DNA from: Ponticoccus alexandrii
GTDB lineage: Bacteria > Pseudomonadota > Alphaproteobacteria > Rhodobacterales > Rhodobacteraceae
Assembly: GCF_016806125.1 (NCBI RefSeq)
Contig: NZ_CP047166.1
Location: 992,001-1,056,000 of the forward strand
DNA: 64,000 nt
Reading direction: 5' to 3'
A model generated the notes under the pieces. It ran no database searches. It saw nothing but the letters and a program-made list of their open reading frames with translations, and had not been told where the DNA came from. Every line of letters begins with the position of its first letter. Position 1 is the stretch's first letter. Shown piece by piece: positions 1-64,000 of this stretch. The position numbers were made by a program, and so were the translations under genes.

Positions 1-91
1 CCAGCATCTCGGCGGTCAGCGCGTTGGCCTTGTCGGGCCGGTCCAGCACCGCGATCCAGAGGCCGGACGCCTCTTTCTCCAGCCGGATCAC
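1..91 (-). CDS. Enoyl-CoA hydratase/isomerase family protein (N-terminal fragment)
   Basis: Only the first 30 codons lie in the window; the gene runs off the left edge. The fragment reads MIRLEKEASGLWIAV and then LDRPDKANALT, the usual first strand and turn of crotonases, in which an R-P-x-x-x-N-A-L/x-T stretch precedes the helix leading to the acyl-CoA pocket. The GTG start overlaps the TGA of the upstream dehydrogenase by four bases (GTGA), so the two are translationally coupled and probably act in one acyl-CoA or hydroxyacyl-CoA pathway. The substrate cannot be told from this piece. Confidence 0.7.
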   Translation of the reverse strand, partial: MIRLEKEASGLWIAVLDRPDKANALTAEML

Positions 92-837
92 GCGACGCCG
101 ACCTGTGCGCGGATGCCCTCGTCGCGCAGGCTGATCTCGTCGCCGAGATAGCCGTCGGCCTCGGACCCGCACATCCAGACCAGCGCCTTTGCGACCCACT
201 CGGGCGGGATATGGTCGGACCAGTCCAGCTGGCTGACCGGGTTGATGCCCGAGGCCTTGATGTCGCGCTGCATCTGCGTGGCCACCGTGCCCGGCGAGAG
301 CGAGATCGCCCGGATGCCCTGCGCGCCGTATTCCTTGTGCGCCATCTTGGTCAGCATCAGCGCGCCCGCCTTGGAGGCGCAATAATGCGACCAGGCCTCG
401 ACCGGGCCATGCGCCGCGCCCGAGCCGATGGTCAGCAAGGAGCCGCCGCCGGCCTCCAGCATCACCGGCAGGGCCGCGCGCATGCCGTGAAAGACCCCCT
501 TGAGATTGACGTCGATGACCTCCCCCCATGCGGCGGGGTCGGCCTCGGCCATATGGGCGATGGGTTCGATCGCGCCGGCGTTGTTCACCAGAACATCCAG
601 CGAGCCATGCGCCTTCAGGCAGTTCTGCACGGCCTGCTCGACTTCCCAGTAGCGGGCAATATCGCAGGGGATCGCCACGGCCTGTGCGCCGATCTCTCCG
701 GCGAGGTCGGCGATTGCCTCGGCAGAGCGCGCGACCAGCGCCACCTTTGCCCCGGCGCGCGCGAAGGCGCGTGCCGCATCGGCGCCGATGCCCCGGCTCG
801 CGCCGGTGATCATGACGGTTTTTCCGCTGAGTTCCAT
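88..837 (-). CDS. SDR family NAD(P)-dependent oxidoreductase
   Basis: A 249-residue classical short-chain dehydrogenase. The Rossmann motif TGASRGIG is at residues 11-18, NNAG at 85-88, and the catalytic set Asn111, Ser139, Tyr152 and Lys156 (YCASK) is complete. The length is standard for single-domain SDRs that oxidise or reduce an alcohol or ketone with NAD(P). It overlaps the following enoyl-CoA hydratase gene by four bases, which suggests a role in hydroxyacyl or ketoacyl turnover, but the substrate is unknown. The start ATG at 837 has no better alternative nearby. Confidence 0.9.
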   Translation of the reverse strand: MELSGKTVMITGASRGIGADAARAFARAGAKVALVARSAEAIADLAGEIGAQAVAIPCDIARYWEVEQAVQNCLKAHGSLDVLVNNAGAIEPIAHMAEADPAAWGEVIDVNLKGVFHGMRAALPVMLEAGGGSLLTIGSGAAHGPVEAWSHYCASKAGALMLTKMAHKEYGAQGIRAISLSPGTVATQMQRDIKASGINPVSQLDWSDHIPPEWVAKALVWMCGSEADGYLGDEISLRDEGIRAQVGVA

Positions 838-964
838 GACAGTTTCCTTATGCGTCTCGCCTTCGTGGTAAAGGCAACCTAGTATGGAATCCAGTCCCTT
901 GACCGGTCCCGGAATGGCCGGTCATCTTGGGGTATTGAATATGAACCCACAGAAGAGGTGCATT

Positions 965-2485
965 ATGCAACGGTTCGCAACAGCCTCGGTCCTGGCCCTG
1001 ATGGCGGCAGCCGGTCAGGTGCAGGCAGAGGTCACGCCCCAGCAGGTCTGGGACGATTTCGAGGCCTATATGACCGGTTTCGGTTACCAGGTTTCCGCGC
1101 GTGAAGTGATGGAGGGCGACACGCTTACCATCGGCGATCTGACCATGGTCGTGCCGGTGCCCGAAGAAGAGGCCACCGTGACCATCACGATGTCCGGGAT
1201 GACCCTTGCCGATACCGGCGACGGCGCGGTGCGCATCAGCTACCCGGAACAGATGCCGATGACCCTGACCTTCTCAGAGGGTGAGGAAACCGCCGCAGAG
1301 CTGGTCTTCGACATGTCCCAAAGCGATTTCGACATGGTCGTGTCGGGCGATCCTGGCGACATGCTGTATACCTTCTCGGCCACCTCTGTCGGGCTGAAGC
1401 TGGCCGAGATCATGGCGGAGGGCGAGCAGATCCCGTCCGAGCTTTTCGACGTCACCTTCGACATGGGGCCGATGGAAGGCACCCAGCACACGCTGATCGA
1501 GGACGGCCTGCGCAAGATCACGCAGGACGTGACGCTGGGCGACCTGACCTATTCGCTGATGTTCGACGATCCCGAAAGCGATGACGGCGGCACCATGTCG
1601 GGCCGCTTCACCGGCCTCGCCTCCTCGGGCACGACCGAGATCCCCGAAGGTGCGGATTTCGCCGACCCCACGGCGCTCTTCACCGCCGGGCTGATGATGG
1701 ACGTGGTGATGTCGCACACCGGCGGCGAGAACCAGTTCAAGGTGACGGAACGCTCGGGCACGACCGAGGGCGCCTTCTCCTCGACCGGTGGCGAGCTTGG
1801 CGTGGCGATGAACGCCGACAGCCTGACCTACGCGATCTCGGCCTCGGGCCAGACGGTCGCGGTCTCGGGTCCCGAACTGCCGCTGCCGATCAATGCGGAA
1901 CTGGGAGAGCTGGGCTTCTCGGTGACCATGCCGCTGTCGGAATCCGACACGCCGAAGCCGGCGGCGATCTCGGTCCTGCTGGGCGAGTTCACCATGTCGG
2001 ACATGCTGTGGAACATCTTCGATCCGCAGCAGGCGCTGCCGCGCGACCCGGCGACCGTGGCGATCAACCTCGACGCCGAGGTGACGCCCAAGGTCAGCCT
2101 GCTCGACCCCGAAGCGATGGAAGAGATGGGCGAGTCGGGCATGATGCCGGGCGAACTGAACAGCCTCAAGCTGACCGACCTCGTGGTCGACGCCGTGGGA
2201 GGCAAGATCACCGGTTCGGGCGATTTCACCTTCGACAACACCGACCTGGCTACCTTCGACGGCCTGCCGCGGCCGATGGGCGAGGTGAACCTTAACATCT
2301 CCGGCGCCAACGGTCTGATCGACAAGCTGATCGCCATGGGCCTGATGCAGGAGCAGGACGCGATGGGCGCCCGGATGATGCTGGGCATGTTCACCGTGCC
2401 GGGCGCAGAGCCGGACAGCGCAAGCTCGAAAATCGAGATCAACGAGCAGGGCCACGTTCTGGCGAACGGCCAGCGCATCAAGTAA
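965..2485 (+). CDS. DUF2125 domain-containing exported protein
   Basis: A 506-residue protein with a Sec signal peptide (MQRFATASVLALMAAAG, cleavage after VQA near residue 21), followed by VTPQQVWDDFEAYM, the opening typical of roseobacter DUF2125 proteins. The remainder is rich in Asp, Glu, Gly, Thr and Met with beta-type periodicity and no membrane segment, so it is probably periplasmic or envelope-associated. The frame stays open upstream to 884, but the ATG at 965 is preferred because it starts the signal peptide and follows an AGAAGAGG ribosome site. A strong terminator follows. The function of the family is not established. Confidence 0.8.
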   Translation: MQRFATASVLALMAAAGQVQAEVTPQQVWDDFEAYMTGFGYQVSAREVMEGDTLTIGDLTMVVPVPEEEATVTITMSGMTLADTGDGAVRISYPEQMPMTLTFSEGEETAAELVFDMSQSDFDMVVSGDPGDMLYTFSATSVGLKLAEIMAEGEQIPSELFDVTFDMGPMEGTQHTLIEDGLRKITQDVTLGDLTYSLMFDDPESDDGGTMSGRFTGLASSGTTEIPEGADFADPTALFTAGLMMDVVMSHTGGENQFKVTERSGTTEGAFSSTGGELGVAMNADSLTYAISASGQTVAVSGPELPLPINAELGELGFSVTMPLSESDTPKPAAISVLLGEFTMSDMLWNIFDPQQALPRDPATVAINLDAEVTPKVSLLDPEAMEEMGESGMMPGELNSLKLTDLVVDAVGGKITGSGDFTFDNTDLATFDGLPRPMGEVNLNISGANGLIDKLIAMGLMQEQDAMGARMMLGMFTVPGAEPDSASSKIEINEQGHVLANGQRIK

Positions 2486-2504
2486 GCTTTTGCGAAACAG
2501 AAAG

Positions 2505-2541
2505 AAAAGGGCGGGCCCGCGGGTCCGCCCTTTTCCTTTTT
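2505..2541 (+). terminator. Rho-independent terminator after the DUF2125 gene
   Basis: A 14-base-pair stem (2505-2518 with 2521-2534, one G-T pair) built on AAAAGGGCGGG, followed by CCTTTTT. It begins 19 bases after the stop codon at 2485. Confidence 0.85.
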
Positions 2542-2589
2542 GCATCTCTTCCGGCAACTCCGACCCAGGGGACAGTCGCTGCGCGCCTG

Positions 2590-2645
2590 TACGAGAGGCG
2601 CTGCCTCTCGTACTCTCCGAGGTATTTTCGGACCAAAGAAGACCG
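2590..2645. repeat. Dispersed intergenic repeat, copy 1
   Basis: The segment forms a hairpin from TACGAGAGGC and GCCTCTCGTA and continues with CTCTCCGAGGTATTT and a GACCAAAGAAG stretch. The first 38 bases recur with two changes at 14015-14052. It lies between convergent genes, just beyond the 3' end of the short-chain dehydrogenase gene at 2692. Other family members are at 3544, 14005, 46001 and 56815. Confidence 0.75.
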
Positions 2646-2691
2646 AAAGGCGTTTTGTTGGCCAGTTGTGACGCCCGCCGGGTTGGCCGGG

Positions 2692-3441
2692 TCAGACCCG
2701 CAGCGCCGGAAGCCCCACGCCGGTGGATTCAAAACCGCCGTCCACGGCGACGATCTGCCCGGTGACGTACGAGGCCTTCTCGGAGCACAGGAAGACGATG
2801 ACCTGAGCCAGCTCATCCTCCGAGCCATAGCGGTTCAGCGGGATGGCATCGTGATAGGCCTTGATGATCTCGGGCGAGTGCACCGCCATCGACAGCTTTG
2901 TCTTGACCGGCCCCGGTGCCACGCAGTTAACCCGGATGCCGTATTCGCCGAACTCCGCCGCGAATTGCTTGGTCAACTGGATCACCGCCGCCTTCGAGGT
3001 GCCATAGGCCACTCGCAGGGTGGAGGCGCGCAGCCCGCTGATCGAGGCGATGTTCAGCACCGCGCCCCGGGTCTCTTTCAGCGCGTCCGCGCAGGCCTGC
3101 GTGCAGAGGAAGACGCCATCGAGGTTGGTCTCCATCACCCGGCGCCACATGGTGAAATCGTGGTCCGCCACCGGGCCGAATTCGGCCACACCCGCGTTGT
3201 TGACAAGCGCGTCGATGCGGCCCGACCAGTCCAGCGTCTCGCGCACCATGGCGTTGACGTCCTGCGGGTTCGACACGTCGCGCACCACCGGCAGGACGTT
3301 CTGCCGCTCCGCCGCCACCTTCGCCAACTCTTCGCCGTCGCGGTCCAGCATGGCCACCTGCCAGCCTTCCTTGAGGAACAGGTCCGTGGTGGCCAGCCCG
3401 ATGCCGCGCGCGGCCCCGGTGACGATTGCGCATTTGGTCAT
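2692..3441 (-). CDS. SDR family oxidoreductase
   Basis: A 249-residue classical SDR of the 3-oxoacyl reductase type. TGAARGIG is at 8-15, NNAG at 81-84, and the catalytic residues are Asn106, Ser133, Tyr146 and Lys150 (YGTSK). The C-terminal GxxxAVDGG-like ending (IVAVDGGFES) matches the family. It stands alone, convergent with the DUF2125 gene, and has repeat copies on both sides (2590-2645 and 3544-3685). The reaction is NAD(P)-dependent alcohol/ketone conversion; the substrate is unknown. Confidence 0.9.
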   Translation of the reverse strand: MTKCAIVTGAARGIGLATTDLFLKEGWQVAMLDRDGEELAKVAAERQNVLPVVRDVSNPQDVNAMVRETLDWSGRIDALVNNAGVAEFGPVADHDFTMWRRVMETNLDGVFLCTQACADALKETRGAVLNIASISGLRASTLRVAYGTSKAAVIQLTKQFAAEFGEYGIRVNCVAPGPVKTKLSMAVHSPEIIKAYHDAIPLNRYGSEDELAQVIVFLCSEKASYVTGQIVAVDGGFESTGVGLPALRV

Positions 3442-3543
3442 GATCTACTCTCCAGATTCCGTTCGGGGTGACATGTCACAGCTTGCGCGTGAAGGGAAGA
3501 TGAGCGGGGCCTTGGCCGGGGCGTGGGTGGCGCCGGTGCAATG

Positions 3544-3685
3544 AGTATTTGGACAGAGAAGAAGCAGGGCGCGCGCGCAATTGGAAAGGCCTCGGCCTGC
3601 CCCATCAGGGGCGCGTCCCCCGGCTTCTTCTGTCCAGAAATATCCCGGGGGAGCGAAGCGGGGGCAGCGCCCCCTCCGCCCGTGG
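3544..3685. repeat. Dispersed intergenic repeat, copy 2 (inverted arms)
   Basis: Left arm GTATTTGGACAGAGAAGAAG and right arm CTTCTTCTGTCCAGAAATA form an imperfect inverted repeat around a 55-70 base centre. The right arm is followed by a GC-rich tail (GGGGGAGCGAAGCGGGGGC, then a GGGGGC/GCCCCC hairpin). It sits directly after the stop codon of the hydroxylase gene that ends at 3695. Confidence 0.7.
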
Positions 3686-3694
3686 CGCAGGCGC

Positions 3695-4906
3695 TTAGCC
3701 GCGCATCAGGTCGGGCAGGTCGCCGGTCAGCCCCGCCGCCTCGCGGATCACGCCGCGGCGCAGGCCGGGCAGGGCGCCAAGCGCCGCCATGCCAAGGTCG
3801 CGGCCCATGCGCGCCAGCGGGTTGTCGTTGGAAAACAAGCGGTTGAAGAGGTCGGTCGAGGCCGCCAGCGTGGCGGTGTCGAAGCGTCGCCAGCGCTCGT
3901 ACCGCGCCAGAACGGCGGGGGCGGCGATGTCTTCGCCGCGCCGCTGGGCATGGCTCAGGACATGGGCCAGCGCCGCCACGTCGCGCAGCCCGGCGTTCAG
4001 CCCCTGACCCGCGATGGGGTGCATGCCGTGCGCCGCGTCGCCGACCAGCGCCAGCCGCTCGGCCACGAGGTGGTTCGCCAGCGTCAGGCCCAGCGGATAG
4101 GTGAAACGCGCCCCGGCCAGCGCGATCTCTCCGAGAAAGGAGCCGAAGCGGGGGCGCAGCACCTCGAGGTATTGGTCGTCGGGCAGGGCGTTGATCGCCT
4201 TGGCGCGGGCCTCGGTCTCGGACCAGACGATGGAGCTGCGGTTTCCGGTCAGCGGCAGGATCGCCAGCGGCCCGGGTGGCAAGAACAGCTGATGCGCGAC
4301 GCCGCCGTGGGGTTTGTCGTGCGCGATGGCGCAGACCAGCGCGGTCTGGCCGTAGCCCCAGCCGGTGCGGCGGATGCCCGCGCGCTGCGCCACCCCGCTT
4401 TGCCGCCCGTCGGCGCCGACCAACAGGCGGCCCATGATCATCGTCCCGTCTTCCAGCGTGACAGAGGCGCCCTCGGGTGCGGTCGATTGGGCCGTGACCC
4501 GCGCGCCGTCGCGATGGCTCACCAGCGGCTCCGCCTCCATCGCCTCCAGCAAGGCGCGGCGCAAAAAGCGGTCCTCGACCATGTAGCCCATCGGGCCTTC
4601 CTCGATTTCGGCGGAATCGAAATGCAGCCCGAGAAAGACCTCGGCCTCGCCGACGCGCCCGTCGGTCACCTTGATCTCGCGCATCGGCTGGGCGTCCCCG
4701 GCCAGCCCCTCCCACAGGCCCAGCCCGGCCAGCATCCGCTGCGAGGCCAGCGCCAGCGCGTAAGAACGCCCGTCGAAGGCGTCCCCCGACCGGGTGGTGG
4801 CGGGCAGGGCATCCAGCACCACCGAGGACAGGCCCGCCCGGGCGGCGGCGAGGGCAAGGGCGGGGCCGTTCAGGCCGCCGCCCACGATGATCAGGTCGTG
4901 TTCCAT
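3695..4906 (-). CDS. UbiH/UbiF/VisC-type FAD-dependent hydroxylase (ubiquinone biosynthesis)
   Basis: A 403-residue class A flavin monooxygenase. The dinucleotide motif GGGLNG is at 9-14, the DG motif GADG at 164-167, and the GD motif GDAAHGMHP with the following AGQGLN at 289-304. This set and length define the UbiH/UbiF/COQ6 family, which hydroxylates the ring of ubiquinone precursors at the inner membrane using O2 and NAD(P)H. The frame is open far upstream, but the ATG at 4906 puts the GxGxxG motif at the usual distance from the N-terminus. It diverges from the amidase gene. Which ring carbon it hydroxylates cannot be told here. Confidence 0.88.
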   Translation of the reverse strand: MEHDLIIVGGGLNGPALALAAARAGLSSVVLDALPATTRSGDAFDGRSYALALASQRMLAGLGLWEGLAGDAQPMREIKVTDGRVGEAEVFLGLHFDSAEIEEGPMGYMVEDRFLRRALLEAMEAEPLVSHRDGARVTAQSTAPEGASVTLEDGTMIMGRLLVGADGRQSGVAQRAGIRRTGWGYGQTALVCAIAHDKPHGGVAHQLFLPPGPLAILPLTGNRSSIVWSETEARAKAINALPDDQYLEVLRPRFGSFLGEIALAGARFTYPLGLTLANHLVAERLALVGDAAHGMHPIAGQGLNAGLRDVAALAHVLSHAQRRGEDIAAPAVLARYERWRRFDTATLAASTDLFNRLFSNDNPLARMGRDLGMAALGALPGLRRGVIREAAGLTGDLPDLMRG

Positions 4907-5068
4907 GGCGCGCAATATGAACCGCCGCGCGGGATTGTCCATGCGCCCCGCTGCCGCTACCGTCCGCCGCGAAGTGGTCCGGCGCGAACCTGTCGCGTCA
5001 GGGACCGGAACCATGGTGCGCGGGCCGGGGCGATGGCGCGGACCACGCAAGGCAAAGGGGCAAGAGCG

Positions 5069-6409
5069 ATGACCGACTGGACCAGCATGAGCGCGGCGGA
5101 TCTGGGGCGCGGCATCGGCGCGGGAGAGATCGACCCGGTGGCGCTGACCGAGACCTTTTTCGACGCGATCCGGACACATGCCTTCACCGACCGCATCTAT
5201 GCCCGCCTGACCGAAGACCGCGCCATGGCCGAGGCCGAAGCGGCGCGCGACCGCGCACGGCTGGGGCTGCGCCGGGGGGTGCTGGATGGCGTGCCGATCA
5301 GCTGGAAGGACCTCTACGACACCGCTGGGGTCGCGACAGAGGCGGGCTCGGCGCTGCTGAAGGGGCGCACGCCGGACCGGGACGCCGAGGTACTGCGCAA
5401 CGCCACGCAGGCCGGGCTGGTCTGCCTTGGCAAGACGCATATGTCGGAACTGGCCTTCTCGGGGCTGGGGCTGAATCCGGTGACGGCCACGTCTCCTTGC
5501 GTGAACGACCATGACGCCGCGCCGGGCGGGTCGTCGTCAGGCGCTGCCGCTTCGGTAGCCTTCGGCCTCGCGCCCGCCGGGATCGGGTCGGACACCGGCG
5601 GCTCGGTGCGGCTGCCCGCCTGCTGGAACGACCTCGTAGGCCTGAAGACCACCGTGGGCCGCCTGCCGCTGACCGGTGTCGTGCCGCTGATCACCAGCTT
5701 TGACACGGTCGGGCCGCTCTGCCGCACGGTCGAGGATGCGGCGCTGCTATTGGGCGTGCTCGAAGGCGCCCCGGCGCCCGACCTGCGCAATCCGCCCGCC
5801 GTGAAGGGCCTGCGTCTGGGCGCGCTTCAGACCATCGTGCTCGATGCGATGGAAGAGGCGCCCGCCCGCGCCTACTGCACCGCGCTGGAACGGCTGGAAG
5901 GGGAGGGGGCCGAGATCGTGCCCTTCGACTTCCCCGAGATCGAGGGGCCGAACGGCGTTTCCGGCATGCTTTACAGCGTCGAGGCATGGGCCACGTGGCG
6001 CGAGGCCATCGAGGCCGATCCGCAGGCGATGTTCCAGCCCATCCGCGAGCGTTTCGAACTGGGCAAGACGCCCGCTGCCGCCGACTTCGTCGCCGCGTGG
6101 AAGCGGCTGGAAGAGGTCCGGCTGATCTGGGCCGAACGCACGGCGGGCTTCGACGCGGTGATCGTGCCGACCGCCCCGAATCTGCCGCCCAAGGTCGAAA
6201 TGCTGATGCAATTGGGCGAGACCTTCGCCAAGGCCAACCTGCTGACGTTGCGCAACACGCGGGTCGGAAATCTGCTTGGCGGGGCCATCGTGCAGCTGCC
6301 CACGGACACGCCAAGCTGCGGCGTCTCGCTCATGGCGCCGCCCATGGCGGAGCATCGCGTGCTGCGGCTGGCGGCGGGGGTCGAATCCCTCTTGCGGGGC
6401 GTTGCGTAA
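5069..6409 (+). CDS. Amidase signature family protein
   Basis: A 446-residue amidase-signature enzyme. The catalytic Ser-cisSer-Lys triad is visible as Lys80 (ISWKDLYDTAG), Ser155 (PGGSSSG) and Ser179 (GSDTGGSVRLPA), with the same spacing as in GatA. It hydrolyses an amide or transfers ammonia from it. The start at 5069 was chosen over the much longer open frame because homologous proteins begin about 75-80 residues before the catalytic Lys. GatB and GatC are not beside it, so it is more likely a stand-alone amidase than the Glu-tRNA amidotransferase subunit. Confidence 0.88.
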   Translation: MTDWTSMSAADLGRGIGAGEIDPVALTETFFDAIRTHAFTDRIYARLTEDRAMAEAEAARDRARLGLRRGVLDGVPISWKDLYDTAGVATEAGSALLKGRTPDRDAEVLRNATQAGLVCLGKTHMSELAFSGLGLNPVTATSPCVNDHDAAPGGSSSGAAASVAFGLAPAGIGSDTGGSVRLPACWNDLVGLKTTVGRLPLTGVVPLITSFDTVGPLCRTVEDAALLLGVLEGAPAPDLRNPPAVKGLRLGALQTIVLDAMEEAPARAYCTALERLEGEGAEIVPFDFPEIEGPNGVSGMLYSVEAWATWREAIEADPQAMFQPIRERFELGKTPAAADFVAAWKRLEEVRLIWAERTAGFDAVIVPTAPNLPPKVEMLMQLGETFAKANLLTLRNTRVGNLLGGAIVQLPTDTPSCGVSLMAPPMAEHRVLRLAAGVESLLRGVA

Positions 6410-6544
6410 ACCTTTTCACGCATTGCGACTTTCCCGCCACATCCGCCGCCAAGGGTCGGAGGATTCTGGACAGACACCCCCCATATTTCGTATCCTTCCG
6501 GAAAGCGGGGCGTCCATGATCCCGCATCCAGAGGCAGTCCATCC

Positions 6545-7723
6545 ATGTTCCCCGAGCGGTTCTCGAACCTACCGGCCTATGCGTTCCCGCGTCTGCGGGC
6601 CTTGCTCGACTCGCATCCTGCGGGTGGTCCGGTGCTGCACATGTCGATCGGCGAGCCGAAGCACCCCTTTCCCGACTGGGTCGGGCCGGTCATGGCCGAG
6701 CACGCCGCCGACTTCGGGCGCTATCCGCCGAACGAGGGCACGCCCGCTCTGCGCGCGGCGATCTGCGGCTGGCTGGGGCGGCGCTATGGCGTGACGCTCG
6801 ACCCGGAGCGTCAGGTGATGGCGCTGAACGGCACGCGCGAGGGGCTGTACAACGCCGGCATGGCGCTGATCCCCGAGACCAAGAACGGCCAGCGCCCGGT
6901 CGTGCTGATGCCCAACCCCTTCTATCAGGTCTACATGATCTCGGCGATTTCCGTGGGGGCCGAGCCGGTCTTTGTCCCCGCGACAGCCGAGACCGGGCAC
7001 CTGCCGGATTTCTCGTCGGTCGCCCCCGAGGTGCTGGAGCGCACGGCGATGGTCTATCTCTGCTCGCCCGCGAACCCGCAGGGCGTGATGGCGAGCGCGG
7101 ACTACTGGGCCGACCTGCTGGCGCTGGCGGAGAAGCACGACTTCCGCATCGCCGCGGACGAGTGCTACTCCGAGGTCTACCGCGACACGGCCCCGGTGGG
7201 CGCGCTGGAGGTGGCCGCGAAGATGGGCGCCGACCCCGAGCGGGTGCTGGCCTTTCATTCGCTGTCCAAGCGGTCGAACCTGCCGGGCCTGCGCTCGGGT
7301 TTCGTCGCGGGTGGACCCGAGAGCATCGCCCGCATGAAGCAGTTGCGCGCCTATTCGGGCGCACCGCTGCCCCTGCCGGTGCAGCATGTGTCGGAACGGC
7401 TGTGGGGGGACGAAGAGCACGTCACCGCCAGCCGCGCGCTTTACGCGGCGAAATACGCGCTGGCCGACGAGATTCTGGGGCATGTCCCCGGCTACATGAG
7501 CCCGCAGGCGGGCATGTTCCTATGGCTGCCTGTTCCGGACGGAGAGGCGGCGACCCTGAAGCTCTGGCAGGAGACCGGCGTGCGGGTGCTGCCCGGCGCC
7601 TACCTGTCGAAGGCGCAGCCCTCGGGCACGCCGGGCGCGGGATACATCCGGGTCGCCCTCGTGGCGCCCTTTGAAGAGACCAAGGCAGGACTGACGGCGA
7701 TCAGGGACTGCCTGTTTGCATAA
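6545..7723 (+). CDS. Class I/II PLP-dependent aminotransferase (succinyldiaminopimelate transaminase-like)
   Basis: A 392-residue fold-type I aminotransferase. The PLP lysine is Lys242 in HSLSKRSNLPG, with Asp205 and Tyr208 (AADECYSE) to hold the cofactor and the substrate carboxylate arginine in the C-terminal GYIRVAL segment. The sequence style (LHMSIGEPKHPFP, then NGTREGLY) resembles DapC, which forms N-succinyl-LL-2,6-diaminopimelate for lysine and peptidoglycan synthesis. It lies directly before ftsK, so a cell-wall role fits. The exact substrate is inferred from resemblance only. Confidence 0.85.
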   Translation: MFPERFSNLPAYAFPRLRALLDSHPAGGPVLHMSIGEPKHPFPDWVGPVMAEHAADFGRYPPNEGTPALRAAICGWLGRRYGVTLDPERQVMALNGTREGLYNAGMALIPETKNGQRPVVLMPNPFYQVYMISAISVGAEPVFVPATAETGHLPDFSSVAPEVLERTAMVYLCSPANPQGVMASADYWADLLALAEKHDFRIAADECYSEVYRDTAPVGALEVAAKMGADPERVLAFHSLSKRSNLPGLRSGFVAGGPESIARMKQLRAYSGAPLPLPVQHVSERLWGDEEHVTASRALYAAKYALADEILGHVPGYMSPQAGMFLWLPVPDGEAATLKLWQETGVRVLPGAYLSKAQPSGTPGAGYIRVALVAPFEETKAGLTAIRDCLFA

Positions 7724-7747
7724 CTATAAAAGACGGTGAGGCGAGGC

Positions 7748-10700
7748 ATGGCATCATATCAGGCACGGGGGCGCGATCCCCTCTTCGACAGCGACACGGC
7801 GGCAACGCTGGAACGGCGCGGGCGTGAACTGGTGGGTGTCGGGCTGGTGATTGTCGGGCTGATCGTCTCGGCGATGATCGCCTCCTACTCGCCGGACGAC
7901 CCGAGCTTCCTCTCGGCCACGGACGCGCCGGTGCAGAACTGGATGGGGCGCATGGGCGCCTATATCGCCGCGCCGCTCTTCATGATCGTGGGCGCTGGCG
8001 CCTGGGCGCTGGCGGCGGTCTTCCTGACATGGGGCGGGCGGCTGATCCTGCACCGGGGGCAGGGTCGCGCCATGACCTGCCTGATCTTCGCCCCCATCTG
8101 GGTCGCCCTCTGCTCGGTCTATGCCTCGGGCCTGACGGAAGGCGCCGAGTGGGGCCACAACTTCGGCATGGGTGGCCTCTTCGGCGACATGATGATGGGG
8201 TCGATCATCGGCATCCTGCCGTTCTCTGTGGGTCTCGGGCTGAAGCTGGCCCAGCTTTTCCTGGGGCTGGGTATCCTTGGCCTTGGCGCCTTCGTGCTGG
8301 GCTTTACCCGCCCCGAACTGAAGGCGATCGGACGCTTCGGCCTGATCGGACTTCTGGTCAGCTACGCCACCTTCGTGCGCATCGCCGGGCGCTCTGCCTC
8401 GGGTGCCATGAGCGGTGCCATGACCGGCGCACAACGGCTTCAGGCTGCCCAGCAAGAGCGCCGCGCCCGTCGCATGGCAGAGGCCGATGCCGCCGCTGCC
8501 GCGCAAGAGGCGATTCCCATGGCCGCGCCCGCGCCGCTGGTCGCGACCCGCGTACGCCGCGCCGACCCGTTGCCCGCCGCGCCGGTCTACGAGGACGACG
8601 ACGACTACATCTTCGAGGATGACGCGGTTTATGACGAACCCGCCGTCCCCGCGCAGCCCGAGAAGGGCGGGTTCCTGTCTCGGATGCCTTCGCTGATCCG
8701 CCGTGCCGAGCCGATGCCAGAGCCGGAACTGGTGACCCGCGAGGTCGATCACGACATCGATGCCCCGGGCGAGGACCGCATCCGCGCCAAGATTGCCAAG
8801 GCGGTCAGCGCGCGCGGCAAACCCGTGGCCGTGCCGGGTGTGCAGAAGCGCCCCGACCCGACGAAGCCGCTGACGAAGGGGCGGGGCCACGGGCCGCAGC
8901 CGCTGATCTTCAAGCCGCAGACGCGCGGCCTGCCGCCAGAGCCGCCTCTGACCGCCGCCGCCCGCAGCCTGCCGCCAGAGCCGCCGCTGACGGCGCATCA
9001 CGCCGCGCCCATGGCCGCAGGCGTCGCGACGGATGCGCTGACCGCGACCCGCGGGCTTGTCCGGGCGCCCGAGCCGCAGGGCGCCATGCCTCGCTTTGCC
9101 GCGCCGCGCCATGCCGAGCCGCAGGAGGCCATGCCGCGCTTTGCCGAACCGCGTGCCGCCGAGCCGCAGGCCGCGGTCGCGCCGGCGCCCGTTGCGCAGC
9201 CGATGCCGGAGCCGGAAGAGGCATGGCAGGACGATGCCGCCTTTGCAGAGATGCGCGATTTCGACGACTACGGTGACGACGACCGCCACGATGACCACCA
9301 TGAGGACCGGGCCGAGGCTTGGCAGGCCGAGGACAGCGCCGCGTGGTCGGCCGAAAGCGCCGGGACATGGTCGGACGACGATTTCGGAGAAGCGGAAGAG
9401 GCCACGATCCTCGACCACTCCACCCCCGCGCCCACGCCGATCCACCGCGCCGCTCCCGCGATGCCGGAGCCGAAGAAGGTCGTGCAGCAGCCGGTGCGCA
9501 AGCCGGTGCAGTTGTCGACCCGCGCCCAGCTGGAGGCGCAGCCCAAGCTGTCCTTCGAGGACCGCAACGTGGACTACGAGCTTCCGCCGCTGTCCCTTCT
9601 GATGTCGCCGGATCAGGTGACGCGCCACGTCCTGTCCGACGAGGCGCTGGAAGAAAACGCGCGGATGCTGGAAACCGTGCTCGACGACTACGGCGTGAAG
9701 GGCGAGATCGTGTCCGTGCGCCCCGGTCCCGTCGTCACCATGTACGAGCTGGAACCGGCGCCGGGCCTGAAGGCCAGCCGTGTCATCGGCCTTGCCGACG
9801 ACATCGCGCGCTCGATGTCGGCTCTGTCCGCGCGCGTCTCGACCGTGCCGGGGCGGTCTGTGATCGGCATCGAACTGCCCAACGACAACCGCGAAATGGT
9901 CTGCTTCCGCGAGATCCTCGCAGGCCGCGAATTCGGCGACGGCAATCACAAGCTGCCGCTTGCCCTCGGCAAGAACATCGGCGGCGATCCGGTCGTGGCC
10001 AACCTTGCCAAGATGCCCCACCTGCTGATCGCGGGCACCACGGGTTCGGGCAAGTCGGTTGCGATCAACACCATGATCCTGTCGCTGCTCTACAAGCTGA
10101 CGCCCGAGGACCTGCGCCTCGTCATGATCGACCCCAAGATGCTGGAACTCTCGGTCTATGACGGCATCCCGCACCTGCTGTCCCCCGTCGTCACCGACCC
10201 CAAGAAGGCCGTCGTGGCCCTGAAGTGGGTCGTGGGCGAGATGGAGGACCGCTATCGCAAGATGTCCAAGATGGGCGTGCGCAACATCGACGGCTACAAC
10301 GGCCGCGTCGCCGACGCGCTGTCGCGGGGCGAGATGTTCGAGCGCACGGTCCAGACCGGCTTTGACGACGAGACCGGCGAGCCCGTCTTCGAGACCGAAC
10401 AGATCGAGCCCAAGAAGATGCCCTACATCGTGGTCATCGTCGACGAGATGGCCGACCTGATGATGGTCGCGGGCAAGGAGATCGAAGCCTGCATCCAGCG
10501 CCTTGCACAGATGGCGCGGGCCTCGGGCATCCACCTCGTGATGGCCACGCAGCGCCCGTCGGTCGACGTCATCACCGGCACGATCAAGGCGAACTTCCCC
10601 ACCCGGATCTCCTTCCAGGTGACCTCGAAGATCGACAGCCGCACCATCCTTGGCGAGATGGGGGCAGAGCAGCTTCTGGGCATGGGCGACATGCTTTACA

Positions 10701-11089
10701 TGGCGGGCGGGTCGCGGATCACGCGCTGCCACGGTCCCTTCGTGTCGGACGAAGAGGTCGAGGAGATCGTCAACCACCTCAAGGCCTTCGGCCCGCCGGA
10801 TTATGTCTCGGGCGTGGTGCAGGGGCCGGACGACGAGAAGGCCGACAATATCGACGCGGTGCTGGGCCTGAACACCGGTGGCAACACCGGGGGCGAGGAC
10901 GCGCTGTACGATCAGGCGGTGGCGATCGTCATCAAGGACCGCAAGTGTTCGACCTCTTACATCCAGCGCAAGCTGGGCATCGGCTACAACAAGGCCGCGC
11001 GCCTCGTCGAGCAGATGGAGGAAGAGGGGGTCGTCTCTGCCGCGAATCACGTCGGCAAGCGCGAGATCCTCGTGCCCGAGCAACAGTAG
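7748..11089 (+). CDS. ftsK: DNA translocase FtsK
   Basis: A 1113-residue FtsK/SpoIIIE protein. Four N-terminal membrane spans (about residues 25-220) anchor it at the septum. A long Ala/Pro/Glu-rich acidic linker (about 220-620) follows, then the hexameric motor with Walker A GTTGSGKS at 763-770 and Walker [11 protein letters not shown] near 899. The C-terminal gamma winged helix ([18 protein letters not shown] region) reads polar DNA sequences. The linker contains two nine-residue repeats (LPPEPPLTA, bases 8930-8956 and 8969-8995) and two 45-base repeats at 9086-9175. It pumps chromosome ends through the septum and activates XerCD at dif. The ATG at 7748 is preceded by GGTGAGGCGAGG. Confidence 0.97.
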
Positions 11090-11143
11090 GGCCTGCTGCC
11101 CGACCCGCGCGGCGGCAGCGCGGCTGAATCATCGTGGTATAGT

Positions 11144-11180
11144 GCGCCGGGCCGGGGGTAACCCGGGTCCGGCGCTTTCA
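11144..11180 (+). terminator. Probable ftsK terminator
   Basis: GCGCCGG (11144-11150) pairs with CCGGCGC (11169-11175), with an inner GGG/CCC stem, followed by TTTCAT. It begins 55 bases after the ftsK stop codon. The T-run is short. Confidence 0.55.
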
Positions 11181-11418
11181 TATCCGGGCGTGCGGGCTGG
11201 GAGCGCGGCGCAGGGCTGCGCCGCAAGCCAAGGGGACTACCGATTCGACGCTCTCGGCGTGGACGGCGAGGGCGCAAGCGCCCTGCTGCTGAAGCGCCGG
11301 GCCTGCCATCAGGTTATAGTGTCGTAGGGGGAGCAGATCGCGCGTCTGCCTGACGGCCTGCCGACGCCATGGGGCCCGCGTCGGCTTTGCCAAAGGTCGG
11401 ATGCAACGCGGCGTCGGT

Positions 11419-11558
11419 GCTGGCAACGGCTGGCGCGACGGGGCTGGCGAAAAGCTGGCGTCAGGGCTGGCTTGCTGGCGGGCTAGCGTGCTGGCTTGCA
11501 AAAATTGCTGGCTTGCTGGGGAGCGAGGAGTTTGCTGGCTTGCGAAAGGCTGGCTGGC
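11419..11558. repeat. GCTGGC short-repeat array
   Basis: Eleven copies of GCTGGC occur in 140 bases, four of them in the longer unit GCTGGCTTGC, all in one orientation on the + strand with irregular spacing. The array is not a continuous coding frame; the two frames that cross it give Leu/Ala/Gly-rich peptides with no ribosome site. Confidence 0.8.
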
Positions 11559-11969
11559 GTCGTCCGGTGCCACAGCGATAGGGCAGGCCTTCCAGGGTTG
11601 CAAGAAAAAATTACTTAAAATCAAATAGTTGACTTTGTTTGTCGAGTATTGCGAGGAAAGTGTTTTTGTCGGGTTTCCCCGGGTTTGGCCTGGCGGGGAT
11701 ACCTGCCCCGCGCGATACCGCCCCGGTGGCCCCCGCGTCGGCCCGACCGACCCCTGCCGTGGAACGCTTTCGCGCCGTTGCGCGTTGCCGCCAGGATCGC
11801 ACCGCGTGAAGCAGCCCCTGTCGTGGACGTGATAGGGCCGGAGCACCGCAGCCCCCCTTGGGGGTTGATCGGCCCCGATCCGCCACCGATATGGGGTTCC
11901 ATGCGGCTGATATCGCATATCAAGGCCCGCCGTGGCACAGTGACCACGACACGATCAGGAAGGACCGAC

Positions 11970-12563
11970 ATGATCCGCAAGACCCTCGCCGCACTGGCCC
12001 TGACCCTGCTTGCGCTGCCCGCGCAGGCACAGCAGCTCTCGCTGGGTGAGATCTCGAAGTATCTCAACTCCATCCAGTCCGCGGTCGGCACCTTCACCCA
12101 GATCAACGCCGATGGCACGATCTCGACCGGCGAGATCTCGATCAAGCGTCCGGGCAAGGTGCGTTTCGACTACAATCCGCCAGAGCGGGCGCTGGTGATG
12201 GCCTCTGCAGGCGCGGTCTATATCCTCGACCGCAAGCTGGGCGCCACCGCCGACACCTATCCGCTGAACCAGACGCCGCTGTCGATCATCCTTGATCGCA
12301 ACGTTGATCTGACCCGTGCTGGCATGGTCACGGCGCACCAGTACGACGGCACCGCGACGGTGGTCACCGCACAGGATCCGAAGCGGCCGGAATACGGGTC
12401 GATCCAGCTGAAATTCACCGGCAGCCCGGTGGAACTGCGCCAGTGGGTGATCACCGACGGGGACGGCACGAAGACGACCGTGGTGCTGGGGGGGCTCCAG
12501 AAGAAAGATCTGCCGAACCGGCTTTTCTACATCGACCCGGAGCTTGAGAAGCTGAGGAATTGA
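11970..12563 (+). CDS. lolA: Outer-membrane lipoprotein carrier protein LolA
   Basis: A 197-residue periplasmic protein with a Sec signal peptide (MIRKTLAALALTLLALPAQAQ, cleavage near residue 20). The mature part shows LolA features: SVGTFTQ-type start (AVGTFTQINADG), GEISIKRPGKVRFDY and a single half-barrel length. LolA takes triacylated lipoproteins from the LolCDE complex and hands them to the outer membrane. The ATG at 11970 follows CAGGAAGGACCG. It lies downstream of ftsK across an unusually long gap and ends in its own terminator, so it is probably transcribed separately. Confidence 0.93.
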   Translation: MIRKTLAALALTLLALPAQAQQLSLGEISKYLNSIQSAVGTFTQINADGTISTGEISIKRPGKVRFDYNPPERALVMASAGAVYILDRKLGATADTYPLNQTPLSIILDRNVDLTRAGMVTAHQYDGTATVVTAQDPKRPEYGSIQLKFTGSPVELRQWVITDGDGTKTTVVLGGLQKKDLPNRLFYIDPELEKLRN

Positions 12564-12583
12564 GCCCCGCGAAGGCTGCGGTA

Positions 12584-12613
12584 AGCGTCCGGGTCCGTGC
12601 CGGGCGCTTTTTC
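12584..12613 (+). terminator. lolA terminator
   Basis: AGCGTCCGG (12584-12592) pairs with CCGGGCGCT (12600-12608), with one G-T pair and a seven-base loop, followed directly by TTTTCT. It begins 20 bases after the lolA stop. Confidence 0.85.
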
Positions 12614-12708
12614 TATGGGCAGGTTCCCGGCAGATCCGGCCAGTTCGCAGGTTCCGAAGACGCCCATAGGCCAAGCAGGCGGTCCCTGAGACCTGCCAAA
12701 GATGAAGA

Positions 12709-12727
12709 GGGGGGCCTAGAGCCCCCC
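12709..12727 (-). terminator. Terminator-like hairpin after the lysozyme-fold lipoprotein gene
   Basis: GGGGGGC and GCCCCCC form a perfect seven-base-pair stem around a five-base loop. On the minus strand it follows the stop codon at 12754 by 26 bases and leads into TCTTCATCTTT. Confidence 0.6.
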
Positions 12728-12753
12728 GCTTGCAATCGGCAGCACAGCGCGCC

Positions 12754-13347
12754 TCAACGCGCGTGCCGACAGCTTTTCAACTGCTGCTCGTAAACCAGCG
12801 CGCGGTTGCCGACTTCCGAGGATACGCGCAGGAGCCATGCCTTGGAATTGTAGCTGCCGCGCCGGAACCCCGTCCGCCCCTCGTGATAGGCAAGGTAGTG
12901 GTTGCGCGCGTCCGCCATCGGGATGCCAAGCTCACGGTTCGATTGCGCCATGTACCAGCCCATGAAATCGGTCGCGTCCCGGATGTCGTCCCGCCGCGCC
13001 CGGCGCTGCCCCTCGGAGGCGAGGTATTCCTTCCACGTCCCGTCGAGCGCCTGACTGTAGCCGAAGGCGGAGCTTTGCCGCCCCTGCGGAATTACGCCAA
13101 GCGAGAAGCGCAGGGGGGTGCGCGCGTCGCTGATGAATTTGCTTTCCTGGTATATAGTGGCCATCTGCACATGCACCGGGACGCCCCACTTGCGTTCGGT
13201 TCCGCGGAACGCCCGATAGTATCCGGGACGCTGCTGCAGGATCGAACAGGCGTTGTCGAGGTTGTCCGGTGCCGTGCCAGACCCTCCGCCGCCGCCACAG
13301 GAGCCGGCCAGCAAAAGGAGTGTCATGGCGCGAAGGAGTCTGCTCAT
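12754..13347 (-). CDS. Lysozyme-fold (SLT-like transglycosylase) lipoprotein
   Basis: A 197-residue protein with a lipoprotein signal (MTLLLLAGSC, Cys17) and a glycine-rich linker. The body carries the lytic-transglycosylase pattern: a helix ending in ATIYQESKF, where Glu is the likely catalytic acid, then FGYSQALDGTW and a helical C-terminus with AWLLRVS. Such proteins cleave glycan strands in peptidoglycan or are catalytically weak relatives. It would sit in the outer or inner membrane facing the periplasm. It is convergent with lolA and stands alone. Its exact activity is inferred. Confidence 0.82.
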   Translation of the reverse strand: MSRLLRAMTLLLLAGSCGGGGGSGTAPDNLDNACSILQQRPGYYRAFRGTERKWGVPVHVQMATIYQESKFISDARTPLRFSLGVIPQGRQSSAFGYSQALDGTWKEYLASEGQRRARRDDIRDATDFMGWYMAQSNRELGIPMADARNHYLAYHEGRTGFRRGSYNSKAWLLRVSSEVGNRALVYEQQLKSCRHAR

Positions 13348-13589
13348 TTGCCTCTCGCGTCTGTTGTTTTGTTATGTCTTTCCGGCCATTTTAACCGATC
13401 CCACGCCATGTGGAAATCACATTTCCAAGGCGGGCGGAAACCCGCATTGACGGTCACGCCGGCCTGCGACACAAACGCGGAAAGCACTGTTGGAAAGCGC
13501 TTCACAGAGTGTTTCCGGCAAATATAGGGCAAAAGTTGGACTTACAGCCCCGATCGACGGTAAGATCAGGACTGTAATAGGGAAAGTAC

Positions 13590-13916
13590 ATGCTTCGTAC
13601 GCGCGCAAAATATCATCTGGGCCAGGTTGTCCGGCACCGCAAACACCCTTTCCGGGGGGTGGTCTTCGACGTGGATCCGGAATTCAACAATACCGAGGAA
13701 TGGTACGAGGCGATTCCCGAGGACAGCCGCCCGATCAAGGACCAGCCTTTCTACCACTTGCTGGCGGAAAACGAGCAGAGCTTCTACGTGGCCTATGTGT
13801 CCGAGCAGAACCTCGTGGCGGATTATTCTGGCGAACCGGTGGATCACCCTGACATCCCCGACCTGTTCGGCGCCTTCGAGGACGGCAGCTACGCGCTGCA
13901 CTTCCAGATGAACTGA
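13590..13916 (+). CDS. hspQ: Heat shock protein HspQ
   Basis: A 108-residue protein of the HspQ/YccV family. It begins KYHLGQVVRHRKHPFRGVVF, the hemimethylated-DNA-binding-like beta fold, and contains DQPFYHLL and YVAYVSEQNL, which are family hallmarks. In enterobacteria HspQ enhances Lon-mediated degradation and affects DnaA. The ATG at 13590 follows AGGGAAAG. It is monocistronic; its 3' side is the large repeat copy at 14005-14154. Confidence 0.93.
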   Translation: MLRTRAKYHLGQVVRHRKHPFRGVVFDVDPEFNNTEEWYEAIPEDSRPIKDQPFYHLLAENEQSFYVAYVSEQNLVADYSGEPVDHPDIPDLFGAFEDGSYALHFQMN

Positions 13917-14004
13917 GCCGGCCCCGGCCGAACAGGGCAGGCTGGTCATGGTCGCGATCAGAAGACATTCTGAACCGCTCCGCCCGCGGTGCGTGAACGG
14001 TCGA

Positions 14005-14154
14005 CAGGCGACCGTACGAGAGGCTCTGCCTCTCGTGCTCTCCGAGGTATTTAGAAACCAGAGAAGGGCAGCCCGCGCCCGCTCTTCTCTGGTCTCCAAA
14101 TACCTTGGGGGGCGAGCGCAGCGAGCGGGGGCAAAGCCCCCAGCCGGTCGCCTG
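14005..14154. repeat. Dispersed intergenic repeat, copy 3 (complete inverted element)
   Basis: This is the most complete copy. Outer arms CAGGCGACCG (14005-14014) and CGGTCGCCTG (14145-14154) are perfect inverted repeats. Inside are the TACGAGAGGC hairpin (shared with 2590) and a second pair of arms, CCGAGGTATTTAGAAACCAG against CTGGTCTCCAAATACCTTGG. A GGGGGC/GCCCCC hairpin follows. The 150-base unit lies directly after the stop codon of the aldolase gene that ends at 14184. Confidence 0.8.
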
Positions 14155-14183
14155 CCAAGGGCAGGCGAAACCGCAGAAACCGG

Positions 14184-15224
14184 CTAGAGAGCCATCCGCA
14201 GGGCGTCCAGAAACCCCGCGACCTGGTCCTCAGACGTTGACCAGTCGCAGACCAGCCGCCCGGCCACCACGTCCTCGGGCGCGCCGCTGTCGAAGAAATG
14301 CACCACGCCGCGGGCCTTCAGCGCCTCGTGCACGCGCACCGGCAGGCGGATGAACAGCATGTTGGCATGGGACGCGTTGATGACCTCGACGCCCAGATCC
14401 TCGATCCTGGCGCGCAGGATGCCGCAGCGCGCGTTGGCGCGGGCGGCCAGATCGTGCCAGAGATCGTCTTCCAGCAGCGCGGCCATCTGCGCGGCCATGT
14501 AGCGGCCCTTGGAATTAAGGTGCCCGCCGCGCTTGATGCGGTAGTGCATTTCGTCGGCGCGCGCACCGTCGCGCAGTACGATGGCTTCGACGTCCATGGC
14601 TCCCACCTTCGTGCCACCGAAGACCACGACCTCTGCGCCAAGCGCCTCTGCCATCGCCTTCGGCGTGCAGGCCAGCTTTTCGCAGGCCATGGGCAGGCGC
14701 GCGCCGTCCAGATGCACCGGCAGGCCGTGCTCGCGCGCCACCGCGCCAAGCGCCGACAGTTCGTCCAGCTTGTAGACATTGCCCATCTCGGTCACGTTGG
14801 TCACCGAGACCGCCGCGCGCTTCGGCCCGTGGACGCCGCGATTGCCCTCGGCGGCCAATGCGGTCCGCAGGGCCTCGGGCGTCATCACGTCGCCGCCCCG
14901 CACCAGTGTCAGCCGCGCGCCACCGGTGTAGAACTCGGGCGCGTTGCATTCGTCTTCATGCACATGCGCCACCTCGGAGCAGAAGACCGTGCCGTAGGGC
15001 GGGCAGAGCACCGAGAGCGCCAGCGCATTGGCCGCCGTGCCGGAGGCCACGAGGAAGACCCGCGCCTCGGGCCAGTCGAAGATCTCGCGAAAGCGCGCCT
15101 CGACGGCGGCGGTCTCGGGGTCGCTGCCGTAGCTCGGCATGGCGCCGGAGTTCACGCGGGCGACCGCGTCGAGGATCTGTTGCGGCACCGGGGCGCAGTT
15201 GTCGGATGCGAAGGACAGGCTCAT
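14184..15224 (-). CDS. Low-specificity threonine aldolase / beta-eliminating lyase family
   Basis: A 346-residue fold-type I PLP enzyme. SDNCAPVPQQIL at the start, HVHEDECNAPEFYTGG, HLDGARLPMA and the PLP lysine in VFGGTKVGA follow the threonine-aldolase pattern. It splits L-threonine or allo-threonine to glycine and acetaldehyde. The real start is the ATG at 15224, which overlaps the TGA of ycgN by four bases (ATGA); the frame is open further upstream but only as a shadow of ycgN. The two genes are translationally coupled. Confidence 0.9.
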   Translation of the reverse strand: MSLSFASDNCAPVPQQILDAVARVNSGAMPSYGSDPETAAVEARFREIFDWPEARVFLVASGTAANALALSVLCPPYGTVFCSEVAHVHEDECNAPEFYTGGARLTLVRGGDVMTPEALRTALAAEGNRGVHGPKRAAVSVTNVTEMGNVYKLDELSALGAVAREHGLPVHLDGARLPMACEKLACTPKAMAEALGAEVVVFGGTKVGAMDVEAIVLRDGARADEMHYRIKRGGHLNSKGRYMAAQMAALLEDDLWHDLAARANARCGILRARIEDLGVEVINASHANMLFIRLPVRVHEALKARGVVHFFDSGAPEDVVAGRLVCDWSTSEDQVAGFLDALRMAL

Positions 15225-15697
15225 CCCGTGGGCTCCTCTATGATGTGGTCTTCCCAATCGTCCTCGTCGACCTCGAACTCTGCCACGGTGCGATGCAGCA
15301 TCGACACGCCGACCTCGTGGACGCTGTCCTGACGGCCGGTCAGCAGCGGGTGCCAGTCGGGCAGGCCCTGCCCGGTCCAGAGCCGCTTGTAGGCGCAGGT
15401 CTCTGGCATCCAGTAGAGGTTGTCGGCGATGTTCGAGGGCTTCAGCACGATGCATTCGGGCACGAACTGGTGGCGGATCGGGTATTGCGCGCAGCGGCAG
15501 GTGGTGTCGTCGAACAGCCGGCAGGCGACACGGGTCAGCGCGACTTCGCCGGTTTCCTCGTCCTCCAGCTTGTTCAGGCAGCACTTGCCGCAGCCGTCGC
15601 AGAGCGCCTCCCATTCCGGGCGCGACATCTTCGTCAGGGGCTTCTTTTCCCAGAAGCGGGGGGCGAGACCGTCGCGGGGGATGGGATCCGAGCTCAT
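15221..15697 (-). CDS. ycgN: YcgN family cysteine-cluster protein
   Basis: A 158-residue protein of the YkgJ/YcgN family (UPF0260). It carries CDGCGKCC and CRLFDDTTCRCAQYP, the cysteine pattern thought to bind a zinc or Fe-S centre; PETCAYK and DWHPL follow as in homologues. The start at 15697 (MSSDPIPRDG) fits family length better than the ATG 12 codons upstream. It precedes threonine aldolase with a four-base overlap. The biochemical role is unknown. Confidence 0.87.
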   Translation of the reverse strand: MSSDPIPRDGLAPRFWEKKPLTKMSRPEWEALCDGCGKCCLNKLEDEETGEVALTRVACRLFDDTTCRCAQYPIRHQFVPECIVLKPSNIADNLYWMPETCAYKRLWTGQGLPDWHPLLTGRQDSVHEVGVSMLHRTVAEFEVDEDDWEDHIIEEPTG

Positions 15698-15932
15698 GGC
15701 CCGAGCCTTAGCGAAGCCGCGCCCGAAGGACAATGCGTGGCACGATCAGAGCATTGCGAGCGGGGCAAGGGCCGGGCGGCCCCTGCGGGCTGTGTGAGGG
15801 ACGGCAGGCCGCCAAGGGTCATAAGGGTGCAGCGTTGCGCCGGAAGCGTGCGGAGCAGCCTGAAGGCGCGCGCCGCAGGACCGTGTCGGTGAGGGGGCCG
15901 TCTTTGCTGGGGGCAAGGCGACCGGGCCGGGT

Positions 15933-16865
15933 TCAGAGCGCCGAAAGGATCTCTCGGGCGCGGGTGCAATCGGCATCCATCTGGACGATCAGCGCGTCGA
16001 GGCTGTCGAATTTCTCTTCGGGTCGCAGGTAGTCCACCAGCCCGACCGAGAGGGTGGCGCCGTAGAGGTCGCCGGTGAAATCGAAGAGGAAGGTCTCGAT
16101 ATTGGCGGTGTTCTCGCCGAACATGGGCCGCACGCCGATCGAGGCGGCGCCGTGGTAGCTGCCCTTGTGCGGGCCGTCGCGAACCTCGACCAGCACCGCG
16201 TAGACGCCCAGCTTCGGCGGGTGCAGCCCGTCGATGGACATGTTCGCGGTCGGATAGCCCAGCACGCGCCCGCGTTGTTCGCCGCCGATCACCTGCCCGT
16301 CGATGCGGTGCCAGTGGCCCAGTTGCAGGGCGGCGTCGCGGGGTCGCCCGGCAGACAGGGCCTCGCGGATCGCGGTCGAAGAGACCTCTTGCCCGCCGGT
16401 CTCCAGCAGCTCGGCCACGGTCACACCGAATCCCATCTCTTCGCCGAAGGCCTGAAGGTCCGCCACAGTCCCCGCGCGGCCCTTGCCGAAACAGAAGTCA
16501 GCGCCCACGACCACATGCACCAGCCCCAGTCCGTCGCGAATGACATTGGTGGCAAACTCGTGCGGCGTCAGCGAGGCCAGCGCGGTGTTGAAGTTCAGTT
16601 GATACAGGTGTTCGACGCCCAGCTTTTCAAGGCGCGCGGCGCGGGCCTCTGCGCTCATCAGGCGAAAGGCGGGGGCCTCGGGGGCGAAATACTCGCGCGG
16701 GTGCGGCTCGAAGGTCAGCACGCCCAGCGGGGCGGCGGGCGCCGCGTTGCGGGCAAGGTCGATGACCGCCTGATGGCCGAGGTGCACGCCGTCGAAGTTG
16801 CCGATGGCAACGCTGGCACCCCGATCCTCGGGCCTGACATATTGGTAGTCTCGAACGATGCGCAT
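15933..16865 (-). CDS. ribF: Bifunctional riboflavin kinase/FAD synthetase
   Basis: A 310-residue RibF. The N-terminal FAD synthetase domain has GNFDGVHLGHQ (with the HxGH nucleotidyl-transfer motif) and SSTAIREAL; the C-terminal flavokinase domain has GYPTANM and the GVY..ASIGVRPMFG region. It makes FMN and FAD from riboflavin in the cytosol. The frame allows an ATG 12 codons upstream, but MRIVRDYQYV at 16865 fits the family start. It ends close to 15932, leaving a 235-base gap before ycgN in which I see no gene. Confidence 0.95.
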   Translation of the reverse strand: MRIVRDYQYVRPEDRGASVAIGNFDGVHLGHQAVIDLARNAAPAAPLGVLTFEPHPREYFAPEAPAFRLMSAEARAARLEKLGVEHLYQLNFNTALASLTPHEFATNVIRDGLGLVHVVVGADFCFGKGRAGTVADLQAFGEEMGFGVTVAELLETGGQEVSSTAIREALSAGRPRDAALQLGHWHRIDGQVIGGEQRGRVLGYPTANMSIDGLHPPKLGVYAVLVEVRDGPHKGSYHGAASIGVRPMFGENTANIETFLFDFTGDLYGATLSVGLVDYLRPEEKFDSLDALIVQMDADCTRAREILSAL

Positions 16866-16908
16866 AGGCAGCGGATTAGCTTGGACGGGCACGGGCCGCA
16901 AGGCGCGT

Positions 16909-17562
16909 TCAGGTCTTCACGCGCTCTCCGAAGATGGCAGAGCCGACGCGCACATGGGTCGCCCCCAGCGCGATGGCCTCTTCGAAGTCGCCGCTCATGC
17001 CCATCGACAGGCCTTCAAGCCCGTTGCGCGCAGCGATCTTGCCCAGCAGGGCAAAGTGCAGCGAGGGCGTCTCTTCGACCGGGGGAATGCACATCAGGCC
17101 CTTCACTGGCAGATCGAGGGCGCGGCACTCGGCGATGAAACCATCGGCATCGGCGGGCAGGATGCCGGCCTTCTGCTCCTCTTCGCCGGTGTTCACCTGA
17201 ATGAAGAGGTCGGGGCAGCTGCCCAATTCCTGTGCGAGTCGCGCGATGGCCTGCGCCAGCTTGGGACGGTCGACAGAGTGGATCACGTCGAAAAGCTCCA
17301 TCGCCTGACGGGCCTTGTTCGATTGCAGGGGACCGACGAGGTGCAACTCGACGCCCTCGAACCGCGCCTTGAAGTCGGGCCACTTTCCCGCCGCCTCCTG
17401 TACGCGGTTCTCGCCGAAGACGCGCTGGCCCTCGGCCAGCACCGCCTCGACCCGCTCCAGTGGCTGGACCTTGCTGATCGCCACGAGGGTCACGGAGGCC
17501 GGATCGCGGTCCGCCTCCTTGCAGGCCTTTTCGATGCGGGTGCGGATGTCGGTCAGTCCCAA
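16909..17562 (-). CDS. yggS: YggS family pyridoxal phosphate homeostasis protein
   Basis: A 217-residue PLP-binding TIM-barrel protein. The PLP lysine lies in VAISKVQP, and HLVGPLQSNKAR, SVDRPKLA and SMGMSGDFEEAI are family motifs. It buffers PLP and affects amino-acid pools. I chose the TTG at 17562 because a GGGGAGA ribosome site lies seven bases upstream and the length fits the family. An in-frame ATG at 17577 lacks a ribosome site. Either start overlaps the 3' end of the preceding sulfotransferase gene (stop at 17553), so the two are probably cotranscribed. Confidence 0.88.
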   Translation of the reverse strand: MGLTDIRTRIEKACKEADRDPASVTLVAISKVQPLERVEAVLAEGQRVFGENRVQEAAGKWPDFKARFEGVELHLVGPLQSNKARQAMELFDVIHSVDRPKLAQAIARLAQELGSCPDLFIQVNTGEEEQKAGILPADADGFIAECRALDLPVKGLMCIPPVEETPSLHFALLGKIAARNGLEGLSMGMSGDFEEAIALGATHVRVGSAIFGERVKT

Positions 17563-19013
17563 GGGTCGTCTCCCCATGCTGCGATGAAAGGGGCCAGGTC
17601 GGCCTCGTACTTGCGCCAGGCCTCGCGGCGTCCGGCGTGGATCGGCTGGCGCACCTGCGCAAGGCTCAGCGTCTTCACCGCGCCTTTGGACTTGTGGAAG
17701 TCGAGGCAGGCGTTCTCCCATTCCAGCCCGGCGGCGGCGATCAGGGCGCGGGCCTGCGATTCGGGGTCGCTGACCAGATCCTCGTAGCGGATCTCATGCA
17801 GGCGGTCGCCAAGGCGCGGGCGCCACCAGTCGATATTCTCGCGGAAGCGCTTGATGGTGCCCGCGATGGCGGCAAGGTCGGTCGCATAGCGGTGCGTGCC
17901 AAGCGCGAAATGGTTGCGGTAGATCGACAGGGCGATGTCGCGCGGGTCGCGGTGGACGACGATCAGCCGCGCCTCGGGCAGGGCGCGGGCGATGTAGCCG
18001 TAGACCAGATGCGACTGGATCGACTTGTCGGTGACGACGCCGGGCGCGCTGCCGGTGTCGCGGCGCACCAGGCGGGTGTAACGGTCGGCATAGGCGCCAA
18101 GCTCTTCCGCGCCGAGGCTGCCCAGCGGTTTCGCCCGCGCGGCGGGGCCGAACTGTGCGACGGCCTGTGATAGCGCATGCCCCATCTCTCCGCCTGCCCG
18201 GGCGGCGCTGTGCGCGGCGATGATCTGTTCCACCAGCGTGGTGCCCGAACGCGGCAGGCCGGTGACGAAGACAGGGCGCTGGGGCAGGGGAGCAACGGGG
18301 CTGCTGTAGTCGGAAACGTCCTGCGCCGCCCGGAAGGCACGCCATTCCGCATCGCGGGCGGGGGCATCGAAGGGCGCAAGGCGCCCCTGCGCGGCATTGG
18401 CGGGGCGCAGGAAGGCAAAGACCTTGTCGGTCTGCCCCGAATCCTCGGAAACCTTGGCCAGCGCAAAGCCCAGATGCATGCGCCCGTGATCGTTCAACCG
18501 CTTCTCGGGCCAGAAGGCGCGCATCTGCCGCACCAGCGCATCGCCCCTGGGCAGCTTGGTGACGGTCGAGAGCATGCGGTAGAGTTCAAGCTCGTTGGGG
18601 TTCTGACGGATCAGTCTGCGCAGGATCTTCTCGGCGCCCTCGAAATCGCCGGTGTTCTGAAGATACAGCGCCTTGTCCGCCCGCGTGCCGATGTCCCTGG
18701 GTTTCAGCGCGATGAGGCGGTCGTAAAGCGCGACAACCTCGGCCGTGTCGCCGTGGCGGCTGTGCGCGGTGATCGCCGCAGTCAGAACGGCGGGCTCGTC
18801 GGGCTTCTTGTGCAGGGCTTCGGTCAGGGCGTCGATCTGTGCCCCTGTCTCGCCGCGCATCTCGGCCACGCGCGAGAGGTGGAAATGCACCTCGGCGGCG
18901 CCCTGGGTCGGTTCGAGCAGCGCCGTCAGCAGGGGCTCTGCCCGGTCGGGCTGGCCGGATTGCAGGAAGGCCAGGGCCTTCTGAAACGCTGCGCGGATTT
19001 CCTGGGGGGTCAT
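17553..19013 (-). CDS. TPR-repeat sulfotransferase family protein
   Basis: A 486-residue protein with about six tetratricopeptide helices (residues 1-230) followed by a sulfotransferase domain. The PAPS 5'-phosphosulfate loop is TGLPRSGTTLVEQI, and the 3'-phosphate site is VVHRDPRDIALSIYRNHF. This TPR plus Sulfotransfer_1/3 architecture is common in roseobacters; the acceptor (protein tyrosine, glycan or lipid) is unknown. The start at 19013 follows a GAGG site; an ATG five codons upstream has none. Its end overlaps yggS. Confidence 0.87.
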   Translation of the reverse strand: MTPQEIRAAFQKALAFLQSGQPDRAEPLLTALLEPTQGAAEVHFHLSRVAEMRGETGAQIDALTEALHKKPDEPAVLTAAITAHSRHGDTAEVVALYDRLIALKPRDIGTRADKALYLQNTGDFEGAEKILRRLIRQNPNELELYRMLSTVTKLPRGDALVRQMRAFWPEKRLNDHGRMHLGFALAKVSEDSGQTDKVFAFLRPANAAQGRLAPFDAPARDAEWRAFRAAQDVSDYSSPVAPLPQRPVFVTGLPRSGTTLVEQIIAAHSAARAGGEMGHALSQAVAQFGPAARAKPLGSLGAEELGAYADRYTRLVRRDTGSAPGVVTDKSIQSHLVYGYIARALPEARLIVVHRDPRDIALSIYRNHFALGTHRYATDLAAIAGTIKRFRENIDWWRPRLGDRLHEIRYEDLVSDPESQARALIAAAGLEWENACLDFHKSKGAVKTLSLAQVRQPIHAGRREAWRKYEADLAPFIAAWGDDPWD

Positions 19014-19044
19014 GGCGGCCTCGGGCATGTGCCGGGCCGTTGAA

Positions 19045-19079
19045 CCAAAAGAAAAGAGCGGACGCAAGCGCCCGCTCTT
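19045..19079 (-). terminator. Porin terminator
   Basis: AAGAGCGG (19054-19061) pairs with CCGCTCTT (19072-19079) with an inner CGC/GCG stem. On the minus strand it is followed by TTCTTTT and lies 25 bases after the porin stop codon. Confidence 0.85.
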
Positions 19080-19103
19080 CCCTAAGCCGAATGGCTGGTG
19101 TCC

Positions 19104-20099
19104 TTAGAAGGACATTGCCAGACCCAGCGACCAGGTGTCTTCGTAGTCTGCGGGGCCTTCGATGGAGCCAGCGCCGTAGCCGAACTGACCGACGAGACCG
19201 CCGCCGAAGTCGTAGTTGGCGACCAGGGCGTAACCGTCGGAGTCCGGTGCGCCGTCACGATCGAACTCACCGTAGTTGGCGGCGAGGGTCAGGGCGTTCA
19301 TGGTGTATGCAACGCCGACACCCCAGTGGCTGCCGTCATCCACACCGCCCGACGAGTCGTCGGACATCTTGGAGTAGTTCAGCACAGCCTGCAGGCCGTT
19401 GTCGAAGGTGGTTGCAACGCTGACACCCAGCTCGCTGTCGTAGACCGACGATGCCTCGTCAACCTGGATGTAACCCAGGCCCAGGGCCAGGTTCAGACCT
19501 GCCAGGTCGGCGTTGTAGGACACACCGATTGCATAGGACGGGTCAAACGTCTTGCTGCTGTCCGGCGAGGTCGAGACCGACATGGTGAACGCGTCGAAGG
19601 TGTAGTCGAAGCGGATTTCCTGACCACCGTAGAACTCGTCGAAGGACGAGTGGCCGTTCCAGCCCGGGTGCACGGTTTCGTCGTCGTTCAGCGTGCCGCC
19701 GGCCAGGTTGGTCTCGGTCAGGCGTGCGTCGAACGCGGAGTCGGTGTCACCAACGGTCAGGCGCGCGGCGCCGTATGCCAGGAACATGTTGGCGTCGGGC
19801 AGGCGCGACGAGTTGTTGGTGTCGGCGTCACAGGTGGTGGGGCCGCACTCGTCGTTGATTTCGTCGAGGTCGATGGTGGCGCCGAAGGTCAGGCCGTTGT
19901 CGGCTTCGCCGGTCATCGTGAAGGTCACGTCGATGTCGGTGAAGACCTGAGTTTCGGACAGGTCGCCGGTGTAGAAGTCGCCGGTACCGTTTTCGTTCTG
20001 GACGAGGCCCAGCTCGGCCAGGCCGGTGATGGTCACTTCTGCCGAAGCTGCACCCGCGACGGCAACCAGTGCGGTGGTCGCAAACAGGATGTTTTTCAT
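19104..20099 (-). CDS. Outer-membrane porin
   Basis: A 331-residue protein with a signal peptide (MKNILFATTALVAVAGAASA) followed by alternating amphipathic strands, an acidic composition and a C-terminal Phe (LGLAMSF), the outer-membrane assembly signal. This is the typical alphaproteobacterial general porin of about 16 strands. One internal CGPTTCDADT loop could be disulphide-bonded. The ATG at 20099 has a GAGGGAAAC ribosome site; the ATGs four and eleven codons upstream would lengthen the signal peptide without need. It is monocistronic with a strong terminator, as expected for an abundant protein. Confidence 0.92.
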   Translation of the reverse strand: MKNILFATTALVAVAGAASAEVTITGLAELGLVQNENGTGDFYTGDLSETQVFTDIDVTFTMTGEADNGLTFGATIDLDEINDECGPTTCDADTNNSSRLPDANMFLAYGAARLTVGDTDSAFDARLTETNLAGGTLNDDETVHPGWNGHSSFDEFYGGQEIRFDYTFDAFTMSVSTSPDSSKTFDPSYAIGVSYNADLAGLNLALGLGYIQVDEASSVYDSELGVSVATTFDNGLQAVLNYSKMSDDSSGGVDDGSHWGVGVAYTMNALTLAANYGEFDRDGAPDSDGYALVANYDFGGGLVGQFGYGAGSIEGPADYEDTWSLGLAMSF

Positions 20100-20368
20100 T
20101 GTTTCCCTCATGTGTTCAAAGGCACGTACCAAGCCGGTGTTCCGACCTTGATGGGGTTTCTATGCGCTTCACGGCCCCGCCTTTGCAACCCGTCCGAAAA
20201 TCCGTGCCTCAACATCCGGATCAGTGATGCGCAATTGTCACAAGGCCTTTGCCTGACGGCGCTTTTACCGGGGATTCCCGCGGGAATACGGCGGTCAATG
20301 GTCTCTTGCCGCCATGGCGCCCCGCTTGTATGCAGGGTTCCGAACGATCCGAGGTGGGAGAGGGTGAC

Positions 20369-20869
20369 ATGCGCATTTCGCGACTCGTAACCGGCACGGC
20401 GCTGGTGTTGGTGCTGGCGGTGACGGCGGGCTGCGGAAACCGGGCCGGTCAGCGCGTGGAAACCCCCAGCGCCAACCAGATTCTCGATGAACTCGACCTC
20501 GAGAAGGGGCGCCGCGCGCGCTCGCGTTCCACGATCTGGGATCTTTTCCGGCCGCGCGATGACGCCGGACAGGTCGGAGCGGTGAATAAATACATCTGGA
20601 ACGCCTCGCTCGAAACGCTCGATTTCCTGCCGGTGCAGTCGGTCGATCCCTTCACCGGGGTCATCACCACCGGCTACGGCACGCCTCCGGGCGGGGGCCG
20701 GGCCTATCGCGCTACGATCTATGTCAGCGATCCGGCATTGGATGCCCGCTCTCTGAACATTGCGCTGATGACCAACTCGGGTCCCGCGCCCGAGGCGACG
20801 GTGCGCGCCATCGAGGACGCCATCCTGACCCGCGCCCGCCAGCTGCGCGCGCAGGACGGCCGGATCTGA
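20369..20869 (+). CDS. DUF3576 domain-containing lipoprotein
   Basis: A 166-residue lipoprotein. The signal peptide ends in a lipobox (VTAGCGN, Cys22); the mature part has STIWDLF, VNKYIWNASLETLDFLP and TGYGTPPGG, hallmarks of DUF3576. It is probably in the outer membrane. The ATG at 20369 follows GGGAGAGGG; the longer open frame upstream would bury the signal peptide. Its function is not known. It diverges from the porin gene across 269 bases without another gene. Confidence 0.85.
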   Translation: MRISRLVTGTALVLVLAVTAGCGNRAGQRVETPSANQILDELDLEKGRRARSRSTIWDLFRPRDDAGQVGAVNKYIWNASLETLDFLPVQSVDPFTGVITTGYGTPPGGGRAYRATIYVSDPALDARSLNIALMTNSGPAPEATVRAIEDAILTRARQLRAQDGRI

Positions 20870-20874
20870 GGCGC

Positions 20875-20918
20875 CGAATTCTTTCAGAGAATTCGTCCCG
20901 TTTTCCTTGCAGGAAAAC
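20875..20918. repeat. Two adjacent perfect hairpins at a convergent boundary
   Basis: CGAATTCT/AGAATTCG (20875-20882 with 20888-20895) and GTTTTCCT/AGGAAAAC (20900-20907 with 20911-20918) are two eight-base-pair perfect stems four bases apart. They lie between the DUF3576 stop (20869) and the 3' end of the glycosyltransferase gene (20930). Neither has a T-run, but a joint role in transcript-end protection or termination from both sides is plausible. Confidence 0.6.
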
Positions 20919-20929
20919 GCCCCGCTCCA

Positions 20930-22189
20930 TCAATCGCGAGGCGGACGCGAGGGCATGTCGGCCAGCTGCATGACCCACTCCACGTGCTTCGGCAGGCAGA
21001 GGCGCTGCAGGTCGTAGTGCTGCTGCGCGAAGGCGCGGGCCGCCCGGCCCAAGCCTGCGCGCGCCTCCGGGTCGTCAAGCAGCGCGGACAGCCGCTCGGT
21101 CAGGGCCTCGCTGTCGAAGAAATCGGCCATCCAGCCGGTTTCGCCCTCTGACATGACCTCGCGCACCGGGTCCGTGTCGCTGGCGAGGATCGCGCAACCC
21201 GCGCTCATCGCCTCCAACAGGGACCACGACAGCACGAAGGGGTAGGTCAGGTAGACATGCGCGGTGCTGACCTGCAGCATCGCGAGGAATCGCTCGTAGG
21301 GCACGCGGCCCAGGAAATGCACGCGGTCCCAGTGCGGCGTGGGGATTCGGCCCCGCACCTCGTCGATGAAGATCTGTTTCCATGTCTGCCCCTTCGGGGG
21401 CCGCGCCCCGTAAGAGGTGTCGTCCCCGCCCAGAAGTACCACATGCGCGTTTGGCCGCCGCTTCAGGATGCCGGGCAGCGCCCGCATGAAGATGTGGTAG
21501 CCCCGGTAGGGTTCAAGGTTGCGGTTGATGAAGGTGATGACCTCGTTGTCGCGGGTCAGCATCCGGCCGTCGTCGAGCGCAAGGCGGGCCTGCGAATCGG
21601 GGCGCACGAGATCGGTGTCGATTCCATCATGGGCGACGGTGATTCGATCCTGCCATTCCGCCGGGAAGGTCGAGGCCTGGAAACGGGTCGGTGAGATGCC
21701 CGCGTCCATGACCTCTTCGTGCAGGCGATTGTTGAGGTTCTTCAGCCGGATGCGCAGCCCGTCGGTGTCCGGCGTCCGGCTGGGAAACTCGGGGTCGAAG
21801 TTCAGGAAGGGCTGTTGCGACAGGTGATAAAGCTCGCAGTACAGACCCAGCCGCGCGTTGGGCCAGACGTCCTTCAGAAACAGGCTTTCTCCCCAGCCGT
21901 GGTGGGCGCAGATGACATCCGGCTCGAAGCCCTGCTGTTTCAGGGCCATGGCGCCCTGGTAGCAGGAGGTGCCACGCAAGAGCTTGGTTTCGAAATCCGA
22001 TAGCAGGGGGTGGATGCCCTGCGTGCTGGAGCCGCGAATGGCGTAGGGCACGATCTGCACGCCTTTCCAGCGTTGCGGTTCCTTGACCTTGCAGGTGAGG
22101 GCCACGACCTGATGGCCAAGGGCCACAAGCGCGGGCGCCAGGTGCTTGTATTGGCCGGGGAAATTCTGGTGGATCAGGAGGATTTTCAT
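20930..22189 (-). CDS. Glycosyltransferase family 4 protein
   Basis: A 419-residue GT-B glycosyltransferase. The N-terminus MKILLIHQNFPGQYKHL is the usual GT4 opening with an acceptor-side Rossmann fold; the C-terminal domain has FINRNLEPYRGYHIFMRALP, the donor-phosphate region, and the EX7E-like LLEAMSAGCAILASDTDPVRE. It transfers a sugar from a nucleotide-sugar to a polysaccharide or lipid acceptor that cannot be identified here. No other polysaccharide genes flank it. Confidence 0.9.
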   Translation of the reverse strand: MKILLIHQNFPGQYKHLAPALVALGHQVVALTCKVKEPQRWKGVQIVPYAIRGSSTQGIHPLLSDFETKLLRGTSCYQGAMALKQQGFEPDVICAHHGWGESLFLKDVWPNARLGLYCELYHLSQQPFLNFDPEFPSRTPDTDGLRIRLKNLNNRLHEEVMDAGISPTRFQASTFPAEWQDRITVAHDGIDTDLVRPDSQARLALDDGRMLTRDNEVITFINRNLEPYRGYHIFMRALPGILKRRPNAHVVLLGGDDTSYGARPPKGQTWKQIFIDEVRGRIPTPHWDRVHFLGRVPYERFLAMLQVSTAHVYLTYPFVLSWSLLEAMSAGCAILASDTDPVREVMSEGETGWMADFFDSEALTERLSALLDDPEARAGLGRAARAFAQQHYDLQRLCLPKHVEWVMQLADMPSRPPRD

Positions 22190-22403
22190 GGGCGCCCTTT
22201 CCGCTGGTCCCGGGCACTATTGCCACGGTGGAGGCGGGCGGGCCAAGGGGGGGCGGCGCCGATCCGGCCCGGGGTGCGGCAGCGATGCCAGACGGCCGGG
22301 TGGCGTGGCGCGGCGCCTGTCTGCGGCGCGGCCTGTCAGGAATGCGCAGGGGCAGGAGGCCCGATCCGGCCCGGGGCAGGGCGGTCGCGGGATATGGGCA
22401 AAC

Positions 22404-22443
22404 GGAAAAGCCGGGCCCTCGCGCTTCGGCGCCAGCCCGGCTT
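22404..22443 (-). terminator. Terminator of the small exported protein gene
   Basis: AAGCCGGGC (22408-22416) pairs with GCCCGGCTT (22435-22443). On the minus strand the stem is followed by TTCCGTTT and begins 42 bases after the stop codon at 22485. Confidence 0.6.
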
Positions 22444-22484
22444 GCGGCAGTATACTGGACGGCGGGCCGCGGCCCGCGCGGGGG

Positions 22485-22808
22485 TCACGCGTCGTCGCCC
22501 TTGGGTGGCAGGGCCTCGGCCAGTTCCTCGAAGGCCTGCCCGCTGGCGACAAGGCAGGTGACGCCATTGGTCATGGTCACCGTGATGGTCCAGGACCCCG
22601 AGTCGGCCGAGGCAAAAACCTCCATCACCGCATTGTTGGAGCCGAGCCCCATACTTTGCCGGGTCTCGCCGTATTTCGTCGCCAGACGCTCCACGACCTT
22701 GTCGCGGGGGGCGCAGTGGCGCATCGTCTGTTGTGCCTCCACGAGGGTCGCGGCGCCCAGCAGGATACCGGCCGATAGCATACCCAGTTTCACGAGTTTG
22801 TCCGTCAT
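22485..22808 (-). CDS. Small exported protein of unknown function
   Basis: A 107-residue protein with a signal peptide (KLGMLSAGILLGAATLVEAQ, cleavage near residue 26) and one Cys pair (RHCAPRD, VTCLVA) that could form a disulphide in the periplasm. The mature part has a helix with two Lys/Glu segments and a beta-type GSWTITVTMTNGV stretch. I do not recognise a family. The ATG at 22808 follows GAAAGGTGACG; the open frame extends upstream without a better start. It is flanked by a terminator. Confidence 0.7.
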   Translation of the reverse strand: MTDKLVKLGMLSAGILLGAATLVEAQQTMRHCAPRDKVVERLATKYGETRQSMGLGSNNAVMEVFASADSGSWTITVTMTNGVTCLVASGQAFEELAEALPPKGDDA

Positions 22809-23167
22809 CGTCGTCACCTTTCGGCTTGTACCGGTCGATGCACCGCTTTGCGGGCCTGTCCGGTACGGATTGGGTCCTCTCAGATCCCCGGACGCCGGCC
22901 TTGTTGTCAGGCCCCGCGCCCCGGCTCGTTCTGAGCCATGCAAGCATCCTCACGCCGGGCCGCCTTCCAGCCGGTTAACACTGCGTGCGGTCCCTAAAAT
23001 TCGCGTTATTCGCCCACTTCGCTTGCTCTGATGTCGGGCGAAAGGCTCTACCAGACGTCGCAGGCTCCCAAAACAGAACGTTTCTTCTGCACTGCGGCAA
23101 TTATGGCTTGAACTTTCCGGCAAGAAATGTGCATTCAGGCGCAATATTGTTGCGCATGGAGACTCGC
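22809..23167. other. Divergent intergenic region before the malyl-CoA thioesterase gene
   Basis: About 360 bases with no gene. The right end contains a palindromic site overlapping the start region of the thioesterase gene (23139-23155). The rest is GC-rich without recognised structure. Confidence 0.5.
23139..23155. promoter_or_regulatory. Candidate operator GCGCAA-N5-TTGCGC before the thioesterase gene
   Basis: GCGCAATATTGTTGCGC is a perfect six-base inverted repeat with a five-base centre, ending 12 bases before the chosen ATG. The reverse strand shares TGCGCAACA and ATTGC with a site in front of ccr (34552-34567), so it may bind a regulator common to ethylmalonyl-CoA pathway genes. Confidence 0.5.
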
Positions 23168-24016
23168 ATGGACATGGCCACCCGCCCCTACCGTTCCGTT
23201 CTCTACATCCCCGGCTCGCGAGAGCGGGCGCTGGAAAAGGCGCGCTCTCTGCCTGTGGACGCGGTGATCTTCGACCTCGAAGACGCGGTCGCCCCCGCGG
23301 AAAAGCCCGCCGCGCGGGACACGCTGAAGGCGGCGCTGGCGCAGCCCTATGGCAACCGGGTGCGGATCGTGCGGATCAACGGGCTGGACACCGAATGGGG
23401 CGAGGCCGATGCCCGTGCCGCTGACGCCATGGACTGTGATGCCGTGCTGCTGCCCAAGGTCGAAAGCGCTGCGGACCTCGATGCGCTGGCCGCGCTGACA
23501 TCGAAACCGCTCTGGGCGATGATGGAGACACCGAAGGGCATGCTTGCCGCCGCCCAGATTGCGGCCCACCCAAGGCTTGCGGGCTTTGTCATGGGGACCA
23601 ACGATCTTGCGAAGGAGCTGAATTCGCGTTTCCGAGCGGACCGTTTGCCGATGATGCCGGGGATTGGCCTGTGCCTGCTGGCCGCCAAGGCCTATGGCGT
23701 CGTGATCGTGGACGGTGTCTATAACGCCTTCAAGGACGAAGAGGGCCTGCGCGCCGAATGTGAGCAGGGCCGCGACATGGGCATGGACGGCAAGACGCTG
23801 ATCCACCCGGCGCAGGTCGAGGTGGCCAATGCGGCCTTTGCGCCGTCCGGGGCCGAAATCGACCTCGCCCGCCGCCAGATCGCGGCTTTCGAGACCGCCG
23901 AGAAGGAAGGGCAGGGGGTCGCCGTCGTCGATGGCAAGATCGTCGAGAACCTGCATGTCGAGACCGCCCGCAGGATGCTATCCAAGGCAGAGGCCATTGC
24001 CGCGCTTGCGCAATAG
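23168..24016 (+). CDS. mcl2: CoA ester lyase family protein, probable (3S)-malyl-CoA thioesterase
   Basis: A 282-residue CitE/HpcH-fold protein. RSVLYIPGSRERALEKA, FDLEDAVAP (metal-binding acidic residue), MMETPKG and GTNDLAKEL are the family motifs. In Rhodobacter the short CitE-like Mcl2 hydrolyses (3S)-malyl-CoA to malate and CoA, while the longer Mcl1 is the lyase; the length and N-terminus fit Mcl2. Being near mch supports this. The ATG at 23168 has GGAG six bases upstream; ATGs at 23156 and 23174 are alternatives. Lyase activity cannot be excluded. Confidence 0.82.
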   Translation: MDMATRPYRSVLYIPGSRERALEKARSLPVDAVIFDLEDAVAPAEKPAARDTLKAALAQPYGNRVRIVRINGLDTEWGEADARAADAMDCDAVLLPKVESAADLDALAALTSKPLWAMMETPKGMLAAAQIAAHPRLAGFVMGTNDLAKELNSRFRADRLPMMPGIGLCLLAAKAYGVVIVDGVYNAFKDEEGLRAECEQGRDMGMDGKTLIHPAQVEVANAAFAPSGAEIDLARRQIAAFETAEKEGQGVAVVDGKIVENLHVETARRMLSKAEAIAALAQ

Positions 24017-24052
24017 GGTCTTTGTGGACGGGGTTAACATGAGGGATCGCCA

Positions 24053-24598
24053 ATGCTGCTTCTGATTCTCGGCGTCGCGCTCTGGTGGGCGGCGCATCTG
24101 TTCAAACGGGTTGCCCCGGGCCTTCGCCAGCCGATGGGCGACAAGGGCAAGGGCGTGGTGGCGTTGGCGCTGGTGGCCTCCGTCCTGCTGATGATCTTCG
24201 GCTACCGCATGGCCGATGGCGCCTTCTTCTGGGGCCGTCACCCGGCGACGGTGGGCATCAACAACCTGATGATGATTGCCGCGCTCTATTTCACCTCGCC
24301 CGGGCCGAAGAAGGGCGCGCTGTTTTACCGGATGCGCCACCCGATGCTGACCGGCTTCCTGATCTGGACGCTGGCGCACTTGCTGGTGAACGGCGACGTG
24401 CCGTCCTTCGTCCTCTTCGGGGGCCTCGGGATCTGGGCCGTGGTCGAGATGGCGGTGATCAATCGCGCCGAACCCGGCTGGGTGCCGCCCGCCAAGGGTG
24501 CGATCAAGAAGGACGTGATCTTCCTTGCCGCCTCTGTTGTGCTGCTCTTCGTGATCGGCATGATCCACACCTGGCTTGGTTATCCGACATTCGGCTAA
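24053..24598 (+). CDS. NnrU family membrane protein
   Basis: A 181-residue membrane protein with about five hydrophobic spans. LGVALWWAAHLFKR at the start, YFTSPGPKKG and RHPMLTGFLIWTLAHLL match the NnrU/MAPEG-like family, whose members are linked to nitric-oxide reductase expression or isoprenoid methylation. No denitrification genes are nearby, and the position inside an assimilation cluster (mcl2 upstream, mch downstream) suggests only cotranscription. The gap to the upstream gene is 36 bases. Confidence 0.82.
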   Translation: MLLLILGVALWWAAHLFKRVAPGLRQPMGDKGKGVVALALVASVLLMIFGYRMADGAFFWGRHPATVGINNLMMIAALYFTSPGPKKGALFYRMRHPMLTGFLIWTLAHLLVNGDVPSFVLFGGLGIWAVVEMAVINRAEPGWVPPAKGAIKKDVIFLAASVVLLFVIGMIHTWLGYPTFG

Positions 24599-24613
24599 AC
24601 GACTGGAGACGCA

Positions 24614-24817
24614 ATGAAACTCTACCGCTTTCTGTCCGAGGACGACACCTCGGCCTTCTGCCACAAGGTCACGGCGGCGCTGAACAAGGGCTGGACCCTC
24701 TACGGAGAGCCCACCTACGCCTTTGACGCCGCCAACGGCGTGATGCGCTGCGGGCAGGCCGTGGTGAAGGAGGTCGAAGGCACCTACACGCCCGAGACCA
24801 AGCTGGGAGAGCAGTGA
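24614..24817 (+). CDS. DUF1737 domain-containing protein
   Basis: A 67-residue soluble protein. KLYRFLSEDDTSAFCHKVTAAL and GWTLYGEPTYAF are the two DUF1737 segments, a compact alpha/beta fold found in many bacteria. Its TGA overlaps the ATG of mch (TGATG), so mch translation is coupled to it. The function is unknown. Confidence 0.85.
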   Translation: MKLYRFLSEDDTSAFCHKVTAALNKGWTLYGEPTYAFDAANGVMRCGQAVVKEVEGTYTPETKLGEQ

Positions 24818-25842
24818 TGAAGACCAACGCGGGCCGCTTCTTCGAGGACTACAGCGTCGGGCAGGTGTTGGAGCACGCGGTGCCGCGCACCGTCTCGGGC
24901 GGGGAGCGCGCGCTTTATCACGCGCTCTACCCGGCCCGGCATGCGCTGTATTCCTCGGATGCCTTTGCGCAGGCCTGCGGTCTGAAGGCCGCGCCGATCG
25001 ACGATCTTGCGGCCTTTCACGTCGTCTTCGGCAAGACCGTGCCGGATGTGTCCCTGAACGCCGTGGCCAACCTCGGCTATGCCGAGGGGCGCTGGCTGGC
25101 GCCGGTCTGGCCGGGGGACACGCTGCGCTCGGTCTCCGAGGTGATCGGGCTGAAGCAGAACTCCAACGGCAAGACCGGGGTGGTCTGGGTCCGCACGAAG
25201 GGTCTTAACCAGCGCGACGAAGTGGTGATGGAATATTGCCGCTGGGTGATGGTGCGCAAGAAGGACGCGGACGCCCCCGCGCCCGAGACGGTGGTGCCGG
25301 ATCTGAAGACAGTGCTGGCGCCCGAGGATCTGGTGATCCCCGAGGGGCTGGATTTCACCAACTACGATTTCACGCTGGCCGGAGAGCCCCACCGATGGGC
25401 CGATTACGAGATCGGCGAGACCATTGACCACGTCGACGGCGTGACCATCGAGGAGGCCGAGCACATGCTCGCCACGCGCCTCTGGCAGAACACAGCCAAG
25501 GTGCACTTCGACCTGACCTTCCGGCCCGAGGGGCGGCTGATCTACGGCGGGCACGTCATCTCGATGGCGCGCGCGCTGTCGTTCAACGGGCTGGCCAATG
25601 CGCAGATGATCGTCGGCCTGAACGGCGGTGCCCATGCCAACCCCTGCTTCGCGGGCGACACGGTGAAGGCCTGGACAGAGGTGCTGGACAAGGCCGAAAC
25701 CGCCGCGCCGGGTGTCGGCGCGATCCGGCTGCGGCTGGTGGCCACCAAGGGCGGCGACCCCTTCCGGCTGAAGGGCGAGGACGGGCGCTACAGTCCCGAT
25801 GTCCTGCTCGACCTAGATTACTGGGCCTTGATGCCGGTCTGA
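24817..25842 (+). CDS. mch: Mesaconyl-C1-CoA hydratase (MaoC family, beta-methylmalyl-CoA dehydratase)
   Basis: A 341-residue double-hotdog MaoC protein, the length and layout of Rhodobacter Mch. It starts KTNAGRFFEDYSVGQVLEHAVPR and has GRLIYGGHVISMARALSFNG in the second half. It converts mesaconyl-C1-CoA and beta-methylmalyl-CoA in the ethylmalonyl-CoA pathway. The ATG at 24817 overlaps the stop of the DUF1737 gene. A GTG one codon earlier is possible but less likely. Together with ccr, ecm and the malyl-CoA enzyme it shows that this organism assimilates C2 units by that pathway. Confidence 0.93.
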   Translation: MKTNAGRFFEDYSVGQVLEHAVPRTVSGGERALYHALYPARHALYSSDAFAQACGLKAAPIDDLAAFHVVFGKTVPDVSLNAVANLGYAEGRWLAPVWPGDTLRSVSEVIGLKQNSNGKTGVVWVRTKGLNQRDEVVMEYCRWVMVRKKDADAPAPETVVPDLKTVLAPEDLVIPEGLDFTNYDFTLAGEPHRWADYEIGETIDHVDGVTIEEAEHMLATRLWQNTAKVHFDLTFRPEGRLIYGGHVISMARALSFNGLANAQMIVGLNGGAHANPCFAGDTVKAWTEVLDKAETAAPGVGAIRLRLVATKGGDPFRLKGEDGRYSPDVLLDLDYWALMPV

Positions 25843-25970
25843 GGGCCGGTCCCGGCTCGACCTTTGTCGCGCGTCCATATCGTCACATTTCCGTGGTCCG
25901 ACCGTTAAGATTTCCTTAAAATTCGCGGCGGGGAGGGAGATTCGATGACGACAAACTGGGGGTGCTCTCG

Positions 25971-26174
25971 ATGAGCCTGAACCTGCCGCAATCTTCCGAC
26001 GAGGTCCTCGGCCTTCCGGACAGAGATATTCCGAAGACCATTCGTGCCTTGACCGACCACCGTGCCCTGTCCGGGCTGGTGGGGCGCCTTCACCGCGATC
26101 TTGGGTCCCGCGACGACACGTTGAAGACCAAGGCTCAGGCCGCGCTGAAGAAGATGGGATTTCCCGAAGACTAG
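25971..26174 (+). CDS. Small conserved hypothetical protein
   Basis: A 67-residue protein, MSLNLPQSSDEVLGLPDRD then a helix with IRALTDHRALSGLVGRL and a basic C-terminal helix ending KKMGFPED. It is mostly helical, without signal peptide or cysteines. It is preceded by GGGGGTGC and followed by a hairpin (26214-26242), so it forms its own small unit upstream of sdhC. I do not recognise a named family. Confidence 0.6.
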   Translation: MSLNLPQSSDEVLGLPDRDIPKTIRALTDHRALSGLVGRLHRDLGSRDDTLKTKAQAALKKMGFPED

Positions 26175-26213
26175 GTCCGGACGGTTCGAATCCGACCGAA
26201 TCCCTCATGTTCA

Positions 26214-26245
26214 CGCCCTGTCGATTCAAAACCGGCAGGGCGTTC
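26214..26245 (+). terminator. Terminator-like hairpin after the small hypothetical gene
   Basis: CGCCCTGTCG (26214-26223) pairs with CGGCAGGGCG (26233-26242) with one G-T pair, followed by TTCG. It separates the 67-residue gene from the sdh promoter region. Confidence 0.5.
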
Positions 26246-26261
26246 GCGTTAGCGCCGAATG

Positions 26262-26292
26262 TGTGATCACAGCGACAAAAGGCGTGATCACA
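26262..26292. promoter_or_regulatory. Two GTGATCACA sites 21 bases apart upstream of sdhC
   Basis: TGTGATCACA at 26262-26271 is a perfect palindrome; GTGATCACA recurs at 26284-26292, 21 bases on, two turns of the helix. They are 120-150 bases before the sdhC ATG. The arrangement looks like a paired operator for a dimeric regulator controlling the succinate dehydrogenase operon. Confidence 0.5.
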
Positions 26293-26411
26293 ACAGGGGC
26301 TTTTTCGAAGGATTGCGCCAAAAAACCGCGCTGCAGTGCCGCACCCAAGGGTGACAGCGGTGTAAAAAGCGATAGAACGACAGGCAACGGACCCTAACGC
26401 AGGATATCCCT

Positions 26412-26801
26412 ATGGCTGACGTGAACCGGGGCAACCGCCCGCTCTCTCCCTTCATGATCGGGCAGTACTACCGCCCGCAGATGACCTCGATGTCCTCCAT
26501 CATGGTGCGCATCACCGGGTTGATCACGCTGGGGGTCGCGGTGCTGCTGGCAATCTGGCTGCTTGCGGCGGCCTCCTCGGACGAGGCCTTTGCGCTTGTC
26601 GACGGTCTGCTGCTCAGCATTCTCGGCAACCTCGTGCTGTTCATCGGATCGTGGGCAATCTGGTACCACATGCTCGGGCGGCTGCGGCACGTGATCTGGG
26701 ACTTCGGTTATTGCCTCGACGTTCGGACCTCGGAATACATGGGCTGGGGCATGTTCATCGGCGCCACGCTGCTGGCGCTCTTCACGGCAATCGCGATCTG
26801 A
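26412..26801 (+). CDS. sdhC: Succinate dehydrogenase cytochrome b556 subunit
   Basis: A 129-residue membrane anchor with three spans (about 30-55, 60-85, 107-128). NRPLSPFMIGQYYRPQMTS and SIMVRITGL are typical SdhC opening sequences; WYHMLGRLRHVIWDFG holds the His that ligates haem b and the conserved RHxxWD motif. With SdhD it anchors SdhAB and forms the quinone site. It is the first gene of the sdhCDAB operon, 10 bases before sdhD. Confidence 0.95.
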   Translation: MADVNRGNRPLSPFMIGQYYRPQMTSMSSIMVRITGLITLGVAVLLAIWLLAAASSDEAFALVDGLLLSILGNLVLFIGSWAIWYHMLGRLRHVIWDFGYCLDVRTSEYMGWGMFIGATLLALFTAIAI

Positions 26802-26811
26802 GGGGGTCATC

Positions 26812-27183
26812 ATGCGTTATCTGACAGACCGCAAGCGGGCCACCGGCCTTGGCGCCTCGGGGCAGGGCACCCATCACCACTACCAGATGCTGATCTCTTC
26901 GATCCTGATGGTCGTGGTCGTGCCGCTCTTCGTCTTCACCTTCGGCGCCGGCATGGGCGGCACCCGCGAAGAGGTCATCGCCTACTTCTCGCGCCCCTGG
27001 CCCGCCATCGTCACCGGCCTCGGCATGATCGTGATCCTCAACCACGTGAAGAACGAGGCGCATGAGGCGATCGAGGACTACGTCCACGGCATGGCAGAGC
27101 GTTTCGCTCTGATCGCCACCTCGGCGCTGACCTACACGCTGATGGCCATGGGGCTGTTCGCCCTCGTGAAAATCGCCCTCTGA
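26812..27183 (+). CDS. sdhD: Succinate dehydrogenase hydrophobic membrane anchor protein
   Basis: A 123-residue protein with three membrane spans. The start carries [37 protein letters not shown] between spans two and three holds the second haem-ligand His region typical of SdhD. It pairs with SdhC in complex II of the inner membrane. It is 22 bases before sdhA. Confidence 0.95.
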
Positions 27184-27205
27184 CGCGCGACAGGAAAGAA
27201 CCACT

Positions 27206-29011
27206 ATGACTGCTTCATACGAATACGAGACGCATGATTATGACGTCGTGGTCGTGGGTGCCGGCGGCGCCGGGCTGCGCGCGACGCTGGGCATGGCCGA
27301 GCAGGGCCTGCGCACGGCCTGCGTGACCAAGGTCTTCCCGACGCGCTCGCACACCGTCGCGGCACAGGGCGGCATCGCCGCCTCGCTGTCGAACATGGGG
27401 CCCGACAACTGGCAGTGGCACATGTACGACACCGTCAAGGGCTCTGACTGGCTGGGCGACACCGACGCGATGGAATACCTCGCCCGCGAAGCGCCCAAGG
27501 CGGTCTACGAGCTGGAGCACTACGGCGTGCCGTTCTCGCGCACCGAAGAGGGCAAGATCTACCAGCGGCCCTTCGGCGGCCACACCACCGAGTTCGGTGA
27601 AGGCCCCCCGGTGCAGCGCACCTGCGCCGCCGCCGACCGCACCGGCCACGCCATCCTGCACACGCTCTACGGCCAGTCGCTGAAGCAGCAGGCCGAATTC
27701 TACGTCGAGTATTTCGCCATCGACCTGCTGATGGAGGACGGCGTCTGCAAGGGCGTTCTCTGCTGGAAGCTGGACGACGGCACGATGCACGTCTTCAACG
27801 CCAAGATGGTCGTGCTGGCCACCGGCGGCTACGGGCGCGCCTACTTCTCCGCCACCTCGGCGCACACCTGCACCGGCGACGGCGGCGGCATGGTGGCCCG
27901 CGCCGGTCTGCCGCTTCAGGACATGGAATTCGTGCAGTTCCACCCGACCGGCATCTACGGCTCCGGCTGCCTGATCACCGAGGGCGCGCGGGGCGAAGGC
28001 GGCTACCTCACCAACTCCGAGGGCGAGCGTTTCATGGAACGCTACGCGCCGACCTACAAGGACCTCGCGCCGCGCGACTACGTCAGCCGCTCCATGACCA
28101 TGGAGATCCGCGAGGGCCGGGGCGTCGGCAAGGACGGCGATCACATCCACCTGAACCTCTCGCACCTGCCCGCCGAAGCGCTGGCAGAGCGTCTGCCGGG
28201 CATCTCGGAATCGGCCAAGATCTTTGCCGGTGTGGACGTGACCAAGGAGCCGATCCCGGTCCTGCCCACCGTGCACTACAACATGGGTGGCATCCCGACG
28301 AACTACTGGGGCGAGGTGCTGAACCCGACCTCCGAGGATCCGACCGCCATCGTGCCGGGCCTGATGGCCGTGGGCGAGGCGGGCTGTGCGTCGGTGCACG
28401 GCGCGAACCGGCTGGGGTCGAACTCGCTGATCGACCTCGTGGTCTTTGGCCGCGCCGCCGCGATCCGCGCCGGTCAGGTCGTTGACCGCGAAGGCGCGGT
28501 GCCCACCGCGCCCAAGGTCGAGATCGACAAGGCCTTCGACCGCTTCGACGGCCTGCGCCATGCCGAAGGCGGCGTGCCGACTGCAGAGCTGCGGCTCGAA
28601 ATGCAGAAGACCATGCAGCGCGACGCCGCCGTCTTCCGCACTGCCGAGACCATGGCCGAGGGTGTCGAGGCGATGACCGCCATCGCCGCCAAGCTGGACG
28701 ACCTGATGGTCACCGACCGCAGCCTCGTCTGGAACTCGGACCTGATGGAGACGCTGGAACTCACTAACCTGATGCCCAACGCTCTGGCCACCATCGTCGG
28801 CGCCGAGGCGCGCAAGGAATCCCGCGGCGCCCACGCGCACGAGGACTACTCCGAGCGCGACGACGAGAACTGGCGCGTGCACACCGTCGCCCGCGTGGAT
28901 GGAAACAAAGTCGACCTGAGCTATCGTCCTGTCATCGTCGATCCTTTGACGACCGAGGAACAGGGCGGGATTTCGTTGAAGAAGATCGCCCCCAAAGCGA
29001 GGACTTTCTAA
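27206..29011 (+). CDS. sdhA: Succinate dehydrogenase flavoprotein subunit
   Basis: A 601-residue flavoprotein. The FAD-binding [16 protein letters not shown] is at about 15-29, the covalent FAD histidine is His49 in [11 protein letters not shown], and [21 protein letters not shown] with the Arg/His active-site region follow. It oxidises succinate to fumarate on the cytoplasmic face and passes electrons to SdhB. Its TAA overlaps the ATG of the next small gene by one base, so translation is coupled. Confidence 0.98.
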
Positions 29012-29310
29012 TGACGAAGACCCTGATTGCAGCCGCCTTCCTGACGGCCATGGCCGCTCCGGCGCTTGCCGACGGTTACGGCGCCGTTAGCCAGACCTGT
29101 TACGCAGAGGCCGAAGCCAATGCCTACAGCGGGTCGAAATACGGCTATCAGGCGCGCTACAATCAGATCCTTCAGGAGTGCATGGCACGCACCAGCTACC
29201 ATGCACCGGTGGTCCGCAAGCGCGCGGTCACCGTGATCCACGTTCCGCTGCCCGGCTGCGTGCCGGGCGCACCCAAGATGTACAGGGGCACCCTCTATTG
29301 CTTGAACTGA
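29011..29310 (+). CDS. Small exported protein within the sdh operon
   Basis: A 99-residue protein with a clear signal peptide ([20 protein letters not shown]). The mature part is Tyr/Ala-rich with four cysteines (QTCYAEA, LQECMAR, PGCVPGA, LYCLN), suited to two disulphides in the periplasm. It overlaps sdhA by one base and the next gene starts inside its 3' end. I do not recognise the family; the position suggests envelope-related, complex II-linked or simply cotranscribed. Confidence 0.75.
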   Translation: MTKTLIAAAFLTAMAAPALADGYGAVSQTCYAEAEANAYSGSKYGYQARYNQILQECMARTSYHAPVVRKRAVTVIHVPLPGCVPGAPKMYRGTLYCLN

Positions 29311-29663
29311 CAAAGAGCCGGCCAGCCTCCGGCCTCGCCCGGCGAGCGGCGCTGCTGATCCTGATCCTTGGCGCCGCCGCCTGTTCGGCGCAGTCGCAGG
29401 ACGCCATCGCCCGCGAGGCGGCACGCTCCACCGTCAACCGCGTGGTGGTCGAACGCTTCCCCGGCGTGCCGGTGCAGCCCGCCATCGACTGCGTGATCGA
29501 CAATGCCTCGGCCCAGCAGATCTATGCGCTGGCCGTGGACACGGTCGGCGGTCCCACGGAAAGCTCGATCCAGATCGTGTCCGAGATCGCCGCGCGGCCC
29601 GAGACGCTGTCCTGCCTTGCCAACCGCGGGTTGCCCGCGCTGCTTCAGGGGGCGCTTCGGTGA
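29298..29663 (+). CDS. Small lipoprotein-like protein within the sdh operon
   Basis: An about 121-residue protein read from the TTG at 29298. A hydrophobic segment ILILGAAAC gives a lipobox Cys, and the mature part has FPGVPVQPAIDCVIDNASAQQ, a pattern with two further Cys (LSCLAN). There is no ATG in the right place; GTG/ATG starts are absent until far inside, so the start is uncertain. It overlaps the preceding gene by 13 bases. Its conservation of coding pattern and position before sdhB support it as real. Confidence 0.65.
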   Translation: MLELTKSRPASGLARRAALLILILGAAACSAQSQDAIAREAARSTVNRVVVERFPGVPVQPAIDCVIDNASAQQIYALAVDTVGGPTESSIQIVSEIAARPETLSCLANRGLPALLQGALR

Positions 29664-29723
29664 CCCCTTCGACCCCCGCCCCAGCCCGTTTCGTCAAGAA
29701 CACCCCAGCCAGGAGGTAGACTC

Positions 29724-30506
29724 ATGGTCCAATTCACGCTCCCCAAGAATTCCCGTATCCGCACGGGCAAGACCTGGCCGAAGCCGGAGGGCGCGACCAA
29801 CGTCCGCAAGTTCCAGATCTACCGCTGGAACCCTGACGACGGCGACAACCCGCGGGTGGATACCTACTTCCTCGACATGGACGAGTGCGGGCCGATGGTT
29901 CTGGACGCGCTCATCAAGATCAAGAACGAGGTCGATCCGACGCTGACCTTCCGCCGGTCCTGCCGCGAGGGGATCTGTGGGTCCTGCGCGATGAACATCG
30001 ACGGGATCAACACGCTGGCCTGCATCTACGGCCTCGACGAGGTCGAGACCGAGACCGTCAAGATCTACCCGCTGCCGCACATGCCGATGGTCAAGGACCT
30101 GATCCCCGACCTGACGCATTTCTACGCCCAGCACGCCAGCATCATGCCGTGGCTGGAAACCAAGACCAACCGCCCCGCGAAAGAGTGGAAGCAGTCCATC
30201 GAGGACCGCAAGAAGCTGGACGGTCTCTATGAATGCGTGATGTGCGCCTCGTGCTCGACCGCGTGCCCCAGCTACTGGTGGAACGGCGACCGCTACCTTG
30301 GACCCGCCGCGCTCCTGCACGCCTACCGCTGGATCATCGACTCGCGGGACGAGGCGACGGGTGAGCGGCTCGACAACGTCGAGGATCCGTTCAAGCTGTA
30401 CCGCTGCCACACCATCATGAACTGCGCCAAGACCTGCCCCAAGGGCCTGAACCCGGCCGAGGCGATCGCGAACATCAAGCAGATGCTGGTGGAACGCGCC
30501 CACTGA
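29724..30506 (+). CDS. sdhB: Succinate dehydrogenase iron-sulfur subunit
   Basis: A 260-residue Fe-S protein. The [2Fe-2S] ligands are Cys80, 85, 88 and 100 ([12 protein letters not shown]); the [4Fe-4S] and [3Fe-4S] ligands fall in [16 protein letters not shown] (171-181) and [16 protein letters not shown] (228-238). It carries electrons from FAD to quinone. AGGAGG precedes the ATG. Its TGA overlaps the start of the next small gene (TGATG). Confidence 0.98.
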
Positions 30507-30784
30507 TGGCGGACGATCCGCGCGCCTACAAAAGCCCGGAGGAGCTGGAAGAGCTTCTCCGGGTTTTGTCTGCGCGGATGCACCACATCAACCGCGTGGC
30601 CCTGAGCGAAAGCAAATACGCCTGGTGGTACGCAGAGCTGCTGAAGGCGGTGGCCGGTCTGGCGCCGCTCTTGCGGGACGATACGCTCCGAAAGGACTTC
30701 GGCGACGGCTGGAGCGCGAGCAACGACCCGGACCCCCGCGCGCGCATCCTCTCGCTGCTCTCCGAGCGCCTTCCGGAAAAGTGA
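30506..30784 (+). CDS. Small hypothetical protein downstream of sdhB
   Basis: A 92-residue soluble helical protein: KSPEELEELLRVLSARMHHI, WWYAELLKAVAGLAPLLRDD, and a short tail. No signal or cysteines. It starts inside the sdhB stop codon (TGATG), so it is coupled to sdhB. It is not one of the known complex II assembly factors by any motif I can see. Function unknown. Confidence 0.7.
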   Translation: MADDPRAYKSPEELEELLRVLSARMHHINRVALSESKYAWWYAELLKAVAGLAPLLRDDTLRKDFGDGWSASNDPDPRARILSLLSERLPEK

Positions 30785-30903
30785 CGCTGGGTCCGCTTTG
30801 CACTGTGCGCAAGGCGAGATTGCGTCTTTCTGCGGTGCAGCGAATGGGGCGTGGGTCTATCTGTCCGGCAGGGAGGGGAGACGCCAAACGGAAAGGCACC
30901 CCG

Positions 30904-31035
30904 ATGCAAGAGCAGCAGAAAATCACCGCGCAGGAAGCCCTTCGGATCCTCGAAGACAGTCTGTCCTATTTCACCCCCGAAGCCCGCAAGCCCTCGACCG
31001 CGCCGGTCTACGAAGACCTGCCCGTCGCCGCCTGA
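30904..31035 (+). CDS. Very small protein of unknown function
   Basis: A 43-residue protein: MQEQQKITAQEALRILEDSL and a tail SYFTPEARKPSTAPVYEDLP. Upstream lies GGAAAGGC. The helix-plus-YxxP tail recurs, from memory, in short roseobacter proteins near the sdh locus, but I cannot check that. The longer open frame from 30625 is probably a shadow of the preceding gene. Confidence 0.55.
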   Translation: MQEQQKITAQEALRILEDSLSYFTPEARKPSTAPVYEDLPVAA

Positions 31036-31105
31036 GGCTGTTACGGAGGGGCTGAATCCGCGCTTCGCCGCTTGTCAGGCCCGACGATTGTGACAGGTTT
31101 GATGC

Positions 31106-31297
31106 ATGCTTGTTATCGTCGGGCTGATCGTGGCCTTCATCCTCGTGGCTGTCTTTTCAAATCGCCGAACCCGCTTGTGCCGCTGGCGCGAGCAGAGGGG
31201 CGAGACCGGCAGCCAATGGATGTGCATTCACTGCGGCGCGCGTGTCGATGGCCAGAAGGCCACCCCGCCCGCCGATTGCTTCCGGGACAGCCGCTGA
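31106..31297 (+). CDS. Small membrane protein with a CxxC motif
   Basis: A 63-residue protein. One N-terminal membrane helix (VIVGLIVAFILVAVF) is followed by a basic cytoplasmic part with RLCRWREQRG and WMCIHCGARVDG; CxxC and a further Cys could bind zinc. It is convergent with the AHL synthase gene and separated from it by a hairpin at 31314-31334. Function unknown. Confidence 0.65.
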   Translation: MLVIVGLIVAFILVAVFSNRRTRLCRWREQRGETGSQWMCIHCGARVDGQKATPPADCFRDSR

Positions 31298-31313
31298 GGC
31301 CACCCTATTGCGA

Positions 31314-31334
31314 CGCGCGGGACCGGCCCGCGCG
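31314..31334. terminator. Hairpin between convergent genes
   Basis: CGCGCGGG (31314-31321) pairs perfectly with CCCGCGCG (31327-31334) around a five-base loop. There is no T-run; it may serve both the small membrane protein gene and the AHL synthase gene. Confidence 0.4.
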
Positions 31335-31349
31335 CCATTCGCTGGGTCC

Positions 31350-31988
31350 TCAGGCGGCAACCATCTGCTTCGGCGAGACAACCGCGCCGAAGGACCGCTC
31401 GAACCAGCGGCGCGACATGTCGGGGGTGATCCCGGCGGCCTGCGCGACCTTGGCCTGCGCCTCGGGCGAGAACTCCCACAGGCCGACACTGATCTGTTCG
31501 CGGCCCTCGCCCTCGCTGCCCAGCACCTCGGGCGAAGAGCCGATGCGGCGGTAGATGCGCACCATGCGCGCGTCGAAGACACCGACGTAATGCGCCACGC
31601 CGAACTGCTGCATGACCTCGCCGCCCGCCAGCATCAGCGCCGCCGCGACGCCGGGCTTCGCACCCCGGGCGAGGCAGAATCGCGTGCATTCCCAGATCAC
31701 CGGGCTGGAGATGTGGACCCCGTCCGTCAGGTGCGGAAAGTGGTCGTTGACCATGGTCCGTCCCGTCGTGGGGAGCAGCCGCATCGACCCGCCGTGCGTG
31801 CCGTCGGCCTCTTCCCAGATCACATACAGCGGGTCCTCGGCATCGTATTCGTCGCGCTCGAAACCGGCCTCGTCGACAGTGACGGCCCAGCCGAGGCGGG
31901 TTTTGAACTGGTCGGCGCGGTCGCGAAACATGCTGTCGCGCAGAAGGGGGAAGAGGTGCAGGTCGTGTCCGTAGATGTAGCGGATCAT
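31350..31988 (-). CDS. Acyl-homoserine-lactone synthase (LuxI family)
   Basis: A 212-residue autoinducer synthase. The LuxI invariants are all visible: Arg24, Phe28, Trp34 (FRDRADQFKTRLGW), Asp46, Asp49, Arg70, Phe84, Glu100 and Arg103 (WECTRFCLAR). It joins an acyl group from acyl-ACP to S-adenosylmethionine. It lies 112 bases downstream of a luxR gene in the same direction, forming a luxR-luxI pair. No clear lux box is visible in that gap. The acyl chain length cannot be read from the sequence. Confidence 0.95.
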   Translation of the reverse strand: MIRYIYGHDLHLFPLLRDSMFRDRADQFKTRLGWAVTVDEAGFERDEYDAEDPLYVIWEEADGTHGGSMRLLPTTGRTMVNDHFPHLTDGVHISSPVIWECTRFCLARGAKPGVAAALMLAGGEVMQQFGVAHYVGVFDARMVRIYRRIGSSPEVLGSEGEGREQISVGLWEFSPEAQAKVAQAAGITPDMSRRWFERSFGAVVSPKQMVAA

Positions 31989-32100
31989 GGGGTGGGCTCC
32001 CGTCAGTGGATATGTGACGGGTCCAGATTTTCGCCTCGACGGTTAACGGAACCAAAGCCGGGCGCGCGCAGAGCCTACCGCGGGTTTACCACCCTCGGGC

Positions 32101-32883
32101 TCAGACCATGATGACGCCCCGACTCAGGGCGCGTGCGACGGCATGTGTCGTGTTCAAGGCCCCCAGCTTGTGCCGCGCGCTTTCCACGTAGACGCGCAGC
32201 GTGTGTTCCGAGATCGACAGCGTATCCGCCGCCTGCGCCCGGCTGTAACCCACGGCCAGCAGGGTCATGGCCTCTATCTCGCGCGGTGACAGCGGCTGCG
32301 CGGCTTCGGGTGCCCGACCCGGCTCGAACTCCAGCGCCTTCTGGTTGAAGAAATGCGCCAGCAGGATCAGGTCGCGGCGGTTCCGTTCCGTGAAGGCCTG
32401 CCAGTCCGCGTCGTCGCAGGAGTGGCTGAGCGAGAACATCGCGAACTGGCCGTTCGGCCCCCGGATCGGGATCGAGTAGCCCTGATTGCCGACCCCGTGC
32501 GCAATCGCGTCCTGAATGAAGGCTCGCGCCGCCCGCCCCGACCAGTCCAGCCGCTTCCAGTCGACCGGGTGAAAGCGCTGGTAGCAGCCGATGACCACCG
32601 GATCGACGCGCAGATATCCCTTCTCGACGTAGCGGTTGACCCATTCGATGTCATAGGTGCCGCAGCCGTATTGCTCCCCGTTGGCGTTGACCCAGTGATA
32701 GACGATGTGGTCGACGCCAAGGCGGTCGCGCAGATCCTCGATGGCGCCTTGCAGGTCGCTCAGGCTTTCAGCGGACTCCAGCCGCTCGATCAGCCCGTCC
32801 AGGCGAATTGCCGTCCCCAACAAGCCCAAGCCGCTTACCCTCCGCCAGAGACGCAAGCTCGGCCTGAGCAACCAAGCCCGCAT
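32101..32883 (-). CDS. LuxR family quorum-sensing regulator
   Basis: A protein of up to 260 residues. The N-terminal autoinducer-binding domain (about 25-180) has VDHIVYHWVN and a Trp/Tyr-rich acyl pocket (DIEWVNRYVEKGYLRVDPV); the C-terminal LuxR HTH begins PLSPREIEAMTLLAVGYS. It probably binds the product of the adjacent synthase. The start is uncertain: ATG at 32883 overlaps a small upstream gene by 116 bases, whereas TTG codons at 32829, 32823 or 32820 would place the protein start close to the conserved LDGLIERL segment. Confidence 0.9.
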   Translation of the reverse strand: MRAWLLRPSLRLWRRVSGLGLLGTAIRLDGLIERLESAESLSDLQGAIEDLRDRLGVDHIVYHWVNANGEQYGCGTYDIEWVNRYVEKGYLRVDPVVIGCYQRFHPVDWKRLDWSGRAARAFIQDAIAHGVGNQGYSIPIRGPNGQFAMFSLSHSCDDADWQAFTERNRRDLILLAHFFNQKALEFEPGRAPEAAQPLSPREIEAMTLLAVGYSRAQAADTLSISEHTLRVYVESARHKLGALNTTHAVARALSRGVIMV

Positions 32884-32974
32884 CGTCCAGTTGTGCCGCC
32901 AGGGACGGCAGTCCGTTGGACCGCGCGAAGGTCTTCAGATCCGCCAGTACGTCCAGTATCCAGTCATGTCCCAT
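32768..32974 (-). CDS. Possible small gene overlapping the start of luxR
   Basis: A 68-residue frame, MGHDWILDVLADLKTFARSN, then a helix with LAAQLDDAGLVAQAELASLAEG. It looks like a genuine coding sequence for its first 50 residues (balanced helix pattern, no stop) but the tail runs in a different frame through the luxR start. If real, luxR starts inside it by translational coupling. A ribosome site is not obvious. I keep it as a candidate. Confidence 0.4.
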   Translation of the reverse strand: MGHDWILDVLADLKTFARSNGLPSLAAQLDDAGLVAQAELASLAEGKRLGLVGDGNSPGRADRAAGVR

Positions 32975-33120
32975 GGCAAGCCTCGTCTACAGATGGTTAA
33001 CGATCCATTAAATCAACTATAGCATGCGGGCTTTCGGCGTAATATTCGCGGAATCTTACTCCCCAAAAACTGCGAGGGGCGATCCGCCAAACCCCTGATC
33101 CCACGGTATCCGGGGGGCGG

Positions 33121-33161
33121 ACATGAAAACGCCCGCGTCGCCGGGGGCGATTCGCGGGCGT
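33121..33161 (-). terminator. ccr terminator
   Basis: ACGCCCGCG (33129-33137) pairs with CGCGGGCGT (33153-33161). On the minus strand it is followed by TTTTCATG and comes 19 bases after the ccr stop. Confidence 0.75.
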
Positions 33162-33180
33162 CCATGATTGTCGCGAAAGC

Positions 33181-34467
33181 TTACTTCTTGGCTTCCAGCG
33201 CGTCTTCAAGCGTGCGCAGGCCGGTCTTGGGGGCCTGCACCAGCACCGCCATGTTGCCGGGCTTGTGCTCGTTGTTCAGCATCTTGGTATGCGCCGCCGG
33301 GATCTCTGCCCAAGGGAAGACCTCGGACATGCAGGGATCAAGGCGCCGCTCGATCATCAGCCGGTTGGCCGAAGCCGCCTGCTGAAGGTTGGCGAAGTGC
33401 GAGCCCTGCAGGCGCTTCTGGTGCATCCACATGTAGCGCACGTCGAAGGTGCAGTTGAAGCCGCTGGTGCCCGCGCAGATCACGACCATGCCGCCCTTCT
33501 TCACCACAAGGGCAGAGACCGGGAAGGTCGCCTCGCCCGGGTGCTCGAAGACCATGTCGACGTTGTTGCCCTTGCCCGTGATGTCCCAGATCGCCTTGCC
33601 GAACTTGCGCGCCTCTTTCAGCCACGCGTTGTATTCCGGCGAGTTCACCGTGGGCAGCTGGCCCCAGCAGTTGAAGTCCTTGCGGTTGATGACGCCCTTG
33701 GCGCCCTGATCCATCACGAACTGGCGCTTGCTCTCGTCCGAGATCACGCCGATGGCGTTGGCGCCCGCCGTGTTCGCCAGCTGGATCGCGTAGGACCCCA
33801 GGCCCCCGGAGGCGCCCCAGACCAACACGTTCTGACCGGGGCGCAGCTCATGCGGCTGGTGGCCGAACAGCATCCGGTAGGCGGTGGCCAGCGTCAGCGT
33901 GTAGCAGGCGGCCTCTTCCCAGGTCAGATGCTTGGGACGCGGCATCAGTTGCTGCGCCTGTACCTTGGTGAACTGTGCGAAAGAGCCGTCGCCGGTCTCA
34001 TAGCCCCAGATCCGCTGGCTGGGCGAGAACATCGGGTCGCCGCCGTTGCAGTGCTCGTCGTCGCCGTCGTCCTGGTTGCAGTGGATGACGACCTCGTCGC
34101 CGACCTTCCAGTTCTTGACCTTGTCACCGACCGCCCAGACGATCCCCGAGGCGTCGGAGCCCGCGATGTGGAAGTCCTGCCCATGCACGTCGAAGGGGCT
34201 GATCGGCACGCCCTTGCCGGCCCAGACGCCGTTGTAGTTCACGCCCGCGGCCATCACCAGAACCAGAACCTCGTGGCTGTCGATCTCCCATGTGTCGACG
34301 ACTTCCTGCTGGAACGAGGTCTCGGGGTCGCCGTGACGCTCGCGGCGGATCGCCCAAGCGTACATCTTCTTGGGCACGTAGCCCATGGGCGGCATTTCAC
34401 CGATCTCGTAGAGGTCTTTTTCCGGCGCGTCGTACTGGGCGATGCCCGTTTGCGTGTCCAGTGCCAT
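33181..34467 (-). CDS. ccr: Crotonyl-CoA carboxylase/reductase
   Basis: A 428-residue member of the MDR family. The NADPH-binding Rossmann segment is WGASGGLGSYAIQLA at 217-231; the sequence is near-identical in style to Rhodobacter Ccr (MPPMGYVPKKMYAWAIRRER, VMAAGVNYNGVWAG). It reductively carboxylates crotonyl-CoA with CO2 and NADPH to ethylmalonyl-CoA, the key step of the ethylmalonyl-CoA pathway. GCAGGAGGCC before the ATG at 34467 is a strong ribosome site; the frame is open 168 bases more upstream but that part is promoter. A terminator follows. Confidence 0.97.
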   Translation of the reverse strand: MALDTQTGIAQYDAPEKDLYEIGEMPPMGYVPKKMYAWAIRRERHGDPETSFQQEVVDTWEIDSHEVLVLVMAAGVNYNGVWAGKGVPISPFDVHGQDFHIAGSDASGIVWAVGDKVKNWKVGDEVVIHCNQDDGDDEHCNGGDPMFSPSQRIWGYETGDGSFAQFTKVQAQQLMPRPKHLTWEEAACYTLTLATAYRMLFGHQPHELRPGQNVLVWGASGGLGSYAIQLANTAGANAIGVISDESKRQFVMDQGAKGVINRKDFNCWGQLPTVNSPEYNAWLKEARKFGKAIWDITGKGNNVDMVFEHPGEATFPVSALVVKKGGMVVICAGTSGFNCTFDVRYMWMHQKRLQGSHFANLQQAASANRLMIERRLDPCMSEVFPWAEIPAAHTKMLNNEHKPGNMAVLVQAPKTGLRTLEDALEAKK

Positions 34468-34551
34468 GGCGGCCTCCTGCTTGAACCAACCTTTGAATGT
34501 GATGCGGCTCCGCAGCGCGGATTCGCGGGTTGACCCATCGAATACGCGGGC

Positions 34552-34567
34552 TTGCGCAACATTGCAA
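34552..34567. promoter_or_regulatory. Candidate operator TTGCGCAA-CA-TTGCAA before ccr
   Basis: TTGCGCAACATTGCAA contains an eight-base palindrome TTGCGCAA and a six-base palindrome TTGCAA separated by two bases, 85-100 bases before the ccr ATG. It resembles TTTGCAAA-type repeats bound by short-chain acyl-CoA-responsive regulators (ScfR/PccR type) and shares its core with the site at 23139-23155. Confidence 0.5.
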
Positions 34568-34638
34568 CCATCCGAACGTCTGGTTTGTAATTTTATGACC
34601 GAGCGGATGCAGAAAATCCTTTGCGCACGCAGCAAGTA

Positions 34639-36003
34639 TTACTGTTTGGGCGACCGCTGGGCCGGGAAGAGATGTGCGATCGACCGAGCATAAAATCCCG
34701 CAAGCGCCTGTTTCTCGAGGGCGACCGTCAGCAGGCCGCCGTTCTCCACGACGATCCCCCGCTCTGTCAGCATCCGCAGGCCGACCTGTGCGGCATAGGC
34801 ACTGTCGGCGCGTGGCAGATGGATGTGGCAGCTCTCCAACAGGGTGCAGGCCGCGGTGAAGGCGCCGGGCAGGTCTTCGGCCCGGCGCGGCGTTTCCAGT
34901 AGCAAATGCGCCACCAGCGGCACCGGAAGCACCGGCACATTGCGGGCGATCTCTGCCAGAAGCCGCTCTGCGAGGGCACTGGCATCCTCCGCCAGCGCCG
35001 GGTCTGCGCGCAGCGACAGCGGGCGGCCAAAGCTGACCGCCGCATAGCCGAAGCGGTGAAACCGTCCCGTCACCCGCAGCCAGAGCTGCTTCAGCGTGGC
35101 CAGCGTGACATGGGTGATCGAGGCCTCGAACCGCCGCGTGCCGCTTTCCCCGGCGCCGATCAGTACGGTGTCTTCCAGAACCCGGTCGTAGTTCAGCGCC
35201 ACCGGCACAAAGACCACGTCCCGCGCGGAAAGGTCGAGATCGTCGGTGATATAGCGCAGCAGCCCCAGCTTCGGGGGCTGAAGGCCGCCGTCCAGCGACA
35301 GCCCGCCCTCGGGAAAGATCGCCTGCGTGACGCCGCCGCTGGTGGACATCTGGACGTAGCGCCGCAACACGCGCCGGTACAGGTCGTCGCGCGACCGCCG
35401 CCGGATGAAATAGGCCCCCATGGACCGGATCAGTCGCGACAGCGGCCAGACCTGCGCCCATTCGCCCACCGCGTAGGACAGGGCAGAGCGGTCCGCCGCC
35501 AGATGCGTGACCAGCACGTAGTCCATGTTGGACCGGTGGTTGATGACGAAGATCAGCGTCGCCTCGGGGTCGATCCCGGCCAGTTCCTGCGGGTCGTGAT
35601 GGCCCAGCCGCACCCGGTACAGCGCGTTCGACAGCCAGCGCGCGCCGCGTACACCCCAGCCGAAATAGGCGAAGGCCGAGAAGGACGGCACGATTTCCTG
35701 CGCGTAGCGCCGGGCGCGTTCAAAGGCCACGTCCTCGCGGACGCCTTCCTGCGCGGCATGGTCAAGGATCGCCCGCGTGACGTCCGGGTGGTAGAGGACG
35801 CGCTGGATCAGGTCGTAGCGCCTGAGCAGCTTGAAGGGTTCGATGGGGCGCTGAAGGCGGGTGTTCAGGCGCCGCACCAGACGCTCTGCCCGGCGTCGAA
35901 AGAACCAGCGGACAGAGGGAAAGAAGAAGTGCGTGACAAAGCTGATCGCCGCGAAGAGCAGGATCAGCAACAAAAGCCAGAGCGGTAGCGTGACGGTGAC
36001 CAT
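34639..36003 (-). CDS. PlsB-like 1-acyltransferase (phospholipid/glycerolipid acyltransferase)
   Basis: A 454-residue protein. An N-terminal membrane helix (LPLWLLLLILLFAAISFV) is followed by the acyltransferase core with HX4D motif NHRSNMD, GEWAQVWPLSRLIRSMGAYFIRRRSRD style sequence and FPEGGLSLDG. That motif set fits the PlsB/PlsC group that acylates glycerol-3-phosphate or lysophosphatidate. The start MVTVTLPLW at 36003 is the first ATG before the membrane helix; upstream frame is open but noncoding. It diverges from ecm. Substrate is inferred. Confidence 0.87.
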   Translation of the reverse strand: MVTVTLPLWLLLLILLFAAISFVTHFFFPSVRWFFRRRAERLVRRLNTRLQRPIEPFKLLRRYDLIQRVLYHPDVTRAILDHAAQEGVREDVAFERARRYAQEIVPSFSAFAYFGWGVRGARWLSNALYRVRLGHHDPQELAGIDPEATLIFVINHRSNMDYVLVTHLAADRSALSYAVGEWAQVWPLSRLIRSMGAYFIRRRSRDDLYRRVLRRYVQMSTSGGVTQAIFPEGGLSLDGGLQPPKLGLLRYITDDLDLSARDVVFVPVALNYDRVLEDTVLIGAGESGTRRFEASITHVTLATLKQLWLRVTGRFHRFGYAAVSFGRPLSLRADPALAEDASALAERLLAEIARNVPVLPVPLVAHLLLETPRRAEDLPGAFTAACTLLESCHIHLPRADSAYAAQVGLRMLTERGIVVENGGLLTVALEKQALAGFYARSIAHLFPAQRSPKQ

Positions 36004-36306
36004 GACGCAGACCGTGGCAGGCCCGCCGGGGCCGCGCAAGGCAGGGCGGCGCGTCCCGGGTGGCACATCCGCGTGACGCGCGCGGCGTCCCGGTCCGCGC
36101 TTGGCGGCGCGCGCGCTGGAAACGTAGGCAAGTCTGGCGCGTCCGGCCTTGCAGCACCAAAGAGCCGCTGTGCAACACGTCGCGGCGGGCCTATGCTGCG
36201 TCTGCACTCGCTGCATTGCGGCGGATTGACAGGGTCATATTGTTTCGAATATTCCAGTCAAAACGCAATAAGGTTGCTGGAAAGAATCCCGCCGTTGGAG
36301 GCCCGA
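36004..36306. promoter_or_regulatory. Divergent promoter region between the acyltransferase and ecm
   Basis: A candidate sigma-70 promoter for ecm has TTGACA at 36226-36231 and TATTCC at 36250-36255 (spacer 18). ATTGCG (36215-36220) and CGCAAT (36264-36269) flank it as an inverted repeat. The rest of the 303 bases holds no gene I can support. Confidence 0.45.
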
Positions 36307-38274
36307 ATGACCGAGACCCCTTCCCGAGACAAACCCTGGCTCATCCGCACCTATGCGGGGCATTCCACGGCCGAAAAGTCCAATGCGCTGTATCGCTCTA
36401 ACCTTGCCAAGGGTCAGACCGGCCTCTCTGTCGCCTTCGACCTGCCGACGCAGACCGGCTATGACAGCGATCACATTCTGGCCCGTGGCGAGGTCGGCAA
36501 GGTCGGCGTCCCGGTCTGTCACCTGGGCGACATGCGCGCACTGTTTCAGGATATTCCGCTGGAGCAGATGAACACCTCGATGACGATCAACGCCACAGCG
36601 CCCTGGCTGCTGTCGCTCTATATCGCGGTGGCGGAAGAGCAGGGCGCCGATATCACCAAGTTGAACGGCACGGTGCAGAACGACCTGATCAAGGAATACC
36701 TGTCGCGCGGCACCTATATCTGCCCGCCGAAGCCCTCGCTGAAGATGATCGGGGACGTGGCCGAGTATTGCTATCACCACGTTCCCAAGTGGAACCCGAT
36801 GAACGTCTGTTCCTACCACCTGCAAGAGGCGGGCGCGACGCCCGAGCAGGAACTGGCCTTTGCCCTTGCCACCGCCGTCGCGGTGCTGGACGAGCTGAAG
36901 CCGCGCGTCGCGGCAGAGGATTTCCCGGCGCTCTGCGGGCGCATCTCGTTCTTCGTCAACGCGGGCATCCGCTTTGTCACCGAGCTGTGCAAGATGCGCG
37001 CCTTCGTCGATCTCTGGGACGAGATCCTGCTGGAGCGCTACGGCGTCGAAGAGGCCAGGTTCCGGCGCTTCCGCTATGGCGTGCAGGTGAACTCTCTCGG
37101 CCTGACGGAGCAGCAGCCCGAGAACAACGTCTACCGTATCCTGATCGAGGCGCTGGCGGTCACCCTGTCCAAGAATGCCCGCGCGCGCGCCGTCCAGTTG
37201 CCCGCATGGAACGAGGCGCTTGGCCTGCCGCGCCCCTGGGATCAGCAATGGTCGATGCGCATGCAACAGATCCTTGCCTACGAGACCGACCTTCTGGAAT
37301 TCGACGATCTCTTCGACGGCAACCCGGCAGTGGACCGCAAGGTTATGGCGCTGAAAGAGGGCGCGCGGGCGGAACTGGCGAATATCGACGGCATGGGTGG
37401 CGCCATCGGGGCAATCGACTACATGAAGGGCCGTCTGGTGGACTCCAATGCCGACCGCGTCAACAAGGTCGAACGCGGCGAGACGGTGGTCGTCGGGGTG
37501 AACCGCTGGACCGAAAGCGAACGCTCGCCGCTGGTGGGCGAGGACGGCGGCATCATGACGGTCGACCCGGGTGTCGAGGCCGACCAGGTGTCGCGCCTGA
37601 CCGCCTGGAAGGCAGAGCGCGACAACGCCGCCGTCGCCGAGGCCCTGACCGCCCTGCGCGCCGCCGCCGCGGCTGGCGAGAACGTCATGCCGGCCTCTAT
37701 CGCCTGCGCGAAGGCGGGTGTGACGACCGGCGAATGGGCCGGAGAGATGCGTGCCGCCCATGGCGAATATCGCGGCCCGACCGGCGTTTCCAGATCCGTC
37801 TCGAACAAGACCGAGGGGCTGGAGGACATCCGCGAGGCCGTCGACGCGGTCAGCGACCGGCTGGGCCGCCGCCTGCGCTTCCTCGTGGGCAAGCCGGGTC
37901 TCGACGGCCATTCCAACGGAGCCGAGCAGATCGCCTTCCGCGCTCGCGATTGCGGGATGGAGATCGACTATGAGGGCATCCGCCTGACCCCCGAACAGAT
38001 CGTCGAGGCTGCGAAGGACGGCGCGCATGTGGTCGGGCTGTCGATCCTCTCGGGCTCTCATATCCCGCTGGTCGAGGATGTCTTGGCGCGGATGCGCGAG
38101 GCGGGGCTGACGGAGGTTTCGCTGATCGTGGGCGGGATCATTCCCGAGGAGGACGCCCGCCGCCTTCTGGCGATGGGCGTGGCGCGGGTCTATACGCCGA
38201 AGGATTTCGAGCTGAATACCATCATGCGCGATATCGTGACGCTGGCCGATCCGAAATCCGTCGCGGCGGAATAG
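36307..38274 (+). CDS. ecm: Ethylmalonyl-CoA mutase
   Basis: A 655-residue single-chain B12-dependent mutase. The N-terminal TIM barrel ([39 protein letters not shown]) binds the CoA ester; the C-terminal cobalamin domain has DGHSNG at 533-538, where His535 is the lower cobalt ligand. It rearranges (2R)-ethylmalonyl-CoA to methylsuccinyl-CoA, the second step after Ccr. Length and sequence fit Ecm rather than methylmalonyl-CoA mutase. The ATG at 36307 follows TTGGAGGCC. The frame is open upstream but the signal is noncoding. Confidence 0.96.
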
Positions 38275-38629
38275 TCGCTGAGTTTCGCCGGATGGCGTGC
38301 CTGCCATCCGGTCCGCTCCTGCGGCCCAAGGCTTGGGAACAGCAGAGTATGGGTCCCGGTATTCCGCAGGGTCGTTTTCCTGTTGGCCCAGGGGAAACAG
38401 CGCCGTTCGATGCGCAGCAGCCGACCGCTCCAGTGATTCGGATTTTCGGAAAAGGCGACTCTCCGCAAAGCTGCAGATTCCCTTTTTATACCCGTGACGG
38501 GGGCAATTTTTCGCTGATCAGCGTCAGATCTGACCCGCTTTCCGGGGGCAATTCCCCGTGTGACCCAAAGCAACATCTTGTAAGAACTTTTATTTTAGAA
38601 GATGGATGAAAAATAAATGGAGAACGCGT
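38275..38629. other. Intergenic region between ecm and the H-NS gene
   Basis: 355 bases without a gene. It holds the hairpin at 38288-38311, two GGGGGCAATT stretches near 38501 and 38548 and an AT-rich promoter-like patch just before the H-NS gene (about 38580-38620). Confidence 0.5.
38288..38311 (+). terminator. Hairpin after ecm
   Basis: CCGGATGGC (38288-38296) pairs perfectly with GCCATCCGG (38303-38311). It lies 14 bases after the ecm stop. There is no T-run, so termination is not certain. Confidence 0.5.
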
Positions 38630-38938
38630 ATGAATATCGATCTAGAGAGCCTGTCCAGCGACGAACTGAAAAAGCTGATTTCCGATGCGCAGAAAGCTCT
38701 GAAATCCGTGGATCAACGCCGCCGGGCAGAGGCGAAACGCGCCGCGGAAAACGCCGCGAAGGAATTCGGCTTCTCGCTCGACGAGGTGATGGAGGCCGGA
38801 CCGAAAGGCAGCAAGGGCGCGCCGCGCTTTGCCAACCCCGCAGACCCCTCGCAGACATGGACCGGCCGGGGCCGAAAGCCCAATTGGGTGATCGAGGCAC
38901 TCGATCAGGGGAAATCCATGGACGATCTGGCGCTCTGA
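38630..38938 (+). CDS. H-NS family nucleoid-associated protein (HvrA-like)
   Basis: A 102-residue protein with a helical oligomerisation part ([20 protein letters not shown], then a coiled Lys/Ala stretch) and the C-terminal DNA-binding loop [12 protein letters not shown]. This is the alphaproteobacterial H-NS/HvrA type, which silences AT-rich DNA and, in Rhodobacter, affects photosynthesis and nitrogen genes. The ATG at 38630 follows GGAGAACG; an ATG eight codons upstream lacks a site. The PNP gene starts one base after its stop. Confidence 0.92.
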
Positions 38939-38939
38939 G

Positions 38940-39644
38940 GTGACGGTTCATATCGGTGCGAAGCCGGGGGAGATTGCCGAAACGGTTCTTATGCCGGGTG
39001 ATCCCCTTCGGGCGGAATGGGCGGCGCAGACCTTCCTCAAGGATCCGGTCTGCGTGAACCGGGTCCGGGGCATGCTGGGATATACCGGCACCTGGAAGGG
39101 TCGCAGGGTGACGATCCAGGGGTCCGGAATGGGCATGCCCAGTCTTTCGATCTATGCCAACGAATTGCTTCGGGATTACGGGGCGAAGACGCTGATCCGT
39201 ATTGGCTCTTGCGGGGCGATGCAGGAAAGGATTGCCATTCGCGACGTGATCATCGCCATGACGGCCTCGACCCTGTCGACTCCGTCGCGTGGTATCTTTC
39301 GCGAATTGAATTACGCGCCCTGCGCGGATTACGCCCTGCTGGAGGCCGCAGTGGCCGCCGCGCGGACCCGCGATGTCGGAGTCCATGTCGGCGGCATCTA
39401 TTCCTCGGACGTTTTCTATGATGAACGCCCGGATCTGAATGAAGAAATGATCCGCCACGGCATTCTGGGCGTCGAGATGGAAGCGGCAGAGCTTTACATC
39501 CTCGCCGCCCGGCACGGCGCCCGGGCGCTGGCGGTCCTCACCGTTTCGGACCACCTTCTGACCCAAGAGGCGCTGCCCTCGGACCAGCGAGAGCGGTCTT
39601 TCGGAGACATGGTCGAAATCGCGCTGGAGGCGGCCTTCGCCTGA
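38940..39644 (+). CDS. deoD: Purine-nucleoside phosphorylase, DeoD type
   Basis: A 234-residue hexameric [26 protein letters not shown] at the start (phosphate site), [29 protein letters not shown] and SDHLLT carry the active-site residues. It splits purine (deoxy)nucleosides with phosphate in salvage. It starts with GTG, one base after the H-NS stop, so the two genes are translated together, an unusual pairing. Confidence 0.93.
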
Positions 39645-39651
39645 CGGCACA

Positions 39652-39672
39652 GGGTGGGTTTGCAACCCACCC
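39652..39672. terminator. Bidirectional hairpin between deoD and the DUF1989 gene
   Basis: GGGTGGGTT and AACCCACCC form a nine-base-pair perfect stem with a TGC loop between two convergent genes (stops at 39644 and 39672). I recall this sequence recurring in related genomes, but have not checked that. Confidence 0.6.
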
Positions 39673-40514
39673 TACCGCCCGTGACTGCGGTCGTAGGCAT
39701 TCCGCGACGGCGACACCCAGCCCTGCAGCGTATCGGGGGCGGGGCTAAGGACCTCAACCTGCAAGGGAAAGCAGGCTGCGGCGTCCGAGGTATGCTCGGC
39801 CCCGCAATCCCCGCCCGGACAGGCGCTGAGCGCGCCAAGAAGGTCGATCTCAACGAAGAAGGTCAGCGCGTCGCCGGGCCGGACCGGGCTTGCCTTCATG
39901 AAATACTGCCCGGTGTCGCGGGTGAAGCCCGTGCACATGAAGACGTTCAGAACGTCGTGCACATGCGGCTCGGCCTCGGCCAGCGGCACGCCTAGGTGGT
40001 CGGCCAAGGCGCGGGTCAGGTTCGAGTGGCAGCAATGGTGGTAATCGCTGCCCGACAGCAGGCGGCCCGTGTAGGGATCGCAGCGCGTGCCGATCACGTC
40101 ATGGACAGAGCCGCCGAAGGCATCGATGCCGTACCAATCGAGGTCGTCTTGCACCACCGTCGCCAGCGGACGCAGGGCGGGAAAGCTGCTCCACAGCCGG
40201 TCGCCGGTGCTGACATGACTGCCGTGCATAGCGCGGGTCTTGCCGGAATAGAAGCGTTCGGACAGATCCGCGGCGTTCCACAGGTTCAGGTCCCCGACCT
40301 GCGGCCCCCCGGTGCAGGTGATGCGAAAGAACTGCCCGGCGGGGACCTCGAAACAGCAGGCCTCGCGCGGGGCGGCGATATGCGTCGCGGTAACCCCGGC
40401 GGTCTCCAGCGCCGCGCTGTAGAGCGCCATGTCCGGCGCGGGCAGCGTGTCGGTCGGGTAGCAGATCACCGGGCGGACGGCGCGGCGGGCTTCGGCGTCG
40501 GGGGGCGGGGGCAT
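39672..40514 (-). CDS. DUF1989 family protein (urea carboxylase-associated)
   Basis: A 280-residue protein. REACCFEVPAGQFFRITC, QVGDLNLWNAADLSERF, FGGSVHDVIGTRCDPYTG and HDVLNVFMCTGF are the DUF1989 pattern, in which conserved Cys and His probably bind zinc. Relatives flank urea amidolyase genes, but no urea gene is here. The stop lies at the hairpin 39652-39672. Function is only inferred from the family. Confidence 0.85.
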   Translation of the reverse strand: MPPPPDAEARRAVRPVICYPTDTLPAPDMALYSAALETAGVTATHIAAPREACCFEVPAGQFFRITCTGGPQVGDLNLWNAADLSERFYSGKTRAMHGSHVSTGDRLWSSFPALRPLATVVQDDLDWYGIDAFGGSVHDVIGTRCDPYTGRLLSGSDYHHCCHSNLTRALADHLGVPLAEAEPHVHDVLNVFMCTGFTRDTGQYFMKASPVRPGDALTFFVEIDLLGALSACPGGDCGAEHTSDAAACFPLQVEVLSPAPDTLQGWVSPSRNAYDRSHGR

Positions 40515-40784
40515 GGCGGTCTCCTATTGGTGTGGCGGGCCGTTGGACGCGCCTTTCGGGGCACTGAAACCGCTCGGGGCCGGGCTGTCCACCCTGGCTT
40601 GCGCCCATTGGACCGGGGCGGCAGGACCCGGGGCAGGGGGCGGCACCGGGAGGCAGAGGGGGGCGTCCGGAATGCCGCCTGCGGCGTGGCGCCTCTGGCA
40701 AGGCACGGGTTGTCCGGATGAAAAACGACGCGCCCCTGCGCAAGGCCGCTGGTCCCCGCGCGGGGGCCGGGATAGGGTGCGCGC

Positions 40785-42320
40785 ATGACCGTGCCGGCCC
40801 TCAAATTCTCCGACGATCAGGCGCTTGCCTATGACCGTGTCGCCGAACTTCTGAGCGAGGCGGGCGTCGACCTGCACGATGGCTTCTGCCTGCCCGCCAA
40901 GGAGGGCAAGACAAAGGTCCTTGCGGTGATGGGCAAGGCCGGCAGCGGCAAGACCCTGCTTCTGGCGGAACTGGTGAAGGCGCTGGAAGCGGCGGGCGTG
41001 GAAACCGTGTCCGGCGATTACGAGGGCCGCCCGCGCAAGGACCGCCGTACGCTGGCCATCCTTGCGCCGACCAACAAGGCGGCCAGCGTGCTGCGCATGC
41101 GCGGCGTGCCCGCCACCACGATCCACCGCATCATCTATACGCCGGTCTACGATCCCGAATACGAGCGCATCGCCGAATGGCTGATGGGCAACGGCGACCG
41201 CCCCGAGATCGAGGAGCTGTCCGAAGAGGCGCTGACCCGCGCCCAGACCAGCTATCAGCAGCATGGTTCGGTGCCTGCCGCGCTGGCCGCCGCGGGCCTG
41301 CGCGGCTCGGATTTCATCACCGGATGGAAGCGCCGCGAAGAGCCGCTGGACATCGGACTGGTCGACGAGGCCTCGATGCTGGACGACCGCCAATTCGAGG
41401 ACCTGCGCGAGATTTTCCCGAACCTGATGCTGTTCGGCGACCCGGCCCAGCTGGCACCGGTGAACCAGTCCGGCAAGATGGTCTTCGACGGGCTGGCCGA
41501 GGGGCAGAAGCTGGAACTCAGCCGCATCCACCGGCAAGAGGCGGACAACCCGATTCTCGATCTCGCGCACGCCCTGTCCGACCCGGACGTGGGCTTCGAG
41601 GACTTCGAGCGGCTGGTCGAGCAGGCGGCCCGGCGCGACGACCGGGTGGTCTATGCGCAGCGGGTCGAGGTCGACCTGATGGCCCGGTCTCCGGTGCTGG
41701 TCTGGCGCAATGCCACGCGCATCCGGCTGATCAATGCCTTCCGCGCCGTGCATGGCGCGCCCGAAACAGCGTTGCTGCCGGGCGAGCCGCTGATCTGCGA
41801 CGGGCTGGAACTGCCGCTGAAGCACCGCAAGAAGCGGCTGGATCTGGAGGCGCGCGGTTTGATCAAGGGCGCGCAGGTGATCTACCTCGGCCCCGGGCGC
41901 AAGCCGGGGTTTTCCAAGCTGCACGTCGTCGGCGCCATAGAGCCGCAGGTCTCTGCCGCCTCGATCGTGAAGATCGAGAAGCCCGACGAGGAAGAACCCT
42001 TCATCCCCTACGCCGCGCGTATGGGGGCGACCTTCCTGCATGGTGCGGCGGTGACGATCCACAAGGCGCAGGGGTCGCAGTGGGAGAACGTTCAGGTCTT
42101 TGCGCCCGATCTCTATGCCGCCGCCCGCATGGGCCGGACCGAAGCGGGCCAGCCCCTGTGGAAGCGCCTTGCCTATGTCGCGATCACCCGCGCCTCGGAA
42201 CGGCTGTACTGGGTGGTGCGCAACCGTCTGGCGAAACCCTCGGGGGCGCTGACTGTGGACGACCTTCGGGGGACGCCCGCGCCTCTGGCTCTGGAAAGCG
42301 AGCCCGGCCTCGACCTCTGA
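40785..42320 (+). CDS. RecD-like ATP-dependent DNA helicase
   Basis: A 511-residue superfamily 1B helicase. Walker A is GKAGSGKTLLLAE, the APTNKAASVLR motif Ia and DEASMLD Walker B follow, then GDPAQLAPV (motif III) and the C-terminal HKAQGSQWENV and VAITRASERLYWV (motifs V and VI). This is the RecD/TraA-type exodeoxyribonuclease V alpha-like group; without RecB/RecC it is a stand-alone helicase, not RecBCD. Part of the middle (about 125-175) is a family-specific insert. The gene is monocistronic. Confidence 0.9.
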   Translation: MTVPALKFSDDQALAYDRVAELLSEAGVDLHDGFCLPAKEGKTKVLAVMGKAGSGKTLLLAELVKALEAAGVETVSGDYEGRPRKDRRTLAILAPTNKAASVLRMRGVPATTIHRIIYTPVYDPEYERIAEWLMGNGDRPEIEELSEEALTRAQTSYQQHGSVPAALAAAGLRGSDFITGWKRREEPLDIGLVDEASMLDDRQFEDLREIFPNLMLFGDPAQLAPVNQSGKMVFDGLAEGQKLELSRIHRQEADNPILDLAHALSDPDVGFEDFERLVEQAARRDDRVVYAQRVEVDLMARSPVLVWRNATRIRLINAFRAVHGAPETALLPGEPLICDGLELPLKHRKKRLDLEARGLIKGAQVIYLGPGRKPGFSKLHVVGAIEPQVSAASIVKIEKPDEEEPFIPYAARMGATFLHGAAVTIHKAQGSQWENVQVFAPDLYAAARMGRTEAGQPLWKRLAYVAITRASERLYWVVRNRLAKPSGALTVDDLRGTPAPLALESEPGLDL

Positions 42321-42883
42321 TAGCGTTGTGGGCAGGTTTGAACCCCGCCCTGCGCGCTTATCCAGTGGCGGCGGGCCGGTTGGCGGACAGAGCCGGATCA
42401 AGGCCCGCCCGCGATTTGTCGGAAGCGAAGGCAATGTCCGGGTGTCGTGGGGTAGGGCGCAAGCGCGCCCGTCTCGTACCCGGTCAGCGTCGGCTGACTT
42501 GTTTGCGGGTGGTGTCGTTTTTGCAGGTGGTGTCGTTTTTCAGCACCGAGATGAAGAAGCCGGGCGTGTTTACCGGCTCTTTGCCAGAGCTTTCCGCCGC
42601 GCGTCCGATGCTCTGACCGACCTCAATCCCGACTGGGGCCGCCATCCGACCGCGCATGTCGGGGGCCAGCGACAGATAGCTGCCCGGGGCGGCGCCTCGC
42701 CCGCGGCGGCGGGCGCTTGACCGGTTGGGTCGCGCAAGCCCCGGTCACCGGCGTTCCCGAAGGGAGACGCACGGGCGATGCCGTTGGATACGCGGAACAT
42801 GGCAGGTTTCTTCGATTGCGGTTGCGCCCAGCGGGGCCCCTCGGTCAGTCTGGGGGAAGAGGCAGAGGGCAAGGGAGGGCCGG
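42321..42883. other. Intergenic region with a short tandem repeat
   Basis: 563 bases without a gene I can support. Open frames 42328-42720 and 42725 onward lack homologues I know and the first is a run of low-complexity Arg/Ser/Gly. The region holds two 18-base tandem units (42508-42540) and ends in AAGGGAGGG, the ribosome site of the acyl-CoA ligase. Confidence 0.5.
42508..42540. repeat. Two-copy 18-base tandem repeat
   Basis: GGTGGTGTCGTTTTT occurs at 42508-42522 and again at 42526-42540, separated by GCA, giving an 18-base period. It is a local duplication in noncoding sequence. Confidence 0.75.
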
Positions 42884-44506
42884 ATGCAGGGACAGATGAT
42901 GCACATGCCGCTGAGGATCATAGAGATCCTCCGCTACGCGGCGGAAACGCACGAGGGCGCGGGGATCGTTTCGGTGCGCTGCGAGGGCGACATCCACCGC
43001 GAGACCTATGCCCAGGCCTACGCCCGCGCCGCGCAACTGGCGCACGGGCTGGCGGGGCTGGGGATCGGTGCGGGCGACCGCGTCGCGACCTTGGCGTGGA
43101 ACGGCTATCGGCACGTCGAACTCTACTACGGCATCTCGGGGATGGGGGCGGTCTGCCACACCATCAACCCGCGCCTCTCGGCGGAACAAATGCTGTATAT
43201 TCTGACCCACGCAGAGGACCGGCTGCTCTTTCTCGACCTGACCTTCGTGCCGCTGGTCGAGGCCCTGGGCGCGCAGCTGCCCGAGGGACTTCGGCTGGTG
43301 GTCATGACCGACCGCGCCCATATGCCCGACACCGCGCTGGACCTGATGTGCTACGAAGACCTGCTGGCGGGCCAGCCGGAAACCTTCGACTGGCCCGGGA
43401 TGGACGAAACCGCCGCCGCGAGCCTGTGCTACACCTCGGGCACGACCGGAAATCCGAAAGGTGCGCTCTACTCACATCGCTCGACGGTGCTGCACGCGCT
43501 TTTCCTCTCGATCACCATCGCACGGTCGTTGCACGAGGGCGCGCGCATCCTGCCGGTCGTGCCGATGTTCCACGTCAACGCCTGGGGTCTGCCCTATGCC
43601 GCGCCGCTGGTGGGCGCCTCGCTGGTCATGCCCGGACCCAAGCTGGACGGCGCCTCGCTGCACGACCTGATGGAGGCTGAGGCCGTGACCGCCTCGTGGG
43701 GCGTGCCGACGGTCTGGCTGGGCCTCCGGGCGGAAATCGAGGAACGGGGCCGCACCCCCGCCACGCTCGACCAGCTGGTGATCGGCGGATCGGCGGCGCC
43801 GCGCTCGATGATCGCCTTCTTCGAAGGGCAGGGGGTCGATGTCTGCCACGCATGGGGCATGACAGAGATGAGCCCGGTGGGCACCCATGCGCAGCTGTCG
43901 AAGGGGATGCGGGTCGATGCCGATACGGCCCTGAGCCTGAAGGCCAAACAGGGGCGGCGCGTCTTCGGGGTCGATCTGAAGATCGTCGGCGAGGACGGCG
44001 CGCCGCTGCCCCATGACGGCAAGGCCGCGGGCGAGTTGTACGTGCGCGGCAATGCGGTGATTTCGGGGTATTTCGCCAATGACGACACCAGCGCATTCGA
44101 CGCCGAGGGCTGGTTCGGCACCGGCGACGTGGCGACCATCGACCCCAGGGGCTTCCTGTCGGTGCAGGATCGCAGCAAGGACCTGATCAAGTCCGGCGGA
44201 GAGTGGATCAGTTCCATCGACCTCGAGAACATCGCCATGGGCCACCCCGCCGTCGCCAACTGCGCGGTCATCGCGGTCGACCACCCGAAATGGGAGGAAC
44301 GCCCGCTGCTGGTGGTGGTGCCCAAGGGCGACGCGCGTCCGACGCTGGACGAGATGCACGATATGATGCTGGAACACATGGCAAAGTGGCAATTGCCCGA
44401 CGCGATGGAATTTGTCGAGGCCCTGCCATTGACCGCCACCGGCAAGGTCTCGAAACTGACCCTGAGACGACAGTTCGAAGGATACACGCTGCCCGATGCT
44501 GGCTGA
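42884..44506 (+). CDS. Medium/long-chain acyl-CoA ligase (AMP-binding)
   Basis: A 540-residue ANL-superfamily enzyme. The P-loop [28 protein letters not shown] (A5), [12 protein letters not shown] (A7) and the C-terminal catalytic Lys in [10 protein letters not shown] are present, with the SGGEWIS hinge. It activates a carboxylate to its CoA thioester. The ATG at 42884 follows AAGGGAGGGCC; the frame is open to 42725 but without a better site. The MaoC gene starts 11 bases before its stop, linking the two in one fatty-acid unit. Confidence 0.9.
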
Positions 44507-44933
44507 CGACATCCGGGGCATGGCCCCGCACACCACCGACTGGTTCGCGCTGGACGCCGCCCGCGTCCGCGCCTTCGCCGAGGCGACCGAGGACCGCCAG
44601 TTCATCCACCTCGACGAGGATCGCGCCGCGCAGACCCGGTTCGGCGGCACCATCGCGCATGGCTTCCTGACGCTGTCGATGCTCTCGGCCATGTCCTACC
44701 AGGTGACGGCGGCGATCTCGGGGATGGAGGCCTCGGTGAATTACGGCTTCGACAGGGTGCGCTTCGTGTCTCCGGTGCGGGTCGGCAGCCGGGTGCGCGG
44801 GCGCTTTTCGGTGGCCCATGTGGACGAGGGAGAGGGATGGCTGGGTGTGCATTGGGACGTAGAGGTCGAGGTCGAGGGGCAGGAGCGCCCCGCTCTGGTG
44901 GCCAACTGGATCACCCGGGTCTTCCTGTCATGA
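44496..44933 (+). CDS. MaoC family dehydratase
   Basis: A 145-residue single-hotdog MaoC protein. DRQFIHLDEDRA gives the catalytic Asp/His pair of R-specific enoyl-CoA hydratases, followed by FGGTIAHGFLTLSML, the usual central helix. It hydrates enoyl-CoA to 3-hydroxyacyl-CoA. It overlaps the ligase gene by 11 bases and the next gene by four (ATGA), so it belongs to the same operon. Confidence 0.88.
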   Translation: MLADDIRGMAPHTTDWFALDAARVRAFAEATEDRQFIHLDEDRAAQTRFGGTIAHGFLTLSMLSAMSYQVTAAISGMEASVNYGFDRVRFVSPVRVGSRVRGRFSVAHVDEGEGWLGVHWDVEVEVEGQERPALVANWITRVFLS

Positions 44934-45196
44934 GGGGCGCGGCGATCCTTGCGGCCCTGACCGGCCTCGCGGCGCCTGCCATGGCGCAAGAGGTCGAGGT
45001 CTACACGCTCTACCGCTCCAACCCCGTGGACCGGCTGGCGGCGGAACATGTGGCGACCTTCGACACCCGTCAGGGGGCAGAGGCGAACTCGGAAACCTGT
45101 CTGACCGTGGCGGGCCTGCTCGAGGCGCAGCCGGAGAACGACCGGCGCTACTGGTGCCGTCCGGGCCGGGTAGCGGGCGGCGGCGCGACGGACTGA
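44930..45196 (+). CDS. Small exported protein in the acyl-CoA ligase operon
   Basis: An 88-residue protein with a signal peptide (MRGAAILAALTGLAAPAMAQ). The mature part has an EVYTLYRSNPVDRLAAEHVATFD start and two Cys (ETCLTVA, YWCRPG), likely a disulphide. The ATG overlaps the MaoC stop (ATGA). I do not recognise the family. Confidence 0.65.
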   Translation: MRGAAILAALTGLAAPAMAQEVEVYTLYRSNPVDRLAAEHVATFDTRQGAEANSETCLTVAGLLEAQPENDRRYWCRPGRVAGGGATD

Positions 45197-45459
45197 CAAC
45201 CCGGGCCCCGACAGAGGCCCCGGTCAGCGCCGGTGGACGGCGACACTGCGCGGGCCGCCTGGATTTCAGCCCCCCCGGCGCGGGAGAACAGGCCAAAGTC
45301 GGGCGACCCGGCCGGGGACGACGCAGAAAACCCGCAGTGCCTGCACGAACCGCATCGTGCGGGCGCCCGCGCCGCCCGGCTCTGCCGCTGGCAGCCGCGC
45401 CCGACGCCAGACTTTCCCACGGACCGGGACCCCATGATCCACGACTTCGGAGCCCCAGC

Positions 45460-45861
45460 ATGACCCAGCCCCCGTTTCCCGACGAAGGCAGCTCTCCCTT
45501 CGCCCGCCACCTTGGCCTGCGCATGATCCATTGGGAGGCGGACCGCGCCCGTTTCGAGATGCCCCTTGCGTCTTTCCTGATGAACCGGCACGACAACCCC
45601 CACGGCGGCGCGCACGCCGCGCTGCTCGACACGGTCATGGGCTACGCGGGTTGCTGGACCGGTGATCCGGAGCGGCGGCAGATGTGCCTGACGCTTTCGC
45701 TTACGGTTCAGTACCTGTCCCGCCCGAAGGGAAGCCTCCTGACCGGCGAAGGCCGCCGCACCGGGGGCGGCCGCAAGACCTTCTTTGCCGAAGGCACCGT
45801 CACCGACGAAACCGGCGAGCTGATCGCCAGCGCCACCGGCGTTTTTCGCTATCGCGCCTGA
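45460..45861 (+). CDS. PaaI family hotdog thioesterase
   Basis: A 133-residue hotdog protein. NPHGGAHAALLDTVMGYA holds the HGG motif of PaaI/YdiI thioesterases and TGEGRRTGGGRKTFFAEG the second strand. It hydrolyses acyl-CoA. The start at 45460 is chosen for a GGAG site; the frame is open to 45154 as noise. It stands 263 bases after the previous gene, so it may have its own promoter. Confidence 0.87.
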   Translation: MTQPPFPDEGSSPFARHLGLRMIHWEADRARFEMPLASFLMNRHDNPHGGAHAALLDTVMGYAGCWTGDPERRQMCLTLSLTVQYLSRPKGSLLTGEGRRTGGGRKTFFAEGTVTDETGELIASATGVFRYRA

Positions 45862-46000
45862 GACCCGGGCACCGCCGGGTGGGCCCCGATCCCGTGCTCG
45901 ACCGGCGCGGGGTCCCTCAAGAGTTTGCATCATGGGCGTTCCCCGCCAGGACCACGCCGCCTGTCACAGCTGCGCGCGCCGCCGGGTCTCCGCCCGCCAG

Positions 46001-46060
46001 CTCTTCTTCGGTCTTCCAAATACCTCTGCGCGGGGGCCAAGGGCGCGGCGCCTGCGGGGC
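46001..46060. repeat. Dispersed intergenic repeat, copy 4 (half element)
   Basis: CTCTTCTTCGGTCTTCCAAA followed by TACCTCTGCGCGGGGGC matches the right arm and GC-rich tail of the other copies. Only the half arm is present. It lies just after the 3' end of the short-chain dehydrogenase gene that ends at 46096. Confidence 0.6.
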
Positions 46061-46095
46061 GCGGGCTGGTCGCCATGTGCCCCGGCGGCAAGGCC

Positions 46096-46854
46096 TCAGA
46101 TAGAGCCGCCCTCGACCATGAAATTCCCCGCCGTGCACATCGCCGCATCGTCCGAGGCGAGAAACAGCACCATGCGTGCAAGGTAGACCGGTTCCAGCGG
46201 CACCGGCAGGCACTGCCGGGCCAGGTTGGTCTCCATTGCCTCGGGCGTCACCCACAGCTCTTTCTGGCGCTCGGTCATGACCCAGCCGGGTACGACCGTG
46301 TTCACCCGGATGCCATGCGGGCCCAGATCGCGCGCCATGCCGCGGGTCAGCCCGTGCACCGCTGCCTTGGCAGTGGTGTAGGCGGGCATGTTGCCCATGG
46401 CCTGCCACCATGAACTGGACCCCATGTTGATGATCGAGCCCTTGCCCTTCTCGATCATCCCCGGCGCCACCGCCTGTATCGCGAAGAAGGCGTGGCGCAG
46501 GTTCGTCGCCTGCCGCTCGTCCCAGTACTCGGGCGTGACGTCGCGCCAGTCGTGGCGGTCGTCGCGCGCCGCGTTGTTGACGAGGACATCCGCGGCGCCC
46601 AGCCGCTCGGTGAGCCGGGAAAAGGCGCTTCGAAGCGCCTTCACGTCCCGCAGGTCGCAGGGTTCGAAATCCACCTCGCCCGCTGCGTCCGTCACCAGCG
46701 CCCGGGCCGTGTCCTCGTCGAAATCGACAAAGCCGGTTCGGGCGCCCTGTGCGGCGAAGGCCCTGACGATCTCGGCGCCGATGCCCGAGGCGCCGCCGGT
46801 GATGAGTACCGTCCGCCCTTCCAGACTGGGGTATTTTGCAAATTGCGTGGTCAT
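46096..46854 (-). CDS. SDR family NAD(P)-dependent oxidoreductase
   Basis: A 252-residue SDR. TGGASGIG is at 19-26, catalytic Asn118, Ser146, Tyr159 and Lys163 (YTTAK) are all present; the usual NNAG reads NNAA (93-96), which is tolerated. It may act on a hydroxy acid, in keeping with the nearby acyl-CoA genes and the diverging keto-acid cleavage enzyme, but the substrate is unknown. Confidence 0.9.
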   Translation of the reverse strand: MTTQFAKYPSLEGRTVLITGGASGIGAEIVRAFAAQGARTGFVDFDEDTARALVTDAAGEVDFEPCDLRDVKALRSAFSRLTERLGAADVLVNNAARDDRHDWRDVTPEYWDERQATNLRHAFFAIQAVAPGMIEKGKGSIINMGSSSWWQAMGNMPAYTTAKAAVHGLTRGMARDLGPHGIRVNTVVPGWVMTERQKELWVTPEAMETNLARQCLPVPLEPVYLARMVLFLASDDAAMCTAGNFMVEGGSI

Positions 46855-47057
46855 CGGTGATCCTCCATCCTGGCCCCTTTGGCCCCCGCGGCACTGAACG
46901 CCGGGCGCGCGGGCTTGTCAAACCCGGGCAGCCTGTGCGGCAAACCGGGCCTTTCCCGCACCATCCCGCGCCCGGGCGGTCGGGTCGCGTCTTGATGGCC
47001 GGGGCTCGCCGGTGCAGGCTTCCCGCCGCAAGAGTCTGCAGGACAGGGAGGGTCGTG

Positions 47058-47972
47058 ATGCCGCTGACCATGAACCGCGAGGTCTTCGTCACCTGCGCCG
47101 TCACCGGCTCGGGCGCCACGCAGGACCGCAGCCACCATGTGCCGCGCACCCCGGCAGAGATTGCCGCCAGCGCCATCGCGGCGGCGCAGGCCGGGGCCGC
47201 TGTCGTGCATTGCCATGTCCGCGACCCCGAGACCGGCGCGCCGTCGCGGCGGCTCGACCTCTACCGCGAGGTCACGGACCGCATTCGCGCGGCGGAGACC
47301 GACGTGGTGCTGAACCTGACCGCCGGCATGGGCGGCGACATCACCTTCGGCTCTGCCGAGGCGCCCCTGCCGCTGAACGAGGCCGCGACCGACATGATCG
47401 GCGCCGAGGCCCGCACCGCCCATATCGCCGCCTGCCTGCCGGAACTCTGCACGCTGGATTGCGGCACGATGAACTTCGCCGAGGCCGACTATGTCATGAC
47501 CAACACGCCGGGGATGCTGCGGGCCATGGGCGCGCGGATGACGGCGCTTGGCGTCAGGCCCGAGATCGAGGCCTTCGACACCGGCCACCTGTGGTTCGCG
47601 AAGCAACTGGTCAACGAGGGCGCGCTTGCGGCCCCGGCGCTGGTCCAGCTGTGCATGGGGGTGCCCTGGGGCGCGCCGGACGACCTGAACACCTTTCTCG
47701 CGATGGTCAACGCGGTCCCCCGCGGCTGGACCTTCAGCGCCTTCGCGCTGGGGCGCCACCAGATGCCCTATGTCGCCGCCAGCGTGCTGGCAGGGGGCAA
47801 CGTGCGCGTCGGGCTGGAGGACAACCTCTTCCTCGACAAGGGGGTGCTGGCCACCAACGCCCAGCTGGTCGAGCGCGCGGTCGGCCTGGTCGAGGGCCTT
47901 GGCGCCCGGGTGATCGGGCCCGAGGCCGTGCGCGCGAAACTGGGGCTGACCAAGCGGGCGCCTGCGGGCTGA
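47058..47972 (+). CDS. Beta-keto acid cleavage enzyme (BKACE family, DUF849)
   Basis: A 304-residue TIM barrel. HCHVRDPETG holds the zinc-ligating HxH pair, with further motif LDCGTMNF and EIEAFDTGHLWFAKQL. BKACE enzymes condense a beta-keto acid with acetyl-CoA, giving acetoacetate and a new CoA ester; kce of lysine fermentation is the type. The ATG at 47058 follows CAGGGAGGG; an ATG four codons on is the alternative. It diverges from the SDR across 203 bases. The natural keto acid is unknown; dehydrocarnitine is one candidate. Confidence 0.88.
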   Translation: MPLTMNREVFVTCAVTGSGATQDRSHHVPRTPAEIAASAIAAAQAGAAVVHCHVRDPETGAPSRRLDLYREVTDRIRAAETDVVLNLTAGMGGDITFGSAEAPLPLNEAATDMIGAEARTAHIAACLPELCTLDCGTMNFAEADYVMTNTPGMLRAMGARMTALGVRPEIEAFDTGHLWFAKQLVNEGALAAPALVQLCMGVPWGAPDDLNTFLAMVNAVPRGWTFSAFALGRHQMPYVAASVLAGGNVRVGLEDNLFLDKGVLATNAQLVERAVGLVEGLGARVIGPEAVRAKLGLTKRAPAG

Positions 47973-48089
47973 GGGACGCAGGCCGCGCCGCCACAGCATG
48001 GCGGGTCCTGTCTGGCCCGGCTGGATCGAAAGAGGCGTTCCACCGCAAGCAGGGAAGCTTCAGCAGTGTCGGGGCTGAGGCCAAGCGCG

Positions 48090-48935
48090 TTAGGCCTCGC
48101 GCCGCTTCCGGGGACCGGCGGGCGCGGCATCGGCGGTGGCGTCCACGGCGGACCAGCCCTGTGGCCCATGCCGCCAATGCGCCCGGTCCAGCTCGGTGAA
48201 GCGGTCCGGGGCCTCGGGGCGCGTGCCCATCGTTACCACCTCCAGCCGGTTGCCGTCGAAGTCGAGCAGGTTGAAGGTGTTGCGCTGATCGTGGCGCAGC
48301 CGGGTCGACAGGCCGGTGCCCGCCTCGACGAACAGCAGGTCGGGCGCGGCGCGAAAGGGCCGGGCCGAGGCGCGGTGCAGGTGCCCCGACAGGACAAGGT
48401 TGGCGCCATAGTCGGACAGGACCTCCAGCGCCTGTGTCGCCCCGCGCATCAGCCGCTTGTCGGTCTCGGGTCCGTGCTCCAGCGGGTGATGCAGCACGGC
48501 GATCCGCAAGGCCTGCGACGCATCCGCCAGACGTGCCGACAGCCGCGCCAGCCGGGTCCGCCCGACCTTGCCGCGCTGCCACGAAAAGCGGTTCACCGTG
48601 TTTACGCCGGCAACGATCATCTGGTCGTCGCGGAACTCGGGCTCCAGATCGCGGCAGATGTGCTTGCGGTAGCGGTAGAAGGGCCAGAGGAAGCGCACGA
48701 AGACATTGTCGAGCGGGATGTCGTGGTTGCCGGGCACTGACAGCACCGGCCCTGGCAGCTGGTCGATCAGCGCACGGGCCTTGCGGAACTGGCTGTGCCG
48801 GGCGCGCTGGGTCAGGTCGCCCGAGATCACTGTCAGGTCAGGTGCCAGCTCTGCGACCGCCGCGACAAGGGGGCCGGTCAGCGTCTGGTCGACGCGGCCG
48901 AAGTGCAGGTCGGAAAGGTGAACAAGGCGGGTCAC
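48090..48935 (-). CDS. Metallophosphoesterase
   Basis: A 281-residue calcineurin-like phosphoesterase. DLHFG, GDLTQR, GNHDIP and GHLHRAS give the complete set of metal ligands. It probably hydrolyses a phosphodiester or cyclic nucleotide; the closest well-known relatives are CpdA-type. It overlaps the lipid-kinase gene by four bases, so both are one transcription unit. Confidence 0.9.
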   Translation of the reverse strand: MTRLVHLSDLHFGRVDQTLTGPLVAAVAELAPDLTVISGDLTQRARHSQFRKARALIDQLPGPVLSVPGNHDIPLDNVFVRFLWPFYRYRKHICRDLEPEFRDDQMIVAGVNTVNRFSWQRGKVGRTRLARLSARLADASQALRIAVLHHPLEHGPETDKRLMRGATQALEVLSDYGANLVLSGHLHRASARPFRAAPDLLFVEAGTGLSTRLRHDQRNTFNLLDFDGNRLEVVTMGTRPEAPDRFTELDRAHWRHGPQGWSAVDATADAAPAGPRKRREA

Positions 48936-49906
48936 GCGTCCTCCGTGTCGGGTTCGGGAATGAGGATGTTCAGCATCCGGTCGGACATGCGGAAGTCGAA
49001 GGGTGGCCTGGCAAGGGACTTCTCGCCGTCATAGGCCACCAGAGCCCGCGCCTTGCGCATGTCCACGGTCAGGCGGCGCGCGGCGATGAAATCGTAGTCG
49101 CGGCCCTCGACAGCGGTCCGGGTGACCATGCGCAGGGCGGTGCGGAACAGATCGGCGCGGGTGTCGCCCCGGCCCATCAGAACCGCGAAACTGTCGTCGC
49201 TTATGGCCCCGGCGCCGCTCAGGCCGAAGCGCTCCAGCTGGAAGGCCGAGCGTGAGACGAAAAGCAGCGGCGTGCGGCGGGACTGCACCCTGCCGTCCGC
49301 GTCGAGGGTCAGGCGCATGGGGCGCTGGAAGCGCAGGAAAGTCTTTGCAACGGACCAGTGCGCCATGATGCGGTGGCGGCCGTAGCGTGCGTAGACCGAC
49401 TCGCGTTGCTTCAGGATCGCGGGATAGATGCCGAGGCTGGCATTGTTCAGGAAGACCTTGCCGTTCACCATGCCGACCCTGATGCGATGCCGTCGCGCGC
49501 GCATCAGGGCAGCGGCGGCCTCTCCGGCCTCTTCCGGCAGGCCGAGGCCGCGCGAGAAGTAGTTGAAGGTGCCAAGGGGCAGGGCCGCGAAGGTGGTTTC
49601 GGTGTCGAGCACGGCCTGAGCCACGGCCATGGCGGTGCCGTCGCCCCCGGCAGAGACGACGGTCTGCGCCCCCTCGCGGATCGCCGTCTCGACCAGCCTG
49701 CGCATCGAGCCGTCGGGATCCTTGCCGGGGGTCCAGCTGTAGCGCCGGGCGCGTTCCGTCCCGAAGGCTTTCATCGCGCGCTCGATCGCGGCATTGTCGC
49801 GGGCATTGGTGCCGGATTTTCGGTTGGCGATGACCGCGACCCGGCCAAGGTCGGCCGACGGCGCGGGGTCCGCCGGGGCGGCGGCAAGGTCTGGGCTTTG
49901 CAGCAT
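48932..49906 (-). CDS. Diacylglycerol/lipid kinase family protein
   Basis: A 324-residue DAGK catalytic-domain protein. NRKSG starts the domain, SAGGDGTAMAVAQAV holds the GGDGT ATP motif and LGTFNYFSRGLGLP the second nucleotide segment; VNGKVFLNNASLGIYP follows as in YegS. It phosphorylates a lipid. The start at 49906 has an AAGAGGGACAC site; the frame is open 20 codons upstream. Its TGA overlaps the ATG of the metallophosphoesterase gene (ATGA). Confidence 0.9.
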   Translation of the reverse strand: MLQSPDLAAAPADPAPSADLGRVAVIANRKSGTNARDNAAIERAMKAFGTERARRYSWTPGKDPDGSMRRLVETAIREGAQTVVSAGGDGTAMAVAQAVLDTETTFAALPLGTFNYFSRGLGLPEEAGEAAAALMRARRHRIRVGMVNGKVFLNNASLGIYPAILKQRESVYARYGRHRIMAHWSVAKTFLRFQRPMRLTLDADGRVQSRRTPLLFVSRSAFQLERFGLSGAGAISDDSFAVLMGRGDTRADLFRTALRMVTRTAVEGRDYDFIAARRLTVDMRKARALVAYDGEKSLARPPFDFRMSDRMLNILIPEPDTEDA

Positions 49907-50172
49907 CTGTGTGTCCCTCTTCGCAGCGACAACGCCGCGCCTGCGGGGATGGTTGCAGTCAGTCACCCCGGTTTCATGTTTTCAGGCCCGCCCCGGAATG
50001 GCAGGGCGCGCGGCGCTTCGGACAGGGCACACGTCAGCGTCCCCAAGCTGTGTAACCCCCGTAGTGCTGGCAATCCCGCCGACCGAAAGACCTGCGCAGT
50101 TGCTTCTGTTTTGGGAGGTCAAGCGGAGCGGACCTCGCATTGAAGATGACCTGCCCCCCGCTGGTCCCTCGT

Positions 50173-51072
50173 TCATAACGAGAGTCTGCAGGTTGGATCT
50201 GGGTATTCGGTTTCCCCGTTTGGCGCAAGCGCGCCGGGCGCGGAGCCCTCTAATTGCTCAAGCGCTCGGCGCGCTTGCTGTGGTGTCTGGTTGCCCAGGG
50301 AAGAGTGCGGCCTGACCGTGTTGTAGTCGTAGCGCCAGAGGGCGAGCTTTCGCCGCGCATCGTCCAGACTGTCGAATATCTCCTCGTTCAGAAGTTCGTC
50401 CCGGAGGCTTCCGTTGAAGCTTTCGATGAAAGCGTTTTGCTGGGGCTTACCCGGATCGATGTAATGCCACGGCACGGTATTCCCATCGGCCCATTTCAGG
50501 ACGGCCCGACTGGTGAACTCAGTTCCATTATCACTGACAATGCAGCCGGGTTTGCCGTAGATCCGGATCAGTGCGCTGAGCTCGCGCGCGACTCGTGCGC
50601 CGGAGAGGCTGGTATCGGCAACCAAGCCCAGGCATTCCCGGGTGCAATCGTCGATCACCGCCAAAATCCGAAATTTTCGCGACGCACCGAAGCTATCGGA
50701 CACGAAGTCCAAGGACCAGCGTGCATTGGGATACGCGGCGCCAGGCATCGGTGTCCTTGTCCCGCGCGCCCGTTTCCGGCCACGTCGTCGCTTCACGGAC
50801 AAACCCTCTTCCCGGTAGATCCGGTAAAGTTTCTTGTGGTTCATGCTCATGCCCTTGCGTTCCAGCAGCACCCCGATCCGGCGGTAGCCGAACCGACGTC
50901 GCTTGCCGGCGATCTCCTGCATCTCCTTGCGGATCTCGGCACAGTCCGGCGGGCGTTCACGCCGGACTGTCCTTGGATCGACACCAACCAGCTTGCACGC
51001 TCTGCGCTGCGAGATGTCATGATCCCGCATCACTCGGAGCGCCGCGTCTCGCCGCTTCGTCAATGTCGTCAA
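50173..51072 (-). CDS. IS3-family transposase OrfB
   Basis: A 299-residue DDE integrase. A helix-turn-helix start ([18 protein letters not shown]) is followed by the catalytic Asp in WSLDFVSD, the second in SDNGTEFT and the Glu in [11 protein letters not shown], all intact. It starts with TTG overlapping the orfA stop, as usual in this family where OrfAB forms by frameshifting. It could still act if OrfA is supplied by another copy. Confidence 0.93.
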
Positions 51073-51375
51073 CTCTTTCCCAGCAGGTCTTTCAGAACCA
51101 CGTTGTCCAGCATGGTATCGGCCAGTAGCCGCTTGAGCTTGGCATTCTCGTCTTCCAGCGCCTTCAGCCTTGCCGCCTCGGACACTTCCATCCCGCCATA
51201 CTTAGCTTTCAGCTTGTAGAACGTCGCCGTGCTTAGGCCATGCCTGCGGCACACCTCGGCGGTGGGCATACCGTTCTGCGCTACGATTGATCCACTGGAT
51301 CAATCGCTTAACGCTTGAACCCTGTTCCTTGATCATCCCAATGATTTGCGTCTCGGTAAAACGGCTCTTTCGCAT
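51069..51375 (-). pseudogene. IS3-family orfA, disrupted by a 46-base insertion
   Basis: The N-terminal part from the ATG at 51375 (KSRFTETQIIGMIKEQ) and the C-terminal part from MPTAEVCRRHGLS (51269) are in different frames. Ordinary orfA reads KEQNGMPTAEV; here about 46 bases (51276-51322) separate CAG from AACGGTATG, shifting the frame by one. The intact C-terminal part still has the leucine-zipper helix ([20 protein letters not shown]). The insert contains a near-perfect palindrome (51284-51306). Confidence 0.8.
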
Positions 51376-51443
51376 CTGTCTGCTCCTTCAAAAGGTTGAG
51401 CAAACTCTACATCAGAACGAGGGAAGTTCCGGGGGGCAGGTCA

Positions 51444-51997
51444 CCTCTGGTAACCGACATATCGCATTGGTGGGTTTGTTCCTTCGTACTTTTGATGCTT
51501 CTTCCTACTGCCTGCGCAGTGCGATGTCGGGCAATTACACAGGAAGCGCCATGTACGCCCGTGACATTCTCGAAACTCAATTCTTGCTGAGCTTTCTTAT
51601 GGATGAGCCCGGTCGACCAGAGGAATGGTTGTCGTCGGACCCCAAGGCCTCTATCAAAAAGTACAAACCTGTGGTCATCCGCAAGTATTTGGATGAACGC
51701 GATGGATTCTTGAAAAACAAGAGGATGCAGAGCTACAAGGTGCTCTCAACACTTGGAACGCATCCGTCTCCCGGCGGACTGGAGCTGAAACGAGATGGCG
51801 GTAAAGCAATCCATAGTGGGCCATTCAAGCAACGCGATACTTTAGAGAAGTGCATACAAGAAGCCGCGAGAGTTGTTCTCCCGCTTTGCGCAATGTTGCA
51901 CGAATATACTGTTTCTGAAATCGAAAACGGCTCAAGCATGTCCAGCCGCCTCGCGCTCATTTTGCAGCGCGCTCGGATGAAATACTTCGGAGGCTAA
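51444..51997 (+). pseudogene. Truncated hypothetical gene, 5' end lost at the IS
   Basis: About 184 residues of a soluble protein (ARDILETQFLLSFLMDE, EEWLSSDPKASIKKYKPVV, IQEAARVVLPLCAMLHEYTV) whose open frame runs from the IS end with no start codon of its own. The base composition is visibly more AT-rich than in flanking genes and codon use differs, so it is probably foreign. I do not recognise the family. Its N-terminal half is not found on the left side of the IS. Confidence 0.65.
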
Positions 51998-52176
51998 AGC
52001 GATGTTTTGGACGCAACAAAGGTCTCGAAACCGACCCTTGCCGCAAACTGTTCGAGGGTCCGCATTATCAGTTCACGCGTGCGCAGGTCGCGAATGGCCT
52101 GAGCTTCCCTGTCGGCCCTTCCTGAACATGCATGATCGACTTGGCGCCGACTGGCGATTGGCAAGTGCGTCCGCAC
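51994..52176 (-). pseudogene. Possible gene remnant
   Basis: A 60-residue minus-strand frame (ADREAQAIRDLRTRELIMRTL, EQFAARVGFETFV) with coding-like helical pattern and no recognisable start or family. It overlaps the end of the truncated gene by four bases. It may be a degraded end of another gene in the same foreign patch. Weak evidence. Confidence 0.25.
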
Positions 52177-52197
52177 CGGCCCGCACCAGACGCAGAA

Positions 52198-52221
52198 CGC
52201 GCGAGCCGTGAGGCCCGCGCG
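52198..52221 (-). terminator. Hairpin after metF
   Basis: CGCGCGAGCC (52198-52207) pairs with GGCCCGCGCG (52212-52221) with one mismatch. On the minus strand it follows the metF stop by 27 bases. The following T-run is short (TTCTGCG). Confidence 0.4.
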
Positions 52222-52248
52222 TCGGTGTTTCTTGGGGAAAAGCAGCGC

Positions 52249-53124
52249 TCAGGCCACGTTTTTCAGCGTCTGGTTCGGGGTCACGCCAAGCGCGAAACAG
52301 ACGTCGCGGGTCAGTTCCGGGCGGTTCAGCGTGTAGAAGTGCAGCTTGTCCACACCGCCCTCGATCAGGTCCGAGCAGAGTTCGGTGCACAGGGCCGTTG
52401 CCAGCAGGTCCTGACGGTCGTCGCGCTCGGCCTTCTCGAAGGCCTCGATGACCCAAGCGGGGATCTTGGTGCCGCAGCCCTCGGCAAAGCGGCGCGCGCC
52501 CTTCCAGTTCTCGATCGGCAGGATGCCCGGCGTCACATATTGGTCGATGCCCGCCTTGGCGCAGGCGTCGCGGAAGCGGAAGAAGGTGTCCGCCTCGAAG
52601 AAGAACTGCGTCAGCGCCTCTGTGGCGCCGGCGTCCAGCTTGCGCTTCAGCCAGTCGATGTCGGCGCCCGCATTCGCGGCCTCGGGATGGGTGTCGGGGT
52701 AGGCGCCGACGCGGATGGTGAAGTCGCCCGTGTCTGCCAGCGCCTCGATCAGTTCGACCGAGTTGGCGAAGCCGCCCGGGTGCTGGCTGAAGCCGTCCGA
52801 CCCCTTGGGCGGATCGCCCCGCAGCGCCACGATGTCGGTCACGCCGACCTTGGCAAAGCTCTGCGCGATCTCCAGCGTCTCTTCGCGGGTGGCGTCGACG
52901 CAGGTCAGGTGCGCGGCGGTGCGCAGGCCGGAATGCTTGTGGATCGTGGCCACCACGTCGCGGGTCAGGTCACGGGTGGTGCCGCCCGCGCCGTAGGTCA
53001 CCGACACGAAGCGCGGCGCCAGCGGGGCCAGCACCTGCACGCTGTCCCAAAGGCGGAACGTGCCCTCGATGTTCTTGGGCGGGAAGAATTCGAGCGAGAT
53101 CTCGGGGCGGGTCATCTGGGTCAT
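52249..53124 (-). CDS. metF: 5,10-methylenetetrahydrofolate reductase
   Basis: A 291-residue FAD-dependent TIM barrel. SLEFFPPK holds the catalytic Glu, FVSVTYGAGG, HLTCVDATREE and IVALRGDPP are the flavin and folate motifs, and GGVDKLHFYTLNRPEL the C-terminus. It reduces methylene-THF to methyl-THF for methionine synthesis. It diverges from a MetR-like regulator, as in many alphaproteobacteria. Confidence 0.97.
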   Translation of the reverse strand: MTQMTRPEISLEFFPPKNIEGTFRLWDSVQVLAPLAPRFVSVTYGAGGTTRDLTRDVVATIHKHSGLRTAAHLTCVDATREETLEIAQSFAKVGVTDIVALRGDPPKGSDGFSQHPGGFANSVELIEALADTGDFTIRVGAYPDTHPEAANAGADIDWLKRKLDAGATEALTQFFFEADTFFRFRDACAKAGIDQYVTPGILPIENWKGARRFAEGCGTKIPAWVIEAFEKAERDDRQDLLATALCTELCSDLIEGGVDKLHFYTLNRPELTRDVCFALGVTPNQTLKNVA

Positions 53125-53171
53125 CCTCTAAGCGTTGTCCGCTTGTCGCACGCGGGCCTTTGTGAGACAAA

Positions 53172-53197
53172 CTCATAGTTTTCAAGTTCAACATGAG
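53172..53197. promoter_or_regulatory. Candidate LysR-type operator between metF and the MetR-like gene
   Basis: CTCAT (53172-53176) and ATGAG (53193-53197) form an inverted pair around TTTTCAAGTTCAAC in the 79-base divergent gap. The TTCAAGTTCA core resembles the TGAA/TTCA half-sites of MetR boxes but not at the exact enterobacterial spacing. Confidence 0.35.
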
Positions 53198-53203
53198 CCG
53201 GAT

Positions 53204-54109
53204 ATGCATATAGAGTTCCGTCACCTGCGGACCATCAAGGCCATCCACGAGGCCGGAGGATTGGCCCGGGCGGCCGATCAGCTGAATATCACGCAGTCGG
53301 CCTTATCCCACCAGATCAAGGGGTTGGAGGATCAGGCGGGGGTAGAACTCTTTGTCCGCCGCTCCAAGCCGATGAAGCTTTCGGCCGCCGGTCTGCGGCT
53401 GCTGCGGCTGGCGGAGCAGGTGCTGCCGCAGGTCGAGGCGCTTCAGGACGAATTCGCGGGTCTGCGGGCGGGCAACGCCGGGCGGCTGCACATCGCCATC
53501 GAGTGCCACGCCTGTTTCGAATGGCTGTTCCCGGTGCTCGAATCGTTCCGCAAGGCCTTTGGCGACGTTGACGTGGACATCCGCCCCGGTCTGGCCTTCG
53601 ACGCGCTGCCCGCGCTGATGAAGGAAGAGGTCGACGTGGTGATCTCCTCCGATCCCGAAGACCTCGCCGGCGTCACCTTCGTGCCGCTGTTCGATTACAA
53701 CCCGGTCTTCGTGGCCTCGTCCCAGCATCCTCTGGCGGCCAAACCCTTCATTGAGGCGCAGGATTTCCGGGGTGAGACCCTGATCACCTACCCGGTCGAA
53801 CGGTCTCGTCTCGACATCTTCAGCCAGCTTCTGACCCCCGCGAAGGTCGAACCGGCGGCGATCCGGCAGGTGGAACTGACGGCGGTGATCCTGCTGCTGG
53901 TGGCCTCGAACCGCGGCATCGCCGTACTGCCCGACTGGGTGGTGCGCGAGGTCAAGTACAACTCGGACTACATCACGCGCCCGCTGACGGAACAGGGCAT
54001 CACCCGCAGGCTATACGCGGCGGTGCGGACCGAGGACATGGAAAAGCCCTATATGCAGAAGCTCATCGCGCTGGCCGGGCAGGAGGCGCGCAAGCTGCAG
54101 GGCGCCTGA
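53204..54109 (+). CDS. LysR-family transcriptional regulator (MetR-like)
   Basis: A 301-residue LTTR. The winged helix-turn-helix (AGGLARAADQLNITQSALSHQ) occupies about 15-45, and the effector domain begins near 90 (GRLHIAIECHACFEWL). Sequence style and divergence from metF point to MetR, which senses homocysteine and controls methionine genes. The ATG at 53204 is 79 bases from the metF start. Its role in regulating metF is inferred from position. Confidence 0.9.
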   Translation: MHIEFRHLRTIKAIHEAGGLARAADQLNITQSALSHQIKGLEDQAGVELFVRRSKPMKLSAAGLRLLRLAEQVLPQVEALQDEFAGLRAGNAGRLHIAIECHACFEWLFPVLESFRKAFGDVDVDIRPGLAFDALPALMKEEVDVVISSDPEDLAGVTFVPLFDYNPVFVASSQHPLAAKPFIEAQDFRGETLITYPVERSRLDIFSQLLTPAKVEPAAIRQVELTAVILLLVASNRGIAVLPDWVVREVKYNSDYITRPLTEQGITRRLYAAVRTEDMEKPYMQKLIALAGQEARKLQGA

Positions 54110-54116
54110 TCCACGC

Positions 54117-54419
54117 TCAGCGACAGCTGTCAGCGGCCTGAGACAGCGCAAGATCCCAGCGGTCCGTATAGGACCAGCCTCTGACGCGGGCGCTATCCTG
54201 CGCCATGACCTGCATGGCCTTTTGCGCAAAACAGCCGCAATCCACCCCCGGCAGGTTGGCGCGGCAATATGAGAGTTCGTCCAGACGGGCCCGGCCCTGC
54301 GCATCCTTCCGGCCCATCGGCGCCTCGTAGGCGGTGAGCGGCGGCAAAAACTGCACCGCACCGACGGCGGCGCCGGATGCGGCGAGAATGGCAAGGGCAG
54401 TGGCGGCTTCGCTGGGCAT
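54117..54419 (-). CDS. Hypothetical exported or membrane-anchored protein
   Basis: A 100-residue protein. An N-terminal hydrophobic segment (ATALAILAASGAAVGAVQFL) acts as signal or anchor, followed by a soluble part with four Cys (SYCRANLPG, VDCGCFAQKA, DSCR), matched for disulphides or a metal. The ATG at 54419 has GAAGG upstream; ATG at 54449 is the alternative. It is convergent with the MetR-like gene, seven bases away. Family unknown. Confidence 0.65.
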   Translation of the reverse strand: MPSEAATALAILAASGAAVGAVQFLPPLTAYEAPMGRKDAQGRARLDELSYCRANLPGVDCGCFAQKAMQVMAQDSARVRGWSYTDRWDLALSQAADSCR

Positions 54420-54628
54420 GACGGTGGCCTTCTGAACAGACGCCACCATACTCCGAAAGGCCTCAGTTCCGGAGCGCGAAATGAAAAACGGGTTAACCGC
54501 ACGTCTGACCCGGCGATGTCCGGGTTCTGTCCGCACGGTTTCAGGCGTTCCGGTCCGGGCCCTTGGGGACGGTCTCCGACACTGCCCCCGCAGGCAGCGC
54601 GGGGCCGGTCGCGAAACAGGGCGTCGGT

Positions 54629-54835
54629 TCAGAGGGTCTTCAGGTCAGAGGCCATCTGGCGGCCATCGCGGCCTTCGCGCAGCTCGTAGCTGACCTTCTG
54701 ATTGTCGGCGAGGCCGGTGAGGCCGGACCGCTCGACTGCCGAGATATGGACGAAGACGTCCTTGCCGCCTTCATCTGGCGCAATGAAGCCGTATCCCTTG
54801 GTGGTATTGAACCATTTCACGGTGCCGTTCGGCAT
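54629..54835 (-). CDS. Cold-shock protein (CspA family)
   Basis: A 68-residue CSD protein. GTVKWFNTTKGYGFI carries the RNP1 motif, DVFVHISAVE RNP2, and the length is standard for CspA. It binds single-stranded RNA/DNA as an RNA chaperone. The ATG at 54835 follows a strong AAGGAGCAC. It stands alone with a 239-base upstream region that may hold an untranslated leader. Confidence 0.93.
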   Translation of the reverse strand: MPNGTVKWFNTTKGYGFIAPDEGGKDVFVHISAVERSGLTGLADNQKVSYELREGRDGRQMASDLKTL

Positions 54836-55074
54836 TGTTCCCGTGCTCCTTTCCCAGTACTGCATTCGGCCCCTCAGCGCCGGGGCCACCCTGGCACATC
54901 CGAGGGCCGGTGCCTTGGTGGCGTCCCGCAGGGGGCGACACCTTGTGCCGATCTTCGAAGGTCCCGGAAAAAATAGATGAAGCCCTTGTTGGAAAAAGCA
55001 AGACCCGTGCTTTCGTATTTCATCCCAGCGGCGCATATTTGAGAACGGATGAAGAAGAAGAGGGCGAATTTCCC

Positions 55075-55389
55075 ATGCAGCTATACGGATTGCGGACCTG
55101 CGACACCTGCCGGAAAGCCTTGAAGGCCCTGCCGGGGGCAACGCTGGTCGACCTGCGCGAAGAGGGCCTGCCCGACGCGCTACGCGACCGCGCTCTGGCC
55201 ACATTCGGCGCGCGGCTCGTGAATACCCGCTCCACCACCTGGCGCGGCCTGTCCGAGGCAGAGCGCGCGGCCCCGCCAGAAACCCTGCTTGCCAGCCATC
55301 CGGTGCTGATGAAGCGGCCCTTGATCGTCGACGGCGACATGATGTGGCTGGGCTGGGACAAGGCGGTGCAGGCGGAGCTTGCAAGCTGA
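55075..55389 (+). CDS. ArsC/Spx-family protein
   Basis: A 104-residue thioredoxin-fold protein. LRTCDTCRKAL at the start holds a CxxC; VNTRSTTWRGLS and HPVLMKRPLIV are the usual ArsC/Spx/YffB elements, the last holding the conserved Arg-Pro. It is either a reductase of the arsenate-reductase fold or a YffB-like thiol protein; no ars genes are nearby. The ATG at 55075 has AGAGGG eleven bases upstream. Confidence 0.87.
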   Translation: MQLYGLRTCDTCRKALKALPGATLVDLREEGLPDALRDRALATFGARLVNTRSTTWRGLSEAERAAPPETLLASHPVLMKRPLIVDGDMMWLGWDKAVQAELAS

Positions 55390-55461
55390 AACAGGCAGCG
55401 CGCGGGCTTGGCGGCCCGGGCGCTTCTTGCATCCGGCGCTGCCGCCGGGCGGATCGGTCCC

Positions 55462-56049
55462 CTAGGCGGTCTGTTGCGCGGCGCGCCGATCCAGTCCAAG
55501 CACGCGATCCAGCGACAGCGCCCCCGCGCCCTTGAAGACCAGCGTGGCCAGCAGCAGCCCCCAGAACAGGCGCTGGTCGAGGATGACGCCGTCCGGCGCC
55601 CGGTCGAACCAGGCCCCCAGCGTCGCGGCATGGGCCAGCCCGCCGTGACCGTAAAGGTCGGTCAGGCTCTGCACCGCGACGAACCCGATCATGCCAAGGG
55701 CGGCCAGCCGCGTCATCAGACCGGCGAGGATCAGCAGCGGCAGCAGGAATTCCGCCCAGGTGCCCAGAACAACCACCGCCCAGTGCCAGAGACCAAGGGC
55801 GTCGCTGTTGTAGCCCACCGCCTCGAACTGGCGCGGGAAGATCTGCGCATAGGCGCCGCTGGAGGGGCGCAGAAAGCCGAAGATCCCCTCGCCCAGCTTG
55901 GTGGCGGCGGAGGCCCAGAAGTACCCCGCGAGGCTTGCGGCGAAGATCAGGCGCGCCAGAAGCGGCAGCGCTTCGTCCCCGGCGCGGGACAGGGCGGCAG
56001 AAAGCCGCGCCAGCGCGGCCTTGAGGCGGTCAGTCATCGGGGCAGGCAT
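55462..56049 (-). CDS. bufD: DoxX family membrane protein (bufferin operon, BufD-like)
   Basis: A 195-residue protein with four membrane spans (about 28-48, 84-105, 110-130, 160-178). LLARLIFAASLAGYFWASAATKL is the DoxX opening. It is the last gene of the bufferin operon and overlaps bufC by 20 bases. DoxX proteins in hvf/buf operons are thought to handle electrons or the export step in the membrane; the exact role is not settled. Confidence 0.87.
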   Translation of the reverse strand: MPAPMTDRLKAALARLSAALSRAGDEALPLLARLIFAASLAGYFWASAATKLGEGIFGFLRPSSGAYAQIFPRQFEAVGYNSDALGLWHWAVVVLGTWAEFLLPLLILAGLMTRLAALGMIGFVAVQSLTDLYGHGGLAHAATLGAWFDRAPDGVILDQRLFWGLLLATLVFKGAGALSLDRVLGLDRRAAQQTA

Positions 56050-56803
56050 GGGGGCGATCCTCCGGGGCGATGGAAAGGGCAGAGAGCGCGCCGCCTGTCA
56101 GAAGCAGCGACAGGACGGGTCCGGGATCGCTGTCCCCGGCATGGCCGAAGGCGGCGCCCAGCGGTTCGCCCCGAACCAGCGCGGCGGCGACATCGGCGCC
56201 GCCCGGCGGCAGGGTATGGGGAACCGGGTCGAAGCCGGGACGGCAGACAAGGACATCCTCGGCGACAGGCTTCGGCGCAGGCGTTCCGGGGGTCATCGTG
56301 TAGCGGTATAGCGACAGCACCGGCCAGCGCGACCGCAGCAGGCGCGTGGCCGGCGCGACGGTGACGCGGACCTGCGCCAGCGCCGCCTCGTCCAGCCCGG
56401 CAAGGGCGGCGGCATCCAGCTGGGGCGCGTCGGCGGCATGGTAGCTTTGCCGCAGGGCAAGCTCCAGCCGCGCCACGTCGCCCAGATAGCCAAGATGCCC
56501 CAGCCGGGGCTCTGCCTCCAGGAAGGCCGGGAAACCGCTGCCATAGACCATCATGCGCGGCGAGCGGGGCGGCGACCGGCGCAGGAAGGCCCCGGCGACC
56601 ATGGCGAAATTCTCGGGTCCAAGCAGCCTGGCCACCGCCGGAAAACCCACCTCCAGCGCCTCGCGCAGGGACACCGCGACATTGTTGCGATAGATGGCAT
56701 AGCGCCGTGCTGCCACGCGGCCCGCAGCGTCGTGCACCCCCCCGGGCACCGGCTGCGCCGCATCCAGAAGCCCGCGATAGAACCTGTCCTGCGAGACGAT
56801 CAT
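56030..56803 (-). CDS. bufC: DUF2063 domain protein, MNIO partner (BufC-like)
   Basis: A 257-residue protein. [41 protein letters not shown] and a central [18 protein letters not shown] form the DUF2063/HvfC pattern. In bufferin systems this protein pairs with the MNIO enzyme and recognises the precursor. Its ATG overlaps the bufB stop (ATGA) and its end overlaps bufD by 20 bases, so all three are coupled. Confidence 0.88.
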
Positions 56804-57732
56804 GCGCGCAGCCCGCCCATCTTCTTTGGTCTCGAAAATACCTCGGGGGTGAGGCCGCAGGCCGAGGGGGCAGCGCCCCCTGCCTTGGCCGCCGCCCGGG
56901 CCAGGGCCCGGCCCGCCCGTGTCGCCTCTGCTTCCAGTACCGGCCAGTCGGGCACGTCGGTGTCCCATTCGATCAGCACCGGGCGCGGTCCCGCACGGTC
57001 GAGCACCCGGTCCAGCAGCCCCCAGACCGGATCGGCCACGGCGCGTCCATGGCTGTCGATCAGCAGCGGCGCGCCATGCTCGTCGCTGTCCTCGTCATGG
57101 CCGCCGAGGTGGATTTCGCCCACGGACGCCAGCGCGAAGGCGTCCAGATAGGCCTCTGCCGGCAGCCCCAGGTTCACCGCCGAGACAAAGACGTTGTTCA
57201 GGTCCAGCAGCAGCCCGCAGCCGGTGCGCCGGGCGATCTCGGCAAGGAAGGCGGGTTCCTCCCATGTGCTTTCGGCAAAGGCGAGGTATGAGGACGGATT
57301 TTCCAGCAGCATCTGCCGCCCGAGTGTCTCTTGCACGCGGTCGATGTGGTCGCAGACGCGCGACAGGGTGGCGTCGGTATAGGGCAGGGGCAGCAGATCG
57401 TTCAGAAAGGCCCCGTCATGGGTCGACCATGCCAGATGTTCGGAAAAGCTGGCGGGGGCCAGCCAGTCCACCAGATGCGCCAGCCGTGCGAGGTGCTCAC
57501 GGTCGAGCGGCGCCTCGCCCCCGATTGACAGGCCCACCCCGTGGACCGAAACGGGGAAGCGCTCGGCCAGCATGCGCAGTTGTGCCAAAGGACGGCCGCC
57601 GTCGCCCATGTAGTTCTCGGCATGGATTTCCAGCCAGCCGACCGCGCCGGGCGCGTCGAGCAGGGCGGCGAAATGCTGCGGCTTGTAGCCGACTCCGGGC
57701 AGGGGTGGCAGGTCGCGGAGGGTGTTGAACAT
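56800..57732 (-). CDS. bufB: MNIO family peptide-modifying enzyme (DUF692/UPF0276, BufB-like)
   Basis: A 310-residue TIM barrel. [45 protein letters not shown] and [16 protein letters not shown] supply the His/Asp/Glu ligands of the di- or tri-iron centre. MNIO enzymes oxidise cysteine residues of a precursor peptide, here presumably the DUF2282 peptide upstream, to thiooxazole or related groups. The last ~22 residues (from [20 protein letters not shown]) are encoded by a copy of the dispersed repeat (56815-56881) and are not typical of the family. Confidence 0.9.
56815..56881. repeat. Dispersed repeat, copy 5, inside the 3' end of bufB
   Basis: CTTCTTTGGTCTCGAAAATACCTCGGGGG and the GGGGGCAGCGCCCCC tail match the intergenic copies. 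Here the copy has become the C-terminal coding part of bufB rather than lying after its stop codon. Confidence 0.75.
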
Positions 57733-57819
57733 GGGGGGGTCCTTTGTCCGGTAAAGCGCGGCGTGGCAGCTGGAGCGATGCAGGCCGAAACACGGGCGGG
57801 GCGGCACCGCACCGGGACG

Positions 57820-57850
57820 GGGGCGAAAGAGCGTAAAGCTCCTCCGCCCC
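57820..57850 (-). promoter_or_regulatory. Hairpin between bufA and bufB
   Basis: GGGGCG (57820-57825) pairs with CGCCCC (57845-57850), with an inner AGAGC/GCTCC pair, in the 125-base gap eight bases after the bufA stop. There is no T-run, so it may stabilise the bufA part of the transcript or partly block read-through, giving more precursor than enzyme. Confidence 0.45.
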
Positions 57851-57857
57851 TGCCGGG

Positions 57858-58157
57858 TCATGCGTTGGGCAGGTCGCGGTCCAGCGCCTCGAGCGCGCCC
57901 ATCCGGGCCGAGCCGTCCGCCATGTCCGGCAGCTCGATCTCGGCGCAGGTGCCGGCCTCCACCAGCGTCCAGGCGTTGCCCTGGTAATCGACGGTCGAGG
58001 TGCCCGCGCAGGTGGTGCCGGGACCGGCGGCGCAGTCGTTTTCCCCGGCAAGGCTGACGCCGAAGCATTTCTCCTGATCCATCGCCTGGACGCCGGTAGC
58101 AGACAGAGCGGCGGCGACGGCCCCGACGAGGGCGGCGGTCTTGATCGTTGCGGACAT
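57858..58157 (-). CDS. bufA: DUF2282 precursor peptide (bufferin BufA-like)
   Basis: A 99-residue protein with signal peptide ([20 protein letters not shown], cleavage near residue 25). The mature part has four Cys at 31, 42, 50 and 71 in [20 protein letters not shown] and EAGTCAEI, the DUF2282 pattern. In bufferins, some of these cysteines are modified by an MNIO enzyme and the product binds copper in the periplasm. The ATG at 58157 has AAAGGAAATT upstream. It heads the bufABCD operon. Confidence 0.92.
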
Positions 58158-58254
58158 GGAATTTCCTTTCAGTTGAGCGGTTGGAACCTCTTGTCCCCAG
58201 GGCCTCTGCCCGGGGATGGCCCAAGGCTGCCCTGACGCTGGGTCATTAACCATT

Positions 58255-58266
58255 CACGGCGCCGTG
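58255..58266. promoter_or_regulatory. Perfect 12-base palindrome upstream of bufA
   Basis: CACGGCGCCGTG is fully self-complementary and lies 98 bases before the bufA start. It does not match a copper-regulator box I know; it is a candidate operator only. Confidence 0.3.
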
Positions 58267-58586
58267 GATCACAGGGGTGTCAGGGCGCAGGTTCTTTGCG
58301 TGAGGTTTTGCAGGTGCAGAAACCCAGTTTTTTCAATGTACAACGGCAGACGCCCGAAACATTCGGAGGTTTTCACCGACCTTCCAGCGCCGGAATGTTG
58401 CAGTCCCGGGGGCGGTTCGCGGAGGCAACACGCCTCGCCTCACGCCGCGCGTCAGAAATGTTACGGGGGCCAATGGGTGCGATCCGGGCGCAGGCGGGCT
58501 GGGCGTGGCCAGTGTCAGCACCGAAGGCCTGATAGCTGTCAAGGAAGCAAGGAAGCGGGGTCCAGCTTCCCCGGGTGAGAACACGC

Positions 58587-58621
58587 AAAAAAAGCCCGCC
58601 CCGCAGTGATGCGGGGCGGGC
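58587..58621 (-). terminator. thrS terminator
   Basis: GCCCGCCCCGC (58594-58604) pairs perfectly with GCGGGGCGGGC (58611-58621) over 11 base pairs. On the minus strand it is followed by seven T. It lies 68 bases after the thrS stop. Confidence 0.9.
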
Positions 58622-58688
58622 TCTGTTCTGGTAGGCTGCGGTGTCCCGGGCATCCGGGCCCGATCCGGTTTCCCGGGCCAGAGCCGCG

Positions 58689-60674
58689 TCAGTCCTTGCG
58701 CAGGTCCGGCGGCGTCGCCTCGACCGCGGCGTCGCGCAGGAAGTCTTCGAGACCCTGCATGCTGGTCTGCTTCTCGCCCAGGCGGCGGACAGAGACGGTA
58801 CGCTCTTCGACCTCGCGGTGACCCACCGCAAGGATCACCGGCACCTTGCCGACCGAATGCTCGCGGACCTTGTAGTTGATCTTCTCGTTGCGGCTGTCCA
58901 GTTCGGCCCGAACCCCGGCAGCCTGAAGGCTTTGGACGATCTCTTCGGCATAGCTGTCCGCTTCCGAGGTGATCGTGGCGACCACCACCTGACGCGGTGC
59001 CAGCCAGAACGGCAGCTTGCCCGCGTGCTCTTCGATCAGGATGCCGACGAAGCGCTCGAAAGAGCCAAGCGTCGCACGGTGCAGCATGAAGGGCCGCGTC
59101 TTGTCGCCGTTCGGCGCGATGTAGGAGGCGCCCAGCCGCTCGGGCAGGTTGGGATCGACCTGGAAGGTGCCGCACTGCCAGACCCGGCCGATGGCGTCGG
59201 TCAGGTAGAAGTCCAGCTTCGGCCCGTAGAAGGCGCCGTCGCCGGGTTCCAGCGTATAGGTGCGGCCCGTCTTGCGGATCGCTTCCTCGAGCGCGTTCTC
59301 GACGTAGTCCCAGCTTTCCTCGGTTCCGACGCGCTTTTCGGGGCGGGTAGCAAACTTGATCTCGAAGGTCGGGAAACCCAGCTCGCGGTAGATCTCGGCG
59401 AGGAACTCGATGAAACGGGCGCATTCCTCTTCGATCTGCGCCTCGGTGCAGAAGATATGCGCGTCGTCTTGCGTGAAGCCGCGCACCCGCATGATGCCGT
59501 GCAGCGCGCCCGAAGGCTCGTAGCGCGCGCAGGAGCCGAACTCGGCCAGCCGCAGGGGCAGGTCACGGTAGGACTTCAGGCCCTGATTGAAGACCTGAAC
59601 GTGGCAGGGGCAGTTCATCGGCTTCAGCGCGTTGATGCGGGTCTGGGCCTTGTCCTTCACATCCGCGTCGTCGTTCTCGCCGTCGCGGCTTTCATCCACT
59701 TCGACGATGAACATGTGGTGCTGGTACTTGTCCCAGTGGCCCGAGGCCTCCCACAGCTTGCGGTCCACCACCTGCGGCGTGTTGATCTCGCGGTAGCCGC
59801 CGGCGCGCTGCTTGCGGCGCATGTAGTCCTGAAGCTGGGTGTAGATCGTCCAGCCGTTGGGGTGCCAGAAGACCTGACCGGGCGCCTCTTCCTGCATGTG
59901 GAAAAGGTCCATCTCGCGGCCCAGCTTGCGGTGGTCGCGCTTGGCGGCCTCTTCGAGCATGTTCAGGTGCTTCTTCAGGTCTTCCTTGTTCTTGAAGGCC
60001 ACGCCGTAGATGCGCTGCAGCATCTGGCGCTTGCTGTCGCCGCGCCAGTAGGCGCCCGCCACGGACATCAGCTTGAAGGCGTCGCCCGGGACTTGGCCCG
60101 TGTGCTGAAGGTGCGGACCCCGGCACAGGTCCTGCCAGTCGCCGTGCCAGTACATGCGCAGCGGCTCGTCGCCGGGGATGCTTTCGATCAGCTCGACCTT
60201 GTAGGGCTCGCCGCGCTCTTCGTAGTACTTAACCGCCACGTCACGCTCCCAGACCTCGGTCCGGACGGGGTCGCGCTTGTTGATGATCTCTTTCATCTTC
60301 TTCTCGATGGCGCCGAGATCTTCGGGGGTGAAGGGCTCTGTCCGGTCGAAGTCGTAGTACCAGCCATGCTCGATGACGGGGCCGATGGTGACCTTCACGT
60401 CGGGCCAGATCTCCTGCACGGCGCGCGCCATGATATGCGCGAGGTCGTGGCGGATCAGCTCCAGCGCCGCGCCGTCGTCGGCCAGCGTGTTGATCGCGAT
60501 CTCGGCATCGGCCTCCAGCGGCCATTGCAGGTCGTAATGCGCGCCGTCGACGGTGGCGGAGATCGCCTTCTTGCCGAGCGACTTGGAAATGCTCTCGGCG
60601 ACCGCCGCGGGCGTCGTGCCCTTGTCGAAATCGCGCTTGGAGCCATCTGGGAATGTCAGGGAAATCTGGGCCAT
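58689..60674 (-). CDS. thrS: Threonyl-tRNA synthetase
   Basis: A 661-residue class II synthetase. An N-terminal TGS domain (residues 1-60), the editing domain with [11 protein letters not shown] and [10 protein letters not shown], and the catalytic core with [10 protein letters not shown], motif 2 ([11 protein letters not shown]) and motif 3 ([17 protein letters not shown]) are present, then the anticodon-binding domain. It charges tRNA-Thr and edits Ser. The start at 60674 is chosen over a longer frame because the TGS domain begins [12 protein letters not shown]. Confidence 0.98.
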
Positions 60675-60906
60675 CGGCCTCAACTCCTCGTCGGTTTGGC
60701 GCCCACGGAACGCCCGGTTGCGGGTTATGTGTGTGGGCGCGTTTCTGACCCCCGGGGGGCGGGCTGTCAACGGGATAACGGCGCGGCATGACGGCGGGCC
60801 TGCTGGCCATGGGGCCGTCTGAAACTGATCCGCGCCTCTCCCCGGACCGTAAGACCCCGTGACGATGCAGCCAGGCCCTGCGCGGCCAAGCCATGAAGAA
60901 AGACGC

Positions 60907-62154
60907 ATGACCGATACAGTCGACCTGTACGAAGACCTCACCGGGGCCGAAGAGGACGTCCGCGCCGCAGAGGCCCGCAACGGCCTGCGCCACATGGCCT
61001 CGCTTTCGATGACCAAGATCGCCGACGGGCTGATCGACCCCAAGCTGGTGCTGAGCTGGCTGGCGGGCTCGCTGGGGGTGCCCGCCGCCATCACCGGGCT
61101 TTTCGTGCCGATCCGCGAGGCGGGCGCGCTGCTGCCGCAGATCCTGATGGCGGGCCGGGTCGAGGCCATGGCCCACCGCAAGTGGGCCTGGGTCGCGGGA
61201 TCGGTGGGGCAAGGGCTGGCAGCGGCCTGCATCGCGCTGGCCGCTCTGTTCCTGCAGGGCTGGGCGGCGGGCGTTGTCATCGCGGCGGCTCTGGCGGTGC
61301 TGGCGGTCAGCCGGGCGCTCTGTTCGGTCAGCTACAAGGACATCCTCGGCAAGACGGTGGAAAAGCGGAGACGCGGCGCGGTGACGGGCGTCGCGGGATC
61401 GGCGGCCTCGCTGGCCGTGTTGGGCTTCGCGGCGCTGCTGATCTTCGGCATCGGGCAAGAGACGGCGCCGGTGGTCATCGCCATCGCGGTGGCGGCGGGG
61501 CTCTGGCTGGCGGCGGCGGCGCTTTTCTCGACACTGGAAGAGAAGGCGTCCGGGCAGGCGGGCGCGGGCAAGCCCTTCGACCTGACGCCGCTGCGCGAGG
61601 ACGCGCAGTTCCGGCGCTTCATCGCGGCTCGTGGAGCGCTGACGGTGACGGCGCTGGCGCCGCCCTACTTTGTGCTGCTGGGCGGCGGACAGGATGCCTT
61701 GCAGGGGCTGGGCGCGCTGCTGGTGGCGTCCTCCGCTGCCTCCTTCGTCAGCTCCTACGTCTGGGGGCGGCTGGCGGACCGCTCGTCGCGCTGGGTGCTG
61801 GCGCTCTCGGGCTTTGTCGCGGCGGGCTTCATGGCGCTGGCGGTGGCACTGGACCTTGCCGGGCTGTCCGGCGGGCTCTGGGTCGTGCCCATGGTGCTGT
61901 TCGGCCTGATGGTGGCCTATCACGGCGTGCGGCAGGGGCGGTCGACCTATCTTGTAGACATGGCGCCCGAGGGCAGCCGCGCGTCCTACTCTGCGCTGGC
62001 CAACACGCTGATCGGCGCCCTGCTTCTGCTGGTGGGGCTTCTTGGGGGCGCCCTGGCGGCGCTGGGGCCGGTAGTGGCGCTGGCGGGCTTCGCGGCGCTG
62101 TCGGCCCTTGGGGGTGTGCTGGCGCTGGGGCTGGCGGAGGTGGAAGGGCGTTGA
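60907..62154 (+). CDS. MFS transporter
   Basis: A 415-residue membrane protein with about 12 spans. The loop between spans 2 and 3 is [16 protein letters not shown], not the usual GxLxDRxGR; a second charged loop [16 protein letters not shown] fits the family better. It begins with an acidic cytoplasmic tail ([20 protein letters not shown]). Substrate unknown. It diverges from thrS. Confidence 0.85.
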
Positions 62155-62239
62155 ACGCCCTTCCCGGCGCGCCGCGGCTTGCGGCGCGTACCGGTCCGGT
62201 GTTTCCTGCGCGCGAGGGATCGGTCGGCGCGGGGGCGGC

Positions 62240-62911
62240 ATGCGGAGATTTGCGGACATTCTGGAGATCGCGGCAGAGCGCAAGGGCGGGCGTGCGGCGG
62301 TGCTGGCGGATATGCCGACGGTGCTGTCCACTGATGCGCTGGCGGCGATCCCGGACGAGCGTTGGCTGGCGCAGATGGCGCGCGGTATCCTGCAGACCGG
62401 GATCAGCTGGACCGTGGTGGACCGCAAGTGGCCCGGCATCCTCGAGGCCTTCCATGGCTTCGACGTGGTCCGCGTTTCGATGATGTCGGACGACTGGTTC
62501 GACGCGCTGATCGCCGACACCCGGATCATCCGCTCGCCGCCGAAGGTGCGGGCGGTGCAGGAAAACGCGGTCTTCATCCGCGAGATCGCCGCGGCGCATG
62601 GTTCTTTCGGGCGCTGGGTCGGGGATTGGCCCGCAGAGGATTTCGCTGGCCTTCTGGCGCGGCTGAAGGCCGACGGAGCGCGGCTGGGCGGGACGACCGG
62701 CGCCTATACGCTGCGGGTCATGGGGAAGGAGGGCTATATTCTCTCCGCCTCTGTAGTGGCGCGGCTGGTGGAAGAAGGGGTCGTGGACAAGGCGCCCAGC
62801 TCGCGAAAGGCCTGGGCGGCGGTTCAGGACGCCTTCAACCGGTGGCGGGCGGAGAGCGGGCAGAGCCTGACCGTGATCAGCCGGGTTCTGGCGCAAAGCA
62901 TCGACGCCTGA
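62240..62911 (+). CDS. DNA-3-methyladenine glycosylase I-like protein
   Basis: A 223-residue helical protein: ILEIAAERKGGRAAVLADMP, LAQMARGILQTGISWTVVDRKW, FHGFDVVRVSMM and IIRSPPKVRAVQENA follow the Tag family layout, with the Trp (SWTVV) and Glu/Asp positions of the base-flipping pocket. It removes alkylated adenine from DNA. Zinc-binding Cys/His of classic Tag are not obvious, so it may be a divergent member. The start at 62240 follows GGGGGCGG. Confidence 0.82.
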   Translation: MRRFADILEIAAERKGGRAAVLADMPTVLSTDALAAIPDERWLAQMARGILQTGISWTVVDRKWPGILEAFHGFDVVRVSMMSDDWFDALIADTRIIRSPPKVRAVQENAVFIREIAAAHGSFGRWVGDWPAEDFAGLLARLKADGARLGGTTGAYTLRVMGKEGYILSASVVARLVEEGVVDKAPSSRKAWAAVQDAFNRWRAESGQSLTVISRVLAQSIDA

Positions 62912-62925
62912 CCACGGGTCTGAGG

Positions 62926-62947
62926 AAAGCGCCGTCGACGGCGCTTT
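62926..62947 (+). terminator. Probable terminator of the DNA glycosylase gene
   Basis: AAAGCGCCGTC (62926-62936) and its complement form a 22-base perfect palindrome ending in CTTTGA, 15 bases after the stop. The right side ends in TTT. Confidence 0.6.
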
Positions 62948-62971
62948 GAAGCCGCGTTGGCGCGGGTTCTC

Positions 62972-62991
62972 AAGGCTGTTCGAACAGCCTT
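62972..62991. repeat. Perfect 20-base palindrome
   Basis: AAGGCTGTTCGAACAGCCTT is fully self-complementary. It lies 24 bases after the first palindrome. It may be a second hairpin of the same terminator or a binding site. Confidence 0.65.
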
Positions 62992-63225
62992 ACACGCGCC
63001 GGGATTGCAGGCTTCCTGACAGGCGCGGCAGGTCAGGCGCGCCGGGCCCCTGCGGGCCAATACGCGCGGCGCGCGGTTTCTTCCCGTTAGAGGGGGCAGG
63101 GGGCCTACAGCCGGGCGGGGCGCAGAGCTGGGCGCGCCCACGCCGGAGGGGGCGGCCCGGCGGACCGGCTTGGCAATCCGCGCCCGGTGGCTATGGTGGC
63201 GGGGTTTCAAAGAAGGAGGCCACCG

Positions 63226-63966
63226 ATGCCAGAACTCCGCCATGTCGACGGTCCGCGCGGCGACCGGCTTGCCTGTGTGAAAACCGAAGGCCGGGGGCCC
63301 TGCGTGGTCTTCCTGTCCGGCTATCGCTCGGACATGGAGGGCACAAAGGCGGTCCATCTCGAGGGATGGGCCCGGGCGCGGGGGCAGGCTTTCCTGAGGC
63401 TCGACTATGCCGGGCACGGCGCCTCGGGTGGTGTCTTCGAAGAGGGCTGTATCGGTGACTGGGCGGCGGATGCCGAAGCGGTGATCCGCGCCATGGCGCC
63501 GGGGCCGGTGGTGCTGGTCGGCTCTTCCATGGGCGGCTGGATCGGCTGCCTGCTGGCGCGGCGCCTGCCGGAGGTCGCGGGCTTCATCGGTATCGCCGCC
63601 GCGCCGGACTTCACCGAGGACGGCTTCTGGGCGGGCTTCTCCGAGGATGAGCGGCGGCAGGTCATGGAGACCGGGCAGCTGCTGATGCCCTCGGCCTATG
63701 AAGACCCCTACGTGGTGACGCGCCGCCTGATCGAGGACGGCCGCGACAACCTTGTCCTGCGGGCGCCCCTGCCGATGCCATGGCCGGTCCGCCTGTTGCA
63801 GGGCACCTGTGATGAGGCGGTCAGCCGTGAGACCGCCCTGCGGCTTCTGGACCATATCGACGGCCCGGATATCCGCCTGACGCTGGTCAAACACGCCGAC
63901 CACCGCTTTTCCACCCCCGAGACGCTTGCCCTGATCGAAGCCGCGCTGGAGGAGGTTCTGGCGTGA
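63226..63966 (+). CDS. Alpha/beta hydrolase
   Basis: A 246-residue serine hydrolase. The nucleophile elbow GSSMGGW has Ser101; GTCDEAVS supplies the acid and HADHRFS the His. FLSGYRSDMEGTKAV and RLDYAGHGASGG fit the family lacking a lid, similar to short-chain esterases or palmitoyl thioesterases. The ATG at 63226 follows GAAGGAGGCC. A further gene starts inside its stop codon (GTGA). Confidence 0.9.
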   Translation: MPELRHVDGPRGDRLACVKTEGRGPCVVFLSGYRSDMEGTKAVHLEGWARARGQAFLRLDYAGHGASGGVFEEGCIGDWAADAEAVIRAMAPGPVVLVGSSMGGWIGCLLARRLPEVAGFIGIAAAPDFTEDGFWAGFSEDERRQVMETGQLLMPSAYEDPYVVTRRLIEDGRDNLVLRAPLPMPWPVRLLQGTCDEAVSRETALRLLDHIDGPDIRLTLVKHADHRFSTPETLALIEAALEEVLA

Positions 63967-64000
63967 CCACCACCGGGCGGGACCTGCCTGATCGACCGGG
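63963..64000 (+). CDS. Unidentified gene, first 12 codons only
   Basis: A GTG at 63963 overlaps the hydrolase stop by four bases and opens a frame (VTTTGRDLPDRPG) that leaves the window. Too short to identify; it is listed because of the typical coupling. Confidence 0.4.
   Translation, partial: MTTTGRDLPDRP

Follow-up and report, generated by a model that had tools for sequence, protein, structure and literature searches.

A GCCAG repeat array with a putative IHF site between ftsK and lolA in Ponticoccus alexandrii and a predicted RNA family of the Rhodobacteraceae

A dense array of GCTGGC hexamers lies between ftsK and lolA in the 64,000-nucleotide stretch of Ponticoccus alexandrii DNA analysed here (hereafter the window). 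Its meaningful strand is the minus strand, on which the repeat reads GCCAGC, and an AT-rich block at about 11593-11660 belongs to the same feature. The array is most likely transcribed from this strand as the body of a predicted RNA gene with a putative IHF site at its promoter, and the RNA may act as a multi-site decoy; for this whole chain, from IHF-driven minus-strand transcription to decoy action, a probability of about 0.45 is given. The array, its conservation, the geometry of IHF site and promoter and the existence of two forms of the element among relatives are properties of the DNA sequence itself. The features are as follows.

7736-11089, plus strand: ftsK (DNA translocase), left neighbour, identified by Pfam including the gamma domain; its stop codon ends at 11089
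11144-11418, minus strand: possible 3' part of the RNA, facing the 3' end of ftsK; no intrinsic terminator found
11419-11558, minus strand: array of 11 GCCAGC (GCTGGC on the plus strand), repeat body of the predicted RNA, start-to-start spacing 4-27
11567 (±2), minus strand: predicted transcription start, placed about 7 nt past the -10, with a 5' consensus in relatives
11575-11580, minus strand: predicted -10, TATCGC; a TA lies 17 bp from TTG(A/C)NN in 19 of 20 elements
11598-11603, minus strand: predicted -35, TTGCAA, with a 17-bp spacer to the -10, from the alignment of relatives
11605-11631, no strand assigned: predicted IHF site, an A6 tract (11605-11610), 8 bp, then AATCAAATAGTTG (11619-11631), the core strongly conserved in 38 elements
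11638-11646, minus strand: second conserved box, upstream of the IHF site, consensus CCGAnAAA, here CTCGACAAA
11970-12563, plus strand: lolA, right neighbour, identified by Pfam, ATG at 11970, divergent from the predicted RNA

The array and its conservation within the genus

The original prediction described a dense, one-orientation array, richer in GCTGGC than composition would give, in an 880-base gap between ftsK and lolA. All of this holds. Positions 11419-11558 contain 11 GCTGGC and no GCCAGC on the plus strand, four of the 11 in the extended form GCTGGCTTGC; the whole 880-base gap likewise has 11 GCTGGC and no GCCAGC, and both flanking genes are confirmed by Pfam. Dinucleotide shuffles of the gap (2000 in all) never gave more than three hexamers per 140 bases. 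The source genome comprises five contigs (5.09 Mb), with the array at 1.00 Mb of a 4.13-Mb contig, and 34 other places in it match three GCTGGC with gaps of at most 17. The densest of the 30 such places re-read outside the window has 6 hexamers per 140 bases, against 11 in the array, and the maximum is 4 both in 22 spaced 20-kb genome samples and in the rest of the window. Mechanical open reading frames (ORFs) of at least 184 aa cover all 30 re-read places and one further place in the window; because the array also lies inside such an ORF (246 aa, minus strand), ORF cover fails to separate it from other GCTGGC clusters. Two readings of the repeat were rejected at this level: GCTGGCTTGC as a dispersed 10-mer, with 21 genome copies against 15 for a reversed control, and a CRISPR array, for which regular spacers of similar length would be expected rather than the start-to-start spacing of 4-27 seen here.

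One other species of the genus (hereafter the sister) was compared. Its gap measures 910 bases and holds 13 hexamers, the two extra ones in a 27-base insertion. Between the two species all 64 hexamer positions are identical, whereas 8 of 76 in the spacers differ (Fisher p 0.008); elsewhere in the gap 61 of 632 positions differ, and 99 of 646 fourfold sites in ftsK (15% fourfold divergence). At that fourfold rate, 64 unchanged hexamer positions would have a probability of 2.4e-5. The stretch 11593-11690, with 9 of 98 positions changed, is no better kept than the rest of the gap; its importance follows from the wider family comparison. A further stretch, 11240-11330, appears well conserved in the two-species alignment and could be part of the RNA. 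The sister's contig (L078 / G001:C11, 181,125 bases) is recorded as Enemella evansiae TN21-6, which is unlikely for the family and apparently a mislabelling. Within ftsK itself, a 45-base tandem repeat (2.4 copies) lies at 9069-9174.

A coding reading of the array was also rejected. Plus-strand ORFs of 70 and 75 aa over the array remain open in the sister, the 246-aa minus-strand ORF has a stop there, and none of the three has an excess of third-position changes (5/7/4, 4/7/4 and 25/20/19 by codon position, respectively). The same two-species comparison gives no codon signal across the ftsK-lolA gap.

The predicted promoter and the minus-strand RNA

The IHF consensus consists of the core WATCAANNNNTTR with an upstream A/T tract, and the predicted site at 11605-11631 has both; AATCAAATAGTTG with an A-tract eight bases away fits this consensus and is arranged like the H' site of lambda. 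Read on the minus strand, the A-tract passes into TTGA or TTGC, and a TA follows after 6 + 17 bases. Among 20 elements collected by their IHF core, 19 have TTG(A/C)NN-17-TA, against 0.88 expected from shuffles, and the single exception has an 18-base spacer. Spacers of 14, 15, 16, 18, 19, 20 and 21 bp between TTG(A/C)NN and TA occur in 0, 0, 0, 2, 1, 2 and 4 elements, and on the opposite strand one element has the pattern at 17 bp. The form of the promoter was worded after the 20 elements had been seen, and the sharp preference for a single spacer serves as the control. These elements comprise 12 kept of 26 family-genome matches and 8 new ones among 14 records of a named collection (see below), and include the near-duplicates L067/L084, L069/L070 and L053/L087.

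A larger set of 38 elements (alignment A3) combines 19 of the 20, some with longer flanks, with 19 found later. Of the 34 in which the position of the IHF core relative to the -35 could be scored, 29 have a distance of 27-31 bp and 5 one of 39-40 bp, with none between; TTG(A/C/T)NN-16..18-TA is absent from 4 of the 38. The two distance classes are one helical turn apart, as would be expected if IHF needs one face of the promoter. Most elements also carry the CCGAnAAA box upstream of the IHF core, a possible site for a second regulator. The window's own predicted -35 and -10 hexamers are weak, and a generic promoter and terminator scan of the ftsK-lolA gap reported neither. Transcription, IHF binding and the start site are predicted from the geometry of the aligned elements.

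An RNA driven from this promoter and carrying the array is considered very probable. The first GCCAG of the window stands about ten bases past the predicted start at about 11567, and in nearly all loci the repeats begin less than 50 bases from it. Within 420 nt after the core, the 20 elements contain GCCAG and CTGGC in a ratio of 180:8. The 28 array-only loci, defined as those in which no four-cysteine ORF was found downstream, contain 246 GCCAG against 46.8 expected. Repeat number varies clearly among them (1 to 23 per locus), and the usual context is (A/C)GCCAG(C/A). Copies either overlap by four or stand at least 8 apart, none of 173 spacings being 5-7 nt, and the spacing analysis gave no codon phasing. 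Two loci have perfect tandem copies and would suit a study of repeat turnover: L083 has many GGAAGCTGGC in a row upstream of its core, and L125 at least ten of TCTCTGCCAGC at a contig end.

A first, stricter rule places a terminator near the array in only 3 of the 28 array-only loci. It was relaxed afterwards, and a check of the looser rule against resampled sequence gave 0 to 0.2 terminators per locus. By the relaxed rule 15 of the 28 have a terminator no more than 600 nt past the start, in 13 cases no more than 100 nt from the array end; neither rule finds an intrinsic terminator in the window or the sister. The shortest forms, L134 and L140, are a repeat part of 40-50 bases followed by a terminator. 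C makes up about 40% of the RNA strand, which folds far less readily than its complement but no less than its own shuffles (mean z 0.06, 25 loci). Rfam 15 has no match to the window at gathering thresholds, the best score in the array region being 17.8 bits against 38, and none to 12 element loci (best 29.6 against 45). Of the ideas in the original prediction, that of a repeat-rich small RNA is the one that gains support from the promoter and terminator comparison, but the strand is the minus strand.

Occurrence in the family and a coding form

When the array and its right flank were searched as DNA against 394 family genomes, 18 gave a match: the window's own genome, the sister, 12 with weak matches to the array part and four with matches to the AT-rich part. 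Three of these four carry dense GCTGGC arrays, placed and oriented as in the window. The 12 weak loci (L034-L038, L043-L049) were set aside; L034-L038 resemble gene sequence, and the other seven were judged by hexamer density, L043 having 5 in 150 bases away from its match. A pattern for the AT-rich core matched 26 of the 394 genomes (17 for a reversed control pattern). Twelve were retained: 11 have three or more GCTGGC upstream, and L056 has a weak array. The other 14, which have no array, were dropped as chance. One scan for the core in a named genome collection (84,980 species by its description) matched 14 records, 12 of them with at least three GCTGGC upstream. By title these records are one Alphaproteobacteria metagenome-assembled genome (MAG), one Enemella (the sister's contig) and otherwise Rhodobacteraceae, Rhodobacterales or genera placed there, with Salipiger aestuarii, Epibacterium, Phaeobacter, Pseudophaeobacter, Parasedimentitalea, Zongyanglinia and a Maritimibacter MAG among the titles. 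The array is present in the sister and in other relatives, and the original prediction's own ground for refutation, absence from all close relatives together with no transcript or protein binding, thus does not apply.

Profiles of the promoter region (R1, then R2) place the element in 28 of the 394 family genomes, at 30 places; these genomes have the IHF site and promoter in common, and mostly also the array. The R2 cut was set after the fact at a gap in the scores (accepted at E 1.2e-8 or better, next 3.8e-5), and at E 0.01 R1 and R2 match 42 and 59 of the 394. R1 was trained with 12 of the 28 genomes and brought in the other 16 at E 8.6e-16 to 6.3e-5; the training elements of both profiles include the promoter and the first repeat. 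One genome, G190, was rejected at an R1 E of 6.6e-5, near that of the accepted G100 (6.3e-5), having no recognisable core in the stretch read, and L142/G094 was dropped by eye as a match beside a tRNA-like stretch. Of 190 genomes sampled from the class, none but the window's own exceeds 26 bits. The distribution of the element within the family is patchy, at 28 of 394 genomes. The GCCAG core recurs in 33 loci across many genera, in copies that have diverged and are mostly non-tandem. Viral contigs gave no exact match to one IHF-plus-T-tract pattern and plasmids one match with one query (Paracoccus), and a phage or plasmid origin was rejected on these single searches. Six loci (L054, L079, L084, L086, L127, L141) share a neighbour of the element, an opposite-strand gene for related proteins of about 300 aa.

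In nine of the 28 element genomes the promoter leads into an ORF of 58-66 aa, in each case directly downstream, with four invariant cysteines and the motif CxxC...GxCRxNxP...WPxV...DWCG. The protein was noted at L099, L103, L110, L112-L117 and L143. The other 19, the window's genome included, lack the protein but have retained the promoter, in most cases with a longer array. As the nine coding genomes supplied the protein profile, the informative part is the absence of the protein from the 19. Across 110 family genomes the protein was found in five element genomes, in two without the element (G033, G091) and once weakly. It also occurs, annotated as hypothetical (WP_090613310.1), on plasmid p402633 of Paracoccus alcaliphilus, in the coding form with four GCCAG in the leader. 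Pfam, NCBIfam and PDB gave no credible match for it, and its structure model has a mean pLDDT of 48.9. Leaders of the coding form hold 3-5 GCCAG in six of the nine genomes, one in G350 and none in G174 and G066; since these three leaders have so few, and two array-only loci (L056 and L076) have one GCCAG each, the array is not obligatory. One genome, G110, carries both forms, with its coding form between ftsK and lolA, and in G398 the array-only form takes that place. The array-only gene was probably derived from the leader of the coding form. In the simplest history the leader would have lost its reading frame and its repeats would have multiplied; that repeats can multiply in such a history is indicated by the perfect 10- and 11-base tandem copies of L083 and L125.

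A possible decoy RNA and competing explanations

In the proposed mechanism IHF would bind 11605-11631, bend the DNA and help RNA polymerase to start at the sigma70-like promoter 11603-11575. A C-rich RNA would result, carrying 11 copies of (A/C)GCCAG(C/A) from near its 5' end onward. In relatives the same promoter would drive either a repeat RNA, often followed by a terminator, or the four-cysteine mRNA, in most cases with a few copies in its leader. The repeat RNA would then titrate a factor that recognises this motif in the leaders of mRNAs, its capacity set by the copy number. Competition for a GCCAG-reading factor is proposed because the motif has many copies in variable number and recurs in mRNA leaders; the decoy step, taken by itself, is judged to fall just short of an even chance.

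A chief competitor of the decoy is a trans-acting small RNA (sRNA) that would base-pair, through its repeated GCCAG seeds, with CUGGC in another sRNA or in a large number of mRNAs, each molecule offering several seeds instead of titrating a protein. A 5' seed part followed by a terminator is the usual layout of pairing sRNAs, which the short L140 and L134 share (a repeat-bearing 5' part of 40-50 nt plus terminator), and the first 20 elements show good conservation of their first repeat, GCAGCAAGCCAGA. However, a seed of 5-6 nt is very common in a GC-rich genome (164 GCTGGC on both strands of the window alone), and pairing is considered unlikely, though it is the main rival. A function confined to the leader, as a cis-acting standby or Rho-loading site with the array-only loci as decaying leaders, would accord with the repeats between start site and ORF in six of nine coding genomes and in Paracoccus, with the C-rich RNA strand and with the lack of a terminator in the window. 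Such a function sits poorly with the 19 genomes that have kept the promoter without the protein, with hexamers unchanged within the window's genus and with the terminators after the array in 15 of 28 array-only loci, and this reading is rather improbable. Were GCTGGC instead the operator of a DNA-binding protein positioned immediately past the promoter, the strictly one-sided repeats, so near the predicted start in nearly all loci, would be accounted for. Yet the spacing is irregular and terminators are placed after the array. Among spacings below 40 no helical period stands out, with a Rayleigh p at 10.5 bp of 0.51 over all of them and 0.21 once overlapping copies are removed (0.056 at 10 bp, overlaps again removed), and an operator is still less probable than the leader-only reading. 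Repeats do expand, as L083 and L125 demonstrate, and neutral expansion beside a real promoter would need no function at all; the diverged, mostly non-tandem copies with the same core in 33 loci of many genera, and the complete lack of hexamer changes between two species at 15% fourfold divergence, make it very improbable.

The position beside ftsK had raised the idea of a polar chromosome signal (an FtsK-orienting, origin or terminus site). FtsK-orienting sequences (KOPS) have the motif GGGNAGGG. The array resembles them in being non-palindromic, in one orientation and near ftsK, and it lies between ftsK and lolA in the window, the sister and two other genera. However, it is clustered rather than dispersed and has another motif, a difference from the known FtsK-orienting sequence that the original prediction had already pointed out. 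Sampled GC skew switches sign near 0 and near 2.1 Mb, which leaves the array at 1.00 Mb in mid-replichore, without the replichore skew of KOPS. The strand bias of GCTGGC along the chromosome, which had been proposed as a check, is weak: eleven 20-kb samples up to 1.92 Mb sum to 343:236 (plus to minus strand) and ten between 2.1 and 3.92 Mb to 242:292, sums that leave out the last sample at the contig end (23:18). Moreover, ftsK or lolA is near the element in only 4 of 39 loci (the window, the sister, G110 and G398), within flanks of 1.5 kb or a few kb. The sampled skew and bias speak against an FtsK-orienting, origin or terminus role, and a polar role is extremely improbable.

Decoy RNAs of the CsrB/RsmZ type carry many copies of a short motif in one RNA. 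In E. coli and Salmonella, csrB is described as having a putative IHF site, with UvrY needing IHF for optimal binding and expression, in the relevant passages of PMC4682653. The array RNA would likewise combine a multi-copy short motif with a putative IHF site at its promoter; it differs in its motif, GCCAG, and in the existence of a coding leader form. CsrA motifs are not enriched in the 28 array-only loci (GGA 34 against 26.9 expected, ANGGA 8 against 5.8). The CcsR-type sRNAs of Rhodobacter are alphaproteobacterial, have a repeated short motif, CCUCCUCCC, and are linked to a small-protein gene. That motif is not the repeat here, and CCTCC is depleted in the same 28 loci (5 against 16.1 expected). 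With GGA near expectation and CCTCC depleted, the predicted RNA is by motif a member of neither the CsrB nor the CcsR group. A further likeness is to sRNAs derived from mRNA leaders, as the array-only gene apparently descends from the leader of a small-protein mRNA, but here the reading frame has been lost or, as in G110, the array-only gene occupies a locus of its own, rather than being a processed piece of a retained mRNA. Literature searches, one of them for GCCAGC in alphaproteobacterial sRNAs, found no description of the element, though an sRNA already listed for R. pomeroyi or P. denitrificans (PMC4809877, PMC5107571, PMC4682653) may be the same one.

Taken across the Rhodobacteraceae, the elements tentatively suggest an RNA family in which leader sites of a four-cysteine mRNA were amplified into a stand-alone, IHF-driven decoy with 1-23 GCCAG, and which would point to an undiscovered GCCAG-reading RNA-binding factor or partner RNA; the odds for this wider proposal are set somewhat below even. 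The one-turn jump in the distance between IHF site and promoter would offer a clean natural test of face-of-the-helix activation. If the proposal is true, it adds an RNA family without a match in Rfam 15 and a case in which repeat expansion turned an mRNA leader into a non-coding decoy gene, both stages being found among living genera and also within one genome. Natural RNAs carrying twelve or more sites would then also serve as bait for an RNA-binding regulator in a group that includes many marine bacteria.
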